Assembly: GCF_035621495.1 (NCBI RefSeq)
Contig: NZ_CP141821.1
Span: 710,760-774,759 of the forward strand
DNA length: 64,000 nt
Origin: Thermococcus sp. SY098
Lineage (GTDB): Archaea > Methanobacteriota_B > Thermococci > Thermococcales > Thermococcaceae
Direction: 5' to 3'
Shown: positions 1 through 64,000 of the stretch, piece after piece
How positions within the stretch are numbered: position 1 is the stretch's first letter
Layout: each line of letters opens with the position of its first letter
Made by a program: the position numbers and the translations under genes
The notes under the pieces: model-generated
Seen by the model: the letters and a program-made list of their open reading frames with translations, nothing else
Told to the model about the DNA's origin: nothing
Databases searched by the model: none

Positions 1-323
1 ATGACACACATCAAACAGCCGATACACTTGTTGGCGTTGAGCACTACAAAGCCTTCTTCGCTCTTCTTTATTGCTCCAGTTGGACAGACTTTCATACATG
101 GAGCATCTTCACAGTGCTGACACCTCAGTGGAACATTGAAGAAATCTGCAACTACAACCTTTAGTCTCGGCTTGGGCGTTGGTTTTTCAAAGATTGCTCC
201 GGATAATGTCTTGCTCATTGAATGCTCTACTGCACATGCTATTTCACAAGATCTGCATCCCATGCACTTCTTTGGATCAATGTAAATTGTTGGTCTCTCT
301 AAACTTGTCTCAAGAAGCGACAT
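1..323 (-). CDS. cooF: CooF-like 4Fe-4S ferredoxin, electron carrier (partial, C-terminus off the left edge)
   Basis: The first 107 residues are visible. Cysteines at 20, 23, 26 and 30, at 68, 71, 76 and 80, and at 100, 103 and 106 form the multi-cluster pattern of the four-cluster ferredoxin subunits (CooF/HycB/DmsB type) that carry electrons between an oxidoreductase and a hydrogenase. The ATG at 323 is preceded by GAGGTGAT at a normal distance. The gene sits directly downstream of the CorQ/CorR-like regulator genes on the same strand, and this is why I favour the carbon monoxide dehydrogenase partner CooF over another HycB-like subunit. The dehydrogenase and hydrogenase genes would lie to the left of the window and are not seen. 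Family confidence is high; the CO assignment is inference from context. Confidence 0.8.
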   Translation of the reverse strand, partial: MSLLETSLERPTIYIDPKKCMGCRSCEIACAVEHSMSKTLSGAIFEKPTPKPRLKVVVADFFNVPLRCQHCEDAPCMKVCPTGAIKKSEEGFVVLNANKCIGCLMCV

Positions 324-426
324 TGTTATCACCTCAAAACTTAGGTAAACAAAGGAGATTAAAAGGAGACCGTGTTCGGCAAATAACTCAAAAACTCCTT
401 AATTTGTTCATGCACAAGAACACGTT
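324..426 (-). promoter_or_regulatory. cooF upstream region with three TGTTC half-sites
   Basis: This gap between corR and cooF has TGTTC on the plus strand at 373-377 and 405-409 and its complement GAACA at 418-422. The last two form TGTTC-N8-GAACA; a longer 7-base inverted pair, CGTGTTC (371-377) and GAACACG (418-424), is also present. No strong TATA box is visible; a weak candidate is CTTTTAATC on the minus strand near 358-366. The arrangement would suit an activator-dependent promoter. Binding by CorR is inference. Confidence 0.4.
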
Positions 427-1545
427 TCAGTATTCATAAAGTGATACTATTGCTTTTTCTCTTATTTCCCTGTACTCTTTTAGAAGATCTTTAGCAAACT
501 CTGTCAGAATCGTTATTCCTTTTTTCCTGCCCCCTCTGACGGATATAATTAAAGAAATGCCCAGTTTTTCTTCGAGACTTCTTACTTTTTCCCAATATGT
601 CGAAGGAGAAACTCCGAGAGCCTTACATGCAGCTCTAAATGAATTAACCTGAGAAATTAGTTCCAAAAGTTCCAAGATCTCCCCAGGGATCTCAACACCC
701 TCTTTTGTCACGAATGAGACCCGTATTTTAGGTGAAAGTCCAACAACGTTTCGATTTATTGTACAGGGTGAAAAGAGCATTTTTCTAAGGTCATCCTTAG
801 TGATTCTCTTATAATTCACTTCAAATCTTGAAAGCGGACATTTTGAGAAGTTCCCATATGGATTCAAGTATAGAGTTTTACAGTTCTCAGCACTTGGAGA
901 GGTCAGCAACGTTACTGGGTAATTGTCTATGAAGACCTTAATGGCATTGTAGAAATACTTCCTTCCATAATGAAGACCAATTTCAACGTTTTCTTTTTTC
1001 GCAATTTTTTCAAGAAATTTATCTGCATATGGAGATGCGTAAAGCTTTGGTCCTAACGTTATCTTTAACCCGTAACTTTTGCACAGTTCAATTGTTGACA
1101 GGATTTCGGCAAAGTCGGAGTTGGAATCCAGCAAAATATACGCCTCAAGATTGTCTATACCCTGAGAAAGGAGCATTTTTACTGTCTGAAGGTTTGACTT
1201 TATGTCCTTATAAGAGGGTATTATTAGAGAAATAAAATCAACGTTTTCAAGGGAAGTTTTGTTGAGAAAATTTCTCGAGACTGATACTGGAATGAAGAGG
1301 GTAAGCTTTCTACAGAGTTCCATAGTTTGCCGGATTATGATGTTAATCTTTGGATGGAGGAGAGGATTTGGGCATGTCAAAAGTCCTTCCTTAAATTTAA
1401 AATCCCCAAGATGAGAGCTGAGTATTTCCAATGCCTCAAGAGGAAGCATTATTCCAGCACAGCCAAATTTCTCTTTCCAAGGACATATCAGACAACTACT
1501 GTCACATTTGCTTGAAGGTTGAACTGCTAAAATGCTCATATCCAT
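427..1545 (-). CDS. corR: CorR-like transcriptional regulator: radical-SAM-like domain fused to LysR/ModE-type winged helix
   Basis: The 372-residue protein has two parts. The N-terminus carries C14-x3-C18-x2-C21 followed by C29, the cluster-binding spacing of radical SAM enzymes, and further cysteines in the middle (NCKTLYLNPYGNFSKCP) that recall the auxiliary-cluster region of SPASM proteins. The last 80 or so residues (SQVNSFRAACKALGVSPSTYW onward) are a winged helix-turn-helix of the LysR N-terminal/ModE type, here placed at the C-terminus. It overlaps the stop of corQ in TGATG, so the two are translationally coupled; a GTG three bases upstream (1548) is an alternative start. In CO-growing Thermococcus a V4R protein (CorQ) and a LysR-like DNA-binding protein (CorR) activate the CO dehydrogenase operon. 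Gene order and position before cooF match that system. Whether the radical SAM fold is catalytic or a redox/CO sensor is unknown. Confidence 0.75.
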   Translation of the reverse strand: MDMSILAVQPSSKCDSSCLICPWKEKFGCAGIMLPLEALEILSSHLGDFKFKEGLLTCPNPLLHPKINIIIRQTMELCRKLTLFIPVSVSRNFLNKTSLENVDFISLIIPSYKDIKSNLQTVKMLLSQGIDNLEAYILLDSNSDFAEILSTIELCKSYGLKITLGPKLYASPYADKFLEKIAKKENVEIGLHYGRKYFYNAIKVFIDNYPVTLLTSPSAENCKTLYLNPYGNFSKCPLSRFEVNYKRITKDDLRKMLFSPCTINRNVVGLSPKIRVSFVTKEGVEIPGEILELLELISQVNSFRAACKALGVSPSTYWEKVRSLEEKLGISLIISVRGGRKKGITILTEFAKDLLKEYREIREKAIVSLYEY

Positions 1546-2105
1546 CACTCGAATATCACTTCAAATCCACAGAAAGAATTGCCAAGTCCCCAGCAGTAGA
1601 TTTCACGAGTTACGTTCTTTCCAACGAGTTCTTCCATGACCCCTTGAATAAGCCCTGCTTCAAAGTCACATAGGGTTCTGCCAATAGGAGGTGCTCGGTA
1701 ACAACTGATGCATTCATATATATTCACTTTCATCTTGCTAAATGACTCGTCCACAATGTCAAGAAGCCCTATTTTTTGATTTAGGAACACCTTCGGTAGG
1801 TCATCAATGCTCCTAATCTCTCCAGTTTCTATTAACCTGCGAGCCAAATTATACCCCGCACCTCTCAAAATTAGAGTCCTCAAAGATGGGCTGTATTCAA
1901 GCATGCCATAAGAAACCATTCTGAATGTCCTCACGTATTCCCTATCCTCTGGGGAGATTTTCACGAAAAACGGACGTACGACATTGAAGTAATTTTCCGG
2001 GGTTAATCTAATCCCTTCTCTATGTTTCCTTTTGCTTCTAACCTCCTCTTTGTAAATTTTCCTCCACTTTTCTATTAGAACACTAACATCTTCCATACCA
2101 ACCAT
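1545..2105 (-). CDS. corQ: CorQ-like V4R (4-vinyl reductase) domain sensor protein
   Basis: The 186-residue protein ends in a V4R domain (about residues 60-186) with cysteines at 132, 135, 146, 171 and 179; the stretch from Y130 to G180 is the typical small-ligand or metal-binding core of this fold. The N-terminal 50 residues are basic and probably helical. V4R domains bind small hydrophobic ligands or metals in regulators and in bacteriochlorophyll enzymes. In Thermococcus onnurineus CorQ is the partner of the DNA-binding CorR in CO-dependent activation, and here it is the first gene of a two-gene unit ending in TGATG overlap with corR. The start at 2105 has no clear ribosome-binding site; ATG at 2096 is equally possible. 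Function by homology and context. Confidence 0.75.
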   Translation of the reverse strand: MVGMEDVSVLIEKWRKIYKEEVRSKRKHREGIRLTPENYFNVVRPFFVKISPEDREYVRTFRMVSYGMLEYSPSLRTLILRGAGYNLARRLIETGEIRSIDDLPKVFLNQKIGLLDIVDESFSKMKVNIYECISCYRAPPIGRTLCDFEAGLIQGVMEELVGKNVTREIYCWGLGNSFCGFEVIFE

Positions 2106-2120
2106 CTAATGAAATTATTT

Positions 2121-2156
2121 GCATATATCACTTTAAGATTTTTGGTCACAAATCTT
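2121..2156. promoter_or_regulatory. Shared corQ/sfsA promoter with a 22-bp inverted repeat
   Basis: The A/T element gcatatatcac (2121-2131) reads as a TATA box on both strands and is well placed for both the leftward corQ and the rightward sfsA genes. Next to it AAGATTT (2135-2141) and AAATCTT (2150-2156) form a perfect inverted repeat with an 8-base centre. It lies upstream of the TATA for corQ and just downstream of it for sfsA, so one bound factor could affect the two in opposite ways. The binding protein is unknown. Confidence 0.45.
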
Positions 2157-2183
2157 TTCAATGAAGAGATTCAACTGATTTCT

Positions 2184-2879
2184 ATGATACTCCTGAAGCT
2201 TCCTATTGTTGAGGGAGAGTTCATTGAAAGAATAAATAGATTTGTTGGGTTGGTTAGAATAGATGGTGAAGTTAAGCGAGCCCTTATAACGAACACTGGA
2301 CGCTTGGAGGAATTTATGGTCAAAGGTAGAAAGTGCTTCTGCATTCCCAAGCAGGGAGGAAAAACAGACTTTGTTTTGATAGCTTTTGAAGATAAAAACT
2401 CTAAGGGGGCTATAATTGATACAAGAATCCAAGCGAGGGCATTTGAGAAGGCTGTAGAGCTTGGATTAATTTCATGGTTGAAAGATTGTCATATTAAAAA
2501 GAGGGAAGTTAAAATCGGAGCTTCTCGGCTGGATTACCTTTTAGATTGCAGTGGGGAAGAAATTTGGGTTGAAATGAAAAGCGCTGTTCTCAGGGAGGGA
2601 GAATATGCAATGTATCCCGACTGTCCAAGCTTAAGGGGTCAGAAGCACATCAGAGAGCTCATAAAACTCCGGGAGAGAAGCAAAAGAGCCATGATTATCT
2701 TTATTGGTGCTCTGCCAGATGTTAAGAGGTTTAAGCCTTATGTTAAAGGTGATCCGGAAATTGCAAGACTTTTAAAGGAAGCAAAGGATAGAGGTGTTGA
2801 AATAAAAGCTTTGAGTATAGCTTTATTACCCTCCGGAGAGATCATTTTAGAGAGGGATAATCTCGAGATTGAAATTTAG
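2184..2879 (+). CDS. sfsA: SfsA family protein (sugar fermentation stimulation homologue, nuclease-like fold)
   Basis: The 231-residue product has the SfsA pattern: an N-terminal OB-like half with FVGLVRIDGEVKRALITNTGRLEE, and a C-terminal half with RLDYLLDCSGEEIWVEMKSAVL, a PD-(D/E)XK-like core with D, E and K in register. The family is widespread in archaea and bacteria; E. coli SfsA binds DNA and influences maltose metabolism, but its real role is not settled. The open frame extends upstream to 2109, but conservation begins at the methionine at 2184 (MILLKLP) and the TATA box at 2121-2131 lies inside the longer version, so 2184 is preferred. It is transcribed divergently from corQ. Confidence 0.88.
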   Translation: MILLKLPIVEGEFIERINRFVGLVRIDGEVKRALITNTGRLEEFMVKGRKCFCIPKQGGKTDFVLIAFEDKNSKGAIIDTRIQARAFEKAVELGLISWLKDCHIKKREVKIGASRLDYLLDCSGEEIWVEMKSAVLREGEYAMYPDCPSLRGQKHIRELIKLRERSKRAMIIFIGALPDVKRFKPYVKGDPEIARLLKEAKDRGVEIKALSIALLPSGEIILERDNLEIEI

Positions 2880-2882
2880 GAG

Positions 2883-2940
2883 GGTTTTTAAAGCCCATGG
2901 GGCTTAACACTTCTTAGGGGGTAACACCCCAATCTTAAAG
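2883..2940 (+). promoter_or_regulatory. Two short hairpins and TATA before the Toprim gene
   Basis: The gap after sfsA contains gggtttttaaag (TATA-like, 2883-2894), then AAGCCC-ATG-GGGCTT (2891-2905) and GGGGT-AAC-ACCCC (2918-2930), two small perfect hairpins with 3-base loops. They could end sfsA transcription or fold in the leader of the next gene. Oligo-T stretches, the usual archaeal termination signal, do not follow them. Confidence 0.35.
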
Positions 2941-2951
2941 AGGTGGCTGGA

Positions 2952-3815
2952 ATGACGATTGTGGATGTTAGAATTTTAGTTGAAGGTGCGAGCGACGTTG
3001 AGGTTGTTAGCAAAGCATTGCAGGGTCTTGCATTGGGGAGTGAATACAACATAACGATTTCCTCAATAATTCCAACGACGAATTTAGAAATTGCAAAAAG
3101 CGCAGCGGCTGGGGCAGATTTGCTAATAATAGCAACTGACGCCGATAGGGTTGGGAGAGAACTTGCAGACAGACTTTTCAGGGAGCTCAGCGAATTAGTT
3201 GGACACGTTGAAAGAATGAAAATACCGCTTGGGCATGACTTAGAGCACATAGATGTCGAGCTTGTGAGGAAAGAGCTCAAAAATACCCTTGTGAGAGCGG
3301 GGTTAAAGAGTCTGCAGCTTCTCCCGGAGTATATGGCACTCAGGAACCAGTTGCTTGACTTAAAAGGAAAATACGATATGCTTGAACAAGAGAAGCACAG
3401 CCTCGAAAGTCAGCTCCAGGAAATTGAGCAGAAATATGAGCAGCTTAGGCAGGAATATCAGAGGTTAAAGGAGGAAAATGAAAACTTAAAAATACTCCTT
3501 GACAAGAGAAGCAACTTGGTGAAGATTGAAGAGGCTTGGAAGCAGATTTTTCCGGGGGAAGAGGTTCCAAACGAGGAAATCATAGGGAAAGCCGTTGAAA
3601 GGCTCGGGTTACAAGGTAGGGTAATTGTCGGTCAAGGATACATTTACGCAGAAGAGGAAAGACTGATTGAAGAGCTCTTAAAGATTGTATATCTTACCAT
3701 GACAATTGCAAAACCAGAAGGACGAGAACCACCAGAAGAAAGAGTTGATGAAAGTGAGAGAATAGAAGAGACTAAAGAAACCGAGGTCTTTCATGAAAAA
3801 ATAGAAGAGCTTTGA
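2952..3815 (+). CDS. Toprim-domain protein with long coiled coil, function unknown
   Basis: The first 110 residues form a Toprim fold: ILVEGASDVEVV supplies the catalytic-type glutamate and IIATDADRVGREL the DxD. A heptad-rich coiled coil follows (about residues 120-185, from LDLKGKYDMLEQEK), then a small domain and an acidic tail. Toprim domains occur in topoisomerases, primases, OLD nucleases and RecR; this stand-alone archaeal version is not assigned a reaction. The ATG at 2952 follows GAGGTGG with 6 bases between; a GTG at 2943 is less likely. Only 27 bases separate it from xerA, so the two are probably co-transcribed, which hints at a role in chromosome topology or segregation (inference). 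Confidence 0.75.
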   Translation: MTIVDVRILVEGASDVEVVSKALQGLALGSEYNITISSIIPTTNLEIAKSAAAGADLLIIATDADRVGRELADRLFRELSELVGHVERMKIPLGHDLEHIDVELVRKELKNTLVRAGLKSLQLLPEYMALRNQLLDLKGKYDMLEQEKHSLESQLQEIEQKYEQLRQEYQRLKEENENLKILLDKRSNLVKIEEAWKQIFPGEEVPNEEIIGKAVERLGLQGRVIVGQGYIYAEEERLIEELLKIVYLTMTIAKPEGREPPEERVDESERIEETKETEVFHEKIEEL

Positions 3816-3842
3816 TCTCTATATTTTCTTTTGTGATGCTCT

Positions 3843-4673
3843 ATGGACATTGAAGAATTTGAAATGTACCTTGAGCTGGAGGGCAAGAGCCCGAACACCA
3901 TTAGAATGTATTCCTATTACGTGAAGAGGTTTTTAGAAGAGGGAAATGACTTAAATGCCCGTTCTGCCCTTCGCTTCTTGGCAATGCTTAAAAAAAGTGG
4001 GTATTCTAACAAAAGTTTAAATCTCGTTGTTCAAGCATTGAAAGCCTATTTTAGATTTGAAGGACTTGAGGAAGAAGCCAAAAAAATAAAATCTCCGAAA
4101 GTCCCGAGAAGCTTGCCAAAAAGTTTAACAAAAGAGGAAGTGAAGAAACTTCTAAGTGCAATTCCACCAACAAGAAAAAGGGATAGACTTATTGTGTTAC
4201 TGCTCTACGGCTCTGGACTTAGAGTAAGCGAGCTCTGCAATTTAAAAATCAACGACGTTGACTTTAAGCGCTCTTTAATTATCGTTAGAGGAGGAAAAGG
4301 CGGAAAGGATAGGATAGTACCAGTCCCGGGAGCTCTCCTCAAGGAGATTGAAGATTACTTAAAAATGAGAAAGGATAACAGTGAATATCTGCTTGTCGAA
4401 GAAAGAAGAAATAGGAAAGACAGGCTCTCACCAAAAACAGTGTGGTACATTCTCGACAAATATGGAAAAAAAGCTGGGATAAAGGTCACCCCCCATATGC
4501 TCAGGCACAGCTTTGCCACCCATATGCTCGAAAACGGAATTGATATTAGAGTCATTCAGGAAATTCTGGGGCATTCAAACCTTTCAACGACCCAAATTTA
4601 CACCAAAGTCACCGTTGAACACTTAAGGAGAGCACAAGAAAAGGCAAAGTTAATTGAGAGTTTGATAGAATGA
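3843..4673 (+). CDS. xerA: XerA site-specific tyrosine recombinase
   Basis: The 276-residue protein has the tyrosine recombinase layout: an N-terminal SAM-like DNA-binding domain (about 1-80) and a catalytic domain with R127 (GSGLRVSEL), lysine in the GGKGGKDR turn, H218-x-x-R221 ([11 protein letters not shown]), H244 (LGHSNLSTT) and the nucleophile Y253. All catalytic residues are present. The single archaeal XerA resolves chromosome dimers at a dif site with no XerD partner. No dif-like sequence was recognised in the window. It follows the Toprim gene on the same strand and converges with pfkC, 20 bases away. Confidence 0.93.
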
Positions 4674-4693
4674 AGTACTTGGGTCAAACAAAC

Positions 4694-6076
4694 CTAATAC
4701 ATGCCCTTTCTTCTCAATAAGGCGAGGTAGCTCGTAAATGCTCCCGCTGAAATGGTATCTCCAAGTCCTACTGTTGATACTGGGTTTTTAACCAGCCTTG
4801 TTGGGATGATAACAATCTTATATTCCCTCGTTCTCAGTTTTCTTTTTGCCTCCTCAAACCTAAGTTTCACAAATTCACCATATTCATTATAAGGCACTCT
4901 CAAGCCTACTTTAAAGTCATCTGGACTTTTAATGTCTCCAAGAGAAGCTCTTGCTGCTGCAAGTGTTGTTGCAATCTCCAAGCTCTGCCTGAGCTCATCT
5001 TCGCTGAGTGGATTGTCTTTATAGGTGATGTACATAAGATAGTAGATCGTATGAATCTGCAAAATTTCAAGATTGAGCTCATCAAGAATGATCTTACCGC
5101 CTAAAACGGTATCTTCAATTCTGTTGTAGTTAAAAATCCTATCTGCAAGCTTTGGATATCCAAGGGAATTTAGAATGTGAGCAATCTCTGACTCATCCAT
5201 TCCAACGCTATCTGCTAAGGGAAAAATGTTGTAGATAACCTTCTTTCTCAGCTCTCTGTCCTGAATTGATGCAAACTCCACATGGATTTTGATGTCCTTG
5301 TTTTTCTTAAGAAGTCTTATATCTTCTTTTGCCTTTCTCAGATAATAGTTGGCATCTTTTCCATCAGAATATCGTTTTTTAATTCCCTGATATCCAGATA
5401 AAATGGCACCATCTACAATCTCACCAATTTCTGGTAAAAATGGCTTTAAGTCTTCTTTGGTCTCGATCCGAATGCTCTCGAAACGAGAAGCAACAATAAA
5501 GCGACCAGAGTGAGGAACTTCTATAACCTCATTACCCAGTTTAAATCTTGTTCCTTTTCTAAATTCAAAAATCCTGTTCACTTTTACGGGATCATTCTCA
5601 CGATAAGCTTCAATCGGCTTCTTCAAAACCAGCTTTCCATTCTCAACAACAGGATAAAGAAGATTTGGCTTGTTAACAAACATTTGAGCCTGTCTCTTAG
5701 CTAAAATGGGGGAGTATGCTATAACTTTTTTAAAATCAAGATTAGCAAGAAGGTTGGCAATGATTCCAACTTGACCTCCCATTCTCTCCACGTCGTACTT
5801 AAATCTCTCATCAAACCATGTGTGCATTTCTTCATTTACAAGAGGAACAGCCATAGGCTTTCCCGTTTTTAGAGCATGAATGAGACGAGCAACAAAATCA
5901 ATAGGTTCATTGATTTCCCTTGGATAATCTTCCATTCTACTCTTTATGTTCTCTGCCCCAAGCTCTCTGATCAGCTTTTCAATGTGCTCCTTTCTGAGGT
6001 AAACTATTGCATCCACGTTGACATTGTACGCTAAGTACAAGCTGAGCTTTTGGGCATCTTGAAAAACATCAATCAT
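4694..6076 (-). CDS. pfkC: ADP-dependent phosphofructokinase
   Basis: The 460-residue enzyme belongs to the ribokinase-like ADP-dependent sugar kinases and phosphorylates fructose 6-phosphate with ADP as donor in the modified Embden-Meyerhof pathway of Thermococcales. Recognisable stretches are YNVNVDAIVYL near the N-terminus, ERMGGQVGIIANLL, GAILSGYQGIK, HVEFASI and the C-terminal NPVSTVGLGDTISAGAF with the catalytic GxGD aspartate. The N-terminal motif and total length fit the phosphofructokinase rather than the related ADP-glucokinase. The ATG at 6076 is preceded by GGTGAT; the frame opens earlier at a GTG (6085) that is unlikely to be used. The upstream region carries a TrmBL1/Tgr-type operator. 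Confidence 0.95.
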   Translation of the reverse strand: MIDVFQDAQKLSLYLAYNVNVDAIVYLRKEHIEKLIRELGAENIKSRMEDYPREINEPIDFVARLIHALKTGKPMAVPLVNEEMHTWFDERFKYDVERMGGQVGIIANLLANLDFKKVIAYSPILAKRQAQMFVNKPNLLYPVVENGKLVLKKPIEAYRENDPVKVNRIFEFRKGTRFKLGNEVIEVPHSGRFIVASRFESIRIETKEDLKPFLPEIGEIVDGAILSGYQGIKKRYSDGKDANYYLRKAKEDIRLLKKNKDIKIHVEFASIQDRELRKKVIYNIFPLADSVGMDESEIAHILNSLGYPKLADRIFNYNRIEDTVLGGKIILDELNLEILQIHTIYYLMYITYKDNPLSEDELRQSLEIATTLAAARASLGDIKSPDDFKVGLRVPYNEYGEFVKLRFEEAKRKLRTREYKIVIIPTRLVKNPVSTVGLGDTISAGAFTSYLALLRRKGMY

Positions 6077-6079
6077 TGG

Positions 6080-6133
6080 TATCACCCTCGGTGAATACTA
6101 ATCCAAAGTTAAGGATTCTGTTTAAAATGTTTT
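6080..6133 (-). promoter_or_regulatory. pfkC promoter with Thermococcales glycolytic motif downstream of TATA
   Basis: On the plus strand TATCAC-CCTCG-GTGAAT (6080-6096) matches the TrmBL1/Tgr motif TATCAC-N5-GTGATA except at the last two or three bases. Reading leftward, the BRE/TATA cgaaaacattttaaa (about 6121-6134) lies upstream of it, so the motif falls at or after the transcription start. Known glycolytic genes of Thermococcus carry the motif in this downstream position and are repressed by TrmBL1 when sugar is absent. Confidence 0.65.
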
Positions 6134-6187
6134 CGCTGTAATCACTGGATAAATGTCAAATCGAACCGGGGGAGAAATAGAAAAAGT

Positions 6188-6901
6188 TCAATATTCCATG
6201 AAGAGCCTTCCAAGCCATGGAATTCTCTCCCGAATGTCCAATTCTCGCAGGACAAGCCACAGTGATGCCTGATTGCTTGTAACAACTGGTACACCCAAAT
6301 CTTCCTCAAGAGGCTGGATTATTTCAAAAGTTCTCAAGTTGGTGCAACTTATGAAAACTGCATCCACGTCATCAATGAACATTGCTTTTGCAATACGATA
6401 AGCTTCATAGGGTTCAAGCTTTCCCACTTGAACGTTATCAACAATTCCGAGTCCCCTAATATCAAGAACCTCAAATTCGTTAGCCTCAAGAAATTCCTTT
6501 TCTCTCTGATTTATTTCATCAGTATAGGGGGTTATTACCATAATCTGCTGGGCATCCAATATCTTCAGTGCCTCAATAACAGCTGTGCTTGTTGTTACAA
6601 CCGGAATGTTAACCTCCCTTTCAATTTTTTCCTCGAGTTCAGCCTCAAAATTAATTCCGCCTATAAAAGAACCACTGGTACATCCATAAAGGATTAAATC
6701 AACATCCGCATCTTTTAAAAGTCGTGCACTATCAACCGCAAGGGAGCTCATTTTTAAAAGTTCTTCCTCTGTAATGCCTTTTAATGGCATCCTTGCTGTG
6801 TGAAGAGAAACACCCTCAGGCAGGGCAGAGTGAAGCTCCATCTCCATCGTGGTGTTTGATGAGGGAACAATCAGCCCAATTCTGCCTCTCCATCCATACA
6901 T
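6188..6901 (-). CDS. Maleate cis-trans isomerase / arylmalonate decarboxylase family protein
   Basis: The 237-residue product belongs to the Asp/Glu racemase-like superfamily. Two catalytic-type cysteines sit in LILYGCTSGSF and VFISCTNLRTF, the two-cysteine pattern of maleate isomerase; the N-terminal GLIVPSSNTTMEMEL is typical of that branch. The substrate in this organism is unknown: no nicotinate or malonate pathway genes are beside it. A ribosome-binding site AGGTGG precedes the ATG at 6901; the frame reaches a GTG at 6910. It is transcribed divergently from the nitroreductase gene across 96 bases. Confidence 0.78.
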   Translation of the reverse strand: MYGWRGRIGLIVPSSNTTMEMELHSALPEGVSLHTARMPLKGITEEELLKMSSLAVDSARLLKDADVDLILYGCTSGSFIGGINFEAELEEKIEREVNIPVVTTSTAVIEALKILDAQQIMVITPYTDEINQREKEFLEANEFEVLDIRGLGIVDNVQVGKLEPYEAYRIAKAMFIDDVDAVFISCTNLRTFEIIQPLEEDLGVPVVTSNQASLWLVLRELDIRERIPWLGRLFMEY

Positions 6902-6997
6902 GCATTCCACCTAAAAGAAGTTCTCAGGGCATTACTTAAACCTTTGGTTCACAAAAGGTTAATTAGCTAAAAACATAACGTTAAGATGGTGATTTTC

Positions 6998-7603
6998 ATG
7001 GAGCTAAGTGAGGCTATAAACAAGAGAACATCAGTAAGATTTTATGAGGAGAGAGAAGTTGATGAGGAAACTTTAAGAGAGCTAATTAAAGCCGCCATAA
7101 GAGCACCGACTGCAAGCGGACTGGAGAACTGGCTTTTTGTAGCATACAAAAGTAAGGACATTCGGGAAAAACTCTATGAGCTCATAAAGCAGGGGCATAT
7201 CGAATATTTTACTGAAAGAGGATTACCAGAGGAAAAAATGAAGAAACTTCTCAAGAGATTCGAAGAAGGGATGTACAAGGCACCGATTTATTTGGGAGTA
7301 TTCATTAACAAAAACGTTAAAGCACTGAAAGATGAGAAATACAGAGAATTGGAGTTCTGCTTTGCATTAGAAAGTGCTGCAATGGCGATTGAGAACTTAA
7401 TGCTAAAGGCTGTTGAACTCGGATTAGGGACTTGTTATATAGGAGTAGCATGCTTCGAACAAATAGAAAAGGAGCTCAAGAAGATGGCAGGTCTGGGAGA
7501 AGAGTACTTCCTTGTGGGGTTGATAACAATAGGATATCCGAAGGGAGGGATTTCTCCGAGAGAAAGAAAGAAAAGTGTCGAAGAGGTGCTAAAAATAATT
7601 TAG
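6998..7603 (+). CDS. Nitroreductase family flavoprotein
   Basis: The 201-residue protein has the FMN-binding nitroreductase signature: NKRTSVRFYEEREV at the N-terminus, APTASGLENW in the flavin-binding region, FCFALESAAMAIENLMLKAVELGLGTCYIG in the central helix, and LITIGYPKG near the end. These enzymes reduce quinones, nitro compounds or other acceptors with NAD(P)H; the physiological substrate is not evident. The ATG at 6998 follows GGTGAT; the upstream in-frame ATG at 6986 has no such site. It stands alone on its strand before a small membrane protein. Confidence 0.88.
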   Translation: MELSEAINKRTSVRFYEEREVDEETLRELIKAAIRAPTASGLENWLFVAYKSKDIREKLYELIKQGHIEYFTERGLPEEKMKKLLKRFEEGMYKAPIYLGVFINKNVKALKDEKYRELEFCFALESAAMAIENLMLKAVELGLGTCYIGVACFEQIEKELKKMAGLGEEYFLVGLITIGYPKGGISPRERKKSVEEVLKII

Positions 7604-7647
7604 GAACATTTTTATTAAACTTATGCCTATGAGCATACGGTGAAAAA

Positions 7648-7968
7648 ATGATCGAGTTTGTAATACTGCTCGGCATTATTGGTGGATGGGTCATTTTCGC
7701 ATCTACTCTATTTTTGATGCTTGCTCTGGGCAAGATGTGGGGCTTATTAGGAATCGCTCTTTTAATTGCCGGAATTGAAATAAACCACAAACTGAAGGCA
7801 AAGTATATGAAAGCTGTTATGGACTACTCACCAAGAGCAAAAGAGCTTGCAATGCATATATTTGAAATGAATGAGCTCATATTAATGTCATCATATGTAA
7901 TAGCCCTGGCACTTTATGCAGTCATCCAAAAATACATAGAGATAATGATAAAACTTCCTGTGGTGTGA
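7648..7968 (+). CDS. Small membrane protein, function unknown
   Basis: The 106-residue protein has two N-terminal hydrophobic segments (about residues 3-25 and 28-45), a short charged stretch (NHKLKAKYMKAVMDYSPRAKEL) and a third hydrophobic segment (about 75-98). I do not recognise a family. GGTGAAAAA precedes the ATG. It ends five bases before the thiI start and is probably co-transcribed with it, but no functional link is known. Confidence 0.65.
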   Translation: MIEFVILLGIIGGWVIFASTLFLMLALGKMWGLLGIALLIAGIEINHKLKAKYMKAVMDYSPRAKELAMHIFEMNELILMSSYVIALALYAVIQKYIEIMIKLPVV

Positions 7969-7973
7969 GAGCT

Positions 7974-9119
7974 ATGTTTAACTGTGTGATAATTCGATAT
8001 GGAGAAATTGGAACAAAATCAAAGCAAACAAGAAGATGGTTTGAGAACATATTAGTCAATAACATTAGAGAGGCGTTGGTCAGCGAGAGAATTGAGTACA
8101 AAAGTATCTTTGCAAAACATGGAAGGATAATAGTCAAAACAAATAAAGCAAAAGAGAGTGTGGATGTTTTAAAGCGTGTATTTGGCATTGTTTCCCTTTC
8201 TCCAGCGATGGAAGTTAATGCTGAATTAGAAAAAATCAACAGGACTGCTCTGAAGCTCTTCCGCAAAAAGAAGAGAGAGCTTAACCTGGAAAAGCCCAAG
8301 TTCAGAGTTACAGCGAGACGAATTACAAAGGAGTTTCCTCTGAAAAGTCCAGAAATCCAAGCTAAAGTTGGTGAGTATATCCTGGCGAATGAAGAGGCTG
8401 ATGTTGATTTGAAAAACTATGACATAAATGTTGGGATTGAAATTATGGAAGGCAAAGCCTATATCTTTGTTGATAAAATAAAAGCCTTTGGCGGCTTACC
8501 CATAGGGACACAAGGGAAAGTTGTCACTCTGCTTAGCGGCGGGATAGATTCTCCTGTGGCAGCGTTTCTCATGATGAAGAGGGGCTGTGAGGTGATTCCA
8601 GTTCATATATACATGGGAGAGAAAACCCTTGAAAAAGTCAGAAAAATATGGAATCAGCTGAAAAAGTATCACTATGGTGGAAAAAGTGATTTAATCGTGA
8701 TCAAACCAAAGGAAAGAGAAAGAATTCTCCAAAAGCTTAAGGAGCTTGGGAGGGAAAACTACACCTGCATTTTTTGCAAGTTCATGATGGTGAAAAATGC
8801 CGATAAGATAGCGAGAGAATTTGGAGCTAAAGGCATTGTCATGGGGGACTCCCTCGGACAGGTTGCATCCCAAACGCTGGAAAATATGTATATAGTCAGT
8901 CAAGCGAGTGATTTACCTATTTACAGACCGCTCATAGGACTGGACAAGGAAGAGATAGTAAGAATAGCAAAGGAGATAGGTACTTTTGAGTTATCAACAC
9001 TTCCAGAGGATGAAATCCCATTTATCCCAAAGCACCCAGTGATTAGAGGTTCTTGGGAGGAGTTCAAAAAGCTCTACAGAGAAATCTTTGGGGAAGAACC
9101 CAAAAAGAGAGGATGCTAA
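7974..9119 (+). CDS. thiI: tRNA 4-thiouridine synthase ThiI (archaeal type)
   Basis: The 381-residue enzyme has an N-terminal ferredoxin-like domain, a THUMP domain (to about residue 165) and a PP-loop ATPase domain with SGGIDSP for adenylation of U8 in tRNA. It lacks the rhodanese domain of bacterial ThiI, as usual in archaea. A CxxC (YTCIFCKF, residues 265 and 268 in this numbering) is kept. Archaeal ThiI uses a third cysteine 80 residues later to hold an iron-sulfur cluster, but here that position (348) is isoleucine (EDEIPFIPKHP, codon 9015-9017). The protein ends in cysteine, which might substitute. The ATG at 7974 is preferred over an in-frame GTG at 7965. A PP-loop paralogue follows after 20 bases. 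Confidence 0.92.
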   Translation: MFNCVIIRYGEIGTKSKQTRRWFENILVNNIREALVSERIEYKSIFAKHGRIIVKTNKAKESVDVLKRVFGIVSLSPAMEVNAELEKINRTALKLFRKKKRELNLEKPKFRVTARRITKEFPLKSPEIQAKVGEYILANEEADVDLKNYDINVGIEIMEGKAYIFVDKIKAFGGLPIGTQGKVVTLLSGGIDSPVAAFLMMKRGCEVIPVHIYMGEKTLEKVRKIWNQLKKYHYGGKSDLIVIKPKERERILQKLKELGRENYTCIFCKFMMVKNADKIAREFGAKGIVMGDSLGQVASQTLENMYIVSQASDLPIYRPLIGLDKEEIVRIAKEIGTFELSTLPEDEIPFIPKHPVIRGSWEEFKKLYREIFGEEPKKRGC

Positions 9120-9139
9120 AATAAAAAGGTGATGAGAGG

Positions 9140-9733
9140 GTGAAAGCCGTTGCTTTGCTTAGCTCAGGAATAGATTCACCTGTAGCTATTTATTTAATGC
9201 TTAAGAAGGGGTTAGAGGTCATTCCAATCCACTTCAAACAAGATGAAGGCAAGCATAAAAAAGTCCAAAAAATTTGGAAGCGACTGAAGGAACTTTACCC
9301 CGAAAGACTGAAAGAATTAGTCGTCGTAGATGTTTATGAGTATCAAGCTCCTGTTTTTGAAAAGATTATTGAGATGAAAAAGCATAAATGGATTTGTGTC
9401 TTTTGTAAATTCACTATGTACAAGAAAGCCACAGAAATAGCAAGAGAAAACGGGGCATTGGCAATTATAACGGGGGATTCCCTGGGACAGGTTGCATCTC
9501 AAACCCTTGATAATCTGTTTATAATTTCGCTGGCAACAGATCTACCGATCTTGAGACCACTTATTGGCATGGACAAAGAAGAGGTCATAAAAATCGCCAA
9601 GAAAATTGGAACTTTTGATACAAGTATTGAACCTGAAGAAGGTTGCCCCTTTGTACCAAAACATCCAATAATCAGAGGCTCGCTGGGGGAATTCAAGAAA
9701 ATTCATAAAGAGGTTTTTGGGACTTCCTGTTAA
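9140..9733 (+). CDS. Stand-alone ThiI-like PP-loop ATPase with CxxC...C motif
   Basis: This 197-residue protein aligns with only the C-terminal PP-loop domain of the preceding ThiI: SSGIDSPVA, WICVFCKF, ITGDSLGQVASQTL and PFVPKHPIIRGS are shared, with no ferredoxin-like or THUMP domain to bind tRNA. Unlike the full-length ThiI it has all three cysteines of the cluster-binding set (C86, C89, C169; the last in EEGCPF). It starts at GTG 9140 behind GGTGAT and lies 20 bases from thiI, so the two are made together. It may be the sulfur-transferring subunit of a ThiI complex or modify another position; neither is established. Confidence 0.8.
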   Translation: MKAVALLSSGIDSPVAIYLMLKKGLEVIPIHFKQDEGKHKKVQKIWKRLKELYPERLKELVVVDVYEYQAPVFEKIIEMKKHKWICVFCKFTMYKKATEIARENGALAIITGDSLGQVASQTLDNLFIISLATDLPILRPLIGMDKEEVIKIAKKIGTFDTSIEPEEGCPFVPKHPIIRGSLGEFKKIHKEVFGTSC

Positions 9734-9809
9734 TTACACAGTTTTGTATAATTTTGCCTTAAAAGAAACACTTATATAGGAAACTTCTTACATATTGACG
9801 GTGATAAAG

Positions 9810-10719
9810 ATGAACGTATTTTCAAATACACTCGAGCTTTATGAGAAGTTTAAGCCAACCCCCCTGGTTAGACTTTCGCTTTCAGACGAAAGGGGGGATG
9901 TATTTTGCCAAGTTAGAGTTCTTTAACCCCTTCAGCAGGAGCATAAAAGACAGAGCTGTTTTTAACATGCTTATGAGAGCCAGAGAGCGGGGAGAAATAA
10001 ACGGAACAAACAGACTTTTTGAGGCAACTTCTGGAAATGTCGGGATTGCAATGGCTTCTATATCAAACATTCTTGGAGTTAAGTTCAGAGCATACATTCC
10101 AAAGCCAACTCCAAAAACTACAGAGATCATAATGAAAGTCCTTGGTGCAGAAATAGTAAGAACTGAATTTGAAACAATAGACCCTTCGATGATTGAATTT
10201 GTAAAAAAGGAAGCAAGAGAGAATAATGCTGTAAACCTCAACCAGTTTGAAAATGAAGATAATTTTGAGGCACATTACAAATATACAGCAAGGGAAATAG
10301 ACGAGCAACTGAAGAGCATAGGAAAAAAACCGGATGTCATAGTGGCTGGAATTGGAACTTCAGGGCACATAGCGGGCATATCCAAGTACCTTAAAGAGAA
10401 GTACGATACCAAAATAATAGGGGTGGTTCCGGCAAAAGGAGAGAAAATCCCAGGGATAAAAAGACTTGAGACAAAACCAAAGTGGGTGCCCATGGTAGAG
10501 ATTGACCAGATAGTTGAGATAACTTTAAAAGAGGCAATTGAGGGTGCCATAAAAATTGCCAGGAACGATGGTATTTTGATAGGTTTAAGTGCAGGAGCAA
10601 CTGTGAGAGCTCTTGAAATGCTCAGGGATGAATACAAAGGCACAGCAGTATTGATGTTTCCTGACGATGGATTTAAATATGTTGAGATATTTGAAAGATA
10701 CTTGAGTGGCAGAATATGA
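9810..10719 (+). pseudogene. Cysteine-synthase-like PLP enzyme, reading frame broken at a G6 run
   Basis: From ATG 9810 (behind GGTGAT) one frame reads MNVFSNTLELYEKFKPTPLV and continues RLSLSDERG, containing the TPLVRL start of fold-type II PLP enzymes. At the six-G run 9892-9897 homology moves to another frame, which continues MYFAKLEFFNPFSRSIKDRAV with the PLP lysine (SIKDR), ATSGNVGIAMA, GIGTSGHIAG and GLSAGATV to the stop at 10719. Removing one G restores a complete protein of about 302 residues related to cysteine synthase. This could be a sequencing or assembly error, a true mutation, or phase-variable or programmed slippage. The frame from 9841 alone gives a start without any homology. 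The downstream membrane gene overlaps its stop by four bases, suggesting that translation normally reaches the end. Confidence 0.8.
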
Positions 10720-11009
10720 AATTGGCTGTGTATCTGCTGTTTCTCCAAGCTTTCTTTTTATTGTACTATTATGTTAGTGAAAACTCCTTAATATACCTGA
10801 TATTTGGTTTGCTAAATTTTGTTTTGGCATGGGCAATTCTTAGGGGAGAGAGCAGGGCAGTTAAAATTACTCTGGTTTACAAAGGCTTAGACCTGTTTTT
10901 CTCCATTTTAATGGTCATGAGTGGAGTTTTAAGTGCTGGGATTAGTGGATTGATAGACTTTTTGATTATCCATGACTTAGTTGGGCTGTTTGGGAAAAAT
11001 ACCAGATAA
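10716..11009 (+). CDS. Small multi-spanning membrane protein, function unknown
   Basis: The 97-residue protein is mostly hydrophobic with three or four membrane segments (about residues 3-20, 24-42, 55-72 and 76-90). The ATG overlaps the TGA of the cysteine-synthase-like gene (ATGA), so it is translationally coupled to it. No family was recognised; transport or anchoring related to the upstream enzyme is a guess only. Confidence 0.65.
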   Translation: MKLAVYLLFLQAFFLLYYYVSENSLIYLIFGLLNFVLAWAILRGESRAVKITLVYKGLDLFFSILMVMSGVLSAGISGLIDFLIIHDLVGLFGKNTR

Positions 11010-11071
11010 GAACTTTCAAGCTGCCACTTAACTTTACTTTTTCAGCTTATTGATCCCAATAATATCCGCTT

Positions 11072-12013
11072 CTATAATATTCCCCTTTTAACCTTTACTT
11101 TTTCGGGAACTATACTCATGAGTGCATTCTTAACATCATGATATCCTTCTTTTGAAATGCTGAACACGACCTTTCTAATTTTGCCCTTCTTAGGGTCGCG
11201 GTACTTAATATCAACTACTGAGGAAGTCCAACCTTTGTCCAACTTAATTTCTGTGATCATGTCATATGGATAGAACAGCACTGGGAAAACCACATCGTTC
11301 TCATCTACTAATCCCTTAGCTATGCCATCTCTAAGCACGCAGAGATACTGATCAGGTCCATAGTATTCATCTTCAAATACCAGAGCTTTACCAAGTGCTC
11401 TGTGTTTCTTTTCCTCCTCCCTGGCTCGCTCTATTGCTTCAGTCCATTCTTCAAATATTTTCTCATCAGTGTAAAACCTCTCAATAAGGTTCATAACTTC
11501 TGTGTAGCTAGCGTTTAGGGATATATCAAATGCCAAGCCAAGTGCCCTAACACCTCCTTGAAGAAGGTAAGTACCGTCAGGCGTCAGATACATGAACAAT
11601 GCTCCTTCTTCTCGATCAATTATCATTGTAACCGGTATTTTCTTACCCTTTTCAATGTCCTTCTGTTCTTTTTTTGAATACTTCTTGGGGAGTTTTGCAA
11701 AAACATCTAATGCCTCTTCTAACGTTAATTTCCCGAGCTTTATCTCTTTGTCGTTTCCTGTAAACCTTTCCAAATCAATGGAAACTCCATTAACTTCTAC
11801 TTCGCATTTAACTTCTTTCTTGAAAAGTTTTTTACCAATTTTCAGTTCTGCAACTTTCAATTCTTCTCCATGTTCTTTTTGTTCTTTCCCGGATTTTGAA
11901 ATTCCCCCTCGTAGTCCAAGCTTTTCTTTGACTTTCCTCAAGTCATAGCCACAGACAGGGCAGAAATCAAACTCCACATCAACCTCTGTGCCGCACTTAG
12001 GGCAGAACAACAT
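11072..12013 (-). CDS. Zinc-ribbon protein of a duplicated family, function unknown
   Basis: The 313-residue product opens with a double CxxC zinc ribbon (FCPKCGTEV and FCPVCGYDL), then a charged linker and a globular part with IKLGKLTLEEALDVFAKLPKKY, ending in KVKVKRGIL. GGGAGGGAT sits before the ATG and a TATA box (cttataaac on the minus strand, about 12043-12053) is well placed. The neighbouring divergent gene at 12257 encodes a paralogue sharing the ribbon, the IKLGKL-L-EAL--F-KLPK-Y block and the C-terminal end. No reaction is known; ribbon-led proteins of this type usually mediate protein or nucleic acid contacts. Confidence 0.75.
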   Translation of the reverse strand: MLFCPKCGTEVDVEFDFCPVCGYDLRKVKEKLGLRGGISKSGKEQKEHGEELKVAELKIGKKLFKKEVKCEVEVNGVSIDLERFTGNDKEIKLGKLTLEEALDVFAKLPKKYSKKEQKDIEKGKKIPVTMIIDREEGALFMYLTPDGTYLLQGGVRALGLAFDISLNASYTEVMNLIERFYTDEKIFEEWTEAIERAREEEKKHRALGKALVFEDEYYGPDQYLCVLRDGIAKGLVDENDVVFPVLFYPYDMITEIKLDKGWTSSVVDIKYRDPKKGKIRKVVFSISKEGYHDVKNALMSIVPEKVKVKRGIL

Positions 12014-12210
12014 TTATCCCTCCCAAACCAAAACATCCTTTGATATAGTTTATAAGCATTTTATATTATTTTCAAAAATGGACTTTATATAATAATATTT
12101 TTTAAACAATAGGTTTTGCAATTATTGTTAAAAACTTTTGGATTATGTAAAGTTTATTAGGATGCACTTCATCAACTAACCATTGAATAGTGTAATGCAT
12201 TATGGGTCGG

Positions 12211-12230
12211 AAACCTCTTCTGAGAGGTTT
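12211..12230. repeat. Perfect 20-bp hairpin before the zinc-ribbon paralogue
   Basis: AAACCTCT (12211-12218), TCTG, AGAGGTTT (12223-12230) is a perfect stem of eight pairs with a four-base loop in the 5' region of the 12257 gene. It is either an operator or a leader hairpin close to the ribosome-binding site. The rest of the 12014-12241 gap is A/T-rich with promoter elements for both divergent genes (for example ttatataataat at 12085-12096) and no gene. Confidence 0.5.
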
Positions 12231-12256
12231 TCGGCTCATGAGTGGAGGGGATATTG

Positions 12257-13267
12257 TTGTCCCATAACTTTAGATTTTGTCCCTATTGTGGAGGCGAGCT
12301 TAGGGGGGACTTTAGATTCTGCCCATACTGTGGAGCATCCCTTGAGAGCACCAGGACCGCTCAAAATGCTCCAGAGCCCAGAACTCCCGAACGAAAAGCT
12401 CCCGTAATGGAGAGAGTTTCCACCCCTCAACCCATAATCGAGCCGGAAGAATTTCAGAGAGGATTCTCTCTGAGCTATATCCCAGTTGGCAAAGTTACAT
12501 CAAAAGAGAAAAAGTTGAATATCCATATTGGAGGGGTCAACAAAAACTTTGCTTTTGACGGCTCAAAGGGTATAAAACTGGGAAAACTGAGACTCACCGA
12601 GGCTCTAAGAGCTTTTGAAAAACTTCCAAAGTCATATCCACGATCACTCTCGGAGAATGACAATCTCATCCAATTTGAAGTTAATCACCGCCTTTACATA
12701 GGGCTGAGTCCTATAGATGAAGAAAAATACAGAATCGTTGCAATTATAGGCTCAGGACATGTTTATGCAGGAGCAATTGTGTTCACAGTACTTGAAGATG
12801 CAGATTATGATGAAGCAGTTGAAGCGATAAAAAGATATTATAGGGAGGGGGATGAATTCCTCAAAAATGCTTACAAAGCCAAAGAGAAGTTCTTGGAAGA
12901 AAAGGAGACATCAGAAGGCAAATACCTTCTCAAGATACCAGGAGTTTTTATAAGGTACGACACAGAAGCATACATCTCTTCGGTTCTATATCTCGTGAAG
13001 GAAGGGCTTAAGTTTTATCCGCATGATGGAAACTATCTCCATATGGAAATGCCAGAAGATTTGCCGTATTTTGCAAGGGAAGGCATAGAAAAGATAAAAT
13101 TCAACAAAAAGTACACCGAGATGGAGATAACTTATAGAGATGACAACGGCAGAAAGAAGACATTCACATATGCCTTTCTTATACCAGAAGAAGGAAGACG
13201 GTATTATCAGATTCTCTCGTCTGAATTTCCCGGAAGAGTTAAAGTTAAAGGGGGTTGGTTTGGATGA
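12257..13267 (+). CDS. Zinc-ribbon protein, divergent paralogue of the 11072-12013 product
   Basis: The product begins LSHNFRFCPYCGGELRGDF and continues RFCPYCG, a double zinc ribbon, then a proline-rich linker, and a domain of about 260 residues with IKLGKLRLTEALRAFEKLPKSY and VKVKGGWFG at the end, all shared with the divergent neighbour. The start is uncertain: GTG 12242, TTG 12254 or TTG 12257; the GGAGGGG at 12244-12250 favours a TTG start. The next gene overlaps its stop in ATGA. The head-to-head arrangement suggests tandem duplication followed by inversion, or co-regulated partners. Function unknown. Confidence 0.72.
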   Translation: MSHNFRFCPYCGGELRGDFRFCPYCGASLESTRTAQNAPEPRTPERKAPVMERVSTPQPIIEPEEFQRGFSLSYIPVGKVTSKEKKLNIHIGGVNKNFAFDGSKGIKLGKLRLTEALRAFEKLPKSYPRSLSENDNLIQFEVNHRLYIGLSPIDEEKYRIVAIIGSGHVYAGAIVFTVLEDADYDEAVEAIKRYYREGDEFLKNAYKAKEKFLEEKETSEGKYLLKIPGVFIRYDTEAYISSVLYLVKEGLKFYPHDGNYLHMEMPEDLPYFAREGIEKIKFNKKYTEMEITYRDDNGRKKTFTYAFLIPEEGRRYYQILSSEFPGRVKVKGGWFG

Positions 13268-13551
13268 GCAAACTGTCCTATATCTTTGCTGCTATGCCCG
13301 GATTGGGCCTTATGCTAAGCTCTTGGGGTAAGAAAGTCCTCTGGGAAAGAGCTGCAGGAACGAGTGGAGTTACGTATACAGGATTTCCAGCTTATGCAAT
13401 TCTCATTGGATATATAATTGCCCTTATTGGAGCAATAATTTGGGTCATTGATTTAAAGTTCAACACACCCAGTGATGAATACAAAAAGACTTTCCTGATT
13501 TCATTTGGAATCTTTGTTCTTATGGGCATTCTGGCAATTGGAAGCATTTAA
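13264..13551 (+). CDS. Small membrane protein, function unknown
   Basis: The 95-residue protein has three hydrophobic segments (about residues 3-20, 38-60 and 72-93). Its ATG overlaps the stop of the upstream zinc-ribbon gene by four bases and the secreted propeller gene starts 13 bases after it, so the three probably form one transcript. No family recognised. Confidence 0.65.
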   Translation: MSKLSYIFAAMPGLGLMLSSWGKKVLWERAAGTSGVTYTGFPAYAILIGYIIALIGAIIWVIDLKFNTPSDEYKKTFLISFGIFVLMGILAIGSI

Positions 13552-13564
13552 TGGGGGCAACGGC

Positions 13565-16321
13565 ATGAAAAAGTCTCTCACGCTTTTGATTTTAGTTTTT
13601 TTGTTAACCCTACCACTTAGGACGCCAGAGGGTAGAGGAGAAGAAAGATACGGAATAAGACTGTATTTTTACGGAGAGGACTCAATAGAGTGGATCACTG
13701 GTGCAGTTGCTGAGAATGGTGATATTGTGGTAGCTGGACTCATAAAGCTCAAGAATTCCCGACATGATGTGGTAATCGCACGCCTGAGCTCTGAAGGAAA
13801 AGTGAAATGGGAGAGAGTGTATGGGAGTGAATACAGTGAATACGTTAAAGCACTTCGAATAAACACAAATGGAGATATTATCCTTGTTGGGACGGTTGAT
13901 AGATACGATACCACTCGGTTCGATGCATGGATTTTATGTTTGGATCCTGAAGGTAATGTAAGATGGCAGAGAACTTTCACAGGAAAAAGTTCTGACAAAC
14001 TTGTAGACGTTGCCCTTACCGAAGATGGTAGCATTGTGTCTGTTGGTACCACCAACACCGAGACAGAATGGGACAGCGTTTGGATAGTTAAACTGCGTCC
14101 CAATGGAGCTCTCGAATGGCAGAGGATGTATGAACTCTATCAGGGGCAATATCAAGGAACATCAACAGGAAGGGCAATCGCCATAATGAAGAACGGGGAC
14201 ATACTTATCGGAGGAGGGACAAGGGATTTTGCGCTTGTAATGAAACTAACTCAAAATGGCAGCATTGTCTGGAAAAAACTATATGGTGCGGGAATAATAA
14301 ACTCCATCTCTGTTGCAAAGAATGGCGACATACTTACTGCAGGATTATGTTATGGGGAGAAAATCAGCGGATGTGTTATGAAGCTCGATCCGAAGGGAAA
14401 TGTAAAATGGCGGAAAACTTATGGGGCAAAATACTACAATGATATTGGACTTGAACTGTATTCCATAGATTTAGCCGATAACGGAGACATAATCACCGGA
14501 GGTATAGCAAACAGAGAGTTCCCCTCTTCATTGATCCTTGTTCTTGATCAGAATGGGAATCTTAAGGGGCATTGGATATGGGGAGAGAAAACTAAGGATT
14601 CCACATCAAGATTCTCCAAGATTCATGAAGTATATGCGAATAAAAGGTACATAGTGGGAATCGGAAGTGCTGTTATGATTCTTCCTCCCGATGGCAGATT
14701 TACATGTTTGGGTAGCATAGAGGAGTATAAAGTCTACACTGAGAGCCTCAGTGTTAGAGCTGACAGGCCATCATTCAAGATCAAAACTTCAAAAATTGAA
14801 GTTAAAAGAGGGGATATGAGTTCCAAACAGACAATGGATATTCAAGAAAAAGTTCTATGTACAATGTTTCCCTCAACAAAAACAATCCCAACAAAATCAA
14901 AGCCTATTGGTAAAGAAAGTTACTGGATGGTCAGTTACGGAGGAGGCAAGAAGGATCAGATTAGAGATGTAGCAGTGCTCCCAGACGATAATATCATTGC
15001 TGTAGGCACAACAGAGAGCTTTGGAATTGGGGGTAATGACGTCTGGGTTTTGAATCTTAATAAAAATGGTGATATAGTGTGGCAGAAAACATACGGTGGA
15101 AAAGGTGATGACAGTGGACATGCAGTTGCAGTTGCTCCAAACGGGGATATAATTGTTGCAGGCTCTACAGACAGCTTTGGAGCTGGAGATTATGATATTT
15201 GGATATTAAGATTAGACAAAAACGGAAACATACGCTGGGAAACAACCTATGGTGGGGAATATGGGGAAGGAGCCCTTGATATAGCTGTCATGCCCAATGG
15301 TGATATAATTGTTGTCGGATATACTGGAGGATTTGGAGCTGGGGGTTTTGATGCATGGATTCTCAGGCTTGATTCCGCTGGAAATATCAAATGGCAGAGA
15401 TCGTACGGAGGGTCTGGGGAGGATCTTGCCCTTGCGGTGGACATCGTAAAGAGTGCTGATATCGTTGTTGCCGGCTATACCACCAGCTTTGGGACAGGGG
15501 GAGAAGACGGCTGGATTCTGTACCTTGATGGCAATGGCAACGTGAAGTGGGAGAAAACGCTCGGAAATGAAGGGGACGATGAGTTCTGGGGAGTATCTGT
15601 GGATGAAAATGAAGATATAATAACAGTGGGATTTCTTATGGGTGCAAATGGATATGAAAAAGCTTGGATAGTCAAGTTTGACGATAATGGGAATGTAAAA
15701 TGGCAGAAAACCTATGAAGGTGAAGAATACGGAGACGTTGCACTTAATGTAGACACGAACAACGGTTACATAGCCGTTGGAGGAGCAACCCAAAACTTTG
15801 GAACAGAAGAGGCAGGGACTTGGATCCTGTATCTGGACAACGAGGGGAATATTATAAGCGAAACTGTTTGTGAAGAAGGAGAATCCTGGATCTGGAGCAT
15901 TGCTTTGACTGATACATCCCTTGTAGCTGGCGGCTTTTTCACGTCAAAAGGAAGTGATGCAGCCGTTCTCAAAATGTCTCCTGATAAACCGCCGGAGTGC
16001 TCAATATGCTGGAAATCCACCGCCACTGTAAAAACTGCTATCACGCAAGTAAGAAGCTCGAAGGCACAAAGTGAGAACACAAGGGGTGAAATGGCGGGCT
16101 CAATGGCACAGGTAAAAGTTAGTAATGCGGAGATTAGCAGCCATTGTCCCGTAGAAAAGGAAAACGAAAAAGAAACAACAAAAACCGAAATTTGGAGTTC
16201 TGAGAGCACAACCATATACACTCACCCGTCTTCCGAATCTGAAGAAGAAAAAGGTGGGATATGCGGTACTGGAGCAATAATTGTCCTTTCACTGTTTGCA
16301 GCAGCATTAAGGAGGAGATAA
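13565..16321 (+). CDS. Secreted double beta-propeller protein with CGP-CTERM-like anchor
   Basis: The 918-residue protein has a signal peptide (MKKSLTLLILVFLLTLPL), then about fourteen repeats of roughly 50-55 residues with the pattern NGDIIVAG...FDAWILRLDxNGNIKWQxTYGG. Seven are divergent (residues ~25-395), a linker with a KVLCTMFPSTKTIPTK segment follows, and seven are more regular (~455-800). Fourteen repeats would build two seven-bladed propellers. A Ser/Thr-rich stalk leads to GGICGTGAIIVLSLF and a basic RRR end, a variant of the Thermococcales CGP-CTERM sorting and anchoring tail. It is therefore expected on the cell surface; ligand unknown. It follows two genes in the same direction at short distance. 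Confidence 0.85.
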   Translation: MKKSLTLLILVFLLTLPLRTPEGRGEERYGIRLYFYGEDSIEWITGAVAENGDIVVAGLIKLKNSRHDVVIARLSSEGKVKWERVYGSEYSEYVKALRINTNGDIILVGTVDRYDTTRFDAWILCLDPEGNVRWQRTFTGKSSDKLVDVALTEDGSIVSVGTTNTETEWDSVWIVKLRPNGALEWQRMYELYQGQYQGTSTGRAIAIMKNGDILIGGGTRDFALVMKLTQNGSIVWKKLYGAGIINSISVAKNGDILTAGLCYGEKISGCVMKLDPKGNVKWRKTYGAKYYNDIGLELYSIDLADNGDIITGGIANREFPSSLILVLDQNGNLKGHWIWGEKTKDSTSRFSKIHEVYANKRYIVGIGSAVMILPPDGRFTCLGSIEEYKVYTESLSVRADRPSFKIKTSKIEVKRGDMSSKQTMDIQEKVLCTMFPSTKTIPTKSKPIGKESYWMVSYGGGKKDQIRDVAVLPDDNIIAVGTTESFGIGGNDVWVLNLNKNGDIVWQKTYGGKGDDSGHAVAVAPNGDIIVAGSTDSFGAGDYDIWILRLDKNGNIRWETTYGGEYGEGALDIAVMPNGDIIVVGYTGGFGAGGFDAWILRLDSAGNIKWQRSYGGSGEDLALAVDIVKSADIVVAGYTTSFGTGGEDGWILYLDGNGNVKWEKTLGNEGDDEFWGVSVDENEDIITVGFLMGANGYEKAWIVKFDDNGNVKWQKTYEGEEYGDVALNVDTNNGYIAVGGATQNFGTEEAGTWILYLDNEGNIISETVCEEGESWIWSIALTDTSLVAGGFFTSKGSDAAVLKMSPDKPPECSICWKSTATVKTAITQVRSSKAQSENTRGEMAGSMAQVKVSNAEISSHCPVEKENEKETTKTEIWSSESTTIYTHPSSESEEEKGGICGTGAIIVLSLFAAALRRR

Positions 16322-16406
16322 TACCTTTTTTATTTTTATCCCTTTGCAGAGATTGTATTGAGAAGTTGAAGAAGGTTTTTTATTCAGCAACGTTTGATTT
16401 CACAAT

Positions 16407-17516
16407 ATGAAAAGGCTATATTTAATCTTAATCGCAGGATTCTTCGCAATACTTAGTTCAACTATGAGCAAATCTCCCACTTTACCTCTCTATGCACAAA
16501 GTCTGGGGCTAACAAAAGGAGAAATTGGATTGGTGGCTTCAGCATCAACGGTAACAGGAATTTTCGTTAACTTTGCTTCAGGTTTTCTGAGCGATATGTA
16601 TGGGAGAAGAAAGCTACTGAAAATTAGCGGATTTGTCTTTTTGAGCGCTCCCCTTCTGTATTTCTTAGCAAAGGATGTCCCAACCTTAGCTTTAGTTAGA
16701 GCATACTATGGAATCGCCACCGCTATTTTTGTCCCCGTTTCATTGGCATTGATAAGTGACCTGTTTCCAGAGAAAAGGGGAACATTTATGGGGCTTCTGA
16801 GTTCTTCAACTTTAGTTGGGAGGGCTTTGGCACCTCTCTTGGCCGGAACTCTTATTTATTTCGCGGACTTTTGGATTATTTTTCTTCTTTGCTCATTCTT
16901 CGGCTCCATTGTCTTTGCTTTAACCTTCACATTTCCAGAGACAGGAAAAGACCTGGAAAAATTTGAGTTTTCTTTCAGTTCTGACTTGCTCCTATTGGGA
17001 ATTTTGGATGCTTCAGTTTACATGGCATATCAAGCTATCGAGACCTTTCTTCCTCTTTTCTACTTTCTTCAAGGTAAATCTTGGCTCTCTGGGCTAATCC
17101 TGACAGTGGAAGTTTCAATAATGGCAATTGTAAAGCCATATGCCGGCTATTTAGGCGACAAAATTGGAAGAATAAAGCCAATAATCTTTGGTATGGGATT
17201 GGTAAGCTCAGCAATGTTGATCTTTGCATTTTCAAGATCCTTACCTTTGGTAATCCTTGGGGCTGTGCTGTTCTCACTTGGCGCTTCAATAAGCGAAGCC
17301 TCAACAAAGCCTTTAGCAACAGAAATCTCAAAGTTCAAAGGTACAGCTTTGGGTTTTTTGGAGAGCATAAAAGATATTGGGCAAGCTTTAGGGCCGATAA
17401 TAGTTGGATTCCTTGGATTTAAGCTTGGCTTTACTTTTGTGGGCATTTTTGGAGCCTCAGCTCTGGGAATTTTCATCTTAAAGTTTAAATCGATAAAAGC
17501 AGAAAAGCTACCATGA
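16407..17516 (+). CDS. Major facilitator superfamily transporter
   Basis: The 369-residue product has about twelve hydrophobic helices and the MFS loop motif GFLSDMYGRRKLLKI between helices 2 and 3, with a related GYLGDKIGRIKPI in the second half. The N-terminal region (SSTMSKSPTLPLYAQSLGL) resembles drug/sugar exporter branches, but the substrate cannot be read from sequence. The TATA box ggttttttattc (about 16373-16384) lies near the ATG, leaving a short leader. The last four bases overlap the next gene (ATGA). Confidence 0.88.
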   Translation: MKRLYLILIAGFFAILSSTMSKSPTLPLYAQSLGLTKGEIGLVASASTVTGIFVNFASGFLSDMYGRRKLLKISGFVFLSAPLLYFLAKDVPTLALVRAYYGIATAIFVPVSLALISDLFPEKRGTFMGLLSSSTLVGRALAPLLAGTLIYFADFWIIFLLCSFFGSIVFALTFTFPETGKDLEKFEFSFSSDLLLLGILDASVYMAYQAIETFLPLFYFLQGKSWLSGLILTVEVSIMAIVKPYAGYLGDKIGRIKPIIFGMGLVSSAMLIFAFSRSLPLVILGAVLFSLGASISEASTKPLATEISKFKGTALGFLESIKDIGQALGPIIVGFLGFKLGFTFVGIFGASALGIFILKFKSIKAEKLP

Positions 17517-18568
17517 AGCTATCGTTTAAGCCTGTGTGGTTTGACTCCTTAGGAGCTAAAAGTTCATGTGTGTTTGTTAAGACATCCGATGTATCAATCC
17601 TAATTGACCCGGGAATTGCCATTATGCAGCCAAGCTTTCCCGCAAGTGAGGAGGAAAAGATTAGATGGCTGACTAAGGGAGAAAGAGAAATAATAAAAGC
17701 GAGTAAAAGAGCAGATGTTATTGTAGTTTCCCATTATCACTATGACCACTACTTCCCGGATAATATGGAGGTTTATGGAGGGAAGATACTCTTAGCGAAG
17801 AACCCAAACAGCTACATAAATGATTCTCAAAGGAAAAGAGCTGAGTATTTTTATTCAAATCTTTACAGTTACTTTGGAGGGATAACCCTCGAAAACGTTT
17901 TGGCAAAACCAGAGACAAAAGAATATCCCAACCCTATAAAAGAGCTCCCAATTGCATCTTCAAAGGACTTTGGAGAGTATAATAAAAGGAGGAAACAACT
18001 GCTCAAGAAAGGCTTTAAGTGGTTTAAAAATAGAGCCAAGAAATGGAACTCCACTCCAAGAATCCCGGAAATGGTATTTAAAGATCTAAAAGTTTTCTTC
18101 GCTGATGGAAAGGAGTTTCGCTTTGGAGATACAAAAATTGAATTTACAAGACCCCTTTTTCATGGAATTGAGTTTTCAAGAGTTGGATGGGTTTTTGCAA
18201 CTGTGATTGAGCGTGGAGATGAAAAGCTAATCCATTCAAGCGATTTAAACGGCCCGATAATAGAGGACTATGCGGAATGGATAATTAAAGAAAACCCAAA
18301 TGTTCTCATTTTAGATGGCCCTATGACATATATGCTTGGCTATTTATTAAACAAAACTAACCTAAAAAGGACAATAGATAACGCTGTTAAGATCGTGAAA
18401 GAAATTGACGCTGAAGTTATTATCTATGATCATCATCTACCAAGAGAGGTTCACTTCAAAGAGCATACAAAAGAGGTCTGGGAGACTGCGGAAAAGCTTA
18501 ATAAAAATCTCCTAACTGCCGCAGAATTTTTAGGGAAGAAGCCAAAAGTAACAGAATGTAAAAAATAA
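17513..18568 (+). CDS. UPF0282 family metallo-beta-lactamase-fold hydrolase
   Basis: The 351-residue protein has the metal-binding SHYHYDHYFP motif, an aspartate in IHSSDLNGPI, and the terminal YDHHLPRE histidines of the archaeal UPF0282 family. Between them lies a long insertion (about residues 90-190) rich in lysine and tyrosine. Metallo-beta-lactamase folds act as hydrolases or nucleases; this family has no assigned substrate. It overlaps the upstream MFS gene by four bases (ATGA), so the two are coupled, without a clear reason. Confidence 0.88.
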   Translation: MKLSFKPVWFDSLGAKSSCVFVKTSDVSILIDPGIAIMQPSFPASEEEKIRWLTKGEREIIKASKRADVIVVSHYHYDHYFPDNMEVYGGKILLAKNPNSYINDSQRKRAEYFYSNLYSYFGGITLENVLAKPETKEYPNPIKELPIASSKDFGEYNKRRKQLLKKGFKWFKNRAKKWNSTPRIPEMVFKDLKVFFADGKEFRFGDTKIEFTRPLFHGIEFSRVGWVFATVIERGDEKLIHSSDLNGPIIEDYAEWIIKENPNVLILDGPMTYMLGYLLNKTNLKRTIDNAVKIVKEIDAEVIIYDHHLPREVHFKEHTKEVWETAEKLNKNLLTAAEFLGKKPKVTECKK

Positions 18569-18699
18569 AGGCTGAAAAATAAAGCTTTTTGTATCCCATT
18601 GAAGAAGATATTAAACTCTCAATTAAAACTACAACTAATACAACATAATAGCAATAATTAAAAACATCAACAAGAACACTAATCTTTGGGGCAAAGAGT

Positions 18700-19710
18700 G
18701 TGGGAAATGAAGGAGTGTCACCCCACATTAGGAGAAAGATATTGAAAAGAGATGGCTACAAGTGCCAGAATTGTGGTTACGATTATCTTGACGTCCACTA
18801 TATGGATGGAAATATTGAAAATAAAAATTTAGAAAATTTGATTGTTCTGTGTAGACAATGCCACTACAAACTTCACCAAATAGAGAAATTAAGGAAGATT
18901 AAACCTGTTCTTGAGAATCTCCTTAATGAACTCTTTGAAAAACCAATTGAAATATTTATGGATGTTAACTTTGAAGAAGTCGTTGAGAGTTTTAAAAATA
19001 GAGTCCAGAGAGAAATTATTCGCGAATTTAAATTTTTTGTTAAAAGTAGAATTTTAGCTAAATTAGAGGAAAAGACGCTAAGAGAAATTGAAAAAGAGAT
19101 AGAAAAAGAACGTACAAGCACTACTGGGTCCCTCCGCAAAATCATTCTTGAAAGATACAACTACAGATGTTCAGAGTGCGGATATGGGTATTTAGAGGTA
19201 CACCATATAGACGGGGACAGGCTGAATAGTAATCCGGAAAATTTAATTACTTTATGTAGACGATGCCATCGTAAGACTCATTCGTCTATGTATTCTTGGA
19301 CTAAAGTTGAGGATATGGACAAAGGTACTTCGAGATTTTATCGTGAGTTTTATAAATTGGCTCATAAAATAGCAAAAGATAAAGAAGATAGGTTTAAAAT
19401 GACGATAAAGTTTAAGCAAGCAGGTAAAAGTATGAAAATCAACAGAGAACAATTTAAAAAGTTTTATGAAATTTTTGGACATGACATAGTAGAGGATATT
19501 CTCGTTCAATGGGAAAGGGAGATTAGGCGTTATTTAAATCAGCTTGAATGGGAGCAACAAAAAGAAATGTATAGGAACGTGTATTTCCTATTGGAACATG
19601 TCTTGCCCAGAAACTCATTTAGAGTATTCGTCAATCTTGCAAAGAGTGGAAAATTTGACAGAAAAACATTAAGAGAAGCAAAGAGAATACTAAAAGAATC
19701 ACTTAAATAA
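18700..19710 (+). CDS. Tandem HNH nuclease-like protein with a degenerate first HNH
   Basis: Two HNH/zinc-finger modules are visible. The first (residues ~10-60) keeps C22, C25, C51, C54, N46, H55 and H59 but has H33-Y34 where the metal ligand and general base (HH) should be. The second (~145-195) is intact: C157, C160, H168-H169, N181, C186, C189, H190. A coiled or helical linker (~60-140) and a C-terminal helical region of 140 residues with no recognised family surround them. The intact second domain predicts a DNA nuclease; the first is probably a binding module. The GTG at 18700 is the best start by length; GTG 18715 is possible. The stop abuts that of the convergent PD-(D/E)XK gene with no base between. 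The neighbourhood is A/T-rich. Confidence 0.78.
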   Translation: MGNEGVSPHIRRKILKRDGYKCQNCGYDYLDVHYMDGNIENKNLENLIVLCRQCHYKLHQIEKLRKIKPVLENLLNELFEKPIEIFMDVNFEEVVESFKNRVQREIIREFKFFVKSRILAKLEEKTLREIEKEIEKERTSTTGSLRKIILERYNYRCSECGYGYLEVHHIDGDRLNSNPENLITLCRRCHRKTHSSMYSWTKVEDMDKGTSRFYREFYKLAHKIAKDKEDRFKMTIKFKQAGKSMKINREQFKKFYEIFGHDIVEDILVQWEREIRRYLNQLEWEQQKEMYRNVYFLLEHVLPRNSFRVFVNLAKSGKFDRKTLREAKRILKESLK

Positions 19711-20706
19711 TTAAATAATTTTGCGCATTTTCCTTCCTCCATGGATATAACTTCTAAATGTGCTTAAGTTTTCCAAGAATATCTCCTTAGCTCTTTCATT
19801 AACAAACGGGTTTTTCTTCGGCTCTTTAACAACTCCTTCATACGCTGAGAGTAATCCTATTGGTGTAAGTTCCATTACTTTCTTGAAGTCTTCAAAGTCT
19901 CGCCTATATGGGTAGCAGAGCCAAACTACATCAAATACGCTTCCTTCTACCCTTTCTCCTCTGTACTTTATGTATGGATTCACAAGATACATCATAGCCT
20001 CGCCAATCGCTTCATATATGTTCGCCTTTTGTGCAAATCCCCTGTTGGAGCGATATCCCTTCACTTCTATCCCTACTATACGATTCTCTCCTTCATTCAC
20101 TGCTATTATATCTGCATCTGGCGAAAAATGGATAAAGGGATCCCACCTATCTCCAGTTGGAGCATTTTGCTTCACATTCATAAAAACATAATCAAAATCT
20201 TTTGAAAGAGCGAAGATTAAAGTCTGTTTTATTTCCTTCTCTTTTTCTGTAGGTTTGATAATCGCTTTTGGCTTTGCTTTTTCCAGCACCTTTAATAGAC
20301 TCCAACCTTCTCTCAATACTGCTTCTAAAAATTCAAAAATTTCATTTTCATACTTCAATGCTAACAAGACTGCATCATTTTCAACAACCGCGATTGTTCC
20401 TGCCACGTAAATATTCCCAGATCGGCTCTTAAATTTAGAGGAAATTGCATCACAATGTAAATCAAGACCCATTTGGATTAGCTTGTTGCAATTAAACAAA
20501 ATCAAATGTGAATACGGTTTTAGGTGGTATTCGTATACATAAGCCTCAGACATTTTAGCTTCTTTAGAATACCACTCCAGAAACCAACGCCTTACTGGGA
20601 TTTCTTCATATTCGATTTCATGTTTCCTTTTTATATCTCCTAGCAATTCGAGTATCTTATGATGAACCTTTTCATTATAATACGGGGCGTAATACCTTAG
20701 GTGCAT
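19711..20706 (-). CDS. PD-(D/E)XK-type nuclease candidate
   Basis: The 331-residue product has FSPDADIIAVNEGENRIVGIEVKGYR near residues 194-218, giving D199, E214 and K216 in the spacing of a PD-(D/E)XK active site, followed by a helix with Q226 (RGFAQKANIYEAIGEAMMYL) as in many restriction-type nucleases. The N-terminal 150 residues (RRWFLEWYSKEAKMSEAYVYEY) resemble no family I know. It converges on the double-HNH gene, with stop codons side by side. Two different nuclease folds back to back suggest restriction or defence, but neither a methyltransferase nor an ATPase is beside them, so this is only a possibility. Confidence 0.65.
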   Translation of the reverse strand: MHLRYYAPYYNEKVHHKILELLGDIKRKHEIEYEEIPVRRWFLEWYSKEAKMSEAYVYEYHLKPYSHLILFNCNKLIQMGLDLHCDAISSKFKSRSGNIYVAGTIAVVENDAVLLALKYENEIFEFLEAVLREGWSLLKVLEKAKPKAIIKPTEKEKEIKQTLIFALSKDFDYVFMNVKQNAPTGDRWDPFIHFSPDADIIAVNEGENRIVGIEVKGYRSNRGFAQKANIYEAIGEAMMYLVNPYIKYRGERVEGSVFDVVWLCYPYRRDFEDFKKVMELTPIGLLSAYEGVVKEPKKNPFVNERAKEIFLENLSTFRSYIHGGRKMRKII

Positions 20707-20787
20707 TGTCTACCCCTCAATACAATATTTCAAAATAAATCACATAATTTTTATTGAGCAATGAAGAGACAGGAAAAATAAAAAAGC

Positions 20788-21495
20788 TCACTTTAAAATT
20801 ATCCTCGCATCAACTACAACTGCTTCTTCGCCTTCGTTGTAGACGAAGACTGGGTTCAGATCCATTTCCTTTATGTAGTCTTTCAGATCGTCAACAAGCT
20901 TTGAGACTTTCAACATCATGTCAACCAATGCTTTCATGTCAGCTGGTGGCTCTCCTCTTGCACCAGCCAGGATTGGATAGCCTTTAATGCTCTTTATCAT
21001 TGCCCAAGCATCCTTCTCCTCAATTGGAATAATCCTAAATGTAACATCCTTGAGGATTTCGACGAAAATGCCGCCAAGACCGAACATTATTGCATGTCCA
21101 AACTGCGGATCTTCAGTTACACCAATGATAACTTCTCTCCCAGGTTTAAGCATTGGTGCAACAAGAACACCCAAGATTTCTGCATCTGGGCGGTATTTTT
21201 TGGCATTTTCATGAATTTCCTCCCACTTCTTTTTCAGCTCTTCCTCATTTTTGATGTTCAGGGCAATGATTTTTGCGTCACTCTTATGAAGTATCTGTGG
21301 TGACATCAGCTTAAGAACAACGGGGTAGCCGATCTCTTTGGCATATTCGAAGGCTTCATCAAGGGTCTTTGCAAGCTTTTCATTTGGAACAGGCAGTTCA
21401 TAAGCCTTCAAAACTTGCTTTGCCTCATATTCAACTAATGCTTTTCTGCCTTTGCTCAAAACATCTTCAATAACTTTCAAAGCTTCATCCTTCAT
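20788..21495 (-). CDS. acdB: ADP-forming acetate/acyl-CoA synthetase beta subunit
   Basis: The 235-residue ATP-grasp protein is the small subunit of the archaeal NDP-forming acyl-CoA synthetase, which converts acyl-CoA, ADP and phosphate to acid, CoA and ATP, the main substrate-level phosphorylation step in peptide and sugar fermentation. Visible are YPVVLKLMSPQILHKSD with the second phospho-histidine, GVTEDPQFGHAIMFGLGGIFVEILKD, and the EMDLNPVFV end. GGGGAGTGAT precedes ATG 21495, four bases after the stop of the alpha gene. The alpha/beta adjacency resembles one of several alpha genes of Thermococcus that share a beta subunit. Confidence 0.93.
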   Translation of the reverse strand: MKDEALKVIEDVLSKGRKALVEYEAKQVLKAYELPVPNEKLAKTLDEAFEYAKEIGYPVVLKLMSPQILHKSDAKIIALNIKNEEELKKKWEEIHENAKKYRPDAEILGVLVAPMLKPGREVIIGVTEDPQFGHAIMFGLGGIFVEILKDVTFRIIPIEEKDAWAMIKSIKGYPILAGARGEPPADMKALVDMMLKVSKLVDDLKDYIKEMDLNPVFVYNEGEEAVVVDARIILK

Positions 21496-21499
21496 AAAA

Positions 21500-22921
21500 T
21501 CACTCCCCTTCAACCTTCTTCAAATATTTTGCATATTGCACAAGACCAGCCAAAGCCCTAACTCCCCTTTCAGGCGTTGGATATACCGGAACTCCCTTCT
21601 CCTCAAGCAGCTTTGCATAATACTCTGTCTTTTTACCGCCCATTGCAACTGCTACAATTGGTTTCTCGCTCTTCTTTGCATACTCTGATAGGATCTCAAT
21701 TATCTCCATCTCATTTAAGAGCGGCACCTGGAAGAGTACTATTACCAGAATAGCATCAACATTCGGGTCATTTACAAAGCCTTCAATTGCAATCTTGTAT
21801 CTTTGAGCGTCTGTGTCACCAACAACGTCAGTTGGGTTGCCAGCGACTGCATGTGGTGGGAAGTTCTCCTTAAGGAACTTGAGAGTCTCTTCGCTGAGCT
21901 GCGCCATCTTCAAGCCGAATTTGGCAACTGCGTCACTTGCCATGACTCCAGCTCCACCGCCATCAGTGATTATCCCAATCCTATCGCCTTTTGGAAGCTT
22001 GCACTTTGCAAATGCCTTAGCAACATCAAACATGTGCTCAAAGTCTTCAGCTCTGATTATTCCAGTCTGCTTGAATACCGCATCGTAAATAACATCTGCA
22101 CCTGCCAATGAACCAGTGTGTGATGAGGCAGCCTTTGCTCCATACTCAGTTCTCCCACTCTTCAGTGCAATGACGGGTTTTACTTTTGTTATTCTCTTTG
22201 CAGCTTCGATGAACTTTCTACCGTCCTTAACTCCCTCAATATAGAAGGTAACAACTTTAATTTGGTCGTCATAAATGAAATAGTCCATTAAATCAGCATC
22301 GTCGACATCTATCTTATTCCCATAGCTGACCATTTTTCCAATTCCTATCCCAGCCAATGCAGCCCAGTCAAGCATTGCTGCTGCGAAGGCTCCGCTTTGA
22401 GAGACGAAAGCTATTGGGCCGCTCTTTGGCCTGTCCATCTTTTCTTCAGGTAAAAATACAGTATCTACACCTGTGTCTGGAACATAGACACCAACACAGT
22501 TTGGTCCAATAACTCTAATCCCGTTTGCCTTTGCTATTTCGTAGATTTCTCTCTCTAATCTCTTTCCTTCTTCACCAAGCTCTCCAAAGCCTCCCGTGAT
22601 GATTATAACTGCTTTGATGCCCTTTTCCGCAATGTCCTTCATTGTGGCTGGAACAAATGGTGCAGGAATAGAGATGACAGCTAAGTCTGTGTCGTCAGGA
22701 AGTTCCTTAACGCTCTTATACACCTTATACCCCTCGATTTCATCAAGCTTTGGATTCACAGGATAAATGTTGCCCTTGAAAATTCCCTGCTCCTTATTCC
22801 TTTTAAAGTTCTCAAAAATAACATTCCCGACCTTTCCTTTTTTGTTCGTCGCTCCGATGATAGCGACTGCCTTTGGTTCAAAAAAAGGCTTTAATTCTTC
22901 AACGATTTTTGGCATTTCCAT
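21500..22921 (-). CDS. acdA: ADP-forming acetate/acyl-CoA synthetase alpha subunit
   Basis: The 473-residue subunit has a CoA-binding Rossmann domain (PKAVAIIGATNKKGKVGNVIF), the succinyl-CoA-ligase-like middle with GPIAFVSQSGAFAAAMLDW, and SSHTGSLAGADV, which carries the phosphorylated histidine of this family. Together with the beta subunit encoded four bases downstream it forms the heteromeric enzyme. Thermococcales have several alpha subunits with different acyl ranges; which one this is cannot be fixed from sequence alone. GGTGAT precedes ATG 22921; the frame opens at GTG 22930. A TATA box (cttttatac on the minus strand, about 23013-23021) gives a leader of roughly 65 bases. Confidence 0.92.
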   Translation of the reverse strand: MEMPKIVEELKPFFEPKAVAIIGATNKKGKVGNVIFENFKRNKEQGIFKGNIYPVNPKLDEIEGYKVYKSVKELPDDTDLAVISIPAPFVPATMKDIAEKGIKAVIIITGGFGELGEEGKRLEREIYEIAKANGIRVIGPNCVGVYVPDTGVDTVFLPEEKMDRPKSGPIAFVSQSGAFAAAMLDWAALAGIGIGKMVSYGNKIDVDDADLMDYFIYDDQIKVVTFYIEGVKDGRKFIEAAKRITKVKPVIALKSGRTEYGAKAASSHTGSLAGADVIYDAVFKQTGIIRAEDFEHMFDVAKAFAKCKLPKGDRIGIITDGGGAGVMASDAVAKFGLKMAQLSEETLKFLKENFPPHAVAGNPTDVVGDTDAQRYKIAIEGFVNDPNVDAILVIVLFQVPLLNEMEIIEILSEYAKKSEKPIVAVAMGGKKTEYYAKLLEEKGVPVYPTPERGVRALAGLVQYAKYLKKVEGE

Positions 22922-23088
22922 TTCTATCACCTTTAGTTAAAAACTTTCGTTGAATAAAGCTTTCTTTCGAAGCTTTTTCCAATTAACTTTCTTCCTTTCG
23001 CTGTATAAAAGTTTTATGTATGTCAAATAGAATCCTTGATGAATTAGAAACTACATTGATGATAGTAATTTGGAAGAAATGCCCAGAA

Positions 23089-23850
23089 CTATTTTAGGTA
23101 ACCTTTCAAAAATTCAAAGCTCTTTTTTAAATCATCCAAACTTCTAACCTCCAGACTCCAAGTAACATTTTTGGGCAATAACCTAAGCACATCGTCCCAC
23201 GGAATTGTACCCTCCCCCAATGCCAAGTGAGAATCGTTTTTTCCATCATTGTCATGAAGGTGAACATGGATTATCTTATCTTTCAAGACTTCAATGAATT
23301 CAGCAAAATCATTACTCACTGTGTACAAATGCCCCACATCGAAAGTAACGTATAGATTTGTACCGTCAATTAACTCATGTATCCTCCCAGCGGTTTGACC
23401 GTCTAAAATTGGAAATTTTGGCATATTTTCAAGAGCCACCTTAATTCCAATTCTCTCAGACACCTTGTCAATTTCTTCCAAAGAGCGTTTATGGACTTTT
23501 TCATAGGCATTGGAGAATTTAAGGCTCAGAGGTGAATAGTGTCCCGGATGAAGAACAACCAGGAGGGAGCCCATTTCATGTGCAATTTCAAGAGTTTCAA
23601 AGATTATTTCAAGCGTTACTCTTCGAAGCTTTTCATTGAGTGCGGCAAGATTTAAATCGCTGAAGGGAGCGTGAATAATGTTTTTCATGCCATAGTTTTC
23701 TAAATATTCACGATGAAACCGGTAGTTGTACTTATCTAATACGTGATACCCCTCACTCATTATTTCAACGAAGTCTAAGGGAAATTCCCCAAGTTTGTAT
23801 ATAGCAACACCCAAACTTCTGTCAAACAGGACATATGTTGAGACACCCAT
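23089..23850 (-). CDS. Sugar phosphate isomerase / endonuclease IV-like TIM-barrel protein
   Basis: The 253-residue protein has the metal-binding motifs of the xylose-isomerase-like barrel superfamily: IIHAPFSDLN, VVLHPGHYS, VALENMPKF, YVTFDVGHL and HVHLHDNDGKNDSHLALGEGTIPW. The pattern of His, Glu and Asp ligands fits a three-metal or two-metal site as in endonuclease IV and hexulose isomerases; which substrate is used is unclear. It begins four bases after the stop of the cation-transporter gene (ATG 23850 or TTG 23853 behind AGGTGG), so it is in the same transcript. Confidence 0.8.
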   Translation of the reverse strand: MGVSTYVLFDRSLGVAIYKLGEFPLDFVEIMSEGYHVLDKYNYRFHREYLENYGMKNIIHAPFSDLNLAALNEKLRRVTLEIIFETLEIAHEMGSLLVVLHPGHYSPLSLKFSNAYEKVHKRSLEEIDKVSERIGIKVALENMPKFPILDGQTAGRIHELIDGTNLYVTFDVGHLYTVSNDFAEFIEVLKDKIIHVHLHDNDGKNDSHLALGEGTIPWDDVLRLLPKNVTWSLEVRSLDDLKKSFEFLKGYLK

Positions 23851-23854
23851 CAAT

Positions 23855-25030
23855 TTAACCACCTACAATGAGCTTTGCTATTAAAACAGCGTATATCGTG
23901 CCGAATATATCGCTGTTGTTTGAAATTAATGGAATCGCAACGTTGTCTGGATCTATATCCCTCTTAAAGAGGAGGTATGAAATAGTATAGGAGTAGAACA
24001 TTATGAAAAGTGCCATAAGTGGATACGTAAGAGCAAGCTCTAAGGAAAAAGATACGTTGCTTCCAAGAATAAGTTTTGCAAGCATGATGCTGAAGATGTT
24101 TATTAAACTGCCTATTACAGGAGTGGTTGCAAACAGAGAGAGTATATCTAAAAACGGTTCCACAGAAAAAAACTTTTCAATTTCTCCAAGATGCAGCTTT
24201 GTTGAAGTTTTTGCTGCAATAACAGAACCATAGTTTCCAAAGCTGCTGAGCAGAGAAGGATAAGCAAATCCGAGAATTACAGAGGCTTGGATTAAGTAGC
24301 TAAATTTCTCCAGCGTAAATCCGGAGATTAGGGAAAAAAGAGCCAAAAGGGTTATTATCACAAAAAGCTCTTTGAACTCCAAAAGCTCCGTTCTTCTTAC
24401 TTTGCTGATTTCAACAAGAAATAAAAGAAGGAGTATAAGACCAATATTCGAAGTCCAAAACACTGTTCTGGAATGTTCCAGGATGAGAATAAAAGCTATA
24501 AGAGATGGTATTGTCAACAGATCCCCCATCGAAGCAACTAAAGGGGCGGCAACACTGTCTGGGTCTGTTCCCTTTTTAAAAGAAAATATCGTCACAAACG
24601 CTGTAAAATATCCAAGTAATAGGGATACAAAAATCGTGGAGCTTATGACTATCAGCAAAATCTGAAAGGAATGATAGCGTATCCCCTTAATTACCCCAAT
24701 CATCCAAAGGATTGTAACAGGAATGAGAGAAAGCATCATTGCAATCACAATGTTCCTTAAAACCCTTTTCTCTCTAATTTTTGGCTCTAAATCACCCAAA
24801 TAAAGCATCGTTGAAAACCGAGATGCCATGGAACCGAAAACATTTCCTCTCAATCCCATCATTCCCGGAAGAATAACCAAAATGCCGGGATAGGCAGAGC
24901 GAATCTTATTAAAATACTTGCCCAGAAAAGTCCCTCCAAAAAACCCAATTATCAACGAGATTACCAATGAAGCCAATGTTGCTGTATATGCCTCTTTTAG
25001 TCTCTCTTTCAGATCCAAAAGGACTGCCAT
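23855..25030 (-). CDS. Divalent cation transporter with two MgtE-type membrane domains (SLC41-like)
   Basis: The 391-residue membrane protein is an internal duplication of the MgtE channel domain without the cytoplasmic N and CBS domains of bacterial MgtE. First half: PGMMGLRGNVFGSMASR and KGTDPDSVAAPLVASMGDLLT; second half: PSLLSSFGNYGSVIAAKTST and RDIDPDNVAIPLISNNSDIFGT. The aspartates in DPD and in the final helix are the conserved cation-pathway residues. The duplicated arrangement is the one of eukaryotic SLC41 carriers. Magnesium is the likely ion, with no gating domain to sense it. ATG 25030 is chosen over GTG 25039. Confidence 0.88.
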   Translation of the reverse strand: MAVLLDLKERLKEAYTATLASLVISLIIGFFGGTFLGKYFNKIRSAYPGILVILPGMMGLRGNVFGSMASRFSTMLYLGDLEPKIREKRVLRNIVIAMMLSLIPVTILWMIGVIKGIRYHSFQILLIVISSTIFVSLLLGYFTAFVTIFSFKKGTDPDSVAAPLVASMGDLLTIPSLIAFILILEHSRTVFWTSNIGLILLLLFLVEISKVRRTELLEFKELFVIITLLALFSLISGFTLEKFSYLIQASVILGFAYPSLLSSFGNYGSVIAAKTSTKLHLGEIEKFFSVEPFLDILSLFATTPVIGSLINIFSIMLAKLILGSNVSFSLELALTYPLMALFIMFYSYTISYLLFKRDIDPDNVAIPLISNNSDIFGTIYAVLIAKLIVGG

Positions 25031-25106
25031 CGCTCTCACCCTCCATCTCTGACACCTCCTTCCTTCTCATCTTGAAATCAACAGTTAGGTATATAAAATT
25101 TCCCAG

Positions 25107-25817
25107 CTAAGTCTTTCTTATCTCTCCATCACTAATAAAACCCTTTGCATATGGGCAGAGTGCCTTCAAGGGACATTCATAGCATCTTGGACTTATCGGA
25201 CGACAGATTGCTTTTCCATGATCCACCATTGCATGGTTCACATAGATCCAAAGCTCCTTAGGAATCAGCTCTTTTAAGTATTCCTCAACTTTTTCAGGTG
25301 GAGCTTTTGGTGGAGCTAAGCCTAAACGCTTGCTTATCCTGTTCACATGGGTATCAACAGGGATTGCCTGTTTACCGAATCCATAAGCCAGAACTATATT
25401 TGCACATTTCCTACCGATACCTGGCAGTTTAACAAGCTCCTCTAACATGTTGGGGACATTTCCACCGTATTTTTCCAGGATTATCCGAGAGCATTCCACA
25501 ATCCACTTTCCCTTATTTTTCCATAAACCAACTCCATTCTCCCTTAGCAATTTCTGAACATCCTCGATTTTAGCATTTGCCAGGGCATGAACTGTCGGAT
25601 ACCTATTAAAAAGCAGCTCGCTTACCCTGTCAGTCACTTCATCTCTATTCCTCTGGGAGATTATACACCTTATAAGGGTGAAGAAAGGGTCCCCATGTAG
25701 AATTCTATCCCTTGGATACATCTCAATTAACTTTTTAACAATTTTCAACGCCCGATCTTTCTTTTCTTCCCAGCTCTCATTAAATGTGAATGAGTCTGAG
25801 CTTTTTACCTTCTCCAT
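25107..25817 (-). CDS. nth: Endonuclease III, base-excision DNA glycosylase/lyase
   Basis: The 236-residue enzyme removes oxidised pyrimidines and cleaves the resulting site. The helix-hairpin-helix LPGIGRKCA (131-139) contains the catalytic lysine K137; D155 is in VDTHV; the 4Fe-4S ligands C205-x6-C212-x2-C215-x5-C221 close the protein. The ATG at 25817 has GGTGGT upstream and lies 38 bases inside the preceding gene, in another frame, so translation of the two is probably coupled. All key residues are present. Confidence 0.95.
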   Translation of the reverse strand: MEKVKSSDSFTFNESWEEKKDRALKIVKKLIEMYPRDRILHGDPFFTLIRCIISQRNRDEVTDRVSELLFNRYPTVHALANAKIEDVQKLLRENGVGLWKNKGKWIVECSRIILEKYGGNVPNMLEELVKLPGIGRKCANIVLAYGFGKQAIPVDTHVNRISKRLGLAPPKAPPEKVEEYLKELIPKELWIYVNHAMVDHGKAICRPISPRCYECPLKALCPYAKGFISDGEIRKT

Positions 25818-26214
25818 GAACTACCACCAGTATATTTTTAGTCCCCCTAACTTCTTTAAGCCCTTCGAATTTTTCATTATAAATTTTGTGTCCATCCTCA
25901 GTTAAGACTAAAACCTCATCTTCAAAAATTAGTACAATGCTTTTTTCGAGAAATACAACATTTCGGATAGTCTTATTAAATTCAAAGTCCAGAGCTAATG
26001 GTTTTTCTGAGGAAAGCTCTATTTTTGTGTCCTCTCTAACTCTAAATTCTTTAGGTTCTGCATAAATGACCTCAAATTTCAACGGCTTCCCTAATAGGTC
26101 AATCTCAACAACTTCCCCCTCTTTAATTTCTCTACCCTTTATTTTTGCCTTTAAGATATCAACAAACTCCGGAGGGAGATCTACTTCAAAGAGAGGTTTG
26201 AGAATGAGCCTCAT
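25780..26214 (-). CDS. Conserved hypothetical protein with Cdc48-N-like start
   Basis: The 144-residue protein starts MRLILKPLFEVDLPPEFVDI, and the stretch KGREIKEGEVVEIDLLGKPLKFEVIYAEPKE resembles the double-psi beta-barrel half of Cdc48/VAT N-domains. The remainder is predicted to be beta-rich with no catalytic motif. Its 3' end overlaps nth by 38 bases. No function is assigned; a substrate-adaptor-like barrel is only a suggestion. Confidence 0.65.
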   Translation of the reverse strand: MRLILKPLFEVDLPPEFVDILKAKIKGREIKEGEVVEIDLLGKPLKFEVIYAEPKEFRVREDTKIELSSEKPLALDFEFNKTIRNVVFLEKSIVLIFEDEVLVLTEDGHKIYNEKFEGLKEVRGTKNILVVVHGEGKKLRLIHI

Positions 26215-26290
26215 TTAGCATCCCCAATTAAAATAACCTTTACTGCACTTAAAAGGATATTCATATCCTGGATACTCCATACATCCAAAA

Positions 26291-26330
26291 GGTTTATAAC
26301 GGCTAATATATCTATCGATATATCGAGGTG
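26291..26330 (+). promoter_or_regulatory. PadR operon promoter with palindromic operator
   Basis: The TATA box ggtttataac (26291-26300) is followed by ATATATC-TATC-GATATAT (26306-26323), a perfect inverted repeat with 7-base arms, then the ribosome-binding site GAGGTG (26325-26330). The repeat covers the expected transcription start, so a bound PadR dimer would block its own operon. Autoregulation is typical of PadR proteins; the site assignment is inference. Confidence 0.65.
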
Positions 26331-26337
26331 AAAAGCA

Positions 26338-26802
26338 TTGGAGCGACCGAAGTTTAAAGGACATCTCAAGTTGCTCGTGCTTCATCTGCTAAGCAAGAAG
26401 CCAATGCATGGGTATGCTGTAATGAAGGGACTTGAAGAAGAGTTCAGGATTCCAGCTCCAAGTGCTGGGGTTATATACCCAATCCTGTTCAGCCTGAAGC
26501 GCGCTGGACTTATTGAAACAGCGGGGAGTGGAAGGAGAGAGAAAAAAGTCTACAAAATAACAGAGGATGGTGTGAGATACCTAAAAGAGCATGAAGAGGA
26601 ACTGAGGGAAGCAATCAAACTCGCAAGAATCTATAGGGAATTTTCTGAGATGGGAGGGAGAGAACTTAGAGAAGCCTTCAGACTACTTTTTGACAGATTT
26701 GACAACCTTACAGAAAAGCAGAGAGAAGAGCTTTCTAAGGTAATAAAAGAGTTTGCAAAGAAAATTAAATTCATCGTTGAGTTTGGTGATTCATATGAGT
26801 GA
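26338..26802 (+). CDS. PadR family transcriptional regulator
   Basis: The 154-residue protein has the PadR winged helix (residues ~10-85): LLVLHLLSKKPMHGYAVMKGLEE, then SAGVIYPILFSLKRAGLIE and REKKVYKITEDGVRYL, followed by a C-terminal helical dimerisation region. PadR proteins usually repress multidrug exporters and respond to toxic compounds; here it opens an operon with an ABC exporter. The start is a TTG behind GAGGTGA, since no ATG or GTG is available at a suitable place. Confidence 0.9.
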   Translation: MERPKFKGHLKLLVLHLLSKKPMHGYAVMKGLEEEFRIPAPSAGVIYPILFSLKRAGLIETAGSGRREKKVYKITEDGVRYLKEHEEELREAIKLARIYREFSEMGGRELREAFRLLFDRFDNLTEKQREELSKVIKEFAKKIKFIVEFGDSYE

Positions 26803-27199
26803 AACAAAAAGCTGGAAAGAATATTATGACCATATGAATCAAAAAGCTCCATTGACAATTTACTATCCAATATGCGGTGGAAGGGAGGAGTGTATAACTG
26901 CCTGTCCCTATGGTGAAAAAATCTGGGATGTTGAACATATGAAGGTTTCCCTCTTTGGCTTCAATGAAAAAGTCCATCTGAGGCCGGTTATGAAAAATCC
27001 AGAGCTGTGTAAAGAGTGTTATTTATGCGTTGACGCCTGCCCAACGGGCGCGTTGAGACCTAAAGATAAGCCAGTTAAACATCCATTACTGACTCTTGTC
27101 TACAACACATTAAAGCTTCCGTTTAAGAAGAAATACAACATCAAGTTCGTTTTTCGCCCAGAACATGTTGAGAAGTTCAGGCGCAACAATGGGAGGTGA
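26795..27199 (+). CDS. Ferredoxin-like protein with two cysteine clusters
   Basis: The 134-residue protein has an irregular first set (ICGGREECITACPYGEKIWD) and a standard second set (CKECYLCVDACPTGALRP), so at least one and probably two 4Fe-4S clusters. The ATG at 26795 overlaps the PadR gene by eight bases and is preceded by GGTGAT. An electron carrier between a PadR regulator and an ABC exporter is unusual; it may sense redox state or feed electrons to an enzyme encoded elsewhere. Role unknown. Confidence 0.82.
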   Translation: MSETKSWKEYYDHMNQKAPLTIYYPICGGREECITACPYGEKIWDVEHMKVSLFGFNEKVHLRPVMKNPELCKECYLCVDACPTGALRPKDKPVKHPLLTLVYNTLKLPFKKKYNIKFVFRPEHVEKFRRNNGR

Positions 27200-27204
27200 A
27201 TAAG

Positions 27205-28197
27205 ATGGAATATACAATAACAGCTGACAATCTTGTTAAAAAGTATGGAGATTTCACAGCTGTTAAAGGAGTGTCATTTAAAGTTAAGAAAGGAGAGATA
27301 TTTGCTTTCTTAGGCCCTAACGGTGCTGGAAAGACAACAACAATTCACATGCTCGTCACACTGCTCAAACCAACCTCAGGAAATGCCACTGTTGCTGGAT
27401 ATGACATAATCAAAGAACCTCACGAAGTTAGAAAAAAGATCGGAATTGTTTTTCAGGATCCAAGCCTGGATAGAGAGCTAACAGCTTACGAAAATATGTA
27501 CATTCATGGAAAGATCTACGGGCTGAGTGGAGACAAACTGAAGAAAAGAATTATGGAAATGCTGAAATTTGTCGAGCTTGATGAGTTCAAAGACAGGCAG
27601 GTAAAGTTTTTCAGCGGTGGGATGCAGAGGAGGCTTGAAATTGCAAGGGCTTTGATCCACGAGCCAGAAGTTCTCTTCTTAGACGAGCCAACGATAGGAT
27701 TAGACCCACAGACGAGAGCTCACATCTGGGAGTATATAAAGAAAATGAAGGAAGAGCATGAAATGACGATTTTCCTAACAACACACTATATGGACGAAGC
27801 AGAGCAGTTGGCAGACAGAATAGCAGTCATTGATCACGGGAGAATCATAGCGGAGGGGACATCTGAAGAGCTCAAAAAGCTCGTCGGAAATGATGTCATT
27901 TACATCAGAATAGCGAATGGAAAAGAAGGAATAAGATGCCTAAATGCTGATTTCATAAGGGGATGTAAGGTTCTTCCTGACGGGAGGGTTAGACTCGAAG
28001 TTGTCAATGCTGCCGAAGCTCTGCCAAAGCTCTTTGAGCTTGCCCAGCAAAATAACCTCAAAATCTTGGAGGTTACGTACCACAGACCAACTCTCAACGA
28101 TGTGTTCTTGTATCTAACGGGGAGAGAGCTGAGAGAAGAAAGCGCAGGCGGTTTTGATATGGCAAAAATAGCAGTCAGAAGGAGGTATATGAGATGA
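27205..28197 (+). CDS. ABC exporter ATP-binding protein (DrrA-like)
   Basis: The 330-residue ATPase has Walker A GPNGAGKTT, signature FSGGMQRR, Walker B VLFLDEPTIGLD and the switch histidine LTTHYMDEAEQL, followed by a C-terminal domain (about residues 230-320) found in DrrA-type daunorubicin-resistance ATPases. It works with the permease encoded four bases back from its stop. GGAGGTGA precedes ATG 27205; a GTG at 27196 is in frame but unlikely. Part of the PadR-controlled operon; likely substrate a drug or lipid, unproven. Confidence 0.92.
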   Translation: MEYTITADNLVKKYGDFTAVKGVSFKVKKGEIFAFLGPNGAGKTTTIHMLVTLLKPTSGNATVAGYDIIKEPHEVRKKIGIVFQDPSLDRELTAYENMYIHGKIYGLSGDKLKKRIMEMLKFVELDEFKDRQVKFFSGGMQRRLEIARALIHEPEVLFLDEPTIGLDPQTRAHIWEYIKKMKEEHEMTIFLTTHYMDEAEQLADRIAVIDHGRIIAEGTSEELKKLVGNDVIYIRIANGKEGIRCLNADFIRGCKVLPDGRVRLEVVNAAEALPKLFELAQQNNLKILEVTYHRPTLNDVFLYLTGRELREESAGGFDMAKIAVRRRYMR

Positions 28198-29009
28198 AGG
28201 CATTTACGACAATGGCGTATAGACAGATTAAGAGATTTTTCAGAGCGAGATCGAGAGTAATAGGAATGTTCGTAAATCCTCTGATGTGGCTTATATTCTT
28301 CGGACTGGGATGGAGCAAGGTCTTCAACTTCCCGGCGGCAAGTGCACTCTTTGGAGGAGTTGACTATCTCTCATTCCTTGCACCAGGTATAACGGCAATG
28401 ACCATCTTCAACGCAAGCTTCATAGCCGGGATAAGCGTTATCTGGGACAAGCAGTTTGGATTTCTCAAGGAGATTTTGGTTGCTCTTGCATCAAGGAAGG
28501 AAGCTATAACCGGCAGAATAGTAGGAGATTCAGTAATGGCTGTTCTTCAGGGATTGATCATCCTCCTATTAACCTTCACCATAGCAAGCAGCCTCAAGTT
28601 TTCCGGTGTGCTGCCGATGATCCTCATAGGCTTCCTGCTCGCAATAGCATTCTCAAGCTTCGGTGTCAGCCTTGCATTGAGGATGACAAGCATGGAAGGA
28701 TTTCAGATGATAATGAGCTTTCTAATGCTCCCGCTCATGTTTCTCAGCGGTGCATTTTACCCCGTTGAAACAATGCCAACGTGGATGCAGTATTTAGCAT
28801 ATATAAACCCGCTAACCTATGCCGTTGATGCAGCAAGGCATGTATTGGTTAATGCTCCTGCAACTACAGCAACGGCTTCAATACCTGGCATACCAACGGT
28901 CTCATTAACGAGATTTTCACTGATGACAGACATCGGTGTTCTTGCCGTATTAGCTTTGGCATTCCTGGCAATTGCTATGATTTCCTTCGAGAGAGCAACG
29001 ATTGAGTGA
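28194..29009 (+). CDS. ABC-2 type exporter permease
   Basis: The 271-residue permease has six predicted membrane helices and the ABC-2 features FVNPLMWLIFFGLGWS near the start, a long re-entrant region, and FLMLPLMFLSGAFYPVETMPTWMQYLAYINPLTYAVDAAR near the C-terminal half, as in DrrB/NodJ exporters. The ATG overlaps the ATPase stop (ATGA). It forms the transport channel with the 27205-28197 product. Confidence 0.92.
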   Translation: MKAFTTMAYRQIKRFFRARSRVIGMFVNPLMWLIFFGLGWSKVFNFPAASALFGGVDYLSFLAPGITAMTIFNASFIAGISVIWDKQFGFLKEILVALASRKEAITGRIVGDSVMAVLQGLIILLLTFTIASSLKFSGVLPMILIGFLLAIAFSSFGVSLALRMTSMEGFQMIMSFLMLPLMFLSGAFYPVETMPTWMQYLAYINPLTYAVDAARHVLVNAPATTATASIPGIPTVSLTRFSLMTDIGVLAVLALAFLAIAMISFERATIE

Positions 29010-29018
29010 GGTAGTAAG

Positions 29019-29327
29019 ATGAATAAACAAGAACTTACAATGCTTTGTGTTGCTCTGGCTGGGCTGATTTTTATTCCCTCAGTCTTTTTTAATAAGCCCC
29101 TCTTTGCATTAATTGGGGCTTTCTTTGACTGGCTTCCATTGCCAACAGGATGGATGAAAGCAGAAAAAGAGATCAACAGAACATTCCTCAAGCTTCACGT
29201 GGTAGTGACATTGATAGCATACGTCATCTTTATAGCGTGGCTCATCAAAGGAACAGCAGCAATTGGCTTTACATTCCTCGAAATCTGGTGGCTGGCAGTG
29301 ATTTTTGGAGTTCTAATGAATTACTGA
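29019..29327 (+). CDS. Small membrane protein at end of the PadR operon
   Basis: The 102-residue protein has about three hydrophobic segments (residues 5-22, 24-42 and 55-98 as two helices). It starts nine bases after the permease gene and ends 15 bases inside the 3' end of the convergent pgk gene. No family was recognised. It may be an accessory subunit of the exporter. Confidence 0.65.
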   Translation: MNKQELTMLCVALAGLIFIPSVFFNKPLFALIGAFFDWLPLPTGWMKAEKEINRTFLKLHVVVTLIAYVIFIAWLIKGTAAIGFTFLEIWWLAVIFGVLMNY

Positions 29328-30563
29328 TTCTCTTTTTACTTTGTCCTTAAACTTTTCATAGCTTATCTTGAAAGCTTCCAAAACCGGCAATTTTTCTCCT
29401 GCAAAAAATGTGAGCATTGCACCTCCCCCTGTTGAGATGTGGGTGATTCCCTGAATATTGTATTTATATATGCTCGCTATGCTGTGCCCCCCACCAACGA
29501 TTGAGAACGCTTCACTCTCTCCAATTGCTTTAAAGACCCCTATTGTGCCCAACGCAAATTCCTCAATTTCAAAGACGCCCATAGGACCGTTTGCCACTAT
29601 TATTTTTGCTTGATTTAGGATCTGAGAATATTTTTCAACGGTTCTTGAACCAATATCTAAAATTGGATACTTGTCAAACAGCCACTTTTCATCACTCAGC
29701 AAATCCACCTCAAGCCTCTCCCCTCTGTAATCAATGGCAAAGTCAACAGGAGTCCTGATGTATGGATAAAACTCATCTAAGAGCTTCTCAGCCAAATCAA
29801 CAAACTTCAAAAGTCCTTTCCTTTCGAGAAATTCAATGTTTGCGACTCCAAGGTTGTACCCCTTTGCCAATGTAAAGATGTGTCCAACCAATCCGCCAGT
29901 GAGAATTAAATCTGCTTTTTCTTGTTTTAACACATTTTCTGCCACCCTAAGAGAATCCTCAACTTTTGCACCACCCAGTACATACACCTTCGGCTTTTCA
30001 GGGCTTTCATATGCTTTTGTCAATGCACGAACTTCTTTTTCCATCAGGAATCCCATTATCATAGGTTTAATTTTCGCAAAACCTACAAGAGAGGGTTGAG
30101 AGCGATGAGCTGCGGCAAATGCATCATTAACAACATAGTCCAAAAGCGGGGCAAGCTTCCTTACAAAATGCGTTCTTTCACATTCCTCAATCGGTTTCTG
30201 CTTTATCTCTTCAGCGGCAAAGCGGAGGTTCTCCAAAATTACAGCATCACCTGGCTTGAGGGATTTTATCTTTTCCCTGGCATATCTGCCGAAAATATCC
30301 TCGACATACTCCACTTCTCTGCTAATTAGCGAGCTTAGAATTTCAGCGTGCTGTTCTGTTGTTATGTAGTCCTCGTTATACGGCTTGCTTTGATGAGTTG
30401 CTATCACGACCTTTGCATCATGTTCAAGAAGGTAAAGTAGAGTAGGCAGGATAGCCTTAAATCTCGCATCACTTATTATTTTCCCGTTCCTTACAGGAGA
30501 GTTTAAATCCACTCGCAGAAAGACTGTTTTGTTGTGATAATCGAAATCAGGAAGTCTAAACAT
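29313..30563 (-). CDS. pgk: Phosphoglycerate kinase
   Basis: The 416-residue enzyme interconverts 1,3-bisphosphoglycerate and 3-phosphoglycerate. N-terminal FLRVDLNSPV (substrate-binding), ATHQSKP, NDAFAAAHRSQPSLVGF, VLGGAKVEDSL and the nucleotide-binding FSIVGGGHSIASI and HISTGGGAML are all conserved. In Thermococcales glycolysis bypasses this step through GAPOR, so the enzyme serves mainly gluconeogenesis. GGTGAT precedes the ATG. The promoter has a TrmBL1-like site upstream of TATA, which agrees with activation under gluconeogenic growth. Confidence 0.96.
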   Translation of the reverse strand: MFRLPDFDYHNKTVFLRVDLNSPVRNGKIISDARFKAILPTLLYLLEHDAKVVIATHQSKPYNEDYITTEQHAEILSSLISREVEYVEDIFGRYAREKIKSLKPGDAVILENLRFAAEEIKQKPIEECERTHFVRKLAPLLDYVVNDAFAAAHRSQPSLVGFAKIKPMIMGFLMEKEVRALTKAYESPEKPKVYVLGGAKVEDSLRVAENVLKQEKADLILTGGLVGHIFTLAKGYNLGVANIEFLERKGLLKFVDLAEKLLDEFYPYIRTPVDFAIDYRGERLEVDLLSDEKWLFDKYPILDIGSRTVEKYSQILNQAKIIVANGPMGVFEIEEFALGTIGVFKAIGESEAFSIVGGGHSIASIYKYNIQGITHISTGGGAMLTFFAGEKLPVLEAFKISYEKFKDKVKRESVIH

Positions 30564-30595
30564 TTTATCACCAAGAATATGTCAATCAAAAGCCC

Positions 30596-30628
30596 ATTAA
30601 AAGGTTATCCTATACACTTCAGGTGATA
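30596..30628 (-). promoter_or_regulatory. pgk promoter with TrmBL1/Tgr-like motif upstream of TATA
   Basis: On the minus strand TATCAC-CTGAA-GTGTAT (30628-30612) has one perfect half of the TATCAC-N5-GTGATA motif and a weaker second half. Reading leftward it is followed by cttttaatgg (30605-30596), a TATA candidate, with the ATG at 30563. An upstream motif is the activating position for TrmBL1. This is opposite to the pfkC arrangement. Confidence 0.55.
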
Positions 30629-30667
30629 ACACGTAATGAAAGAACATTGTAAGAAAAATTCAAAAAC

Positions 30668-31282
30668 TCAAGTCATCAGAAGATTTTCAATAAGCCTTAT
30701 CGCTTCAATGATTTTTGCCTCGGGTTTTTCTTCCCCCCTTGGAAGTTCAAGGTTTATAACAAGTCTCTCTTCCCTGCCATCCTCCTCAAGATCGTATACC
30801 TCAAGCTCCTCTATATCGACATCTTCAAAGAGGCTCTCAACCTCTGGTCCAATTATCTTCTTGTCGTTTCCGTAAACCTCAACCCTCACAATGTCATCCT
30901 TTGATGAGGTTAGGACAACTATTTCATAATTCCCAACTTTTTTTGTAAACCGTATCATGCTGCCGTACCCTACTATTTCTTCCTTGAATCCGAGTCTCTT
31001 CATGGTTGCCCTTATGCTGTCAACTTTTGCCTTCATCTTTCTCAGAATTCTCTCCTTGAGTTTGTAGCTCTCCTCAAGAGCCTTTTTAATACCTTCACCA
31101 GCTTTTTCAATCTCGCCTTCCCATATACCGATGATCTTCAAACCTGAAGAAGTAGATCTAAGCTCAATCTTAAGGTTATCAACATCAAAGTCCCTCAGAT
31201 CATCTATTTTAAGCTCACTAAGCCTTAAGATTTCAAATTCAATCCTCACCATATCACCAAAAGCTTTTCCCTTAAATTTCAC
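30668..31282 (-). CDS. Conserved hypothetical protein, mixed alpha/beta, function unknown
   Basis: The 204-residue product begins VKFKGKAFGDMVRIEFEILRL and contains a central amphipathic helix (EKAGEGIKKALEESYKLKERILRKMKAKVDSIRATMKRLG) flanked by beta-rich, charged ends. No cysteine pairs, membrane segments or catalytic motifs. GTG 31282 is preferred because GGTGAT lies four bases upstream; ATG 31288 is the alternative. It is a single gene between pgk and the metallophosphoesterase. No family recognised. Confidence 0.6.
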   Translation of the reverse strand: MKFKGKAFGDMVRIEFEILRLSELKIDDLRDFDVDNLKIELRSTSSGLKIIGIWEGEIEKAGEGIKKALEESYKLKERILRKMKAKVDSIRATMKRLGFKEEIVGYGSMIRFTKKVGNYEIVVLTSSKDDIVRVEVYGNDKKIIGPEVESLFEDVDIEELEVYDLEEDGREERLVINLELPRGEEKPEAKIIEAIRLIENLLMT

Positions 31283-31372
31283 GGGCATCACCCAAAGGAG
31301 GGAAAGAGATAATAGTTTAAAAACTCTTCTCTTCACAATATTGTAGAAAAGACAAAGAAAGAAGGAAAAAGC

Positions 31373-33352
31373 TCACTTTCTTTTTCTAAGGAGCAGTGGG
31401 ATCAATGCCAATCCAACGAGAACTGCTGGACCACATGTTGAAGCTTGGGTAGCTGTTTGGGTCGTGGGTGAGCTTTCACTTGGTGTGGTCTCGGAAGTTG
31501 TTGTGGTTGTGGTCTTTGTAGTTGAAGTGGGGGTTGGCTTGCCCATGACTTTTTCAGCAACAGCCTTGTTGCCGTAGAAGTCAACTGCAACGACTCTAAT
31601 TGTGTACTCGTCTGCATTCACCCCTGGAATCTGTGCAAGGAAGTAGTCCACGTTTGGTCCACCTTTAGTTGGCTCCGCTGGATATTTCTTAACTTCACCG
31701 TTGGCCTCTATTTCAACATATAAGTCTTTGATTCCCAAATTGTCGCTTGCCTTGAAATAGACCTTGAACGGCTTTCCTTTTACCGGCTTGGCGGGTGAAG
31801 TGTATGCAATACTCACCTCGGGCTTTTCAGTGTCCTTGCCCTTTGTAATGACAAGCTGACTGACACCCTTTGGAACAGTAACTTCAAGGAGCATGTAGTG
31901 CTTATCTCCGATGGTCCTTTCTCCCAAGACCTTATATTTGACGGTTGTGGCACCTGCATCCACTTTTGCTCCCTCTGGCACAACAACGGCCAATTTTCCA
32001 CTTGCCTCTTTAAACTCGTTCACAAATTTGATTGCCGAACCGAAGTCAGTTGTGTGTCTGAAGACTATAAACTCTTGGGGAATTGGGAACGAACTTATTG
32101 GACCGAATATTGTGCCGAACATATCCTTAATTCCGGGCAGTCTGACATTTCCGTTTTCATCGATTTCCACGATTCTTGAACCGTACCAGTTGTCCTTCTC
32201 TCTTTTATCTGGTGCACCTGTTGTGGTGGATGTTACAAACCAGTGTTCATTGCCCTTCTTATCAACATAAACCTGGACGTAATCTGCGTGAACGTGTCCG
32301 CTTAAGACGAGCTTTATGTTGTACTTCTCAACATCCTCAAGGAAGCGTTTTGCAAGATCCTCCGTCTTTCTTTCTTTACCCCCTATCCAGTACCAGCTTA
32401 CAAGAGGGGCAATTTTATCCCAGTCCTCAGAGACACTCATTCCTTCTATTTTTCCGCTTCTCCCCTCCGGTGTCTTGTACCAGTATGGATGGTGGACCAA
32501 GATTATGGGTATTTTATCTGGGTTCTGCTCAAGTATCTTCTCCATCCACTCAAGCTGCTCCATCGTTGGATGTGATCTCTCGTTGTCTGAGTCGAGTGCA
32601 ATTATTATGAACTTGCCTATTGTGAGATAATAAACCGGCGGAGCGATTAACTTTGAAAAGTACTTTGGCGGGTCATCATGGTTTCCTTTAACTATTATGG
32701 TTGGCTTTCCTGCGGCAATTGCGTTTTCCATCAGCCCAAGAAGATATCCGTAGGCTTTGCTGTCACCTGCGGTATCAACTACATCACCTGTTGCGATTAT
32801 GACATCAACATTTGGATTCATCGCCCAGTATGTGAAGAAGCTGTCATCGGCCACATAGCTGTGAAGAGGAATTGCTCCTTCACCACACTTGAAGATACTT
32901 CTACAGAACTTCTCTCCATTGACATAGCCAATCTTTGCACCGCTTGTAACGTGAAGGTCGCTTCCATGTGCAATTCTGAGAACCTTTGGATACTCCTTAA
33001 GAACCCAGACACCATTAGGGACAATGACTTTACCTTTGTTTGATTGAACGATAAGGAAGTAGTCGTCTGGAGCAACATTCTCTGGGATTTTAACCTTAAG
33101 CTCATCACCGTTCTTCTCAACTATTTGCAATTCATAAGGCCCATGGAGGATTGAAACTATTGAAAGCCCAGTGATTTCAACCCCAGGTTGTGCTTTAACG
33201 GTAATTGTATCCCCTGGAACTGCCACTGCTGGTGCTCCAGGTGCCGGGTACTGAAGGACGTCAAGGGGATAAAGTGTTGCTGCCTCTACCTGTACAGCTT
33301 GGAACATGGAAACTACCATCAAAACCAAAAGTAGTGCTATCCCCTTCCTCAT
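31373..33352 (-). CDS. Secreted calcineurin-like metallophosphoesterase with CGP-CTERM anchor
   Basis: The 659-residue protein has a signal peptide (MRKGIALLLVLMVVSMFQAV), a beta-rich N-terminal domain to about residue 125, then the metallophosphoesterase core: RIAHGSDLHVTSG, ATGDVVDTAG, IVKGNHDDP, LVHHPYWYK and SGHVHADY supply the two-metal site. A second beta domain follows (about 480-600, DTEKPEVSIAYTSPAKP), then a Thr/Ser stalk and the CGP-CTERM tail (CGPAVLVGLALIPLLL with a basic end). It should act outside the cell on phosphoesters, perhaps polysaccharide, nucleotide or lipid substrates. The tail is nearly identical to that of the 38497 gene. TATA at about 33386-33396. Confidence 0.9.
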   Translation of the reverse strand: MRKGIALLLVLMVVSMFQAVQVEAATLYPLDVLQYPAPGAPAVAVPGDTITVKAQPGVEITGLSIVSILHGPYELQIVEKNGDELKVKIPENVAPDDYFLIVQSNKGKVIVPNGVWVLKEYPKVLRIAHGSDLHVTSGAKIGYVNGEKFCRSIFKCGEGAIPLHSYVADDSFFTYWAMNPNVDVIIATGDVVDTAGDSKAYGYLLGLMENAIAAGKPTIIVKGNHDDPPKYFSKLIAPPVYYLTIGKFIIIALDSDNERSHPTMEQLEWMEKILEQNPDKIPIILVHHPYWYKTPEGRSGKIEGMSVSEDWDKIAPLVSWYWIGGKERKTEDLAKRFLEDVEKYNIKLVLSGHVHADYVQVYVDKKGNEHWFVTSTTTGAPDKREKDNWYGSRIVEIDENGNVRLPGIKDMFGTIFGPISSFPIPQEFIVFRHTTDFGSAIKFVNEFKEASGKLAVVVPEGAKVDAGATTVKYKVLGERTIGDKHYMLLEVTVPKGVSQLVITKGKDTEKPEVSIAYTSPAKPVKGKPFKVYFKASDNLGIKDLYVEIEANGEVKKYPAEPTKGGPNVDYFLAQIPGVNADEYTIRVVAVDFYGNKAVAEKVMGKPTPTSTTKTTTTTTSETTPSESSPTTQTATQASTCGPAVLVGLALIPLLLRKRK

Positions 33353-33447
33353 GCCATCACCGAATAAAAAATTGCTCTGTCTCTCTATAAAACCTTATCC
33401 AACATAAACTTGTGTAACAGTAGAAGAAAATAGAATTGGATTTAACA

Positions 33448-34059
33448 CTATGAGTTCCATCTGACGGAAATTAATGCCAACCCAATAATTTTCTCCGCAA
33501 ACTCGCTCTTTCCGCCCAACCGTTTGTATTCCTGATATCCCTGCCATATTTTTGAATACAACCTTTGAGCTGCATCAACTTTGTGCCTTCTTGTTGCAAT
33601 AAACAGCCTTGTTAAATGAACTGTCATCTCCAGTAAAACAAAATCTGCTCTGCTGAGAGGTTTTGTAATTGCAGGAATTGTCTCACCGTAAAGAGGGATA
33701 AATTTGCATTTCAACACTTTGCTTTTTCCGAGCTCATCTTCAATTTCATCCTCCTTGAACTCTATTCTACCCTCAACCCAGCTCAGGTTTTTGATTCTTT
33801 TCAGTGGTATTACCTTTGTGTTTTCAAACTCTACATTAATTGGAATGTTCAGCGCAGCTTTTATCAGAAGTTCCACGTCTTGGGTAATGTGGATAACTCC
33901 AAAAGGATGCTCCTTGATTTCCTGAAAACTTTTTCCCTCAAAAAGCTTGAAATATAAGCTATCTCCTCTCCGAACAACCCCTATTGGGGTAACATTAGAT
34001 TTTGTTACCAGCAAAACCTCGTATGTCTTCCCTTCTTCAAATAAACCCAAAATTTCCAT
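33448..34059 (-). CDS. DUF447 family protein, flavin-binding split-barrel candidate
   Basis: The 203-residue protein matches the archaeal DUF447 pattern: EGKTYEVLLVTKSNVTPIGVVRRGD near the N-terminus, FGVIHITQDVELLIKAAL, IPAITKPLSRADFVLLEMTVHLTRL and the C-terminal helix AQRLYSKIWQGYQEYKRLGG. Structures of the family show FMN-binding split barrels, and a role with tetrahydromethanopterin or flavin chemistry has been suggested for methanogens; in Thermococcales it is open. It lies 33 bases downstream of the ABC importer ATPase gene on the same strand and may be the last gene of that transcript. Confidence 0.8.
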   Translation of the reverse strand: MEILGLFEEGKTYEVLLVTKSNVTPIGVVRRGDSLYFKLFEGKSFQEIKEHPFGVIHITQDVELLIKAALNIPINVEFENTKVIPLKRIKNLSWVEGRIEFKEDEIEDELGKSKVLKCKFIPLYGETIPAITKPLSRADFVLLEMTVHLTRLFIATRRHKVDAAQRLYSKIWQGYQEYKRLGGKSEFAEKIIGLALISVRWNS

Positions 34060-34092
34060 GCTCTCACCAAGAAGGAAATTAAGAAAAGAAAG

Positions 34093-35154
34093 TTAAAGCT
34101 GTTTTGGTAAAACGAGAATATCGTCCTTGTTTATGTAGAAGGTAACCGGACCTTGGGGTTTTAGGCTCATTACATCTTTGTCACTTATTGTTCTTGCTAT
34201 GATTCTGGTCTCTCCAAACATTCCAACGACCTCAATGAAGAATCCATAGTATTCAATGAGATCAACCTTGCCTTCAAGCTTCACTGCGTTTTCAATTGGA
34301 TGCAGGCTGATACGCTCTGGTCTTATAACAATGACAACTTTGTCGCTCTTATCAGTGTATGTTAGTCCTTCAAGTCTGAAGTGCTCAAATTCCACCGTAA
34401 CCTTGTCTCCCTCTCTCTCAACAACTTTTGCTGGAATTACGTTTGTCTTACCCATAAATGATGCAACAAATTCAGTCTTTGGCTTCTCATAGATTTCTCT
34501 CGGCGTTCCAACTTGTTCAACAGTTCCAACGTTCATGACGGCTATTCTATCGCTTATTGCCATTGCCTCCTCTTGATCGTGTGTAACGTAAAGCACCGTT
34601 ATTCCCAGCTCACGCTGAATTCTTCTGATTTCCGAACGCATTTCAAGCCTGAGCTTTGCGTCAAGGTTCGAGAGAGGCTCATCAAGGAGGAGCAATTTGG
34701 GTTCAACCACTATAGCTCTTGCTATTGCAACTCTCTGCTGCTGACCACCACTGAGCTGAGTGGGATATCTGTCCTCAAACCCCTCAAGCTTTACCAGCTG
34801 AAGTGCCCATCTGACTTTTTTCTCGATTTCATCCTTTGGAAGCTTCTTGATCTTGAGACCATAGGCAATGTTGTCATAAACTGTCATATGGGGCCAGAGA
34901 GCATAGTTCTGGAACACTAAGACTGCTCCCCTTTCGCTTGAGCTTAGGTATGTAACTTCTTGATCATCAAAGAATATCCTTCCCTTGTCTGGAAAGTCGA
35001 GACCTGCAATTATTCTCAGCGTTGTGGATTTCCCACATCCACTTGGACCAAGTAGAGTAAAGAGCTCACCATGCTTTATGTGAAGATCTATTCCCTTCAA
35101 TGCCACAGTTTCCCCAAAGGTCTTAACAATATTCTCAAGTTTGACTTCAACCAA
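34093..35154 (-). CDS. ABC importer ATP-binding protein (iron/2-aminoethylphosphonate/thiamine class)
   Basis: The 353-residue ATPase carries Walker A GPSGCGKSTT, signature LSGGQQQRVAIARA, Walker B LLLLDEPLSNLDA and H-loop YVTHDQEEAM, followed by a TOBE domain (from about residue 240) typical of the CUT1/FbpC/PotA group. The TTG at 35154 is preceded by GAGGTGA at 5 bases; GTG 35163 is the alternative. It completes an importer with the fused permease and binding protein encoded just upstream. Confidence 0.9.
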   Translation of the reverse strand: MVEVKLENIVKTFGETVALKGIDLHIKHGELFTLLGPSGCGKSTTLRIIAGLDFPDKGRIFFDDQEVTYLSSSERGAVLVFQNYALWPHMTVYDNIAYGLKIKKLPKDEIEKKVRWALQLVKLEGFEDRYPTQLSGGQQQRVAIARAIVVEPKLLLLDEPLSNLDAKLRLEMRSEIRRIQRELGITVLYVTHDQEEAMAISDRIAVMNVGTVEQVGTPREIYEKPKTEFVASFMGKTNVIPAKVVEREGDKVTVEFEHFRLEGLTYTDKSDKVVIVIRPERISLHPIENAVKLEGKVDLIEYYGFFIEVVGMFGETRIIARTISDKDVMSLKPQGPVTFYINKDDILVLPKQL

Positions 35155-35164
35155 CTTTCTCACC

Positions 35165-37006
35165 TCATGTCAGTCCTATGAATGCATACCTCTGCTTGGT
35201 GATTATGTTAACCAACACAATTGATAGTATCTGGACTGTAATCAACAGCACACCCAATGCCGCAGCAAGCTGGGCACTTCCGGCAGCAGACATCATGATG
35301 TCCTTCATGAACGCTGTAATCGGTGCATACTGCATGTTGAGTGAACCCAGTGTAATACCAACGCTTGTTTCGCTCATTGAGTAAACGAAGCTGAGCATTG
35401 CACCGCCAAAGACGTTAAGTGATATCAGGGGCAGCAAAATACCGGTTACAGTTTTCCATCTGCTCGCTCCAAGGTTCATTGAAGCTTCTTCAAGGGAAAC
35501 ATGAACCTGCTGAAGTCCTGCATATACAGAACGAGCTGAGAACGGCAGCCTTCTTATTGAATATGCCAATATAAGCACAAAGGCTGGGTTGAAGCTGAAG
35601 ATGTTCGTTGGATCCAGTGGAGTGTTGGGGAACACTTGTGAGAAGAAGTAGAAGTAGCCCATTGCCACAACTATACCCGGAACGGCTATTGGGATTATGA
35701 CCAAGCTTTCAAGCACTGGGGTTAGGACTCCCTTGAACCTGCTGGTTGCGTATGATGATGTTACAGAGAGGAGCACGATAAGCACGACAGCAGCAGCTGA
35801 ATACATAAGGCTGTTTATGATGTATCTCCTGACATCAGGGTTGAAGAGCATCTGCTTGACGTATTCCGTTGTAAACCCTTGGGGCATTACAGTGACGCTC
35901 CACTGCTTGGAGAATGCCAGCAGGATAACACCAATTTGTGGAAATATTGTTAGGAGCAACAGGGGGAGTAAAACAACATAAATTATCGCAGCCTGCCATG
36001 GTTTTGGCTTGCTAACCCTTGGCTTCCATCTCCCGCCTTTGCTGAGCATGGCGTACTGCCTCAAACTGACATACTTCCTGATCCCAAGGAATGCGAGTAC
36101 AGCTAAAGTGAGCATTATAATTGACAATGCCGCAATTTCAGGACTCCTTTCACCCAGACCATAGAGGAATTTGCTGAAGATTTGATAAGACATCAGCTTC
36201 TTGGCCAAGGGGTCACCCTGAAAGACAATTGGTGCTGCCAAATCTTCAAGGCTGAAAATGAATACCAGCGTTGCACCAGCCGCTATACCTGGCAAAGCTA
36301 ATGGAAATGTCACTGTTCTAAAGAGGTGGAATCCTTTGCTTCCGAGATTCTCTGCTTGCTCCTCCAATGTGGGGTCAATGTTGATAAAGCTTGCATATGC
36401 GTTGAGATATACTATTGGGTAGTAGGTCATTGCTTGGGCTAAAACAACACCTGCCAGACCATCAATTTTAATCCTAAACGGCAGGATATGGAGGAGCTCA
36501 TAGAAAATGTAGTTGATTAAACCCGTATCAAGGAACATCTTCTTAATGACATATGCATTGACGAATGGAGTAACCAGCAGGGGAATAAATAGGGCAATTC
36601 TAAAGAAGTTTTTCCCTTTAAACTCATATCTCGCCATTATAAAGGCGAAGATCGTCCCCATCAAGGAAGCTAAAAGCGTCACAAGGGCGGCAACCACAAG
36701 CGAATTAATGACAACTCCAAAATCTATTCCCCTGATTAAATACACGGTCTCTCCAGTCGCAGTAACTGTTTTTATTGCAAAGTCTCCCTGGGGTGGGAAT
36801 TGCACATAATAACTTGAGGTTAATATGCTCTTAAACCAGTAGAGGGAGAAGTGTCCCTCATGGCTAAATGCTATTGCAAGCATAGCCAAAACGGGTATTA
36901 TTAAAAACACGACTATATACAGTAGGGGGAAAAGGTAGGAAAAGGAAACGAGAGGTTCAAAAAGCGGTGTTCCAAAAAGCTTTTCACTCCACTTGCTTAC
37001 CTTCAT
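35165..37006 (-). CDS. ABC importer permease, two permease domains fused (FbpB-like)
   Basis: The 613-residue membrane protein has two binding-protein-dependent permease domains in one chain, each with an EAA-type loop (LEEQAENLGSKGFHLFRTVTFPLALPG near residue 210 and LEEASMNLGASRWKTVTGILLPLI near 520). About twelve helices are predicted. This fused layout is characteristic of ferric iron (FbpB/AfuB), thiamine (ThiP) and aminoethylphosphonate importers. The ATG overlaps the stop of the binding-protein gene and it ends 10 bases before the ATPase start. Confidence 0.92.
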   Translation of the reverse strand: MKVSKWSEKLFGTPLFEPLVSFSYLFPLLYIVVFLIIPVLAMLAIAFSHEGHFSLYWFKSILTSSYYVQFPPQGDFAIKTVTATGETVYLIRGIDFGVVINSLVVAALVTLLASLMGTIFAFIMARYEFKGKNFFRIALFIPLLVTPFVNAYVIKKMFLDTGLINYIFYELLHILPFRIKIDGLAGVVLAQAMTYYPIVYLNAYASFINIDPTLEEQAENLGSKGFHLFRTVTFPLALPGIAAGATLVFIFSLEDLAAPIVFQGDPLAKKLMSYQIFSKFLYGLGERSPEIAALSIIMLTLAVLAFLGIRKYVSLRQYAMLSKGGRWKPRVSKPKPWQAAIIYVVLLPLLLLTIFPQIGVILLAFSKQWSVTVMPQGFTTEYVKQMLFNPDVRRYIINSLMYSAAAVVLIVLLSVTSSYATSRFKGVLTPVLESLVIIPIAVPGIVVAMGYFYFFSQVFPNTPLDPTNIFSFNPAFVLILAYSIRRLPFSARSVYAGLQQVHVSLEEASMNLGASRWKTVTGILLPLISLNVFGGAMLSFVYSMSETSVGITLGSLNMQYAPITAFMKDIMMSAAGSAQLAAALGVLLITVQILSIVLVNIITKQRYAFIGLT

Positions 37007-38406
37007 CCTTGCACCTCCGATAATACTTTGTTATACTTAGCCCTTGCGGCATCTCTCCACTCCTGCATGAGTGTGTCTTTAAACCCGGGATCCTTTATAA
37101 GTCTTTCATTTATTTTCTTTGCATAGTCTTCAGTAAAGGTAACCATTTTTCCTGTATCCGGGTCTTTAAACTGTATCGGAGCTAAAAGCTGTGCTTTAAG
37201 CTGTTCATATTTGTCTTTACTTATCTTACCTTGCTTGTATGCTTGGACAAGGGCAACCCATGCCCTGTGGAGCTCTTGGTTTGCATCAACCAACGTAGCC
37301 TTGAAGTAGAACTGCATTGCATATACTGTTGCCAATGCCCTTGCATCGTCAAACTGAATACCCTGGGTCTGAAGAGCCAATTCATAAGCCTTCTTTAAAT
37401 CTGGTCTCTTCTGTCCTTCAGGAGTATCGAAGACTGCAGGGTTTACTGGAAGCCTGTTGACATCTTCATTGAGCCAAATCTTCTGTCCTTCTGTGAGCAC
37501 CCAGTAGATGAAGGCCTGTGCAGCCTCCGGGTGCTGAGAGTTCTTAAGCAAAGCGATGGGATCACCATTGATTATACTCTCTCCTTTGGGTATGATATAA
37601 ATACATGCAGGGTTAAGCTTCATCGCAGTATACCCATAGAAATCAATTGTATTTCCAACGGCTATGTCACCAGCTATAACTGCCTCTCTAACAGCGTCAC
37701 TTGCGTCATAAATTTTTGAGTTTGCAGCTATGATTGTAAGAACCTTCCATCCCTCGTCCCAGCCAAAAGCTTGAAGGATGATCTGATAGATTCTTGTGTT
37801 TGATGTACTTCTTGTTGGATCTGCGATACCAACCTGTGGCGGATCCAATGCAAAAGTCTCACTTGCTATATCCTCCCACTTTTCGGGCATTGGAAGGTTC
37901 CACCTTTTCAGGACATCCTTGTTCACGGTGAAACCGAATGATGAAAGCGCAGCTGCAATCCAGTAAACTTTTCCGTCATTTCCTTTCCTTACCATTGGCA
38001 TTCCAGCAATATCTTCTTTTATCTGTGTTCCAAGGAGACCAAGAACCTTCTCATCTGTAATTGGAGCTAAATAACCCTGCTTGAAGAGATCATCAAATAG
38101 TGTTGGTCCTCCTCCCCATCCGATGTCAGCGCCCCTCTTAATCAATGCAGGCCACTGCGAGTCGGGAGCCTTAATAAATTTAATGTTTACGATGTTGTAC
38201 TTCTTTGCAATGTCGCTCTTCAGAAAAGCCTCTTTCGCCAGCATCTGAATTGTTGTGTCATGTCTTGTCAGAACGATTAAGGTTATCCCCCCACTGGGTT
38301 TTGATGTGCTTGTTGCAGTAGTGCTTTGTTCTCCACCACCAATACATCCGGCTGCTATGCTAACAAGAAACAGCAGTACAAGCGAAAGAGCAATGGTTTT
38401 TTTCAT
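37003..38406 (-). CDS. ABC importer substrate-binding lipoprotein
   Basis: The 467-residue protein starts with an archaeal lipoprotein signal ending AAGCIGGGEQS, followed by a Thr/Ser linker that tethers it to the membrane, and a type-II periplasmic-binding fold of the iron/thiamine/phosphonate group: GGITLIVLTRHD, RGADIGWGGGPTLFDDL, GNTIDFYGYTAM, NSQHPEAAQAFIYWVL. It is longer than the usual 330 residues because of a C-terminal extension of about 100 residues rich in lysine. The ligand cannot be told: the tyrosine pairs that grip iron in FbpA are not obvious. First gene of the importer operon, GAGGTGA before ATG, TATA at about 38440-38449. Confidence 0.9.
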   Translation of the reverse strand: MKKTIALSLVLLFLVSIAAGCIGGGEQSTTATSTSKPSGGITLIVLTRHDTTIQMLAKEAFLKSDIAKKYNIVNIKFIKAPDSQWPALIKRGADIGWGGGPTLFDDLFKQGYLAPITDEKVLGLLGTQIKEDIAGMPMVRKGNDGKVYWIAAALSSFGFTVNKDVLKRWNLPMPEKWEDIASETFALDPPQVGIADPTRSTSNTRIYQIILQAFGWDEGWKVLTIIAANSKIYDASDAVREAVIAGDIAVGNTIDFYGYTAMKLNPACIYIIPKGESIINGDPIALLKNSQHPEAAQAFIYWVLTEGQKIWLNEDVNRLPVNPAVFDTPEGQKRPDLKKAYELALQTQGIQFDDARALATVYAMQFYFKATLVDANQELHRAWVALVQAYKQGKISKDKYEQLKAQLLAPIQFKDPDTGKMVTFTEDYAKKINERLIKDPGFKDTLMQEWRDAARAKYNKVLSEVQG

Positions 38407-38496
38407 TTTGACTCACCTCTGAGGGAGTTTTACAAAAGCTTCTTTAAATTTTTGCCACAAAAAAATGTCAAAAATTAAAGATTTAAAGAGAAAAAT

Positions 38497-39624
38497 TCAC
38501 TTTCTTTTTCTCAAGAGCAGCGGGATCAATGCCAACCCAACAAGGACTGCTGGACCGCATGTCTTGCTGGTTGTGGCTGGAGCTGAAGTGCCTGTTTCAG
38601 TTGGCTTTTCGGTCTCGGTTGGCTTCTCTGTTGTTGTCTCTGTCGGCTTCTCCTCCACTTTGCTTGCTTCTTTAAGTGCCCAGTGGATGAAGTTTGTGAC
38701 GAATGTCGGGCCGTCAAGTGGAACTCCGTGGTACTTTGGTGCCCAAGTTGGCTCGTAGTCACCGTATGGTGATTCACCGCTAACTATAAGCAAACTCTGC
38801 TTTCCATTGTCGAACTTGACAAACTCAACTGCTAAGAGTGGGAATACACCAGTGTCACCAGCCATATAGGCGTTTGCTGGTGGGTCGTTGTTTTCAACGA
38901 TTGTACCATCCTTTGAAGTTTTGACGATTCTGTAAACGTTCTCTGGGATGTTATCTGTCAAGGTATGCCAGTTCCCTTGGTCATCGACGTAAGCAACAAC
39001 GCCAGGACCGTGGTATAGGACTTTTCCCCCATGCTTAAAGCCTTCAGTGATCATGCTTGCGTCTGGTGTGTTTGGATCTGGGTTAACGATACCAACAACT
39101 CTGTATCCTGCTCCAGCGTTGCTTACTGGGTCCTCAACAGAACAGAGGTCCAATCTAAGGTGACCGATTCCAAGCTGGTCAAGAAGAGCATTGACTGTCT
39201 CCTGAACCTGCACACCGCTTCCGTAGTCGCTGTCACCAGCAATCCAGAGGACTTTGCCACCCTGCTTGAACCATTCTGCAATTGCTTGTATTTCATCTGG
39301 CTCAAATGGACTTGAGGGCTGACCGATAATAAGCATGTCAACGCCCTTGAGGGCATCGGCGGTAATTTTATCGCCAAGGTGTGGGATTCCCAGTGTATCG
39401 GCAGCAGCCGGGTCACCAAAGTATGCCCACTTCACATCTGTAATTGTCTTTACAATCCCATGTGCCAAAGTTTCATTTGTATCCCTGTCAATAACATCTC
39501 CTGCAAGGTACTTGTCGTTTTCACCGTGTGCCAAATCCACAGCAACTGTTGCTGCACTGGCAAAAGCGACTCCAAACAGCCCAAACAGAACAAAAACTGA
39601 CAACAGTACTGCAAGCTTCTTCAT
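38497..39624 (-). CDS. Secreted GATase/DUF4350-like protein with CGP-CTERM anchor
   Basis: The 375-residue protein has a signal peptide (MKKLAVLLSVFVLFGLFGVAFASA), a class-I glutamine-amidotransferase-like flavodoxin fold (VDMLIIGQPSSPFEPDEIQAIAEWFKQGGKVLWIAGDSDYG) without the catalytic cysteine, a second beta-rich region, a Glu/Thr-repeat stalk (KPTETTTEKPTETEKPTET) and the CGP-CTERM end. Proteins of this shape often accompany ABC importers and bind or present ligands outside the membrane. It precedes the importer operon on the same strand but the binding-protein gene has its own TATA box. GGTGAA precedes ATG 39624. Confidence 0.82.
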   Translation of the reverse strand: MKKLAVLLSVFVLFGLFGVAFASAATVAVDLAHGENDKYLAGDVIDRDTNETLAHGIVKTITDVKWAYFGDPAAADTLGIPHLGDKITADALKGVDMLIIGQPSSPFEPDEIQAIAEWFKQGGKVLWIAGDSDYGSGVQVQETVNALLDQLGIGHLRLDLCSVEDPVSNAGAGYRVVGIVNPDPNTPDASMITEGFKHGGKVLYHGPGVVAYVDDQGNWHTLTDNIPENVYRIVKTSKDGTIVENNDPPANAYMAGDTGVFPLLAVEFVKFDNGKQSLLIVSGESPYGDYEPTWAPKYHGVPLDGPTFVTNFIHWALKEASKVEEKPTETTTEKPTETEKPTETGTSAPATTSKTCGPAVLVGLALIPLLLRKRK

Positions 39625-39710
39625 GGCGTTCACCAAAAATGTTTAACGTATAAGGGAGTTATAAATCTTATTGAATCTCCATTAGGTAACAATGTGTACC
39701 AAGGAGCCCG

Positions 39711-39800
39711 AATTTATATTGGTAAATGTTTAGATAATCAGCATTGAGAGACAGCATCGTACATCTGTAGCTGTTTAAATTGTATGACAGACCTCAATGC
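39711..39800 (+). promoter_or_regulatory. Possible structured leader of tyrS
   Basis: A TATA-like aatttatattgg (39710-39721) would start transcription near 39741. There GCATTGAG (39741-39748) pairs with CTCAATGC (39793-39800); between them ACAGC (39752-39756) can pair with GCTGT (39771-39775), or TCTGT (about 39766-39770) with ACAGA (about 39787-39791), and these two inner pairings interlock. A second TATA-like ctgtttaaat (39772-39781) could instead give a short leader. RNA folding is inferred by eye. Confidence 0.35.
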
Positions 39801-39846
39801 GTAAATGCCTTAAAGGATAATATCATTTTTGGCTTAGGTGGTGCAA

Positions 39847-40974
39847 ATGGACATAGAGAAGAAGATCGAACTGATAACAAGAAAGCCAACTGAGGAAGTA
39901 TTGACCGTAGAAAATTTGAGGCAGCTCCTGGAAATTGGAGTTCCTCTTCAGCATTATATCGGATTTGAAATAAGCGGTTACATTCATCTTGGCACTGGAT
40001 TAATGGCAGGTGCGAAAATCGCTGACTTCCAGAAAGCGGGTATAAAAACAAGGATATTCTTAGCAGACTGGCACAGCTGGATTAACGATAAACTTGGCGG
40101 AGACCTCGAGACGATTCAAAAAGTGGCTTTAACTTACTTTAAAGAAGGAATGAAGCAGAGCATCAAAGTTATGGGCGGGGATCCAGATAAAGTAGAGTTC
40201 GTCTTAGCGAGTGAGATTTTGGAGAAAGGCGACTACTGGCAGACCGTCATTGACATTTCAAAGAACGTTACTTTAAGCAGAGTTATGCGCTCCATCACAA
40301 TCATGGGTAGACAGATGGGAGAGGCAATAGACTTTGCAAAGCTGATCTACCCGATGATGCAGGTTGCTGACATATTCTACCAAGGAGTTAACATTGCACA
40401 CGCTGGAATGGATCAGAGAAAGGCTCACGTTATCGCAATAGAAGTCGCTGAAAAGCTGAAGTACCACCCGCTTATCTGGGAAGACAAGAAATACAAGCCC
40501 GTTGCAGTTCACCACCACCTCCTGCTCGGATTACAGGAGCCTCCGAAGTGGCCGATTGAGAGCGAAGAGGAGTTCAAGGAGATAAAAGCAGCAATGAAGA
40601 TGAGCAAGTCAAAGCCATACTCCGCTGTTTTCATACACGACACCCCCGAAGAGATCAAGCAAAAGCTTAGAAAGGCATTCTGTCCTGCAAGAGAAGTCAG
40701 ATACAATCCAGTTCTTGACTGGGCAGAGCATATAATCTTCCGTGAGGAGCCCACTGAATTTACCATTCACAGACCAGCCAAGTTTGGTGGTGATGTAACT
40801 TATACAACGTTTGAAGAGCTCAAGAAGGACTTTGCTGAAGGAAAGCTGCACCCACTCGACTTAAAGAATGCTGTTGCTGAGTACCTGATAGAGCTCCTCA
40901 AGCCAGTCAGAGAGTACTTTGAAAAACACCCAGAGCCTTTAGAGCTGATGAAGGAAGTTAAGATTACGAGATGA
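39847..40974 (+). CDS. tyrS: Tyrosyl-tRNA synthetase
   Basis: The 375-residue class I synthetase has the HIGH-like GYIHLGTG, the tyrosine pocket around QVADIFYQGVNIAHAGMDQRKAH, and KMSKSKP. Archaeal/eukaryotic TyrRS lacks the S4 domain found in bacteria, as here. ATG 39847 follows GGTGGTG; the frame opens at GTG 39838. It joins asnS and three tRNA genes in this part of the window, though these are separate transcripts. Confidence 0.95.
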   Translation: MDIEKKIELITRKPTEEVLTVENLRQLLEIGVPLQHYIGFEISGYIHLGTGLMAGAKIADFQKAGIKTRIFLADWHSWINDKLGGDLETIQKVALTYFKEGMKQSIKVMGGDPDKVEFVLASEILEKGDYWQTVIDISKNVTLSRVMRSITIMGRQMGEAIDFAKLIYPMMQVADIFYQGVNIAHAGMDQRKAHVIAIEVAEKLKYHPLIWEDKKYKPVAVHHHLLLGLQEPPKWPIESEEEFKEIKAAMKMSKSKPYSAVFIHDTPEEIKQKLRKAFCPAREVRYNPVLDWAEHIIFREEPTEFTIHRPAKFGGDVTYTTFEELKKDFAEGKLHPLDLKNAVAEYLIELLKPVREYFEKHPEPLELMKEVKITR

Positions 40975-40976
40975 GC

Positions 40977-41312
40977 TTAAATCTCTTCTGACAATTTCTC
41001 TATTTTCTCTTTTAAATCGGGGAGCTTATTTTTGATGATATCCCATATTAACTCCACGTCAATTCCAAAGTATTGGTGTATCAAAATGTTTCTGAGTCCA
41101 ATTATCTTTCTCCATTCAATTTCTGGATGCTTTTCTCGAATTTCTTCTGGGATTGCCCGACAAGCTTCCCCGATAATCTCGAGATTTCTAACAACAGCAT
41201 CAATAACCATTCTGTTTTTGGCAAACTCCTCAAAGGAGAGTCCTTTTGTGTACTCCTTAATTCGGTCAACAGCTTCAAGAATGTCTTCAATGTAAAGGCT
41301 ATAATCCCTCAA
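40977..41312 (-). CDS. hepT: HepT-like HEPN toxin (DUF86), RNase
   Basis: The HEPN protein carries RNILIHQY, the R-x4-H-x-Y RNase motif of HepT (R82, H87, Y89 when counted from the longest start). The family forms a type VII toxin-antitoxin pair with MntA, which blocks the toxin by adenylylating or oligoadenylylating the tyrosine of this motif. The homologous region begins [17 protein letters not shown], so TTG 41312 is preferred; ATG 41336 would add eight residues. It overlaps the mntA gene and converges on tyrS with two bases between stops. Confidence 0.85.
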
Positions 41313-41604
41313 TCGGTACAGCCTCCTCCCATACATACTTTCTTATTTTCGGTTTTAAAGCTTCAACTGTTATCAGATCAACCCCCACTCCAAACAACTC
41401 TTCAAGGAAGAACTTCAGCTCCATGTAATTATCGAATGTTTTCTTACCTTTTTCAAATTCCACAAGTATATCCACGTCGCTGGTCTCCTTAGCTTCTCCC
41501 CTAACATAAGAGCCAAAAACCCAGATACGCTTAACCCCAAACTTTTTTAATTCACTCTTATGTTTCTGAAGCAGCTTTAGAATGTCCATCACATCTTTAG
41601 ACAT
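41299..41604 (-). CDS. mntA: MntA-like minimal nucleotidyltransferase antitoxin
   Basis: The 101-residue protein has [20 protein letters not shown] (residues 31-50), the GSx10DxD nucleotidyltransferase motif of MntA, and a third carboxylate in VGVDLITVE. It detoxifies HepT by transferring AMP groups. ATG 41604 follows AGGTGGG. The gene overlaps hepT, and the order antitoxin then toxin is the usual one. The pair is complete and looks functional. Confidence 0.88.
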
Positions 41605-41747
41605 GAGCCCACCTAATAACAAATTTGCATCAGGAAATTAAAAGGTTTCTCAGGCGAAACCAAACATGAAAATAAACATGGGTGGATATCATTAAATTTC
41701 TTCGGATCAACTACTAAAACTTCAAACATAACAGAAGACTTCAACAT

Positions 41748-42122
41748 CTACAAACGATAAAGCTTCCGAATAACCCTTTTAACATCTTCAACTTTTTCGC
41801 TTGAAAGCAATCCTACCCGAGCTCTCACCATTCCCTTTGCCACAGAGAAGACGATATACGGCTTTATAATGCTTTTCTTCTTAAGGTAACCTCCAGGGTA
41901 AAGATTTATGTCTTCTTCAGTTAGCTCCACATTGTATTCCCTAAATCCGCTGTTTAGGTTTGTGCTTATTTGAACCACAACCAAACTGTTGCTGACCCGG
42001 TTGAAATCCGTATTTGAGATAACCAAAACTGGTCTGGTCTTCTTTTGGGTTTTATCGATAAAAGGGAAATCCATAGTAACTACTTCCCACTGCTGGATTA
42101 CCTTTGGAGGATCAGGGCTCAT
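41748..42122 (-). CDS. PemK/MazF-type toxin, endoribonuclease
   Basis: The 124-residue product has the MazF/PemK barrel pattern: WEVVTMDFPFIDKTQKKTRPVLVISN, then SLVVVQISTNLN and KKKSIIKPYIVFSVAKGMV, with the conserved RPVLVIS and the late serine/threonine region. Family members cut mRNA at short sequences. ATG 42122 is chosen because GGGAGGAG sits in front and the antitoxin stop lies 11 bases inside; an ATG at 42155 exists. The N-terminal Trp and the longer loop differ from E. coli MazF. It pairs with the RHH protein encoded immediately upstream. Confidence 0.82.
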   Translation of the reverse strand: MSPDPPKVIQQWEVVTMDFPFIDKTQKKTRPVLVISNTDFNRVSNSLVVVQISTNLNSGFREYNVELTEEDINLYPGGYLKKKSIIKPYIVFSVAKGMVRARVGLLSSEKVEDVKRVIRKLYRL

Positions 42123-42390
42123 AAGGTACTCCTCCCACGTAATCATCTGGGTCATTATTCCAGTCCTCGGCGAGAATTGGCTCGATCACCTTGAGCATGC
42201 TTTTTATAAACTCCTCGTCCTCATCCTGAGATTTAGCGTTAGGAATCTTCTTTGAAAGTACGAACTCCCTTAAGGCTTCTTTGACCACCTCACTTCTGTT
42301 GGAGTACAGTCCAGCCTCCACAAGTTCATCTATCATCTTTGCTATTCCAGCGGGAATTCTTACGGTTATCTTTACACTTGAAGCAGACAT
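42112..42390 (-). CDS. Ribbon-helix-helix antitoxin
   Basis: The 92-residue protein begins with a ribbon-helix-helix (VKITVRIPAGIAKMIDELVEAGLYSNRSEVVKEALREFVL), which binds DNA as a dimer, and ends in an acidic tail (QDEDEEFIKSML...) that would cover the toxin. The ATG is preceded by GGTGG. The promoter has several AGAC repeats (GTCT on this strand) that may be its operator. It overlaps the PemK-like toxin gene by 11 bases. Confidence 0.85.
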   Translation of the reverse strand: MSASSVKITVRIPAGIAKMIDELVEAGLYSNRSEVVKEALREFVLSKKIPNAKSQDEDEEFIKSMLKVIEPILAEDWNNDPDDYVGGVPYEP

Positions 42391-42457
42391 TTAGACCACC
42401 TTGTAGCCTTATTGTCAGACACAAATATAAAGCTTTTGGAGACAGTTAAGATTAGAC
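42383..42457 (-). promoter_or_regulatory. Antitoxin promoter with five GTCT half-sites
   Basis: AGAC on the plus strand (GTCT in the reading direction) occurs at 42385-42388, 42393-42396, 42417-42420, 42440-42443 and 42454-42457, around the TATA box ctttatatttg (about 42423-42433). Several copies in tandem are typical of RHH antitoxin autoregulation; the assignment is inference. Confidence 0.45.
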
Positions 42458-42630
42458 ACTCTGTTTAAAACAAAACTCGTAAATACTTCCGTGAACACAT
42501 CTTTACTCTGGTGGTGCTCCTTGAACGCTAACGTCAACTTAGATGCTCTTTTCCAAGGGAATGGCACAGCAACATCAGCACTTCCAAACAGTCAGAAACT
42601 TTTGATAAAACTTTTCGTCAGAAAAGTTTC

Positions 42631-42718
42631 TGGTGCGGGGGCGGGGATTTGAACCCCGGAACCCCTGCGGGACGGGACCCTCAATCCCGCGCCTTTGACC
42701 AGGCTCGGCAACCCCCGC
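42631..42718 (-). tRNA. tRNA-Leu (GAG)
   Basis: The minus strand folds as a class II tRNA: acceptor GCGGGGG/CCCCCGC, anticodon loop TTGAGGG with GAG (plus-strand positions 42680-42682), long variable arm, T arm GGGTTCAAATCCC and an encoded CCA end (42631-42633). It reads CUC/CUU leucine codons. No intron. The BRE/TATA agaaaactttataagc (minus strand, about 42749-42764) is well placed. Confidence 0.96.
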
Positions 42719-42775
42719 TCAAGCCAAAATATTTCGGTTAAAATCAGCTTATAAAGTTTTCTGTTTGCTGTTACC

Positions 42776-42792
42776 GAAAAATTTATAAAACT
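42776..42792 (+). promoter_or_regulatory. tRNA-Lys promoter (BRE/TATA)
   Basis: cgaaaaatttataaaac (42776-42792) is a near-consensus BRE plus TATA about 27 bases upstream of the mature tRNA-Lys 5' end. No other TATA is visible before the helicase start at 42938, so this promoter may also drive the helicase gene. Confidence 0.7.
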
Positions 42793-42817
42793 CTCAACTC
42801 CCAATGATTTTGGACGC

Positions 42818-42895
42818 GGGCCGGTAGCTTAGCCTGGTTAGAGCGGCGGACTCTTAATCCGCAGGTCGGGGGTTCAAATCCCCCCCGGCCCGCCA
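42818..42895 (+). tRNA. tRNA-Lys (CUU)
   Basis: Acceptor GGGCCGG pairs with CCGGCCC (42885-42891), anticodon loop CTCTTAA has CTT (CUU) reading AAG, T arm GGGTTCAAATCCC, discriminator G and encoded CCA (42893-42895). No intron. Only 42 bases separate it from the DEAD-box helicase start. Confidence 0.96.
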
Positions 42896-42937
42896 ACAAG
42901 CTGCACTTCTTCTGGAGTGCTTTTCGGAGACAAGAAA

Positions 42938-44086
42938 ATGAGTTTTGAAAAATTAGGACTCTCAGAAAATACACTGGGAGCAGTCAGAAGAAAAGGGTTC
43001 TCGGAACCTACAGACATTCAGAGGGAAGTTATCCCTCTTTTCTTAAGAGGAGATGCAGACATAGTTGGACAATCACAGACAGGAACTGGAAAAACAGCAT
43101 CATTCGCATTACCGCTTGTGGATATTATCAATGAGTATGAAAGGGAAGTCCAAGCAATAATTTTAACGCCAACAAGAGAGCTTGCTCTTCAAGTAGCTGA
43201 CGAGATAAAGTCGCTTAGAGGCAAGAAAAGGATAAAAGTTCTTTCAGTGTACGGAGGACAGCCAATAGGTCCTCAGATAAGAGCTCTTAGGAAAGGAGCT
43301 CACATAGTGGTTGGAACTCCTGGAAGAGTTCTCGATCACATCAGAAGAGGCACGTTGAGGCTTGACGGAATTCAATACTTCATCTTAGATGAAGCTGACA
43401 GAATGCTCGATATGGGTTTCATAGACGATATAAGGGCAATATTCAGAGAAACACCAAGAGATAAGCGTGTTCTCATGTTTTCAGCAACGATGCCCCGTGA
43501 AGTTTTGAAATTAGCAAAACGATACATGAAGGAATATGACCTGATAAGAACGAGTAGCGACGAGCCAGTTCCAGACCTTGTGGAGCAGGAGTATATTGAG
43601 GTCGTACCAGCAAGAAAAATATCCGTGTTGAAAAGAATACTAAACAGTGAATTCTATGGGATAATCTTCTGCCAAACGAAGAGGGAGACCAAGACACTGG
43701 CAGAAAAGCTTGCACGTATGGGATATAGCGCCGAAGCTTTAAACGGAGATATGAGGCAAAGAAGCAGAGAAAGGACTCTGATGCGCTTTAAAAGGCGAAA
43801 GATAAACATCTTAGTTGCCACAGATGTTGCTGCAAGAGGAATAGATGTTCAAGACATCACCCACATTGTAAACTATTCTTTGCCACAAAATGCTGAAATG
43901 TATATCCATAGGATTGGCAGAACAGGAAGAGCGGGCAAAAAAGGAAAAGCAATAACTTTCATCATGCCGGGAGAGTACAGGAGGTTAAGGTACATTGAAA
44001 GCGTTGCAAAGGTTAGCATAAAGAAATCAAAGCTTCAAGAAAGCATAGACAGAGAAAAGAGAAGAGACTCAAGAAAGAGATACTGA
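42938..44086 (+). CDS. DEAD-box ATP-dependent RNA helicase
   Basis: The 382-residue protein has the Q motif (FSEPTDIQ), motif I QSQTGTGKT, Ia PTRELALQ, II DEAD, III SAT, V and VI (RGIDVQD, HRIGRTGRAG), so a full RNA helicase core, with a short basic tail (REKRRDSRKRY). Related Thermococcus helicases (Tk-DeaD) are described as induced by cold and help RNA refolding. ATG 42938 follows CGGAGA; the frame opens upstream without a better site. The leader can fold GCACT...AGTGC (about 42903-42920). Confidence 0.93.
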   Translation: MSFEKLGLSENTLGAVRRKGFSEPTDIQREVIPLFLRGDADIVGQSQTGTGKTASFALPLVDIINEYEREVQAIILTPTRELALQVADEIKSLRGKKRIKVLSVYGGQPIGPQIRALRKGAHIVVGTPGRVLDHIRRGTLRLDGIQYFILDEADRMLDMGFIDDIRAIFRETPRDKRVLMFSATMPREVLKLAKRYMKEYDLIRTSSDEPVPDLVEQEYIEVVPARKISVLKRILNSEFYGIIFCQTKRETKTLAEKLARMGYSAEALNGDMRQRSRERTLMRFKRRKINILVATDVAARGIDVQDITHIVNYSLPQNAEMYIHRIGRTGRAGKKGKAITFIMPGEYRRLRYIESVAKVSIKKSKLQESIDREKRRDSRKRY

Positions 44087-44092
44087 GATTTG

Positions 44093-45235
44093 TCAAGACT
44101 TGGCAATATCGAGAATTATTTTAAGGTTCTCCCCCTCTTCTCTTATCTCAATCCAAAACGCTGAATACTGTTCTAAGTCAGCTCCAACTTCTGGGTCTGA
44201 GACTATGCTGTCGTAGAGATATTCGATCAGCTGTTCATGGAACAGAGGGTTATAATATTCAACAAACTTTTCAAATCTGAACGTCCAAACTTTTCCTTCA
44301 GAGTAACCCCTTGGCAGTGTGCCTTGGGAGAGTGACTGAAGTTTCTCATCAAGCCTCAAGTTTGGGAAGTTCTTCAAAATTATTGAAGACAAGCTCCCAG
44401 AAATTGCCTGTGCATCTGAATCAGTGAACTTGTAATCTTGCTTTAGAAACTCTATCCCAGAAACAATTCCTAAGTTTTTTACTTCGGCACTGCCATTTAC
44501 AAGCTTGATTTCGTAAATTGTTGCATTTGAGATTGTTTTCCCTTTCTCCTTCCAGTACCGGTAATATGCCCCCAAATCCATGGCAGGAGGATGCTGATCT
44601 AAGACAAAGTACCATCCGTCAATTTTTATTACCGCCGCTGCATGCCCGATATCACTATTCGTGAAGTTAATGCTGAAAATATAAACCGGGGAGTAGTTCA
44701 TGTCCAAAAGCAGTCCGGCCGTTAGGATTGCATAGTCAGTGCATATTCCTTTTCCCTTCATTATTGTTTCATAGGGAGTTTGTATCGTATTGTCTTTTCC
44801 CCTTACGACCTTAAAACTTCCATTACTGTATATTTCAATTTCTGGAGCGGGGAGGGATGCCTTTTTCCAGTCATATTGGATATGCTCCTTCTCCCACTCT
44901 AAAATGTTCCAGGCACTTTGCTGTAAGCTGTCACCTTTAAGCTGCTCAGCTAAGGGCTTTATTTTAGCAAGCTCCTCTTTACTCAAAGCACATGGAATTG
45001 CCCTTTCAAGGACATATCTCCAGAGAGGGTCTGAGCAAGAGGAAGTGGTATTAACTTGGGGCAATACTGCCGTTGAAGAGGTGGTTCGAGTGAAAGGAGT
45101 AGCTGTTGAGGAATGGGTAGAAAGAGTTTCAGAAGTTGCTTTTTCTGTTTGAGTAATTGTCTCGATTTGAACGCATCCGCTTACAAATACGAGTGCTATT
45201 ATGAGCACTGAGAGCATGAATTTAAGCAGCTTCAT
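44093..45235 (-). CDS. Transglutaminase-like lipoprotein
   Basis: The 380-residue protein has a lipoprotein signal (LVFVSGCVQIE) and a Ser/Thr linker. The transglutaminase-like triad appears as C in GKGICTDYAILTAGLLL, H in SDIGHAAAVIKIDGWY and D in FVLDQHPPAMDLG. Such secreted domains act as proteases or peptidases or transferases on cell-surface proteins. Substrate unknown. It converges on the helicase gene, with six bases between stops. Confidence 0.82.
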   Translation of the reverse strand: MKLLKFMLSVLIIALVFVSGCVQIETITQTEKATSETLSTHSSTATPFTRTTSSTAVLPQVNTTSSCSDPLWRYVLERAIPCALSKEELAKIKPLAEQLKGDSLQQSAWNILEWEKEHIQYDWKKASLPAPEIEIYSNGSFKVVRGKDNTIQTPYETIMKGKGICTDYAILTAGLLLDMNYSPVYIFSINFTNSDIGHAAAVIKIDGWYFVLDQHPPAMDLGAYYRYWKEKGKTISNATIYEIKLVNGSAEVKNLGIVSGIEFLKQDYKFTDSDAQAISGSLSSIILKNFPNLRLDEKLQSLSQGTLPRGYSEGKVWTFRFEKFVEYYNPLFHEQLIEYLYDSIVSDPEVGADLEQYSAFWIEIREEGENLKIILDIAKS

Positions 45236-45331
45236 AAAATCTCACCTCGAAAGTTGTTATGTGTTAAGGATTAAAAAAGTTCCAAGAACACTGAGTAGAT
45301 GTTATCTGTAAAGTTTCCTTAGTCTAGCTGT

Positions 45332-46402
45332 TTATTTTATATATTCCTCTTCTAGCTGTTTAATAGCAAATTCGATCTTCTTTACTCTTTTATCCCTTTT
45401 ATCCTTTGCATCTTCTTCAGGTGTTAACACAAGCGCAAGCATTACTCCCCACAATTCTTGCAAATACCATTCACCCAGTTCTTTCATCTTTTCATCATTA
45501 CTACTACGAAGTAAGCCTCTAAATGTCCAATAAAGTTTCTCAGCGTCTTTGTTTCCGTAAGCCATCTCACGGGCCAAACCGAGGATAATTGCGTATATGT
45601 CTCCTCCAGAGCCTTCTGGAAGGACAACACTTCCCTCACCATTCACTACTGCATTCCCTTCAGTCTTGTTAATTTCAATTCCTGTTTCCTTTTGAACTTC
45701 TTCAAAAATGCTCATAAGTTTTGTCTCTCCAATATCTTCAATGAGAGTTTTCAGGTTTTTAGAATATTTCTTAAGCTTCTCAACATTCTCTTGGTAATCT
45801 TCTAAGTCCCTATATAATTCCAGTCCAAGAAGGCTATCCACAACAAAGAGTTCAGGCCTTTCAATTTCTTCCTTTATTTCAAGTAAATCCTCTGGATATT
45901 TGGAATTTACAACTCCTTTATCTATTAGTTCGAAGTTCTTTTCGAGCTTATCTTTGATTGAGTGAAGTATTCCCAATGCGTTGACAACAATTGGGGTGAG
46001 TCGTTGTTTTTTCATTTCTTCTAAAGACTGTTTTGTAGCATGTGTCTGGAGTGCCACATAAAACACCATTAACACTGTCGCCATTGCAGACAATCCCAAA
46101 ATAATATTGCTCGCATCGGGGGATGTACTCTTTTCTGGATTGGCTGACCGTCCTATCCAATATGAAATTAAAATTATAAGCGAGATAGTTACCCCTGAAA
46201 TTACAAAAGTATACCAATCCTGTATTTTCCAGTCAGATTCAGCGAGAGAGAGCACAAGTATTGCACCACCAATCAAAACTCCAACTAGCCAATAGGGATA
46301 ATTCCAAGTCCCAGTACCTAATACTATTATCACGCCACAAAATATTATGAGTACAAAAACAAGCAGTATATCCTGTGTCTTCGAATTATTTTTCTTATCC
46401 AT
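45332..46402 (-). CDS. Membrane protein with cytoplasmic helical domain, function unknown
   Basis: The 356-residue product has four membrane helices in the first 130 residues (about 12-30, 38-52, 65-83 and 100-118), then a hydrophilic mostly helical domain of about 230 residues (from TKQSLEEMKKQRLTP) with a short Gly-rich turn (VVNGEGSVVLPEGSGGD). The ALQTHATKQSLEEMKKQ segment resembles the junction of membrane-anchored effector or stress proteins of unknown role. No neighbour shares its direction closely. Base composition is A/T-rich. Function not assigned. Confidence 0.6.
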   Translation of the reverse strand: MDKKNNSKTQDILLVFVLIIFCGVIIVLGTGTWNYPYWLVGVLIGGAILVLSLAESDWKIQDWYTFVISGVTISLIILISYWIGRSANPEKSTSPDASNIILGLSAMATVLMVFYVALQTHATKQSLEEMKKQRLTPIVVNALGILHSIKDKLEKNFELIDKGVVNSKYPEDLLEIKEEIERPELFVVDSLLGLELYRDLEDYQENVEKLKKYSKNLKTLIEDIGETKLMSIFEEVQKETGIEINKTEGNAVVNGEGSVVLPEGSGGDIYAIILGLAREMAYGNKDAEKLYWTFRGLLRSSNDEKMKELGEWYLQELWGVMLALVLTPEEDAKDKRDKRVKKIEFAIKQLEEEYIK

Positions 46403-46618
46403 ATTTTAAAACTCATCAACAGGATTATTTAAGATTTTCCAAATCTAAAGTTTTGTAGATTGTTATTCAGAATATTTAGTCCAGAGTAGCATGTCTCTGA
46501 GCTAATACTTATAATGAGACTTTGATTCAAAACTTCTCGTGAGGAATGAACTTTTTAAAATCAACAACGCTTTTAGAAACAGACTTCGTCCCCGTCAATG
46601 TTTTACAAAGCAAAAATT

Positions 46619-46735
46619 CTTGTGGGTCGTGGGGGCATTAGCCCCCAGTAGATGAGAAGAAAGTGAGGTGTGGAGCGAAGCTCCACTATGGGGGTTTGAG
46701 AGTACAGAGAGATAAGGGGGCTTTGCCCCCTTGTC
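46619..46735. ncRNA. GC-rich triple-hairpin region, candidate non-coding RNA
   Basis: In the 341-base gap between the 45332-46402 gene and tRNA-Arg a GC-rich block stands out: GGGGGC-ATTA-GCCCCC (46631-46646), GTGGAGC-GAA-GCTCCAC (about 46669-46685) and GGGGGC-TTT-GCCCCC (about 46716-46730), three perfect hairpins with small loops. GC-rich islands in low-GC hyperthermophile genomes commonly mark structured RNA. A TATA-like ctttttaaaatc (46551-46562) would suit plus-strand transcription from about 46585; the T-rich ttgtctttcgtt after the third hairpin would suit termination. Minus-strand transcription downstream of the tRNA is also possible. No open frame covers it. Confidence 0.4.
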
Positions 46736-46742
46736 TTTCGTT

Positions 46743-46820
<78 letters not shown>

Positions 46821-46884
46821 TCGGGAACTAATCACCAGAAAGGTGTTTATAAAGATTGCGGTAGTTAAAAGAAAGAGAGAAAGC

Positions 46885-48177
46885 TCACGGATAGAGCCTT
46901 GTTGGGGTCCTTGGGAACAGGGTTGCCCATCTAACGTGGTCAAGATTGAGAATCCATGCAACTACTCTCTCGACACCAAGCCCAAAGCCGCTGTGCGGAA
47001 CGCTTCCATACTTTCTGAGATCAAGATACCACTCGTAGTCCTTTGGATCCATGCCCTCTTCTAAAATACGTTGCACAAGTTTGTCGTAATTATCTTCTCT
47101 CTGTGAACCACCAATTACTTCACCATACCCCTCAGGTGCAAGCATGTCAGCTGCCAAGACCTTTCTTGGGTCTTCTGGGTCTTCTTTCATGTAGAATGCC
47201 TTGATGTGCTTTGGATAGCCATAGACAAAGAACGGCCTGTCGAATTCTTCCGTCAAAACTCTCTCTTCATCTGCACCCATGTCTTCGCCCCACTCTATGC
47301 TGACGCCTTTGCTCTGGAGGATATCAATTGCCTCATCGTAACTTATTCTCGGGAATGGCGGCTCCGTGTTCTTTAAGGTTGTGAAGTCTTTTCTGTATAG
47401 TTCAATTTCTTTTCTTCTCAGCTCTAAAGTCCGCTGAACCATGTAACTCACAAGCTCCTCCTCAACCTTCATGATATCCCAGAGGTCCATCCATGCAGCC
47501 TCAAGCTCGAGGTGCCAGAATTCTGTTAAGTGCCTCCTCGTTCTGCTCTTCTCTGCTCTGAAGCTCGGCGTTAGAGACCAGACCTTTTCAAGACCAAATA
47601 TAGCTGCTTCAAGATAAAGCTGAGCTGATTGGCTCAGATAAGCGGTTTTATCAAAGTACTTTAGCTTAAATAGAGTAGCCCCACCCTCCACAGCGCCTGT
47701 GACCAATATTGGTGGGAACACCTCATACCAGCCGTCTTGAAGAAGCCATTCTCTTGCAGCTTGAATTAGAGTCGCTTTGACTTTCATTATTGCCGCAACT
47801 TTTGGGGATCTTAGATGGAGATGTCTTACATCCAGAAGAAATTCTGGACTTGCGTCCTTGGTAATCGGGAAAAACTCGACGTTTTGGATGACCTCAATCT
47901 TATCTGCCTGAATTTCAACTCCTCCAGGGGCCCTCTTATCTTGTTTAACGGTGCCCTCAATTACTACGCTTGACTCTATTCCGGTTTTCTTTGCAGTCTC
48001 ATAAGCCTCTTTGCTAATTTCCTCTTTGAACACGGTTTGAATAATTCCACTTGAGTCTCTAAGTACTATAAACACCTTGTCTTTAATTTCTCTCTTTCTA
48101 TACACCCAGCCAGCCAATCTAACTCTTTTTCCTTCCATCTCGGGTTTAACTTGAGCACAGTAAATTTTCTCAATCAT
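46885..48177 (-). CDS. asnS: Asparaginyl-tRNA synthetase
   Basis: The 430-residue class IIb enzyme has an N-terminal OB anticodon-binding domain (VRLAGWVYRKREIKDKVFIVLRDSSGIIQ), motif 2 SFRAEKSRTRRHLTEFWHLE, and motif 3 GFGLGVERVVAWILNL. It closely resembles Pyrococcus AsnRS along the catalytic core, including TGAVEGGATLFKLKYFDK. ATG 48177 follows GGTGAT. A separate TyrRS lies 6 kb away. Confusion with a non-discriminating AspRS is possible in archaea, but the catalytic region matches the AsnRS branch. Confidence 0.93.
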   Translation of the reverse strand: MIEKIYCAQVKPEMEGKRVRLAGWVYRKREIKDKVFIVLRDSSGIIQTVFKEEISKEAYETAKKTGIESSVVIEGTVKQDKRAPGGVEIQADKIEVIQNVEFFPITKDASPEFLLDVRHLHLRSPKVAAIMKVKATLIQAAREWLLQDGWYEVFPPILVTGAVEGGATLFKLKYFDKTAYLSQSAQLYLEAAIFGLEKVWSLTPSFRAEKSRTRRHLTEFWHLELEAAWMDLWDIMKVEEELVSYMVQRTLELRRKEIELYRKDFTTLKNTEPPFPRISYDEAIDILQSKGVSIEWGEDMGADEERVLTEEFDRPFFVYGYPKHIKAFYMKEDPEDPRKVLAADMLAPEGYGEVIGGSQREDNYDKLVQRILEEGMDPKDYEWYLDLRKYGSVPHSGFGLGVERVVAWILNLDHVRWATLFPRTPTRLYP

Positions 48178-48437
48178 AATCATCACCCCACAACTTTTTG
48201 AAAGTTGAACTGAGGGTTTATTAAACTAACCGTGAGCAGTGAAGAAAAGCCAACCCTCAATTTATCCACAGTACTAACGCTTTAACTTTCAATCTAAGCT
48301 CAATCAACATCGGCATTGTGCATCGAGTTTTCTTCAGATAATCATTATTTAAATTCTTTGCTATTTTAATTGGCAGAATGACAAAAAGCTTTAATATACT
48401 GTTAGCTGAAACTATTTCCCCCGCTGGAGGTGATAGG

Positions 48438-49667
48438 ATGAAGGCAATACTTGCAAAGTACATTCTGGATGTTAACGGAGTAAGGGAGGACATGGCAGTT
48501 TTGATAGAGGGTAATAAAATCTATGATGTCATTCCGAAGGATAAGCTCAAAGAATATGATGTTGATGAAACTTTTGGTGGAGAGGGCTATCTCTTAATTC
48601 CCGGGCTTATTAATGCCCATACCCACGTAGCAATGACAAAATTTAGGGGAATCGGGGATGACTTGCCTCTGGATAAGTGGCTGAATGAAGTTATTTGGCC
48701 CATGGAAAAGGAGTGGAGCAAAAAGGAAATCCATAAATGGGCACTTATTGGAATTGCAGAGGCTATCGCCAACGGTTCAACAGTAATCAACGACCATTAC
48801 TTCTTTGCGGATGAAATAGCCAAAGCAGCTCAAAAGCTTGGCATTAGAGCGTTCATTGGACAGACCATGATGGATTTAGTTGAATTTCCAATTGCAGAGC
48901 CAGAAGAGGGATTTAGGTTTTTTAAGAGATGGAAAGACAGAGATAAACTTGTTAAACCAGTATTAGCCCCACATGCAACTGACACGGTTTCTCTTGATCT
49001 TTTAAAAGAAATCAAAGAGTTCTCTGAAAACGAAAAGGCGTTAATTCATATGCACGTTTCCCAGAGCAGGGAAGAAGTTTTGAGAGTCAAAAGGAGAGAA
49101 GGAATCTTGCCCGTTGAATACCTCAAGAAAGCTGGAGTCTTAAATGAGAGCTTCATCGGCGTTCATGGCGTCTATCTGAGCGAAAAAGAAGTTGGGCTTT
49201 ATGCAAAAAGTGGAGCAACGTTGGTGCATTGTGCAGTCAGTTTGGCAAAGCTTGAGGGAAGTATCGCACCAATAATTGATTTATGGGAAAAGGGAGGCAA
49301 CATTGCACTTGGAAACGACTGTGCGGCTTCAAATAATTCACTTGACATGATCCAGGAGATGAAGTTTGCAGCGATACTAAATAAAGTCAGGAACCGTGAT
49401 CCAACCAAAGCCTCAGCAAAGGACGTATTTTACTGGGCAACAGTTGGAGGAGCAAAAGCATTGAAAATTAAAGCGGGGCTGATAGAGAAAGGATATCTTG
49501 CAGATTTAGTTCTTATAAATATAAATAAGCTGCATTTTCTACCGAAGGCCAATATATTGTCGCATCTGGTGTACTCCGCCAAAGGAAGTGATGTTGAAAT
49601 GGTCTTTGTGGACGGAGAGTTAATCTACCAGTTGGGAAACTTTACAAAAGAGCAAATCATTTTTTAA
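48438..49667 (+). CDS. Amidohydrolase, MTA/SAH deaminase-type
   Basis: The 409-residue metal-dependent deaminase has NAHTHVAM (two metal histidines), HMHVSQSREE, IGVHGVYLSEKEV with the third histidine, and ALGNDCAASNNSLDM with the catalytic aspartate, as in the 5'-methylthioadenosine/S-adenosylhomocysteine deaminases and chlorohydrolases of the amidohydrolase superfamily. It probably recycles by-products of SAM-dependent methylation; other adenosine or guanine-like substrates cannot be excluded. GGAGGTGAT precedes ATG 48438 and the frame opens 60 bases earlier. Divergent from asnS. Confidence 0.87.
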   Translation: MKAILAKYILDVNGVREDMAVLIEGNKIYDVIPKDKLKEYDVDETFGGEGYLLIPGLINAHTHVAMTKFRGIGDDLPLDKWLNEVIWPMEKEWSKKEIHKWALIGIAEAIANGSTVINDHYFFADEIAKAAQKLGIRAFIGQTMMDLVEFPIAEPEEGFRFFKRWKDRDKLVKPVLAPHATDTVSLDLLKEIKEFSENEKALIHMHVSQSREEVLRVKRREGILPVEYLKKAGVLNESFIGVHGVYLSEKEVGLYAKSGATLVHCAVSLAKLEGSIAPIIDLWEKGGNIALGNDCAASNNSLDMIQEMKFAAILNKVRNRDPTKASAKDVFYWATVGGAKALKIKAGLIEKGYLADLVLININKLHFLPKANILSHLVYSAKGSDVEMVFVDGELIYQLGNFTKEQIIF

Positions 49668-49788
49668 AATTATAGTTTTTTGTTTAATATATTAAGCAGT
49701 AAACCTTATATAGGATATTCTCCAAAAGATTCTGGTGCTCTTTGGATAAACTATAAGTATTTGGCATTATTATTTGGGGGGATTATAG

Positions 49789-50109
49789 TTGTTTATAGAT
49801 CCCTTTGTAATCCGCTCTATTAACAGAAGTGAGCTCCGAAAGCGAATTCTCTTATATTTATACAACATATACCCTTCTTTTACGTATCTTGCTGAAATCG
49901 CAAGAGTTGTTCGTTCTGATCCTTCAAACGTAAAAGGTGCTCTTGTGGGGTTGGGGAATAGGTATAATGGACATAGTTCCCTTGTTAGCTTAGGATTAGT
50001 TGAAATAATTGAAGAAAATGGATTCAAATATTACAGACTTTCTGAATATGGGAAAAGAGTTGTTGAAATGCTGAAGTCATATCAATCATATTATAGGAAA
50101 TTTATGTGA
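49789..50109 (+). CDS. earA: EarA-like archaellum transcriptional activator (wHTH)
   Basis: The 106-residue winged helix protein (RKRILLYLYNIYPSFTYLAEIARVVRSDPSNVKGALVGLGNRY, then LGLVEIIEENGFKYYRLSEYGKRVVEML) matches the small euryarchaeal archaellum regulator EarA, which binds upstream of archaellin promoters. TTG 49789 is the start, behind GGGGGGATT. It sits just before the archaellum operon, separated from it by a methyltransferase gene, in line with its position in Thermococcales. Regulatory action on the arlB promoter is inferred. Confidence 0.8.
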   Translation: MFIDPFVIRSINRSELRKRILLYLYNIYPSFTYLAEIARVVRSDPSNVKGALVGLGNRYNGHSSLVSLGLVEIIEENGFKYYRLSEYGKRVVEMLKSYQSYYRKFM

Positions 50110-50119
50110 GGTGTAAAAA

Positions 50120-51085
50120 ATGGAGTCGCTTGTCAAGAAAATTGATAAAAACATCTCAGCGATGATTCAGGTAGCTGTGCTAAACATACTAAAATTGGGA
50201 ATGGAATACAGGATATTTAATAAACTAACTTCAAAGAAACATTATCTTGACATTCTAAACATGAGCTCCATCAAGAATAAACCTCTGCTAAAAGATCTCT
50301 TGGATACCTATGTTGAGATCGGAATAGTAGAGAGAACTCTAAATGAAATAAGAATGCGGGATTTTTCTTACACCATTACATTCAGCAGGGAGAGCATCAG
50401 CTATATACAACCAGATTGGATATCAGTATTCGAAGAAATGTATAAAATGACCACATACTCATTTATCAGCCCAGAGCATCCTAAGATTTTAATGGACTTT
50501 GATAAAGATGCAGATTTCTGGGATATGCGGCTTTCCCTAGAATTCAACAGTACTTACAGAAAGTTAATAGCATCCATAGGAAAGCTAAGAGACGAAATGA
50601 CAGTTCTGGATTTGGGCTGTGGTTCTGTTTCTCCTGTAGAGATTGGAAAATTAGTAGGACCTAACGGAAAATACGTGGGTGTGGACTTCTCTCCGGGCAT
50701 GTTAAGCATAGCAAAGAGTAGAATAAAAGAATTAGGACTCGATTGGGTAATCCTCAGGGAACTTGACATTAGGACAATGATCCCCCGCAGCAAATATGAC
50801 ATAATCATAATGAGCTTTGTTCTTGAGTACCTCCCCACGCTTTCACTTTTAAAAGTCATAGATACTGCCATGGCTGCGTTAAATGAGGGTGGGAAATTGA
50901 TTATTATAGAGCCATTTAGAGAGAATTACCCGCAGATTGCCGCATGGGAGTTTTTTGAAAAACTAACAAAGGAGTTTACCAAATTTCCCAGCAAATCTGC
51001 GATAATAAATTCCCTCGAACAAACAAACTATAATTTTAGGCTTCATGAAATTGGAAAATCTGTTCTTGTTGTAGAAAAACTCTAA
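50120..51085 (+). CDS. Class I SAM-dependent methyltransferase, archaellum-associated
   Basis: The 321-residue protein has a helical N-terminal domain of about 140 residues (winged-helix-like, as in O-methyltransferases) and a Rossmann methyltransferase domain with motif I VLDLGCGSVSPVEIGKL and YVGVDFSPGML. A late motif GGKLIIIEPF is also visible. It lies 10 bases after earA and before arlB, as in several Thermococcales, which suggests modification of an archaellum component or regulation, but no target is known. Confidence 0.82.
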   Translation: MESLVKKIDKNISAMIQVAVLNILKLGMEYRIFNKLTSKKHYLDILNMSSIKNKPLLKDLLDTYVEIGIVERTLNEIRMRDFSYTITFSRESISYIQPDWISVFEEMYKMTTYSFISPEHPKILMDFDKDADFWDMRLSLEFNSTYRKLIASIGKLRDEMTVLDLGCGSVSPVEIGKLVGPNGKYVGVDFSPGMLSIAKSRIKELGLDWVILRELDIRTMIPRSKYDIIIMSFVLEYLPTLSLLKVIDTAMAALNEGGKLIIIEPFRENYPQIAAWEFFEKLTKEFTKFPSKSAIINSLEQTNYNFRLHEIGKSVLVVEKL

Positions 51086-51133
51086 TTTTATTTATTTTTC
51101 TAAATCTTGTTATTTACTTAATTTTTTGGTAAA

Positions 51134-51195
51134 TACCTACATATGTAGGTACATCGCTATATGCTTATGCAAAAACAAAAAATTGATTTATATTC
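51134..51195 (+). promoter_or_regulatory. arlB promoter with 18-bp perfect palindrome
   Basis: TACCTACATATGTAGGTA (51134-51151) is a perfect palindrome that holds TACATA on both strands, with a near copy TACATC at 51149-51154. The EarA box reported for methanococci is TACATA, as I recall. It lies about 35 bases upstream of the TATA-like gatttatattc (51185-51195), the activator position. Confidence 0.6.
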
Positions 51196-51243
51196 AAGAC
51201 ATAATATTATAAATTGCAAACTTTCCAAGGGAGGTGCCAAAAG

Positions 51244-51903
51244 ATGGGATACCTCATAAAAAAGAGGAGAGGTGCCGTTGGTATCGGCACTTTGATTGTA
51301 TTTATAGCCATGGTACTAGTAGCTGCAGTTGCTGCAGCCGTTTTGATTAACACAAGTGGGTACCTACAACAGAGAGCTGAAGCAACAGGAAGGCAAACGA
51401 CAAAAGAAGTAGCAAGTGGGTTGAAAATTGACAGTGTTACAGGATATGCAAATGCTTCTAACACTATAAGTCACCTTGCTATCCAGATTTCACTCAATGC
51501 AGGAAGTGAACCCATTGATCTCACCCAAACCAAAATCTACATCAGCGATGGTAGCAACCAGATGGTTTATGCCTACGAGGGAAATGCCAAAGCATCCTTA
51601 ACTGGACAACTGTTTGACTTTACTCTCAAACCATGGAGTGACCTAAAGACCAACTATACCAAGTTTGGTATTATAATTGTTCAGGATGCTGACAACTCCC
51701 TTAGTGGCAATGTCCCAACTTTGACCCCTGGAGACATAGTCATCCTCACGATTGACGCTTACAAGTCCCTTGGAGGCATTGGTCCGAGGACAGAAGTCAC
51801 AATTGAAGTTAGGCCTGAGTTTGGTGCCCCAGGATTTACAAAATTTGTTACTCCAACTGCCTACGGGCTCAGTACTAATGACAAAGTTGTTGAACTCAAG
51901 TGA
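51244..51903 (+). CDS. arlB: Archaellin (major archaellum filament protein)
   Basis: The 219-residue precursor has a short class III signal KKRRG-AVGIGTLIVFI cleaved by the prepilin peptidase ArlK/FlaK, then the hydrophobic helix of the filament core and a beta-rich outer domain (TKIYISDGSNQMVYAYEG). Sequons for N-glycosylation are NTS, NAS and NYT. GGAGGTG precedes ATG 51244. The usual two to five archaellin genes of Thermococcales are reduced to one here. A T-rich stretch follows the stop. Confidence 0.95.
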   Translation: MGYLIKKRRGAVGIGTLIVFIAMVLVAAVAAAVLINTSGYLQQRAEATGRQTTKEVASGLKIDSVTGYANASNTISHLAIQISLNAGSEPIDLTQTKIYISDGSNQMVYAYEGNAKASLTGQLFDFTLKPWSDLKTNYTKFGIIIVQDADNSLSGNVPTLTPGDIVILTIDAYKSLGGIGPRTEVTIEVRPEFGAPGFTKFVTPTAYGLSTNDKVVELK

Positions 51904-51923
51904 TGCTTAATGTTTCTTTCGGC

Positions 51924-51941
51924 TTTTTACTACTTTTTTCA
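51924..51941 (+). terminator. T-rich terminator or attenuator after arlB
   Basis: Two T runs (51924-51928 and 51934-51939) lie between arlB and arlC; oligo-T is the archaeal stop signal. Partial termination here would give more archaellin than motor proteins. Confidence 0.5.
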
Positions 51942-51964
51942 TTAACCTTCCGGAGGGACAGAGA

Positions 51965-52456
51965 ATGTCATTCTCATATCTAAAAGACAAATTCAAGAAA
52001 AAAACGGAGGGGAATGGAAAAGATAGTAATGTAGAGATAATCAAGTTAGATGAGCTCAAAGAGAACGAGATTAACGAAGAAAGGAAAAAAGAGGAAGAGG
52101 AACTACTGAACCAAGTTATGACAAGAATAAATGAAATCGAAAATGACATCCCAAGAATAAAAGTCAGCATAGATACCCTGAAATCTCAAATACAAGAAGT
52201 CCAAGAAGAAGTTGAAAAGTTGAACAAGACTATCAAAGATGTGATGATGCTTTATGAAGTGGTGTCTCAAGAAATCAATCCATTTAAAGACCAAGAAAAA
52301 GATAATCCTCTACTTAATGAAATCCAAGAACTCAAAAGACACTTGGAGGGACTAAGAACCGAGATTGTTCAACTAAAATCAGATTTGAAGTTGTTGGCAA
52401 CACATGGAATTGATCTCGACGAAGTTATATATGAAGTAATTTCGGAGGGGAGATAA
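51965..52456 (+). CDS. arlC: Archaellum protein ArlC (FlaC)
   Basis: The 163-residue protein is charged and mostly coiled coil, with the family motif VMMLYEVVSQEINPF near residues 95-110. ArlC is part of the cytosolic assembly that couples the archaellum to the chemotaxis adaptor and motor in Euryarchaeota. GGAGGGA precedes the ATG; the arlD start follows its stop directly. Good agreement with family length. Confidence 0.9.
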   Translation: MSFSYLKDKFKKKTEGNGKDSNVEIIKLDELKENEINEERKKEEEELLNQVMTRINEIENDIPRIKVSIDTLKSQIQEVQEEVEKLNKTIKDVMMLYEVVSQEINPFKDQEKDNPLLNEIQELKRHLEGLRTEIVQLKSDLKLLATHGIDLDEVIYEVISEGR

Positions 52457-53257
52457 ATGATTACTGAGATAGAGATCGAGGAGAGACTCAAAAAACTCCG
52501 AGGAAAAATCCCCAATGTACTCATAGAGGATTTAAGAGAAAGGTTACTCAGTAAAATGGATATTCTTACTCCAGAGCAAGTCGACAAAATAATCGAGAGA
52601 ATACTCCAGACCTATTCCGGACAAGTAGAGAGGCTTATCAAGCTTGACAAACGCGTTGAAGAAATTGGCAAACATATTGAGGAAATTCGAAGCTATCTAA
52701 TAGGAAAAAAAAGCATGAGTAAAGATCAAGCAACTCTTGAGAAAATAGCTGTTGAAGAAAAACTCCTCTCTAATTATGAAGAAATCGACATTACAAACTC
52801 TGAGAAAGTTGAAAAGGAGGAAGAGGTTATGGAGAAAAGTTTTGAGATACCTCAAGAAATTAAAGATGTATTGGCTGTTTCATCAAATGGTAAGGCTCGG
52901 CTTGAAAGGATTCCTCAAGACATGACATCCACAATGGTGGCTCTAAAGTGGTTAGGATTCCTAATAGATCGTGTTGGTATGCAGAATCTCGAAAATATAC
53001 TGGAGTTCTACTATGAAATCGGCTGGATATCCGAAAACGTCCTGAATACCTTGCTAAGATATGCCAATGGGACTAAACCGCATCATAGGGAACCTAACTG
53101 GAGACCCGAAGATAAGTTAACTATTCAAGACCACTTAATTTCACTGTTGTTCATAGAAAGGCTTAGAGGCGTTAGAATAACTCGAGAAATTCTTGACTCA
53201 ATAGAACGCGAAATGAAGGTGATAAATAGAATCTTAGAGGAAGTGTACGGCGTATAG
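52457..53257 (+). CDS. arlD: Archaellum protein ArlD/E (FlaD/E)
   Basis: The 266-residue protein has an N-terminal coiled-coil part (about 1-135) and the conserved FlaD/E domain from RLERIPQDMTSTMVALKWLGFLIDRVG to the end, which binds the motor complex. The ATG comes immediately after the arlC stop; GGAGGGGAG is the ribosome-binding site. It belongs to the cytoplasmic ArlCDE scaffold of Euryarchaeota. Confidence 0.9.
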   Translation: MITEIEIEERLKKLRGKIPNVLIEDLRERLLSKMDILTPEQVDKIIERILQTYSGQVERLIKLDKRVEEIGKHIEEIRSYLIGKKSMSKDQATLEKIAVEEKLLSNYEEIDITNSEKVEKEEEVMEKSFEIPQEIKDVLAVSSNGKARLERIPQDMTSTMVALKWLGFLIDRVGMQNLENILEFYYEIGWISENVLNTLLRYANGTKPHHREPNWRPEDKLTIQDHLISLLFIERLRGVRITREILDSIEREMKVINRILEEVYGV

Positions 53258-53266
53258 GGGATTCCA

Positions 53267-53782
53267 ATGGGTTTCAGTGTCTCAGCGTCATTCGCACTTA
53301 TGTTCACAGTAGCTCTAATTTCCTTTGCTATAATGTACACAGCTATAGACAATACTTATAGTAATGTACTCGATGCAATTGAAGATCATGCCAATGATAT
53401 AATCATGACTAAATCCTCACAGCTTTATGTATCGCTTTATGATTATACTACCCAGCTTAATGTGTCTGTTTATGATGTTACATTTAACATTACAAATAGC
53501 GGCACAACACTCTCTCCACCTCGCTGGAACTTTGTATATGATGGAGTACTAACCTCAAGTAACATTGACATTGAGAACAAACAGTATATTGTACCTGGAG
53601 ACTCTTTGCTCCTAACAGTACTAAACGTTCCAAAAACTACAGATGTCCATGCTTTAGTTGTGGTTACAGAAACTGGATGCAATCTGAAATTCAAATGGCG
53701 ATGGATATGGTTGAATCAAACTGCAGGCACGGGAACTGTGGAGGTAATTAATAGTGCATGGTATTGTCCAATGGAGGGATAA
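53267..53782 (+). CDS. arlF: Archaellum stator protein ArlF (FlaF)
   Basis: The 171-residue protein has an N-terminal membrane helix (ASFALMFTVALISFAIMYTAI) and an extracellular beta-sandwich with several N-glycosylation sequons, as in ArlF, which binds the S-layer and ArlG and serves as stator. A cysteine pair in the C-terminal half (TETGCNLKF, SAWYCPMEG) could form a disulfide. Short spacings on both sides place it in the operon. Confidence 0.9.
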   Translation: MGFSVSASFALMFTVALISFAIMYTAIDNTYSNVLDAIEDHANDIIMTKSSQLYVSLYDYTTQLNVSVYDVTFNITNSGTTLSPPRWNFVYDGVLTSSNIDIENKQYIVPGDSLLLTVLNVPKTTDVHALVVVTETGCNLKFKWRWIWLNQTAGTGTVEVINSAWYCPMEG

Positions 53783-53784
53783 AC

Positions 53785-54246
53785 ATGGCAAGTAACGTTG
53801 CATCAGAACTTATACTCTTCATAGCATCTCTGCTGGTAGCAGGGATGGTTGCTGGAGGATTATACGTTGTAACACAGGATATTTCTGATGGAATAACGGT
53901 TAGAGGAAAAGACTTGGCATATAGTCTGAGACTGAATTTTGAGATTATAAATGATCCCGAGAACATCCCCACTGATAATACTGGAGCTTATATCTTTTAT
54001 ATCAAGAATATTGGAAAAGTGCCATTCACATTTGAATCTAACTCCATTATTGTCTTTATTGATGGAAATATGATACCTTCTTCAAATCTGACCTTCGTTA
54101 ACTTAAATAATCCCACATCAAATCAGCTCTATCCCTATGATGTTGGCGAGATTCATGTTGCAACTTTCCTCTCATCAGGATATCATAAAATTGTTGTCAT
54201 TCTTTCGAATGGAAAGCAGAGAGCACTAATATTCAGGATAGGGTGA
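53785..54246 (+). CDS. arlG: Archaellum stator protein ArlG (FlaG)
   Basis: The 153-residue protein has an N-terminal membrane helix (LILFIASLLVAGMVAGGLYVVT) and a beta-sandwich domain (NIGKVPFTFESNSIIVFIDG). Together with ArlF it forms a complex at the S-layer that fixes the motor. GGAGGGA precedes ATG 53785, two bases after the arlF stop. Confidence 0.9.
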   Translation: MASNVASELILFIASLLVAGMVAGGLYVVTQDISDGITVRGKDLAYSLRLNFEIINDPENIPTDNTGAYIFYIKNIGKVPFTFESNSIIVFIDGNMIPSSNLTFVNLNNPTSNQLYPYDVGEIHVATFLSSGYHKIVVILSNGKQRALIFRIG

Positions 54247-54251
54247 GAAGC

Positions 54252-54947
54252 ATGGGGACACTCCTTAAGATTCAAATTCCAAACGACGAACTACATAGAA
54301 GATTAGGGGGAGGGATACCCTCGGGAAGTATAATGCTAATTGAGGGAGATAGAGGTACTGGCAAGTCTATTTTCTCTCAAAGACTTCTCTATGGATTTTT
54401 AAAGAATAATCATACTGCTTCTTATATTTCGAGTCAATATACAACACCTGAATTTATAAATCAAATGGAATCCTTAGGTTACAGTATTATTACAGACTTA
54501 ATTAGACGACGTTTGATTTTTGTATCTGTGTATCCTCTTTTAGTCGGAGTTTCAAAAAGAGAGAAGTTCTTAACAAGATTTTTAAGTGAATCAAGAATCT
54601 GGGATAGGGATGTTGTAATTATTGATTCAATTTCTTCCCTGCTACCAGCCACTCTCGATGAAGATGAGTTGAGGAGATTGGCAGACCATATTAAAAAATT
54701 AAGCTCCTTGGGTAAAGTAATAATGCTAACAGTCAACCCCAACGATATTGATGGGGACATCTTAAGAATCTTGGAAGAAATCTCTACCATATTAGTTAGA
54801 CTGCAAGTGAAAGTTTTTGGAGGGGACTTGAAGAATTCTGCGACTATTGTGAAATATAACAATGCAATGGGGATATTCCAGAAGATTATCCCATTTAGAG
54901 TAGAACCAAGAGTAGGATTTATTGTAGAAATTGCTGCGGTGGTGTAA
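54252..54947 (+). CDS. arlH: Archaellum KaiC-like ATP-binding protein ArlH (FlaH)
   Basis: The 231-residue protein has Walker A GDRGTGKS near residue 30 and a Walker B-like VVIIDSISSLL without a catalytic glutamate, as in ArlH, which binds ATP, forms a ring and regulates ArlI. ATG 54252 overlaps nothing but lies six bases after the arlG stop; GGTGAG is the ribosome-binding site. Confidence 0.92.
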   Translation: MGTLLKIQIPNDELHRRLGGGIPSGSIMLIEGDRGTGKSIFSQRLLYGFLKNNHTASYISSQYTTPEFINQMESLGYSIITDLIRRRLIFVSVYPLLVGVSKREKFLTRFLSESRIWDRDVVIIDSISSLLPATLDEDELRRLADHIKKLSSLGKVIMLTVNPNDIDGDILRILEEISTILVRLQVKVFGGDLKNSATIVKYNNAMGIFQKIIPFRVEPRVGFIVEIAAVV

Positions 54948-54948
54948 A

Positions 54949-56574
54949 ATGGCTGAGAAATTCAGTGACAGCTTAGAGATTGCAATGGCACGTAATCCCC
55001 ATTTAAGGAGGTATATAAACAGTTTTGTCAAACAAACAGGTAAATTCCCAGAGTTTCATGTCCAGCTTAGTAGGAGCATGAAAGAAATAAAATATCCAAA
55101 CATAATCTATCCTGTTGGAGATCCGATTTTTATCCATATATACGGTGATCCAAAAACAGAAAGGAAGTATATAGTCATAGAACCTCGCATAACAAGTCCC
55201 CAAGAGGAAGAAAAGTACGAGCTTATCAAGGATAAAATCTTAGAAATGGCACCTACAAAGAGAATACCCGAGGACAAAGAGGAATTCGAAATGTTTCTTG
55301 ATTCCCTATTTGATGAGGCACTAAATAAAGTAAGCAAAGGCGGACTGTTTAGAAGAAATACTGTAAATATCACAAGAGAAGAAGCAGAGAAATTTAGATA
55401 TCTCCTAAAACGAGACATTGTTGGCATTGGACCCTTAGAACCCCTAATTCGGGATCCGTACATTGAGGATATTCACATAATTGGCGCAAATTACGTTTCT
55501 TTAGTTCACAAAATTTTCGAGTCCTTACCTACTAACATCACATTTGGGGACAACATAAGATTAGCTGACTATTTCAAAAACTTAAGTGAAAGAATGGGAA
55601 GACCTGTAAGTGATAAGAATCCTATAGTCGATGGTACCCTTCCGGATGGATCAAGAATTAACATCATATATAGCCCAGATGTCAGTATAAAAGGCCCCAG
55701 TGCTACTATAAGAAAGTTCTCAGCAACGCCCTTGAGTGTTGTACAGCTTGTTAATTGGAACACATTCTCTGCAGAAATTGCGGCATACTTATGGATTGCT
55801 CTTGAATATGGCATGAGTATATTCGTATGTGGAGAAACAGCAAGTGGAAAAACTACAACGCTGAACTCTATCATTCCCTTTATCAAGCCTAATGCAAAAA
55901 TTTATACCGCAGAGGACACTCCAGAGGTTGTAGTTCCACATCCTACTTGGCAGAGGCTAACCACAAGAGAAAGAGGCCCAGAAGAGTCAAGGGTTACACT
56001 ATTTGATCTTCTAAAGGCAGCTTTAAGATCAAGACCAAATTATATTATTGTCGGTGAGATTAGAGGTGCGGAAGGTGCAATAGCATTTCAAGCAATGCAG
56101 ACAGGACATCCCGTGCTCTCTACATTCCACGCAGGGGATATAAAAAAGATGATTCAGCGCTTTACGGGTTCGCCTATTAATGTTCCTGTCACCTTTATAG
56201 ACAACCTAAATATTGCCATTTTCCAACAAGCTGTTTATGTTAGAGGGAAATTCCTGAGAAGGGTTGTCAGTGTTGTTGAGATTGAAGGTTACTACGAAGA
56301 ACTTGGAGGAGTTGCTACAAGAAATGTGTTCGAATGGGATTCTGTTTCAGATAGGCACATTTTCAGAGGTATGAACAACTCATATATCCTCGAAAGGAAA
56401 ATAGCAGAAGTTGCAGGATATGAAGATCCCAAAGATATATACAACGAACTGTTCTTGAGGGCAAGAATAATCAAGAGGATGATAGAATTAGGCATAATGG
56501 ACTATTACTCAGTTTACAGGGAGATTAAGAATTTCTATGAGAGGGGAATAGAGGGATTAAGCTTTAGGCTATGA
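54949..56574 (+). CDS. arlI: Archaellum motor ATPase ArlI (FlaI)
   Basis: The 541-residue type II/IV secretion ATPase has the N-terminal domain (~1-200), GETASGKTT (Walker A), EDTPEV (Asp box), YIIVGEIRGAEGAIAFQAMQTGH (Walker B and His box). It powers assembly and rotation. ATG 54949, one base after the arlH stop, behind GGTGGTG. Full length and intact. Confidence 0.95.
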   Translation: MAEKFSDSLEIAMARNPHLRRYINSFVKQTGKFPEFHVQLSRSMKEIKYPNIIYPVGDPIFIHIYGDPKTERKYIVIEPRITSPQEEEKYELIKDKILEMAPTKRIPEDKEEFEMFLDSLFDEALNKVSKGGLFRRNTVNITREEAEKFRYLLKRDIVGIGPLEPLIRDPYIEDIHIIGANYVSLVHKIFESLPTNITFGDNIRLADYFKNLSERMGRPVSDKNPIVDGTLPDGSRINIIYSPDVSIKGPSATIRKFSATPLSVVQLVNWNTFSAEIAAYLWIALEYGMSIFVCGETASGKTTTLNSIIPFIKPNAKIYTAEDTPEVVVPHPTWQRLTTRERGPEESRVTLFDLLKAALRSRPNYIIVGEIRGAEGAIAFQAMQTGHPVLSTFHAGDIKKMIQRFTGSPINVPVTFIDNLNIAIFQQAVYVRGKFLRRVVSVVEIEGYYEELGGVATRNVFEWDSVSDRHIFRGMNNSYILERKIAEVAGYEDPKDIYNELFLRARIIKRMIELGIMDYYSVYREIKNFYERGIEGLSFRL

Positions 56575-56583
56575 GGTGATAAT

Positions 56584-58293
56584 GTGGGAAGGAAGAAGGC
56601 TGGAATATTTACCCAGTCAGATTTGACAATAAGAAGTTACCTAAAAGCAATATTAGTGCCGAGCATAGCTACTTCAGTGGTTCTCTTCATTATAATATCA
56701 ATTGCTCCACGCTTTGTAAGTATTCCCCGCATGGTAAGCATAGCCCTCTATGCAATACCGTTATTGCCTTTGATTTATGCTGTCTCGTACCCTTACGCAA
56801 GAGCAAGCAGTAAAAAAGTTAAAATAAACTCAAAGATACCATATTTTGCTACATATTTCGCAGTTCTATCCACAAGCGATGTAAGTAGAAGTGATTTGAT
56901 ATGGAATTTATCTACAGAGCAAATCTTAGAACCCATTGCAACGGATATGAAGAAAGTTTACTACTTAATAGCCAAGCTTCATCGTGGAATGCCCGAAGCA
57001 CTGAGATTTCTTGCAAAGAGAACACCAAGCAAAGTTTTTTCTGATTTTCTTGAAAGGCTGGCATATTCATTGGACAGTGGTGTTGAACTAAAAGACTATC
57101 TGCTCCAAGAACAGAAGACTGTTATGGATGATTATGAGACATTCTATGAGAATGCCCTCTATGATTTAGATGTATTTAAGGAAATATACTCGTCACTTAT
57201 AATTTCTGTTGTGTTTATGGTTACATTTATCATAATTGGTCCGATAATAACAGGCCAAGATATTGTGAGCCTTAGCATTTTTATGTTTGTACTTATTTTG
57301 GCCACTGAAATTGGTGTTTTGGTAGTTATAAAGCATAAAATGCCCGAAGACAAAATATGGTCGGAAACTGCAATGATACCTATTCGCAAGTCAAAAATAA
57401 TTAGAGCAGCTGTAATATCAATTACTGGAATGATAATAATGGCAATTTTATATATCCTTGTAATAAAGCCAAGGTTTGACGTGCCTCTTCTTATGAGTAT
57501 TGCAGTAGTCTTAACCCCTCTGGCATATGTTGGTAAAGTTATTGGAAATGAAGAGGAGAGCATAATTATAAAAGATGAAAACTTCCCGGCATTTATAAGG
57601 AGTTTAAGCTCGTCATTGGCAGCAAGTGGTGCTTCTCTTCATCTCGTTCTCAAGTATCTCAGCTCTCATGACTTTGGAACATTAACCCATGACATACGAA
57701 ATCTTTACCGCAGAGTTGCTATGAGAATAAATGATTCAAGGGCATGGGATTATTTTGTTTCAGATACAGGGAGCTGGCTTATAAGCATATTCTCAGAGAT
57801 ATTTAAAAAGAGCATAAAACTTGGAGCAGAACCAGATTACGTGGGTATGGTAATTTCGAGAAACTTTGAGCGTCTTGTTAGACTCAGAAGGAAGAGACAA
57901 CAAAATGTAGCCAGTTTCAAAGGTGTGATTTATGGGATTACAGGAGCTTTTGCATTTTCAGTTGCAGCAGCATTCCAAGTTGCTGTATACATGAATTACC
58001 TGTTCTCAAATATACAGGTCAGCGGAGAGTTTCTACAAAGCATAATATTTGTACCATCTTCAAGCGGCTTACGGCTAACGAGTTATATTTTAGTTGCAAT
58101 TCTCTTGCTTCATGCTTTTTTATCTTCCTTCTCAATAAAATTGGCAGATGGTGGACATTTAGGGATCTCAATTTATCATTTTGTCATATTAACATGGATT
58201 GCTGCTCTCTCCATGTATATTGGAGAGCTTGCCATGAAAAAGATGATGACATTTGCAGGGATAATCTGGCCACTTTTGGGGGTGATTCTGTGA
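56584..58293 (+). CDS. arlJ: Archaellum membrane platform protein ArlJ (FlaJ)
   Basis: The 569-residue protein has about nine membrane helices and two cytoplasmic GspF-like domains (for example FPAFIRSLSSSLAASGASLHLVLK and RFLAKRTPSKVFSDFLERLAYSLDSGVELKDYL). It is the platform on which ArlI acts. The start is GTG 56584 behind GAGGTGAT. The following gene overlaps its stop by four bases. Confidence 0.93.
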   Translation: MGRKKAGIFTQSDLTIRSYLKAILVPSIATSVVLFIIISIAPRFVSIPRMVSIALYAIPLLPLIYAVSYPYARASSKKVKINSKIPYFATYFAVLSTSDVSRSDLIWNLSTEQILEPIATDMKKVYYLIAKLHRGMPEALRFLAKRTPSKVFSDFLERLAYSLDSGVELKDYLLQEQKTVMDDYETFYENALYDLDVFKEIYSSLIISVVFMVTFIIIGPIITGQDIVSLSIFMFVLILATEIGVLVVIKHKMPEDKIWSETAMIPIRKSKIIRAAVISITGMIIMAILYILVIKPRFDVPLLMSIAVVLTPLAYVGKVIGNEEESIIIKDENFPAFIRSLSSSLAASGASLHLVLKYLSSHDFGTLTHDIRNLYRRVAMRINDSRAWDYFVSDTGSWLISIFSEIFKKSIKLGAEPDYVGMVISRNFERLVRLRRKRQQNVASFKGVIYGITGAFAFSVAAAFQVAVYMNYLFSNIQVSGEFLQSIIFVPSSSGLRLTSYILVAILLLHAFLSSFSIKLADGGHLGISIYHFVILTWIAALSMYIGELAMKKMMTFAGIIWPLLGVIL

Positions 58294-60227
58294 GAAAGGT
58301 CTTTTTTGCTGTTGTAATCTTTCTTATTTCCCTTCCACAAACAATAGCAGACTCTGTATTCTATGGATGGGTACAAATACCAACGACAATAATGATTGGA
58401 AGCACACAGATAATGCTTAAAGATATATCTGGGGCAGATGGTTCAATTTTTGTCGTATTTAAGGATGACAAAGACTCCAACATAGAAATCCTTCCACTTA
58501 GTAACTATATCCATTGGGAGGAATATAATCTCAGCTCCGAATATGTGCTACTAAATGAGAAAGGATATGCAAAACTGAAGCTCAACTTCCCGTACCTACT
58601 TGAGGGAGAAACCATGCGCTTTGGAGATTACAAAATATATTTGAAGTCTGTGACAAAAAAGCAAGCACAGTTGGAGCTGAGTTATAAAAATATTACAAAA
58701 GAATTCACATACAAGGGAGGGGAAATAAATTTCGAAGACCTAAAGCTTTCTTTGATATTAGCTCCGACAATTTTTGATGGGTATATATCTAGAGGGTATC
58801 CAAAGAAAATAGGTGAATGGAGCATAACTTTTGTGTCATATAATATCACAAAAGAAGATGGCACATTAAAGGAAATTGTTGAGCTCAAAATTAATAAAAA
58901 AACTTACTGGAGTGAAGTTGGAGATGTCCTTGATGCCGAAGGACTTAGAATAGAAATAAAGGATTTAGTTGGATCTACCTATTTGAGGATGGAGGTAGAA
59001 ATTAAAGGTGCCTACCTTAACATTAGCTTAACTCCCTATTTTGAAAGCTGGCTAAGTGAAGGAAAAACAACTAAAATTGGATCCTATATTGTAAAAATAG
59101 AGAAAATATTCTCTGATCAAGCATATGTTTCAATTAAAAATCCTTGTGGGATGCCACTCAAAAGCGGTTTAGTTAAAATTGACAAGTTTTCACGCATGCT
59201 TTCATATGACGGAATTTCAGTAGGATTCATTGAAACAAAGGAGGAAAATGGAGAAAAAAAGGTCAAGACCGTAATTATTATAGATAATGAAAAGATACCA
59301 AAAATTGAAGATGTTGCCTTTCTTAATGTTTCCTATGAAGTTCCAGCCAAGATTACCCAGTACAGCACTTTTGAGACTAAGGTTATATTAGAAAACACTG
59401 GAAAAGGCGATCTTAGATATGTCGAGATACTTCCAAATCTCTCAAAAATATTCTCTATTGTAAATGACTATCCGAGATACATTCCCACAATCAAAAGAGG
59501 AGAGAAAATTGAGCTTACCCTCGTACTACAATCCCAAGCTTATGGAAATTTAACAGTAGGGAACATCAGAGTATTGGCACATGCTCCTTACGAGCTTTCA
59601 TGCTATGGTTTAGGAGAAGTTGAATTTTCTTCAGAAAGAAAAAGGGTAGAAATTCTAAAAGCAGAGCCAAACTACAGTATTGATGTAAAGACTCTAAACG
59701 GAACAGTCGGGAGTCCTATTCCACTTAATATTACGATAGCAAATTTAGGTAATGTAGATAGCCCGTTTGATTTGACTGTTGCGCTCCCAAAGGAATTCGG
59801 TGTTGTCGCAGAGAACTTTACGATATACGGAAAGTGGCTTCACTTAAGGGATACCTTAAAACCTGGTACCTCAAAGACATATAAAATGTTCTTAATCTCC
59901 ACAAAAGAGGGACAGTACGAAGTGGAAGTTTTAGTAAAGAGCTTTGGAAAGTTATTCCAAAAATCTACAACATTAACAGTAACCTCATTAGTAAAGGAAC
60001 ACACTGAAAATATTTTATTAAATCAAAATGTCACATGTACCCCAAAAGTCATAGAAAGAGTTGTAGAGGTTCCCAAGATTATCCAACAAAACAACACTGT
60101 TACCGTGGAAGCTGTTTCACTGAAGTGGAAAATTGTGTATGGTGGAGGATTCTTCGTAGGTGGAGTAATATTTATTTTAGCCCTGGCATGGATAGCAGCG
60201 AAATTGGAAGAACGGAAGGAGAGGTAG
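58290..60227 (+). CDS. Secreted S-layer-like (COG1361) protein, last gene of the archaellum operon
   Basis: The 645-residue protein has a signal peptide (VRKVFFAVVIFLISLPQTIA), repeated beta domains (about 20-345), a CARDB/NEW3-type region (NVSYEVPAKITQYSTFETKVILENTGKGDLRYVEI and NITIANLGNVDSPFDLTVALP) and a C-terminal membrane helix (FFVGGVIFILALAWIAAKL) with a basic end. GTG 58290 overlaps the arlJ stop in GTGA, so its synthesis is coupled to that of the motor. It would face the S-layer and may help anchor the archaellum or belong to the envelope; no known arl gene corresponds to it. Confidence 0.75.
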   Translation: MRKVFFAVVIFLISLPQTIADSVFYGWVQIPTTIMIGSTQIMLKDISGADGSIFVVFKDDKDSNIEILPLSNYIHWEEYNLSSEYVLLNEKGYAKLKLNFPYLLEGETMRFGDYKIYLKSVTKKQAQLELSYKNITKEFTYKGGEINFEDLKLSLILAPTIFDGYISRGYPKKIGEWSITFVSYNITKEDGTLKEIVELKINKKTYWSEVGDVLDAEGLRIEIKDLVGSTYLRMEVEIKGAYLNISLTPYFESWLSEGKTTKIGSYIVKIEKIFSDQAYVSIKNPCGMPLKSGLVKIDKFSRMLSYDGISVGFIETKEENGEKKVKTVIIIDNEKIPKIEDVAFLNVSYEVPAKITQYSTFETKVILENTGKGDLRYVEILPNLSKIFSIVNDYPRYIPTIKRGEKIELTLVLQSQAYGNLTVGNIRVLAHAPYELSCYGLGEVEFSSERKRVEILKAEPNYSIDVKTLNGTVGSPIPLNITIANLGNVDSPFDLTVALPKEFGVVAENFTIYGKWLHLRDTLKPGTSKTYKMFLISTKEGQYEVEVLVKSFGKLFQKSTTLTVTSLVKEHTENILLNQNVTCTPKVIERVVEVPKIIQQNNTVTVEAVSLKWKIVYGGGFFVGGVIFILALAWIAAKLEERKER

Positions 60228-60283
60228 TATAACTCAACCTAAGTATTATAAACCCTCCCCCTTTCTTTCCTTTAGGTGAGAAG

Positions 60284-62176
60284 ATGAGAAGAGGTCCAGT
60301 ATTTTTAGGGAAAGCTTATATTCACTGGTGCGAGAAGTGCAATGTTCCTCTAATCAGCGAAAAGTGTGACGTTCATGGAAAAGAGGGAGTTTTCAAATTA
60401 GATTTAACTCCCCCAGCAGATATTAGATTCGCTTTTGAAAAAGATTTGGAGTTCATCAGGAGGGAATTTAAAAAGCACTATAGCGTTGATATTGGCGAGA
60501 TAATTGATGGAAAAGTACTTCTTCTCAACAAAACTCCGGGAGAGGATGATATCTACGAGATAATACTTGATGGTTACATTTTTGGATGGCTCCGCTTTGA
60601 CCCGCTAGAACTTAAATGGAAGCCAGGGCTTAAGGTTGAAGGAGCGATTGCACTTTGGAAACGCTTTGGAAAGAATATGAGAAAATGGGTCATTGTGGAT
60701 AAAGGAGCTGTGGAGCCAATAAAGGAAAGTGCAAATGTTCTGCCTGTGGGCATAATTGAGGCAGATCCTTCAATTAAGATAGGGGACGACGTCATAATTG
60801 TAAGTGAAAGTGGAGAAGTAATTGCCACAGGGATAGCAAAGAAAGGTTATGAGCAGCTTATAGACCCAAAAGAGAGAGGAACGGGCATTAAAACGAGGCA
60901 CCAGAGAAACATTAAGTACAGAGAGGGAAAAAATGCCACTATTGACGATGTAATTAAAGCCAACAAATCAGCACTTGAAGAAAGGGTTAGAGAAGCAAGA
61001 GAGTTTATAAGAAAAACTGCTGAGAAGATAAAGCTCCCAATGGCTGTTGCATTTTCTGGGGGCAAAGATAGCCTGGCTGTTCTTGGATTAATGCTTGAAG
61101 AATTTGGAGATGGATTTACAATTTTCTTCAACAATACAGGGATAGAATTCCCTGAAACTCTGCAGTACATTGAGGATATGAAAAAAGAGCTTAAGGACAA
61201 AAATATTGAGTTTATAGTCGCCGATGCTAAAGACGCTTTCTGGCATGCTATAAATGTCTTTTCTCCGCCTGGAAGAGACTATCGCTGGTGCTGTAAGGTT
61301 ACAAAACTCGGTCCTATAACGCTGACAATCAAAAAACACTACCCTCAGGGTGTTTTGATGTTTGTGGGACAGAGAAAATATGAGAGCATTCAGAGATACA
61401 AGCAACCAAGAATTTGGAAAAATCCCTGGGTGCCCAATGAGATAGGAGCATCTCCAATATTTCACTGGAATGCCCTTGAAGTCTGGCTTTACATATTCTC
61501 AAGGAAGCTAAAATATAATCCACTATATGAACACCGTTTGGACAGAATCGGATGCTTCCTATGTCCGAGCTCATCTTTAGCTGAAATTTATACTCTTAAA
61601 GAGGAGAAATCAGAGCTGTGGGATAAATGGGAAGGAGAACTCGAAAAATGGAGGAAGCGTCTTAATCTTCCTAAAGAATGGGTAACCTATGGGTTCTGGA
61701 GGTGGAAGCAGCTTAGCAGAGGACAGAAGATGTTGGCAGAGCAGCTTGGAATTGATCTCCCGGAGAAGAGAGTCTGGGAACCTGTGAAGTATTCAATTGA
61801 AGAGCACGAAAGTGGGTATTTAGTAAAGCTAAACACAGCAATAAACTTGGAAAGGATTAAAGAAGTTGCCCCCATTCTTGGTGAAGTCGAAATAGGGGAA
61901 AATTACATAAAGGTCAGCGAAATAGTTTTCAGAGAAGAGGGAATATTTGCTCCTGAACGGAGAGAAGGCATTCAGGCATACTATTTAGTCAAGAGAGCCT
62001 ATGAATGTGTTGGCTGTGGAGTTTGTGTCGGAAAGTGTCCAGAAAATGCACTGAGCATAAATCCAAAGACGAGAAAAATTGTCGTTGATTATGGGAGATG
62101 CATTCACTGTGGGGAGTGTATGGAGGTATGTCCCCTGTTGAAAATCAAAAATCCAAGAGAAGGAAGTCAGCTTTAA
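60284..62176 (+). CDS. PUA-PP-loop-ferredoxin fusion (PAPS-reductase-like)
   Basis: Four parts are visible in 630 residues: an N-terminal zinc-ribbon start (HWCEKCNVPLISEKC), a PUA-like RNA-binding domain (about 120-200, WVIVDKGAVEPIKESANVLPVG), a PP-loop ATPase domain of the PAPS-reductase class (MAVAFSGGKDSLAVLG, then DYRWCCKVTKLGP and GCFLCPSSSLAEI), and a C-terminal two-cluster ferredoxin (CVGCGVCVGKCP and CIHCGECMEVCP). The family is annotated as PAPS reductase in archaea, but the RNA-binding domain argues for tRNA or rRNA thiolation. GGTGAG precedes the ATG. The next gene begins within its end. Confidence 0.85.
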   Translation: MRRGPVFLGKAYIHWCEKCNVPLISEKCDVHGKEGVFKLDLTPPADIRFAFEKDLEFIRREFKKHYSVDIGEIIDGKVLLLNKTPGEDDIYEIILDGYIFGWLRFDPLELKWKPGLKVEGAIALWKRFGKNMRKWVIVDKGAVEPIKESANVLPVGIIEADPSIKIGDDVIIVSESGEVIATGIAKKGYEQLIDPKERGTGIKTRHQRNIKYREGKNATIDDVIKANKSALEERVREAREFIRKTAEKIKLPMAVAFSGGKDSLAVLGLMLEEFGDGFTIFFNNTGIEFPETLQYIEDMKKELKDKNIEFIVADAKDAFWHAINVFSPPGRDYRWCCKVTKLGPITLTIKKHYPQGVLMFVGQRKYESIQRYKQPRIWKNPWVPNEIGASPIFHWNALEVWLYIFSRKLKYNPLYEHRLDRIGCFLCPSSSLAEIYTLKEEKSELWDKWEGELEKWRKRLNLPKEWVTYGFWRWKQLSRGQKMLAEQLGIDLPEKRVWEPVKYSIEEHESGYLVKLNTAINLERIKEVAPILGEVEIGENYIKVSEIVFREEGIFAPERREGIQAYYLVKRAYECVGCGVCVGKCPENALSINPKTRKIVVDYGRCIHCGECMEVCPLLKIKNPREGSQL

Positions 62177-63060
62177 TCATAATATTAGTTGTTATTTTCC
62201 TTCTTCCGTTTGCTTCTTCCCAAGGGGAATATGACTACAACATTGAAAGCTACTCAATTTATTTTGATATAGTTAATGACAACACAATAAAGGAAACGAT
62301 TGAAATCAGTTTAACAGCAAATACAAACTTCAGCAGGTATGTCTTTTACTCGGACTACCCCATAGAAAACCCTGATGCAATAGTTAAAATCAATGGAGAG
62401 ATGAAGATTGTGAATGTAAGCGTGAGTAAAATAGTCGGCGGGATAAATGCCGTGTATGTAAAATTTCCACCAGTTAAAAAAGGGGATCGTATTACAATCA
62501 AAATAAGCTTTTATTCTTCTGGGATGCTGCAAAATGTTCAAAATAAGAAGCAATTTGCTTATTATATAAGATTCAATCAGCCCGTCAATCTTTTCTATGT
62601 AAGACTGTTTATCCCAAAAGGATATGCAATTCTCTCCCCGATAATACCATCTCCGGACATGGTAGAAAGCTCAGAAAACAGACTTGTCTTGGAATGGAGA
62701 AGAGAGAACATTAAGGCAGGGGAGGAGTTCTATTTCATAGTTGGATTTTCCGGTGAAATCAAGGGATTTTCCCCTCTGTGGCTTGTGGTGATATTTGTAT
62801 CTGCATTTGCAGGAGGGTTCTTTGCGGGAATGCTATATAAGGAGAGGAAAGGTAAAGAGAAAGTGGAGGTACTTAGGAGCGATGAAGAAAAAGTCATTGA
62901 ACTCTTAAAGAATGGGCCTGTTTTGCAAAGTGAACTCGTTAAAAAGCTTGGTGTTTCAAAGGCAAAAGTCAGCCTTCTCCTAAAAGATATGGAGAAAAAA
63001 GGACTAATCGAGCGTGTTAAAGAGGGCAGAAGTTACCTCGTTAGACTCAAAGAAAGCTAA
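62128..63060 (+). CDS. Membrane-anchored winged-helix protein
   Basis: The 310-residue protein has an N-terminal signal/anchor (ALIIILVVIFLLPFASSQG), an outer beta-rich domain (about 40-210), a second membrane helix (WLVVIFVSAFAGGFFAGML) and a cytoplasmic winged helix (EEKVIELLKNGPVLQSELVKKLGVSKAKVSLLLKDMEKKGLIERVKEGRSYLVRL). Such layouts are archaeal membrane-bound regulators that sense the outside and act on DNA inside. ATG 62128 is the best start and lies 49 bases within the upstream gene; target genes are unknown. Confidence 0.78.
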   Translation: MSPVENQKSKRRKSALIIILVVIFLLPFASSQGEYDYNIESYSIYFDIVNDNTIKETIEISLTANTNFSRYVFYSDYPIENPDAIVKINGEMKIVNVSVSKIVGGINAVYVKFPPVKKGDRITIKISFYSSGMLQNVQNKKQFAYYIRFNQPVNLFYVRLFIPKGYAILSPIIPSPDMVESSENRLVLEWRRENIKAGEEFYFIVGFSGEIKGFSPLWLVVIFVSAFAGGFFAGMLYKERKGKEKVEVLRSDEEKVIELLKNGPVLQSELVKKLGVSKAKVSLLLKDMEKKGLIERVKEGRSYLVRLKES

Positions 63061-63108
63061 GGTTTATAAAGAATGAAAATTAGCCCATAAAACTGCGAGG
63101 TGAATGAA

Positions 63109-64000
<892 letters not shown>

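Follow-up and report, generated by a model that had tools for sequence, protein, structure and literature searches.

CorR, a CO-responsive regulator of Thermococcus, carries a degenerate MoaA-type radical-SAM domain with two putative iron–sulfur cluster sites

Introduction

Regulators of CO-oxidation genes that respond to CO include CooA and RcoM, which are haem-based, and CoxC, which has an MHYT domain. In Thermococcus onnurineus NA1, the gene pair CorQR is cited as a CO-dependent activator of the CO dehydrogenase (CODH) gene cluster (PMC4791640) and has been described as an LTTR DNA-binding domain with a 4-vinyl reductase partner (PMC6557876). The introduction of the latter paper calls the LTTR domain CorQ and the 4-vinyl reductase domain CorR, which is the reverse of the naming used here. 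That CorQR is an activator responding to CO is known, but in the literature surveyed the chemistry by which CO is sensed has not been worked out.

Here we analyse CorR of Thermococcus sp. SY098, encoded in a stretch of 64,000 nucleotides (contig NZ_CP141821.1, positions 710,760 to 774,759), referred to below as the window. The gene pair, and its place before cooF and CODH, are the same as in T. onnurineus. CorR shows neither the haem-based kind of domain of CooA and RcoM nor the MHYT domain of CoxC. It shares the winged helix-turn-helix (HTH) of LysR-type regulators (PF00126) and the DNA-binding domain of ModE (PDB 2ijl), but its HTH is C-terminal and is accompanied by neither the PBP-like effector domain of the former nor the molybdate-binding domain of the latter. 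Its nearest relative in both fold and profile is MoaA, the radical-SAM GTP 3',8-cyclase with a C-terminal auxiliary [4Fe-4S] cluster. Like MoaA, CorR has a CX3CX2C motif, the barrel order and two of the three auxiliary-cluster cysteines. Unlike this cofactor enzyme, it is a regulator with an HTH fused at the C-terminus, in which GGE is lost (CPN), the other SAM motifs are not kept and one auxiliary cysteine has moved. The CorQR descriptions in the passages of the citing papers mention no radical-SAM domain, and the literature searched contained no description of one in CorR, or of any transcription factor derived from a radical-SAM protein. Such an absence is no proof that no description exists.

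Results

Organization of the locus

The features discussed below are as follows.

corR, 427–1545, minus strand: 372 aa, with a degenerate MoaA-type radical-SAM domain (about residues 1–200), a twitch-like region (about 200–265) and a C-terminal winged HTH of the LysR/ModE type
C14-x3-C18-x2-C21 triad, 1483–1506, minus strand: radical-SAM cluster motif
C58-P-N-P61, 1363–1374, minus strand: replaces the radical-SAM GGEP
C222 ... C236-P ... C261, 763–882, minus strand: cysteines like those of the twitch/MoaA auxiliary cluster
Winged HTH, LysR/ModE type, 451–690, minus strand: about residues 286–365 (PF00126, TIGR00637, PDB 2ijl)
corQ, 1545–2105, minus strand: V4R (4-vinyl reductase) domain (PF02830, E 2.5e-13), with C132, C135, C146, C171 and C179; its end overlaps corR (start/stop)
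cooF-type ferredoxin gene, 5' part, 1–323, minus strand: first gene of a CODH-hydrogenase-antiporter cluster that continues left of the window

The corR reading frame runs from 1545 down to 427; a GTG at 1548 is an alternative start. The earlier note on this DNA had read a CX3CX2C motif at C14/C18/C21, followed by later cysteines, and both are present exactly as described, the later ones being C29, C58, C78, C155, C222, C236, C261 and C307. The DNA-binding domain that it placed at the C-terminus is also found: residues 291–351 match PF00126 above the cut-off (E 1.5e-8), and the nearest PDB relative of this part is the ModE-type domain 2ijl. The ModE model TIGR00637 matched residues 289–362 with E 2e-10, although its 40.5 bits lie below the cut-off of 98.5. 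In the same domain-model search, the first 265 residues of CorR were left without a match to any library model, and no molybdate-binding domain was found.

To the left of the window (locus L006) lie genes for a CooF-type ferredoxin (Fer4), CODH, a CooC-like ATPase and subunits of a hydrogenase and an antiporter; this is the Thermococcus CO-to-hydrogen cluster. A V4R gene and an HTH gene adjoin it, as expected for CorQR. The V4R triad of CorQ (C146, C171, C179) is conserved both in Thermococcaceae and in a second archaeal phylum, whose homologues are described below.

Radical-SAM ancestry of the N-terminal domain

Sequence profiles, a genome search and a predicted structure agree, and on these grounds residues 1–265 of CorR are established as truly homologous to radical-SAM proteins of the MoaA type. 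The CorR profile aligned with archaeal MoaA using hhalign with a score of 48.1 (E 3.8e-6); none of 100 column-shuffled profiles exceeded 21.6, and the reversed profile gave 15.1. The N-domain alignment alone scored 52.6 (E 8.8e-7). This strong match needed the second-phylum homologues in the profile; with Thermococcaceae sequences only it was weak (hhalign probability 9%). The alignment places C14/C18/C21 on the CX3CX2C of MoaA, and C58-P-N-P on GGEP. It also pairs C222 with C252 of MoaA and C236 with C266, both of which are cysteines of the auxiliary cluster. When six genomes were searched with the N-domain profile, the best match other than CorR was MoaA (E 2.9e-8), the next was a second, MoaA-like protein (E 6e-4), and those of the weaker matches that were inspected were all radical-SAM proteins. 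The Pfam Radical_SAM model (PF04055) matched 8 of 17 CorR members at E<1; the homologue L049 exceeded the cut-off of 29.5 with 31.9 bits, while the window CorR fell below it.

An AlphaFold2 model built from 23 sequences, superseding an earlier one from 15 close sequences (pLDDT 65), reached a mean pLDDT of 83.8 and a pTM of 0.69; the surroundings of the CX3CX2C loop are modelled less confidently, at about 65. Strands and helices alternate in it, and the CX3CX2C sits after strand 1, as in the radical-SAM superfamily. Compared with the PDB, the model retrieved MoaA first (E 2.2e-9), followed by SuiB, viperin, SkfB, AbmM, BlsE and anSME, and its C-terminus was matched by LysR/ModE domains. In line with the earlier note, the domain is radical-SAM-derived and its predicted fold is TIM-barrel-like; the lack of a partial TIM barrel, which would have counted against the note, is not what the model shows.

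Invariant cysteines and loss of the SAM site

Thermococcaceae and the second phylum together provided 21 full-length CorRs for comparison. In the whole protein 24 columns are invariant, 15 of them in the N-domain: C14, C18, C21, L34, C58, P59, L99, L125, G159, P210, C222, G231, C236, P237 and C261. These comprise seven cysteines, three prolines, two of which directly follow a cysteine, and five leucines or glycines. All seven cysteines are retained even in L075, the most diverged CorR. To judge from this alignment, the CX3CX2C triad is no chance occurrence, because it is invariant in 21/21 homologues at identities down to about 24%. Variation of these cysteines among close homologues, which would have counted against the earlier note, is not seen. 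All the remaining cysteines vary, and C29, C78, C155 and C307 were rejected as cluster ligands for that reason.

The result differs for the SAM site, which the earlier note had proposed to look for and which is not supported in intact form. In the radical-SAM superfamily, GGE is the motif in contact with the methionine moiety of SAM. In CorR the corresponding columns read C-P-N/D in all complete members except L075, which has C-P-W and a short gap there, and the other SAM-binding motifs lack any invariant position. By motif, CorR thus does not pass for an active radical-SAM enzyme, whereas it does pass for a member of the superfamily in its fold and its pattern of cluster cysteines. An auxiliary cluster of the MoaA/twitch kind calls for at least three cysteines, and CorR offers three invariant candidates (C222, C236 and C261), two of which align with MoaA ligands. 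Six second-phylum homologues add an eighth cysteine at a distance of four residues ahead of C222, a pattern that resembles the CxxC of MoaA. The loss of GGE, where C58 now stands invariant, the second set of cysteines and the occurrence of the architecture in a second phylum all go beyond the earlier note, as read from the sequences.

Occurrence with one CODH type

CorR was detected in 16 of 94 Thermococcaceae genomes. CODH genes of this family (G000–G093) fall into score bands, and only the highest-scoring, CorQR-linked type (762–793 bits) goes with CorR: 15/15 genomes with this type carry it at a distance of about 1 kb. CorR is lacking where all CODH genes are of lower-scoring types, except in the sixteenth genome (G064), where the corR contig is cut short at 5.2 kb. 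The other CODH types must therefore be regulated otherwise. The link to CO that the earlier note had drawn for corR holds in this sense, with corR and corQ tied to one CODH type and adjoining cooF and CODH.

Distant full-length homologues, 24–28% identical, occur in a second archaeal phylum, which we take to be Korarchaeota, one of the genomes (G150) presumably being that of Candidatus Korarchaeum cryptofilum. The gene order there is corQ(V4R)-corR-cooF-CODH-cooC, followed by HdrABC-like genes, with no hydrogenase at that place. In five loci (L048, L049, L051, L052 and L053), the genes that follow are HdrA/MvhD/HdrC/HdrB-like. Their presence in place of hydrogenase genes suggests that electrons from CO pass to a heterodisulfide-reductase-like complex. 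In one genome (G280; L050:8847-9785), the corR frame is interrupted near its 5' part and the N-terminal piece lies in another frame, which could reflect an error in sequencing as well as a broken gene. Beyond these two groups, CorR was not found in the roughly 400 archaeal genomes sampled or, for bacteria, in a scan of contigs for close relatives. A set of HTH-only homologues (L054–L067, frames of 340–370 aa) was rejected as CorR, the eight scanned having a ModE-like N-terminal HTH and a PBP_like domain.

A candidate operator upstream of cooF

The gap between corR and cooF contains a short motif:

CCGAACACG, 371–379, minus strand: candidate operator of CorR, lying 56 bp before the ATG of cooF

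It is found in the corR-cooF gap of 15/15 Thermococcaceae loci, a count in which one MAG is entered twice (L003 and L011), always 54–57 bp before the start codon. Its bases are invariant, 9/9, throughout these loci, compared with 5/51 flanking columns in seven representatives, and it occurs once in the window, where 0.09 occurrences are expected. In some species it is part of a dyad, TGTTC-N8-GAACA. Its upstream position suits an archaeal activator. The motif is a candidate operator, or activator site of the CODH operon, with CorR as its putative ligand.

EnfR was considered as the owner of the motif. In L020, which its EnfR site marks as very probably T. onnurineus NA1 and whose CorR is a 53% identical orthologue of the window protein, the published EnfR 36-mer lies directly downstream of it; since the EnfR site is just downstream, the motif is probably not EnfR's. 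It was not seen in the few second-phylum stretches upstream of cooF that were read, and a longer pattern of the promoter had no match in its own genome.

Discussion

We favour, with somewhat better than even confidence, a view of CorR as a retired MoaA/twitch radical-SAM domain that acts as a non-catalytic, two-cluster iron–sulfur sensor-activator together with CorQ. Cluster I would sit on C14/C18/C21, with C58, which occupies the GGE position beside the place of SAM at the unique iron, as its likely fourth ligand. Cluster II would be held by C222/C236/C261, with one non-cysteine site in Thermococcaceae and a probable fourth cysteine in most second-phylum homologues. The signal could be CO binding to iron, or a change in cluster redox state once CO lowers the ferredoxin potential. 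Either would alter DNA binding by the C-terminal LysR/ModE winged helix, jointly with the V4R protein CorQ, at a site, for which CCGAACACG is the candidate, just upstream of the cooF-CODH promoter, and so recruit transcription. In sum, CorR probably senses CO or redox state through iron–sulfur clusters and not through haem. It would be a case of a catalytic fold re-used for regulation, and a MoaA-like domain with two clusters and no SAM site makes a concrete, testable sensor in which the exact residues to mutate can be named. This is relevant, too, to archaeal strains that have been engineered to produce hydrogen from CO.

A bolder form of this idea, in which CorR by itself is a haem-free CO sensor and the change from GGE to CPN turned a radical-SAM cluster site into a regulatory iron–sulfur site, is tentative and to our mind rather doubtful. 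C58 would then be a displaceable fourth ligand, or the second cluster, with three cysteines, would leave an iron open to CO. If correct, this would be the first transcription factor derived from a radical-SAM protein, as well as a haem-free route to CO sensing. As the place where the signal is perceived, the strongest competitor is CorQ, in which the metal site of V4R would bind CO or a CO-derived signal, leaving the CorR clusters a structural role or that of a redox threshold. Other regulators use V4R as a sensory domain, corQ always adjoins corR, with V4R in the second phylum too, and the triad C146/C171/C179 is kept in both groups; in the literature (PMC6557876), it is also the 4-vinyl reductase domain that is credited with sensing CO. 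As the site where CO is perceived, CorQ and CorR are equally plausible, yet perception by CorQ, which we hold possible but no favourite, leaves unexplained why, at identities of about 25% and with most of the remaining domain drifted, the seven cysteines are among the few positions that CorR has kept.

A slightly stronger minority case can be made for clusters that sense electron pressure, in the form of reduced CooF ferredoxin or a low redox potential, rather than CO itself. corR lies directly upstream of cooF and CODH, a proline follows C236 and C58 as in many iron–sulfur ligands, and the open-site geometry of the CorR clusters is putative; however, the response reported is to CO. That CorR is still an active radical-SAM enzyme with a divergent SAM site, regulating through its product or through SAM binding, appears improbable to us: CX3CX2C and the barrel are kept, and GxN(D)-like residues persist after strand 5 in some homologues (L049, L075), but the loss of GGE and of any invariant position in the other SAM-binding motifs speak against it. 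We give an equally slim chance to cysteines that bind zinc or form disulfides in place of an iron–sulfur cluster. Structural zinc is frequent in proteins of thermophiles and clusters are invisible from sequence, but each of the two sets of CorR cysteines aligns with one of the cluster sites of MoaA, and a strictly anaerobic setting suits iron–sulfur chemistry.

Other genes in the window

Two further gene pairs were observed. A ThiI-like gene (7965–9119, plus strand) is followed by a shorter one (9140–9733, plus strand) that resembles only its C-terminal PP-loop part, with a CxxC, and is perhaps a split or partial duplicate of it. Two divergent genes (11072–12013, minus strand, and 12242–13267, plus strand) encode proteins that carry zinc-ribbon-like CxxC motifs at their N-termini and resemble each other in their middle segments; the two are apparently paralogues.
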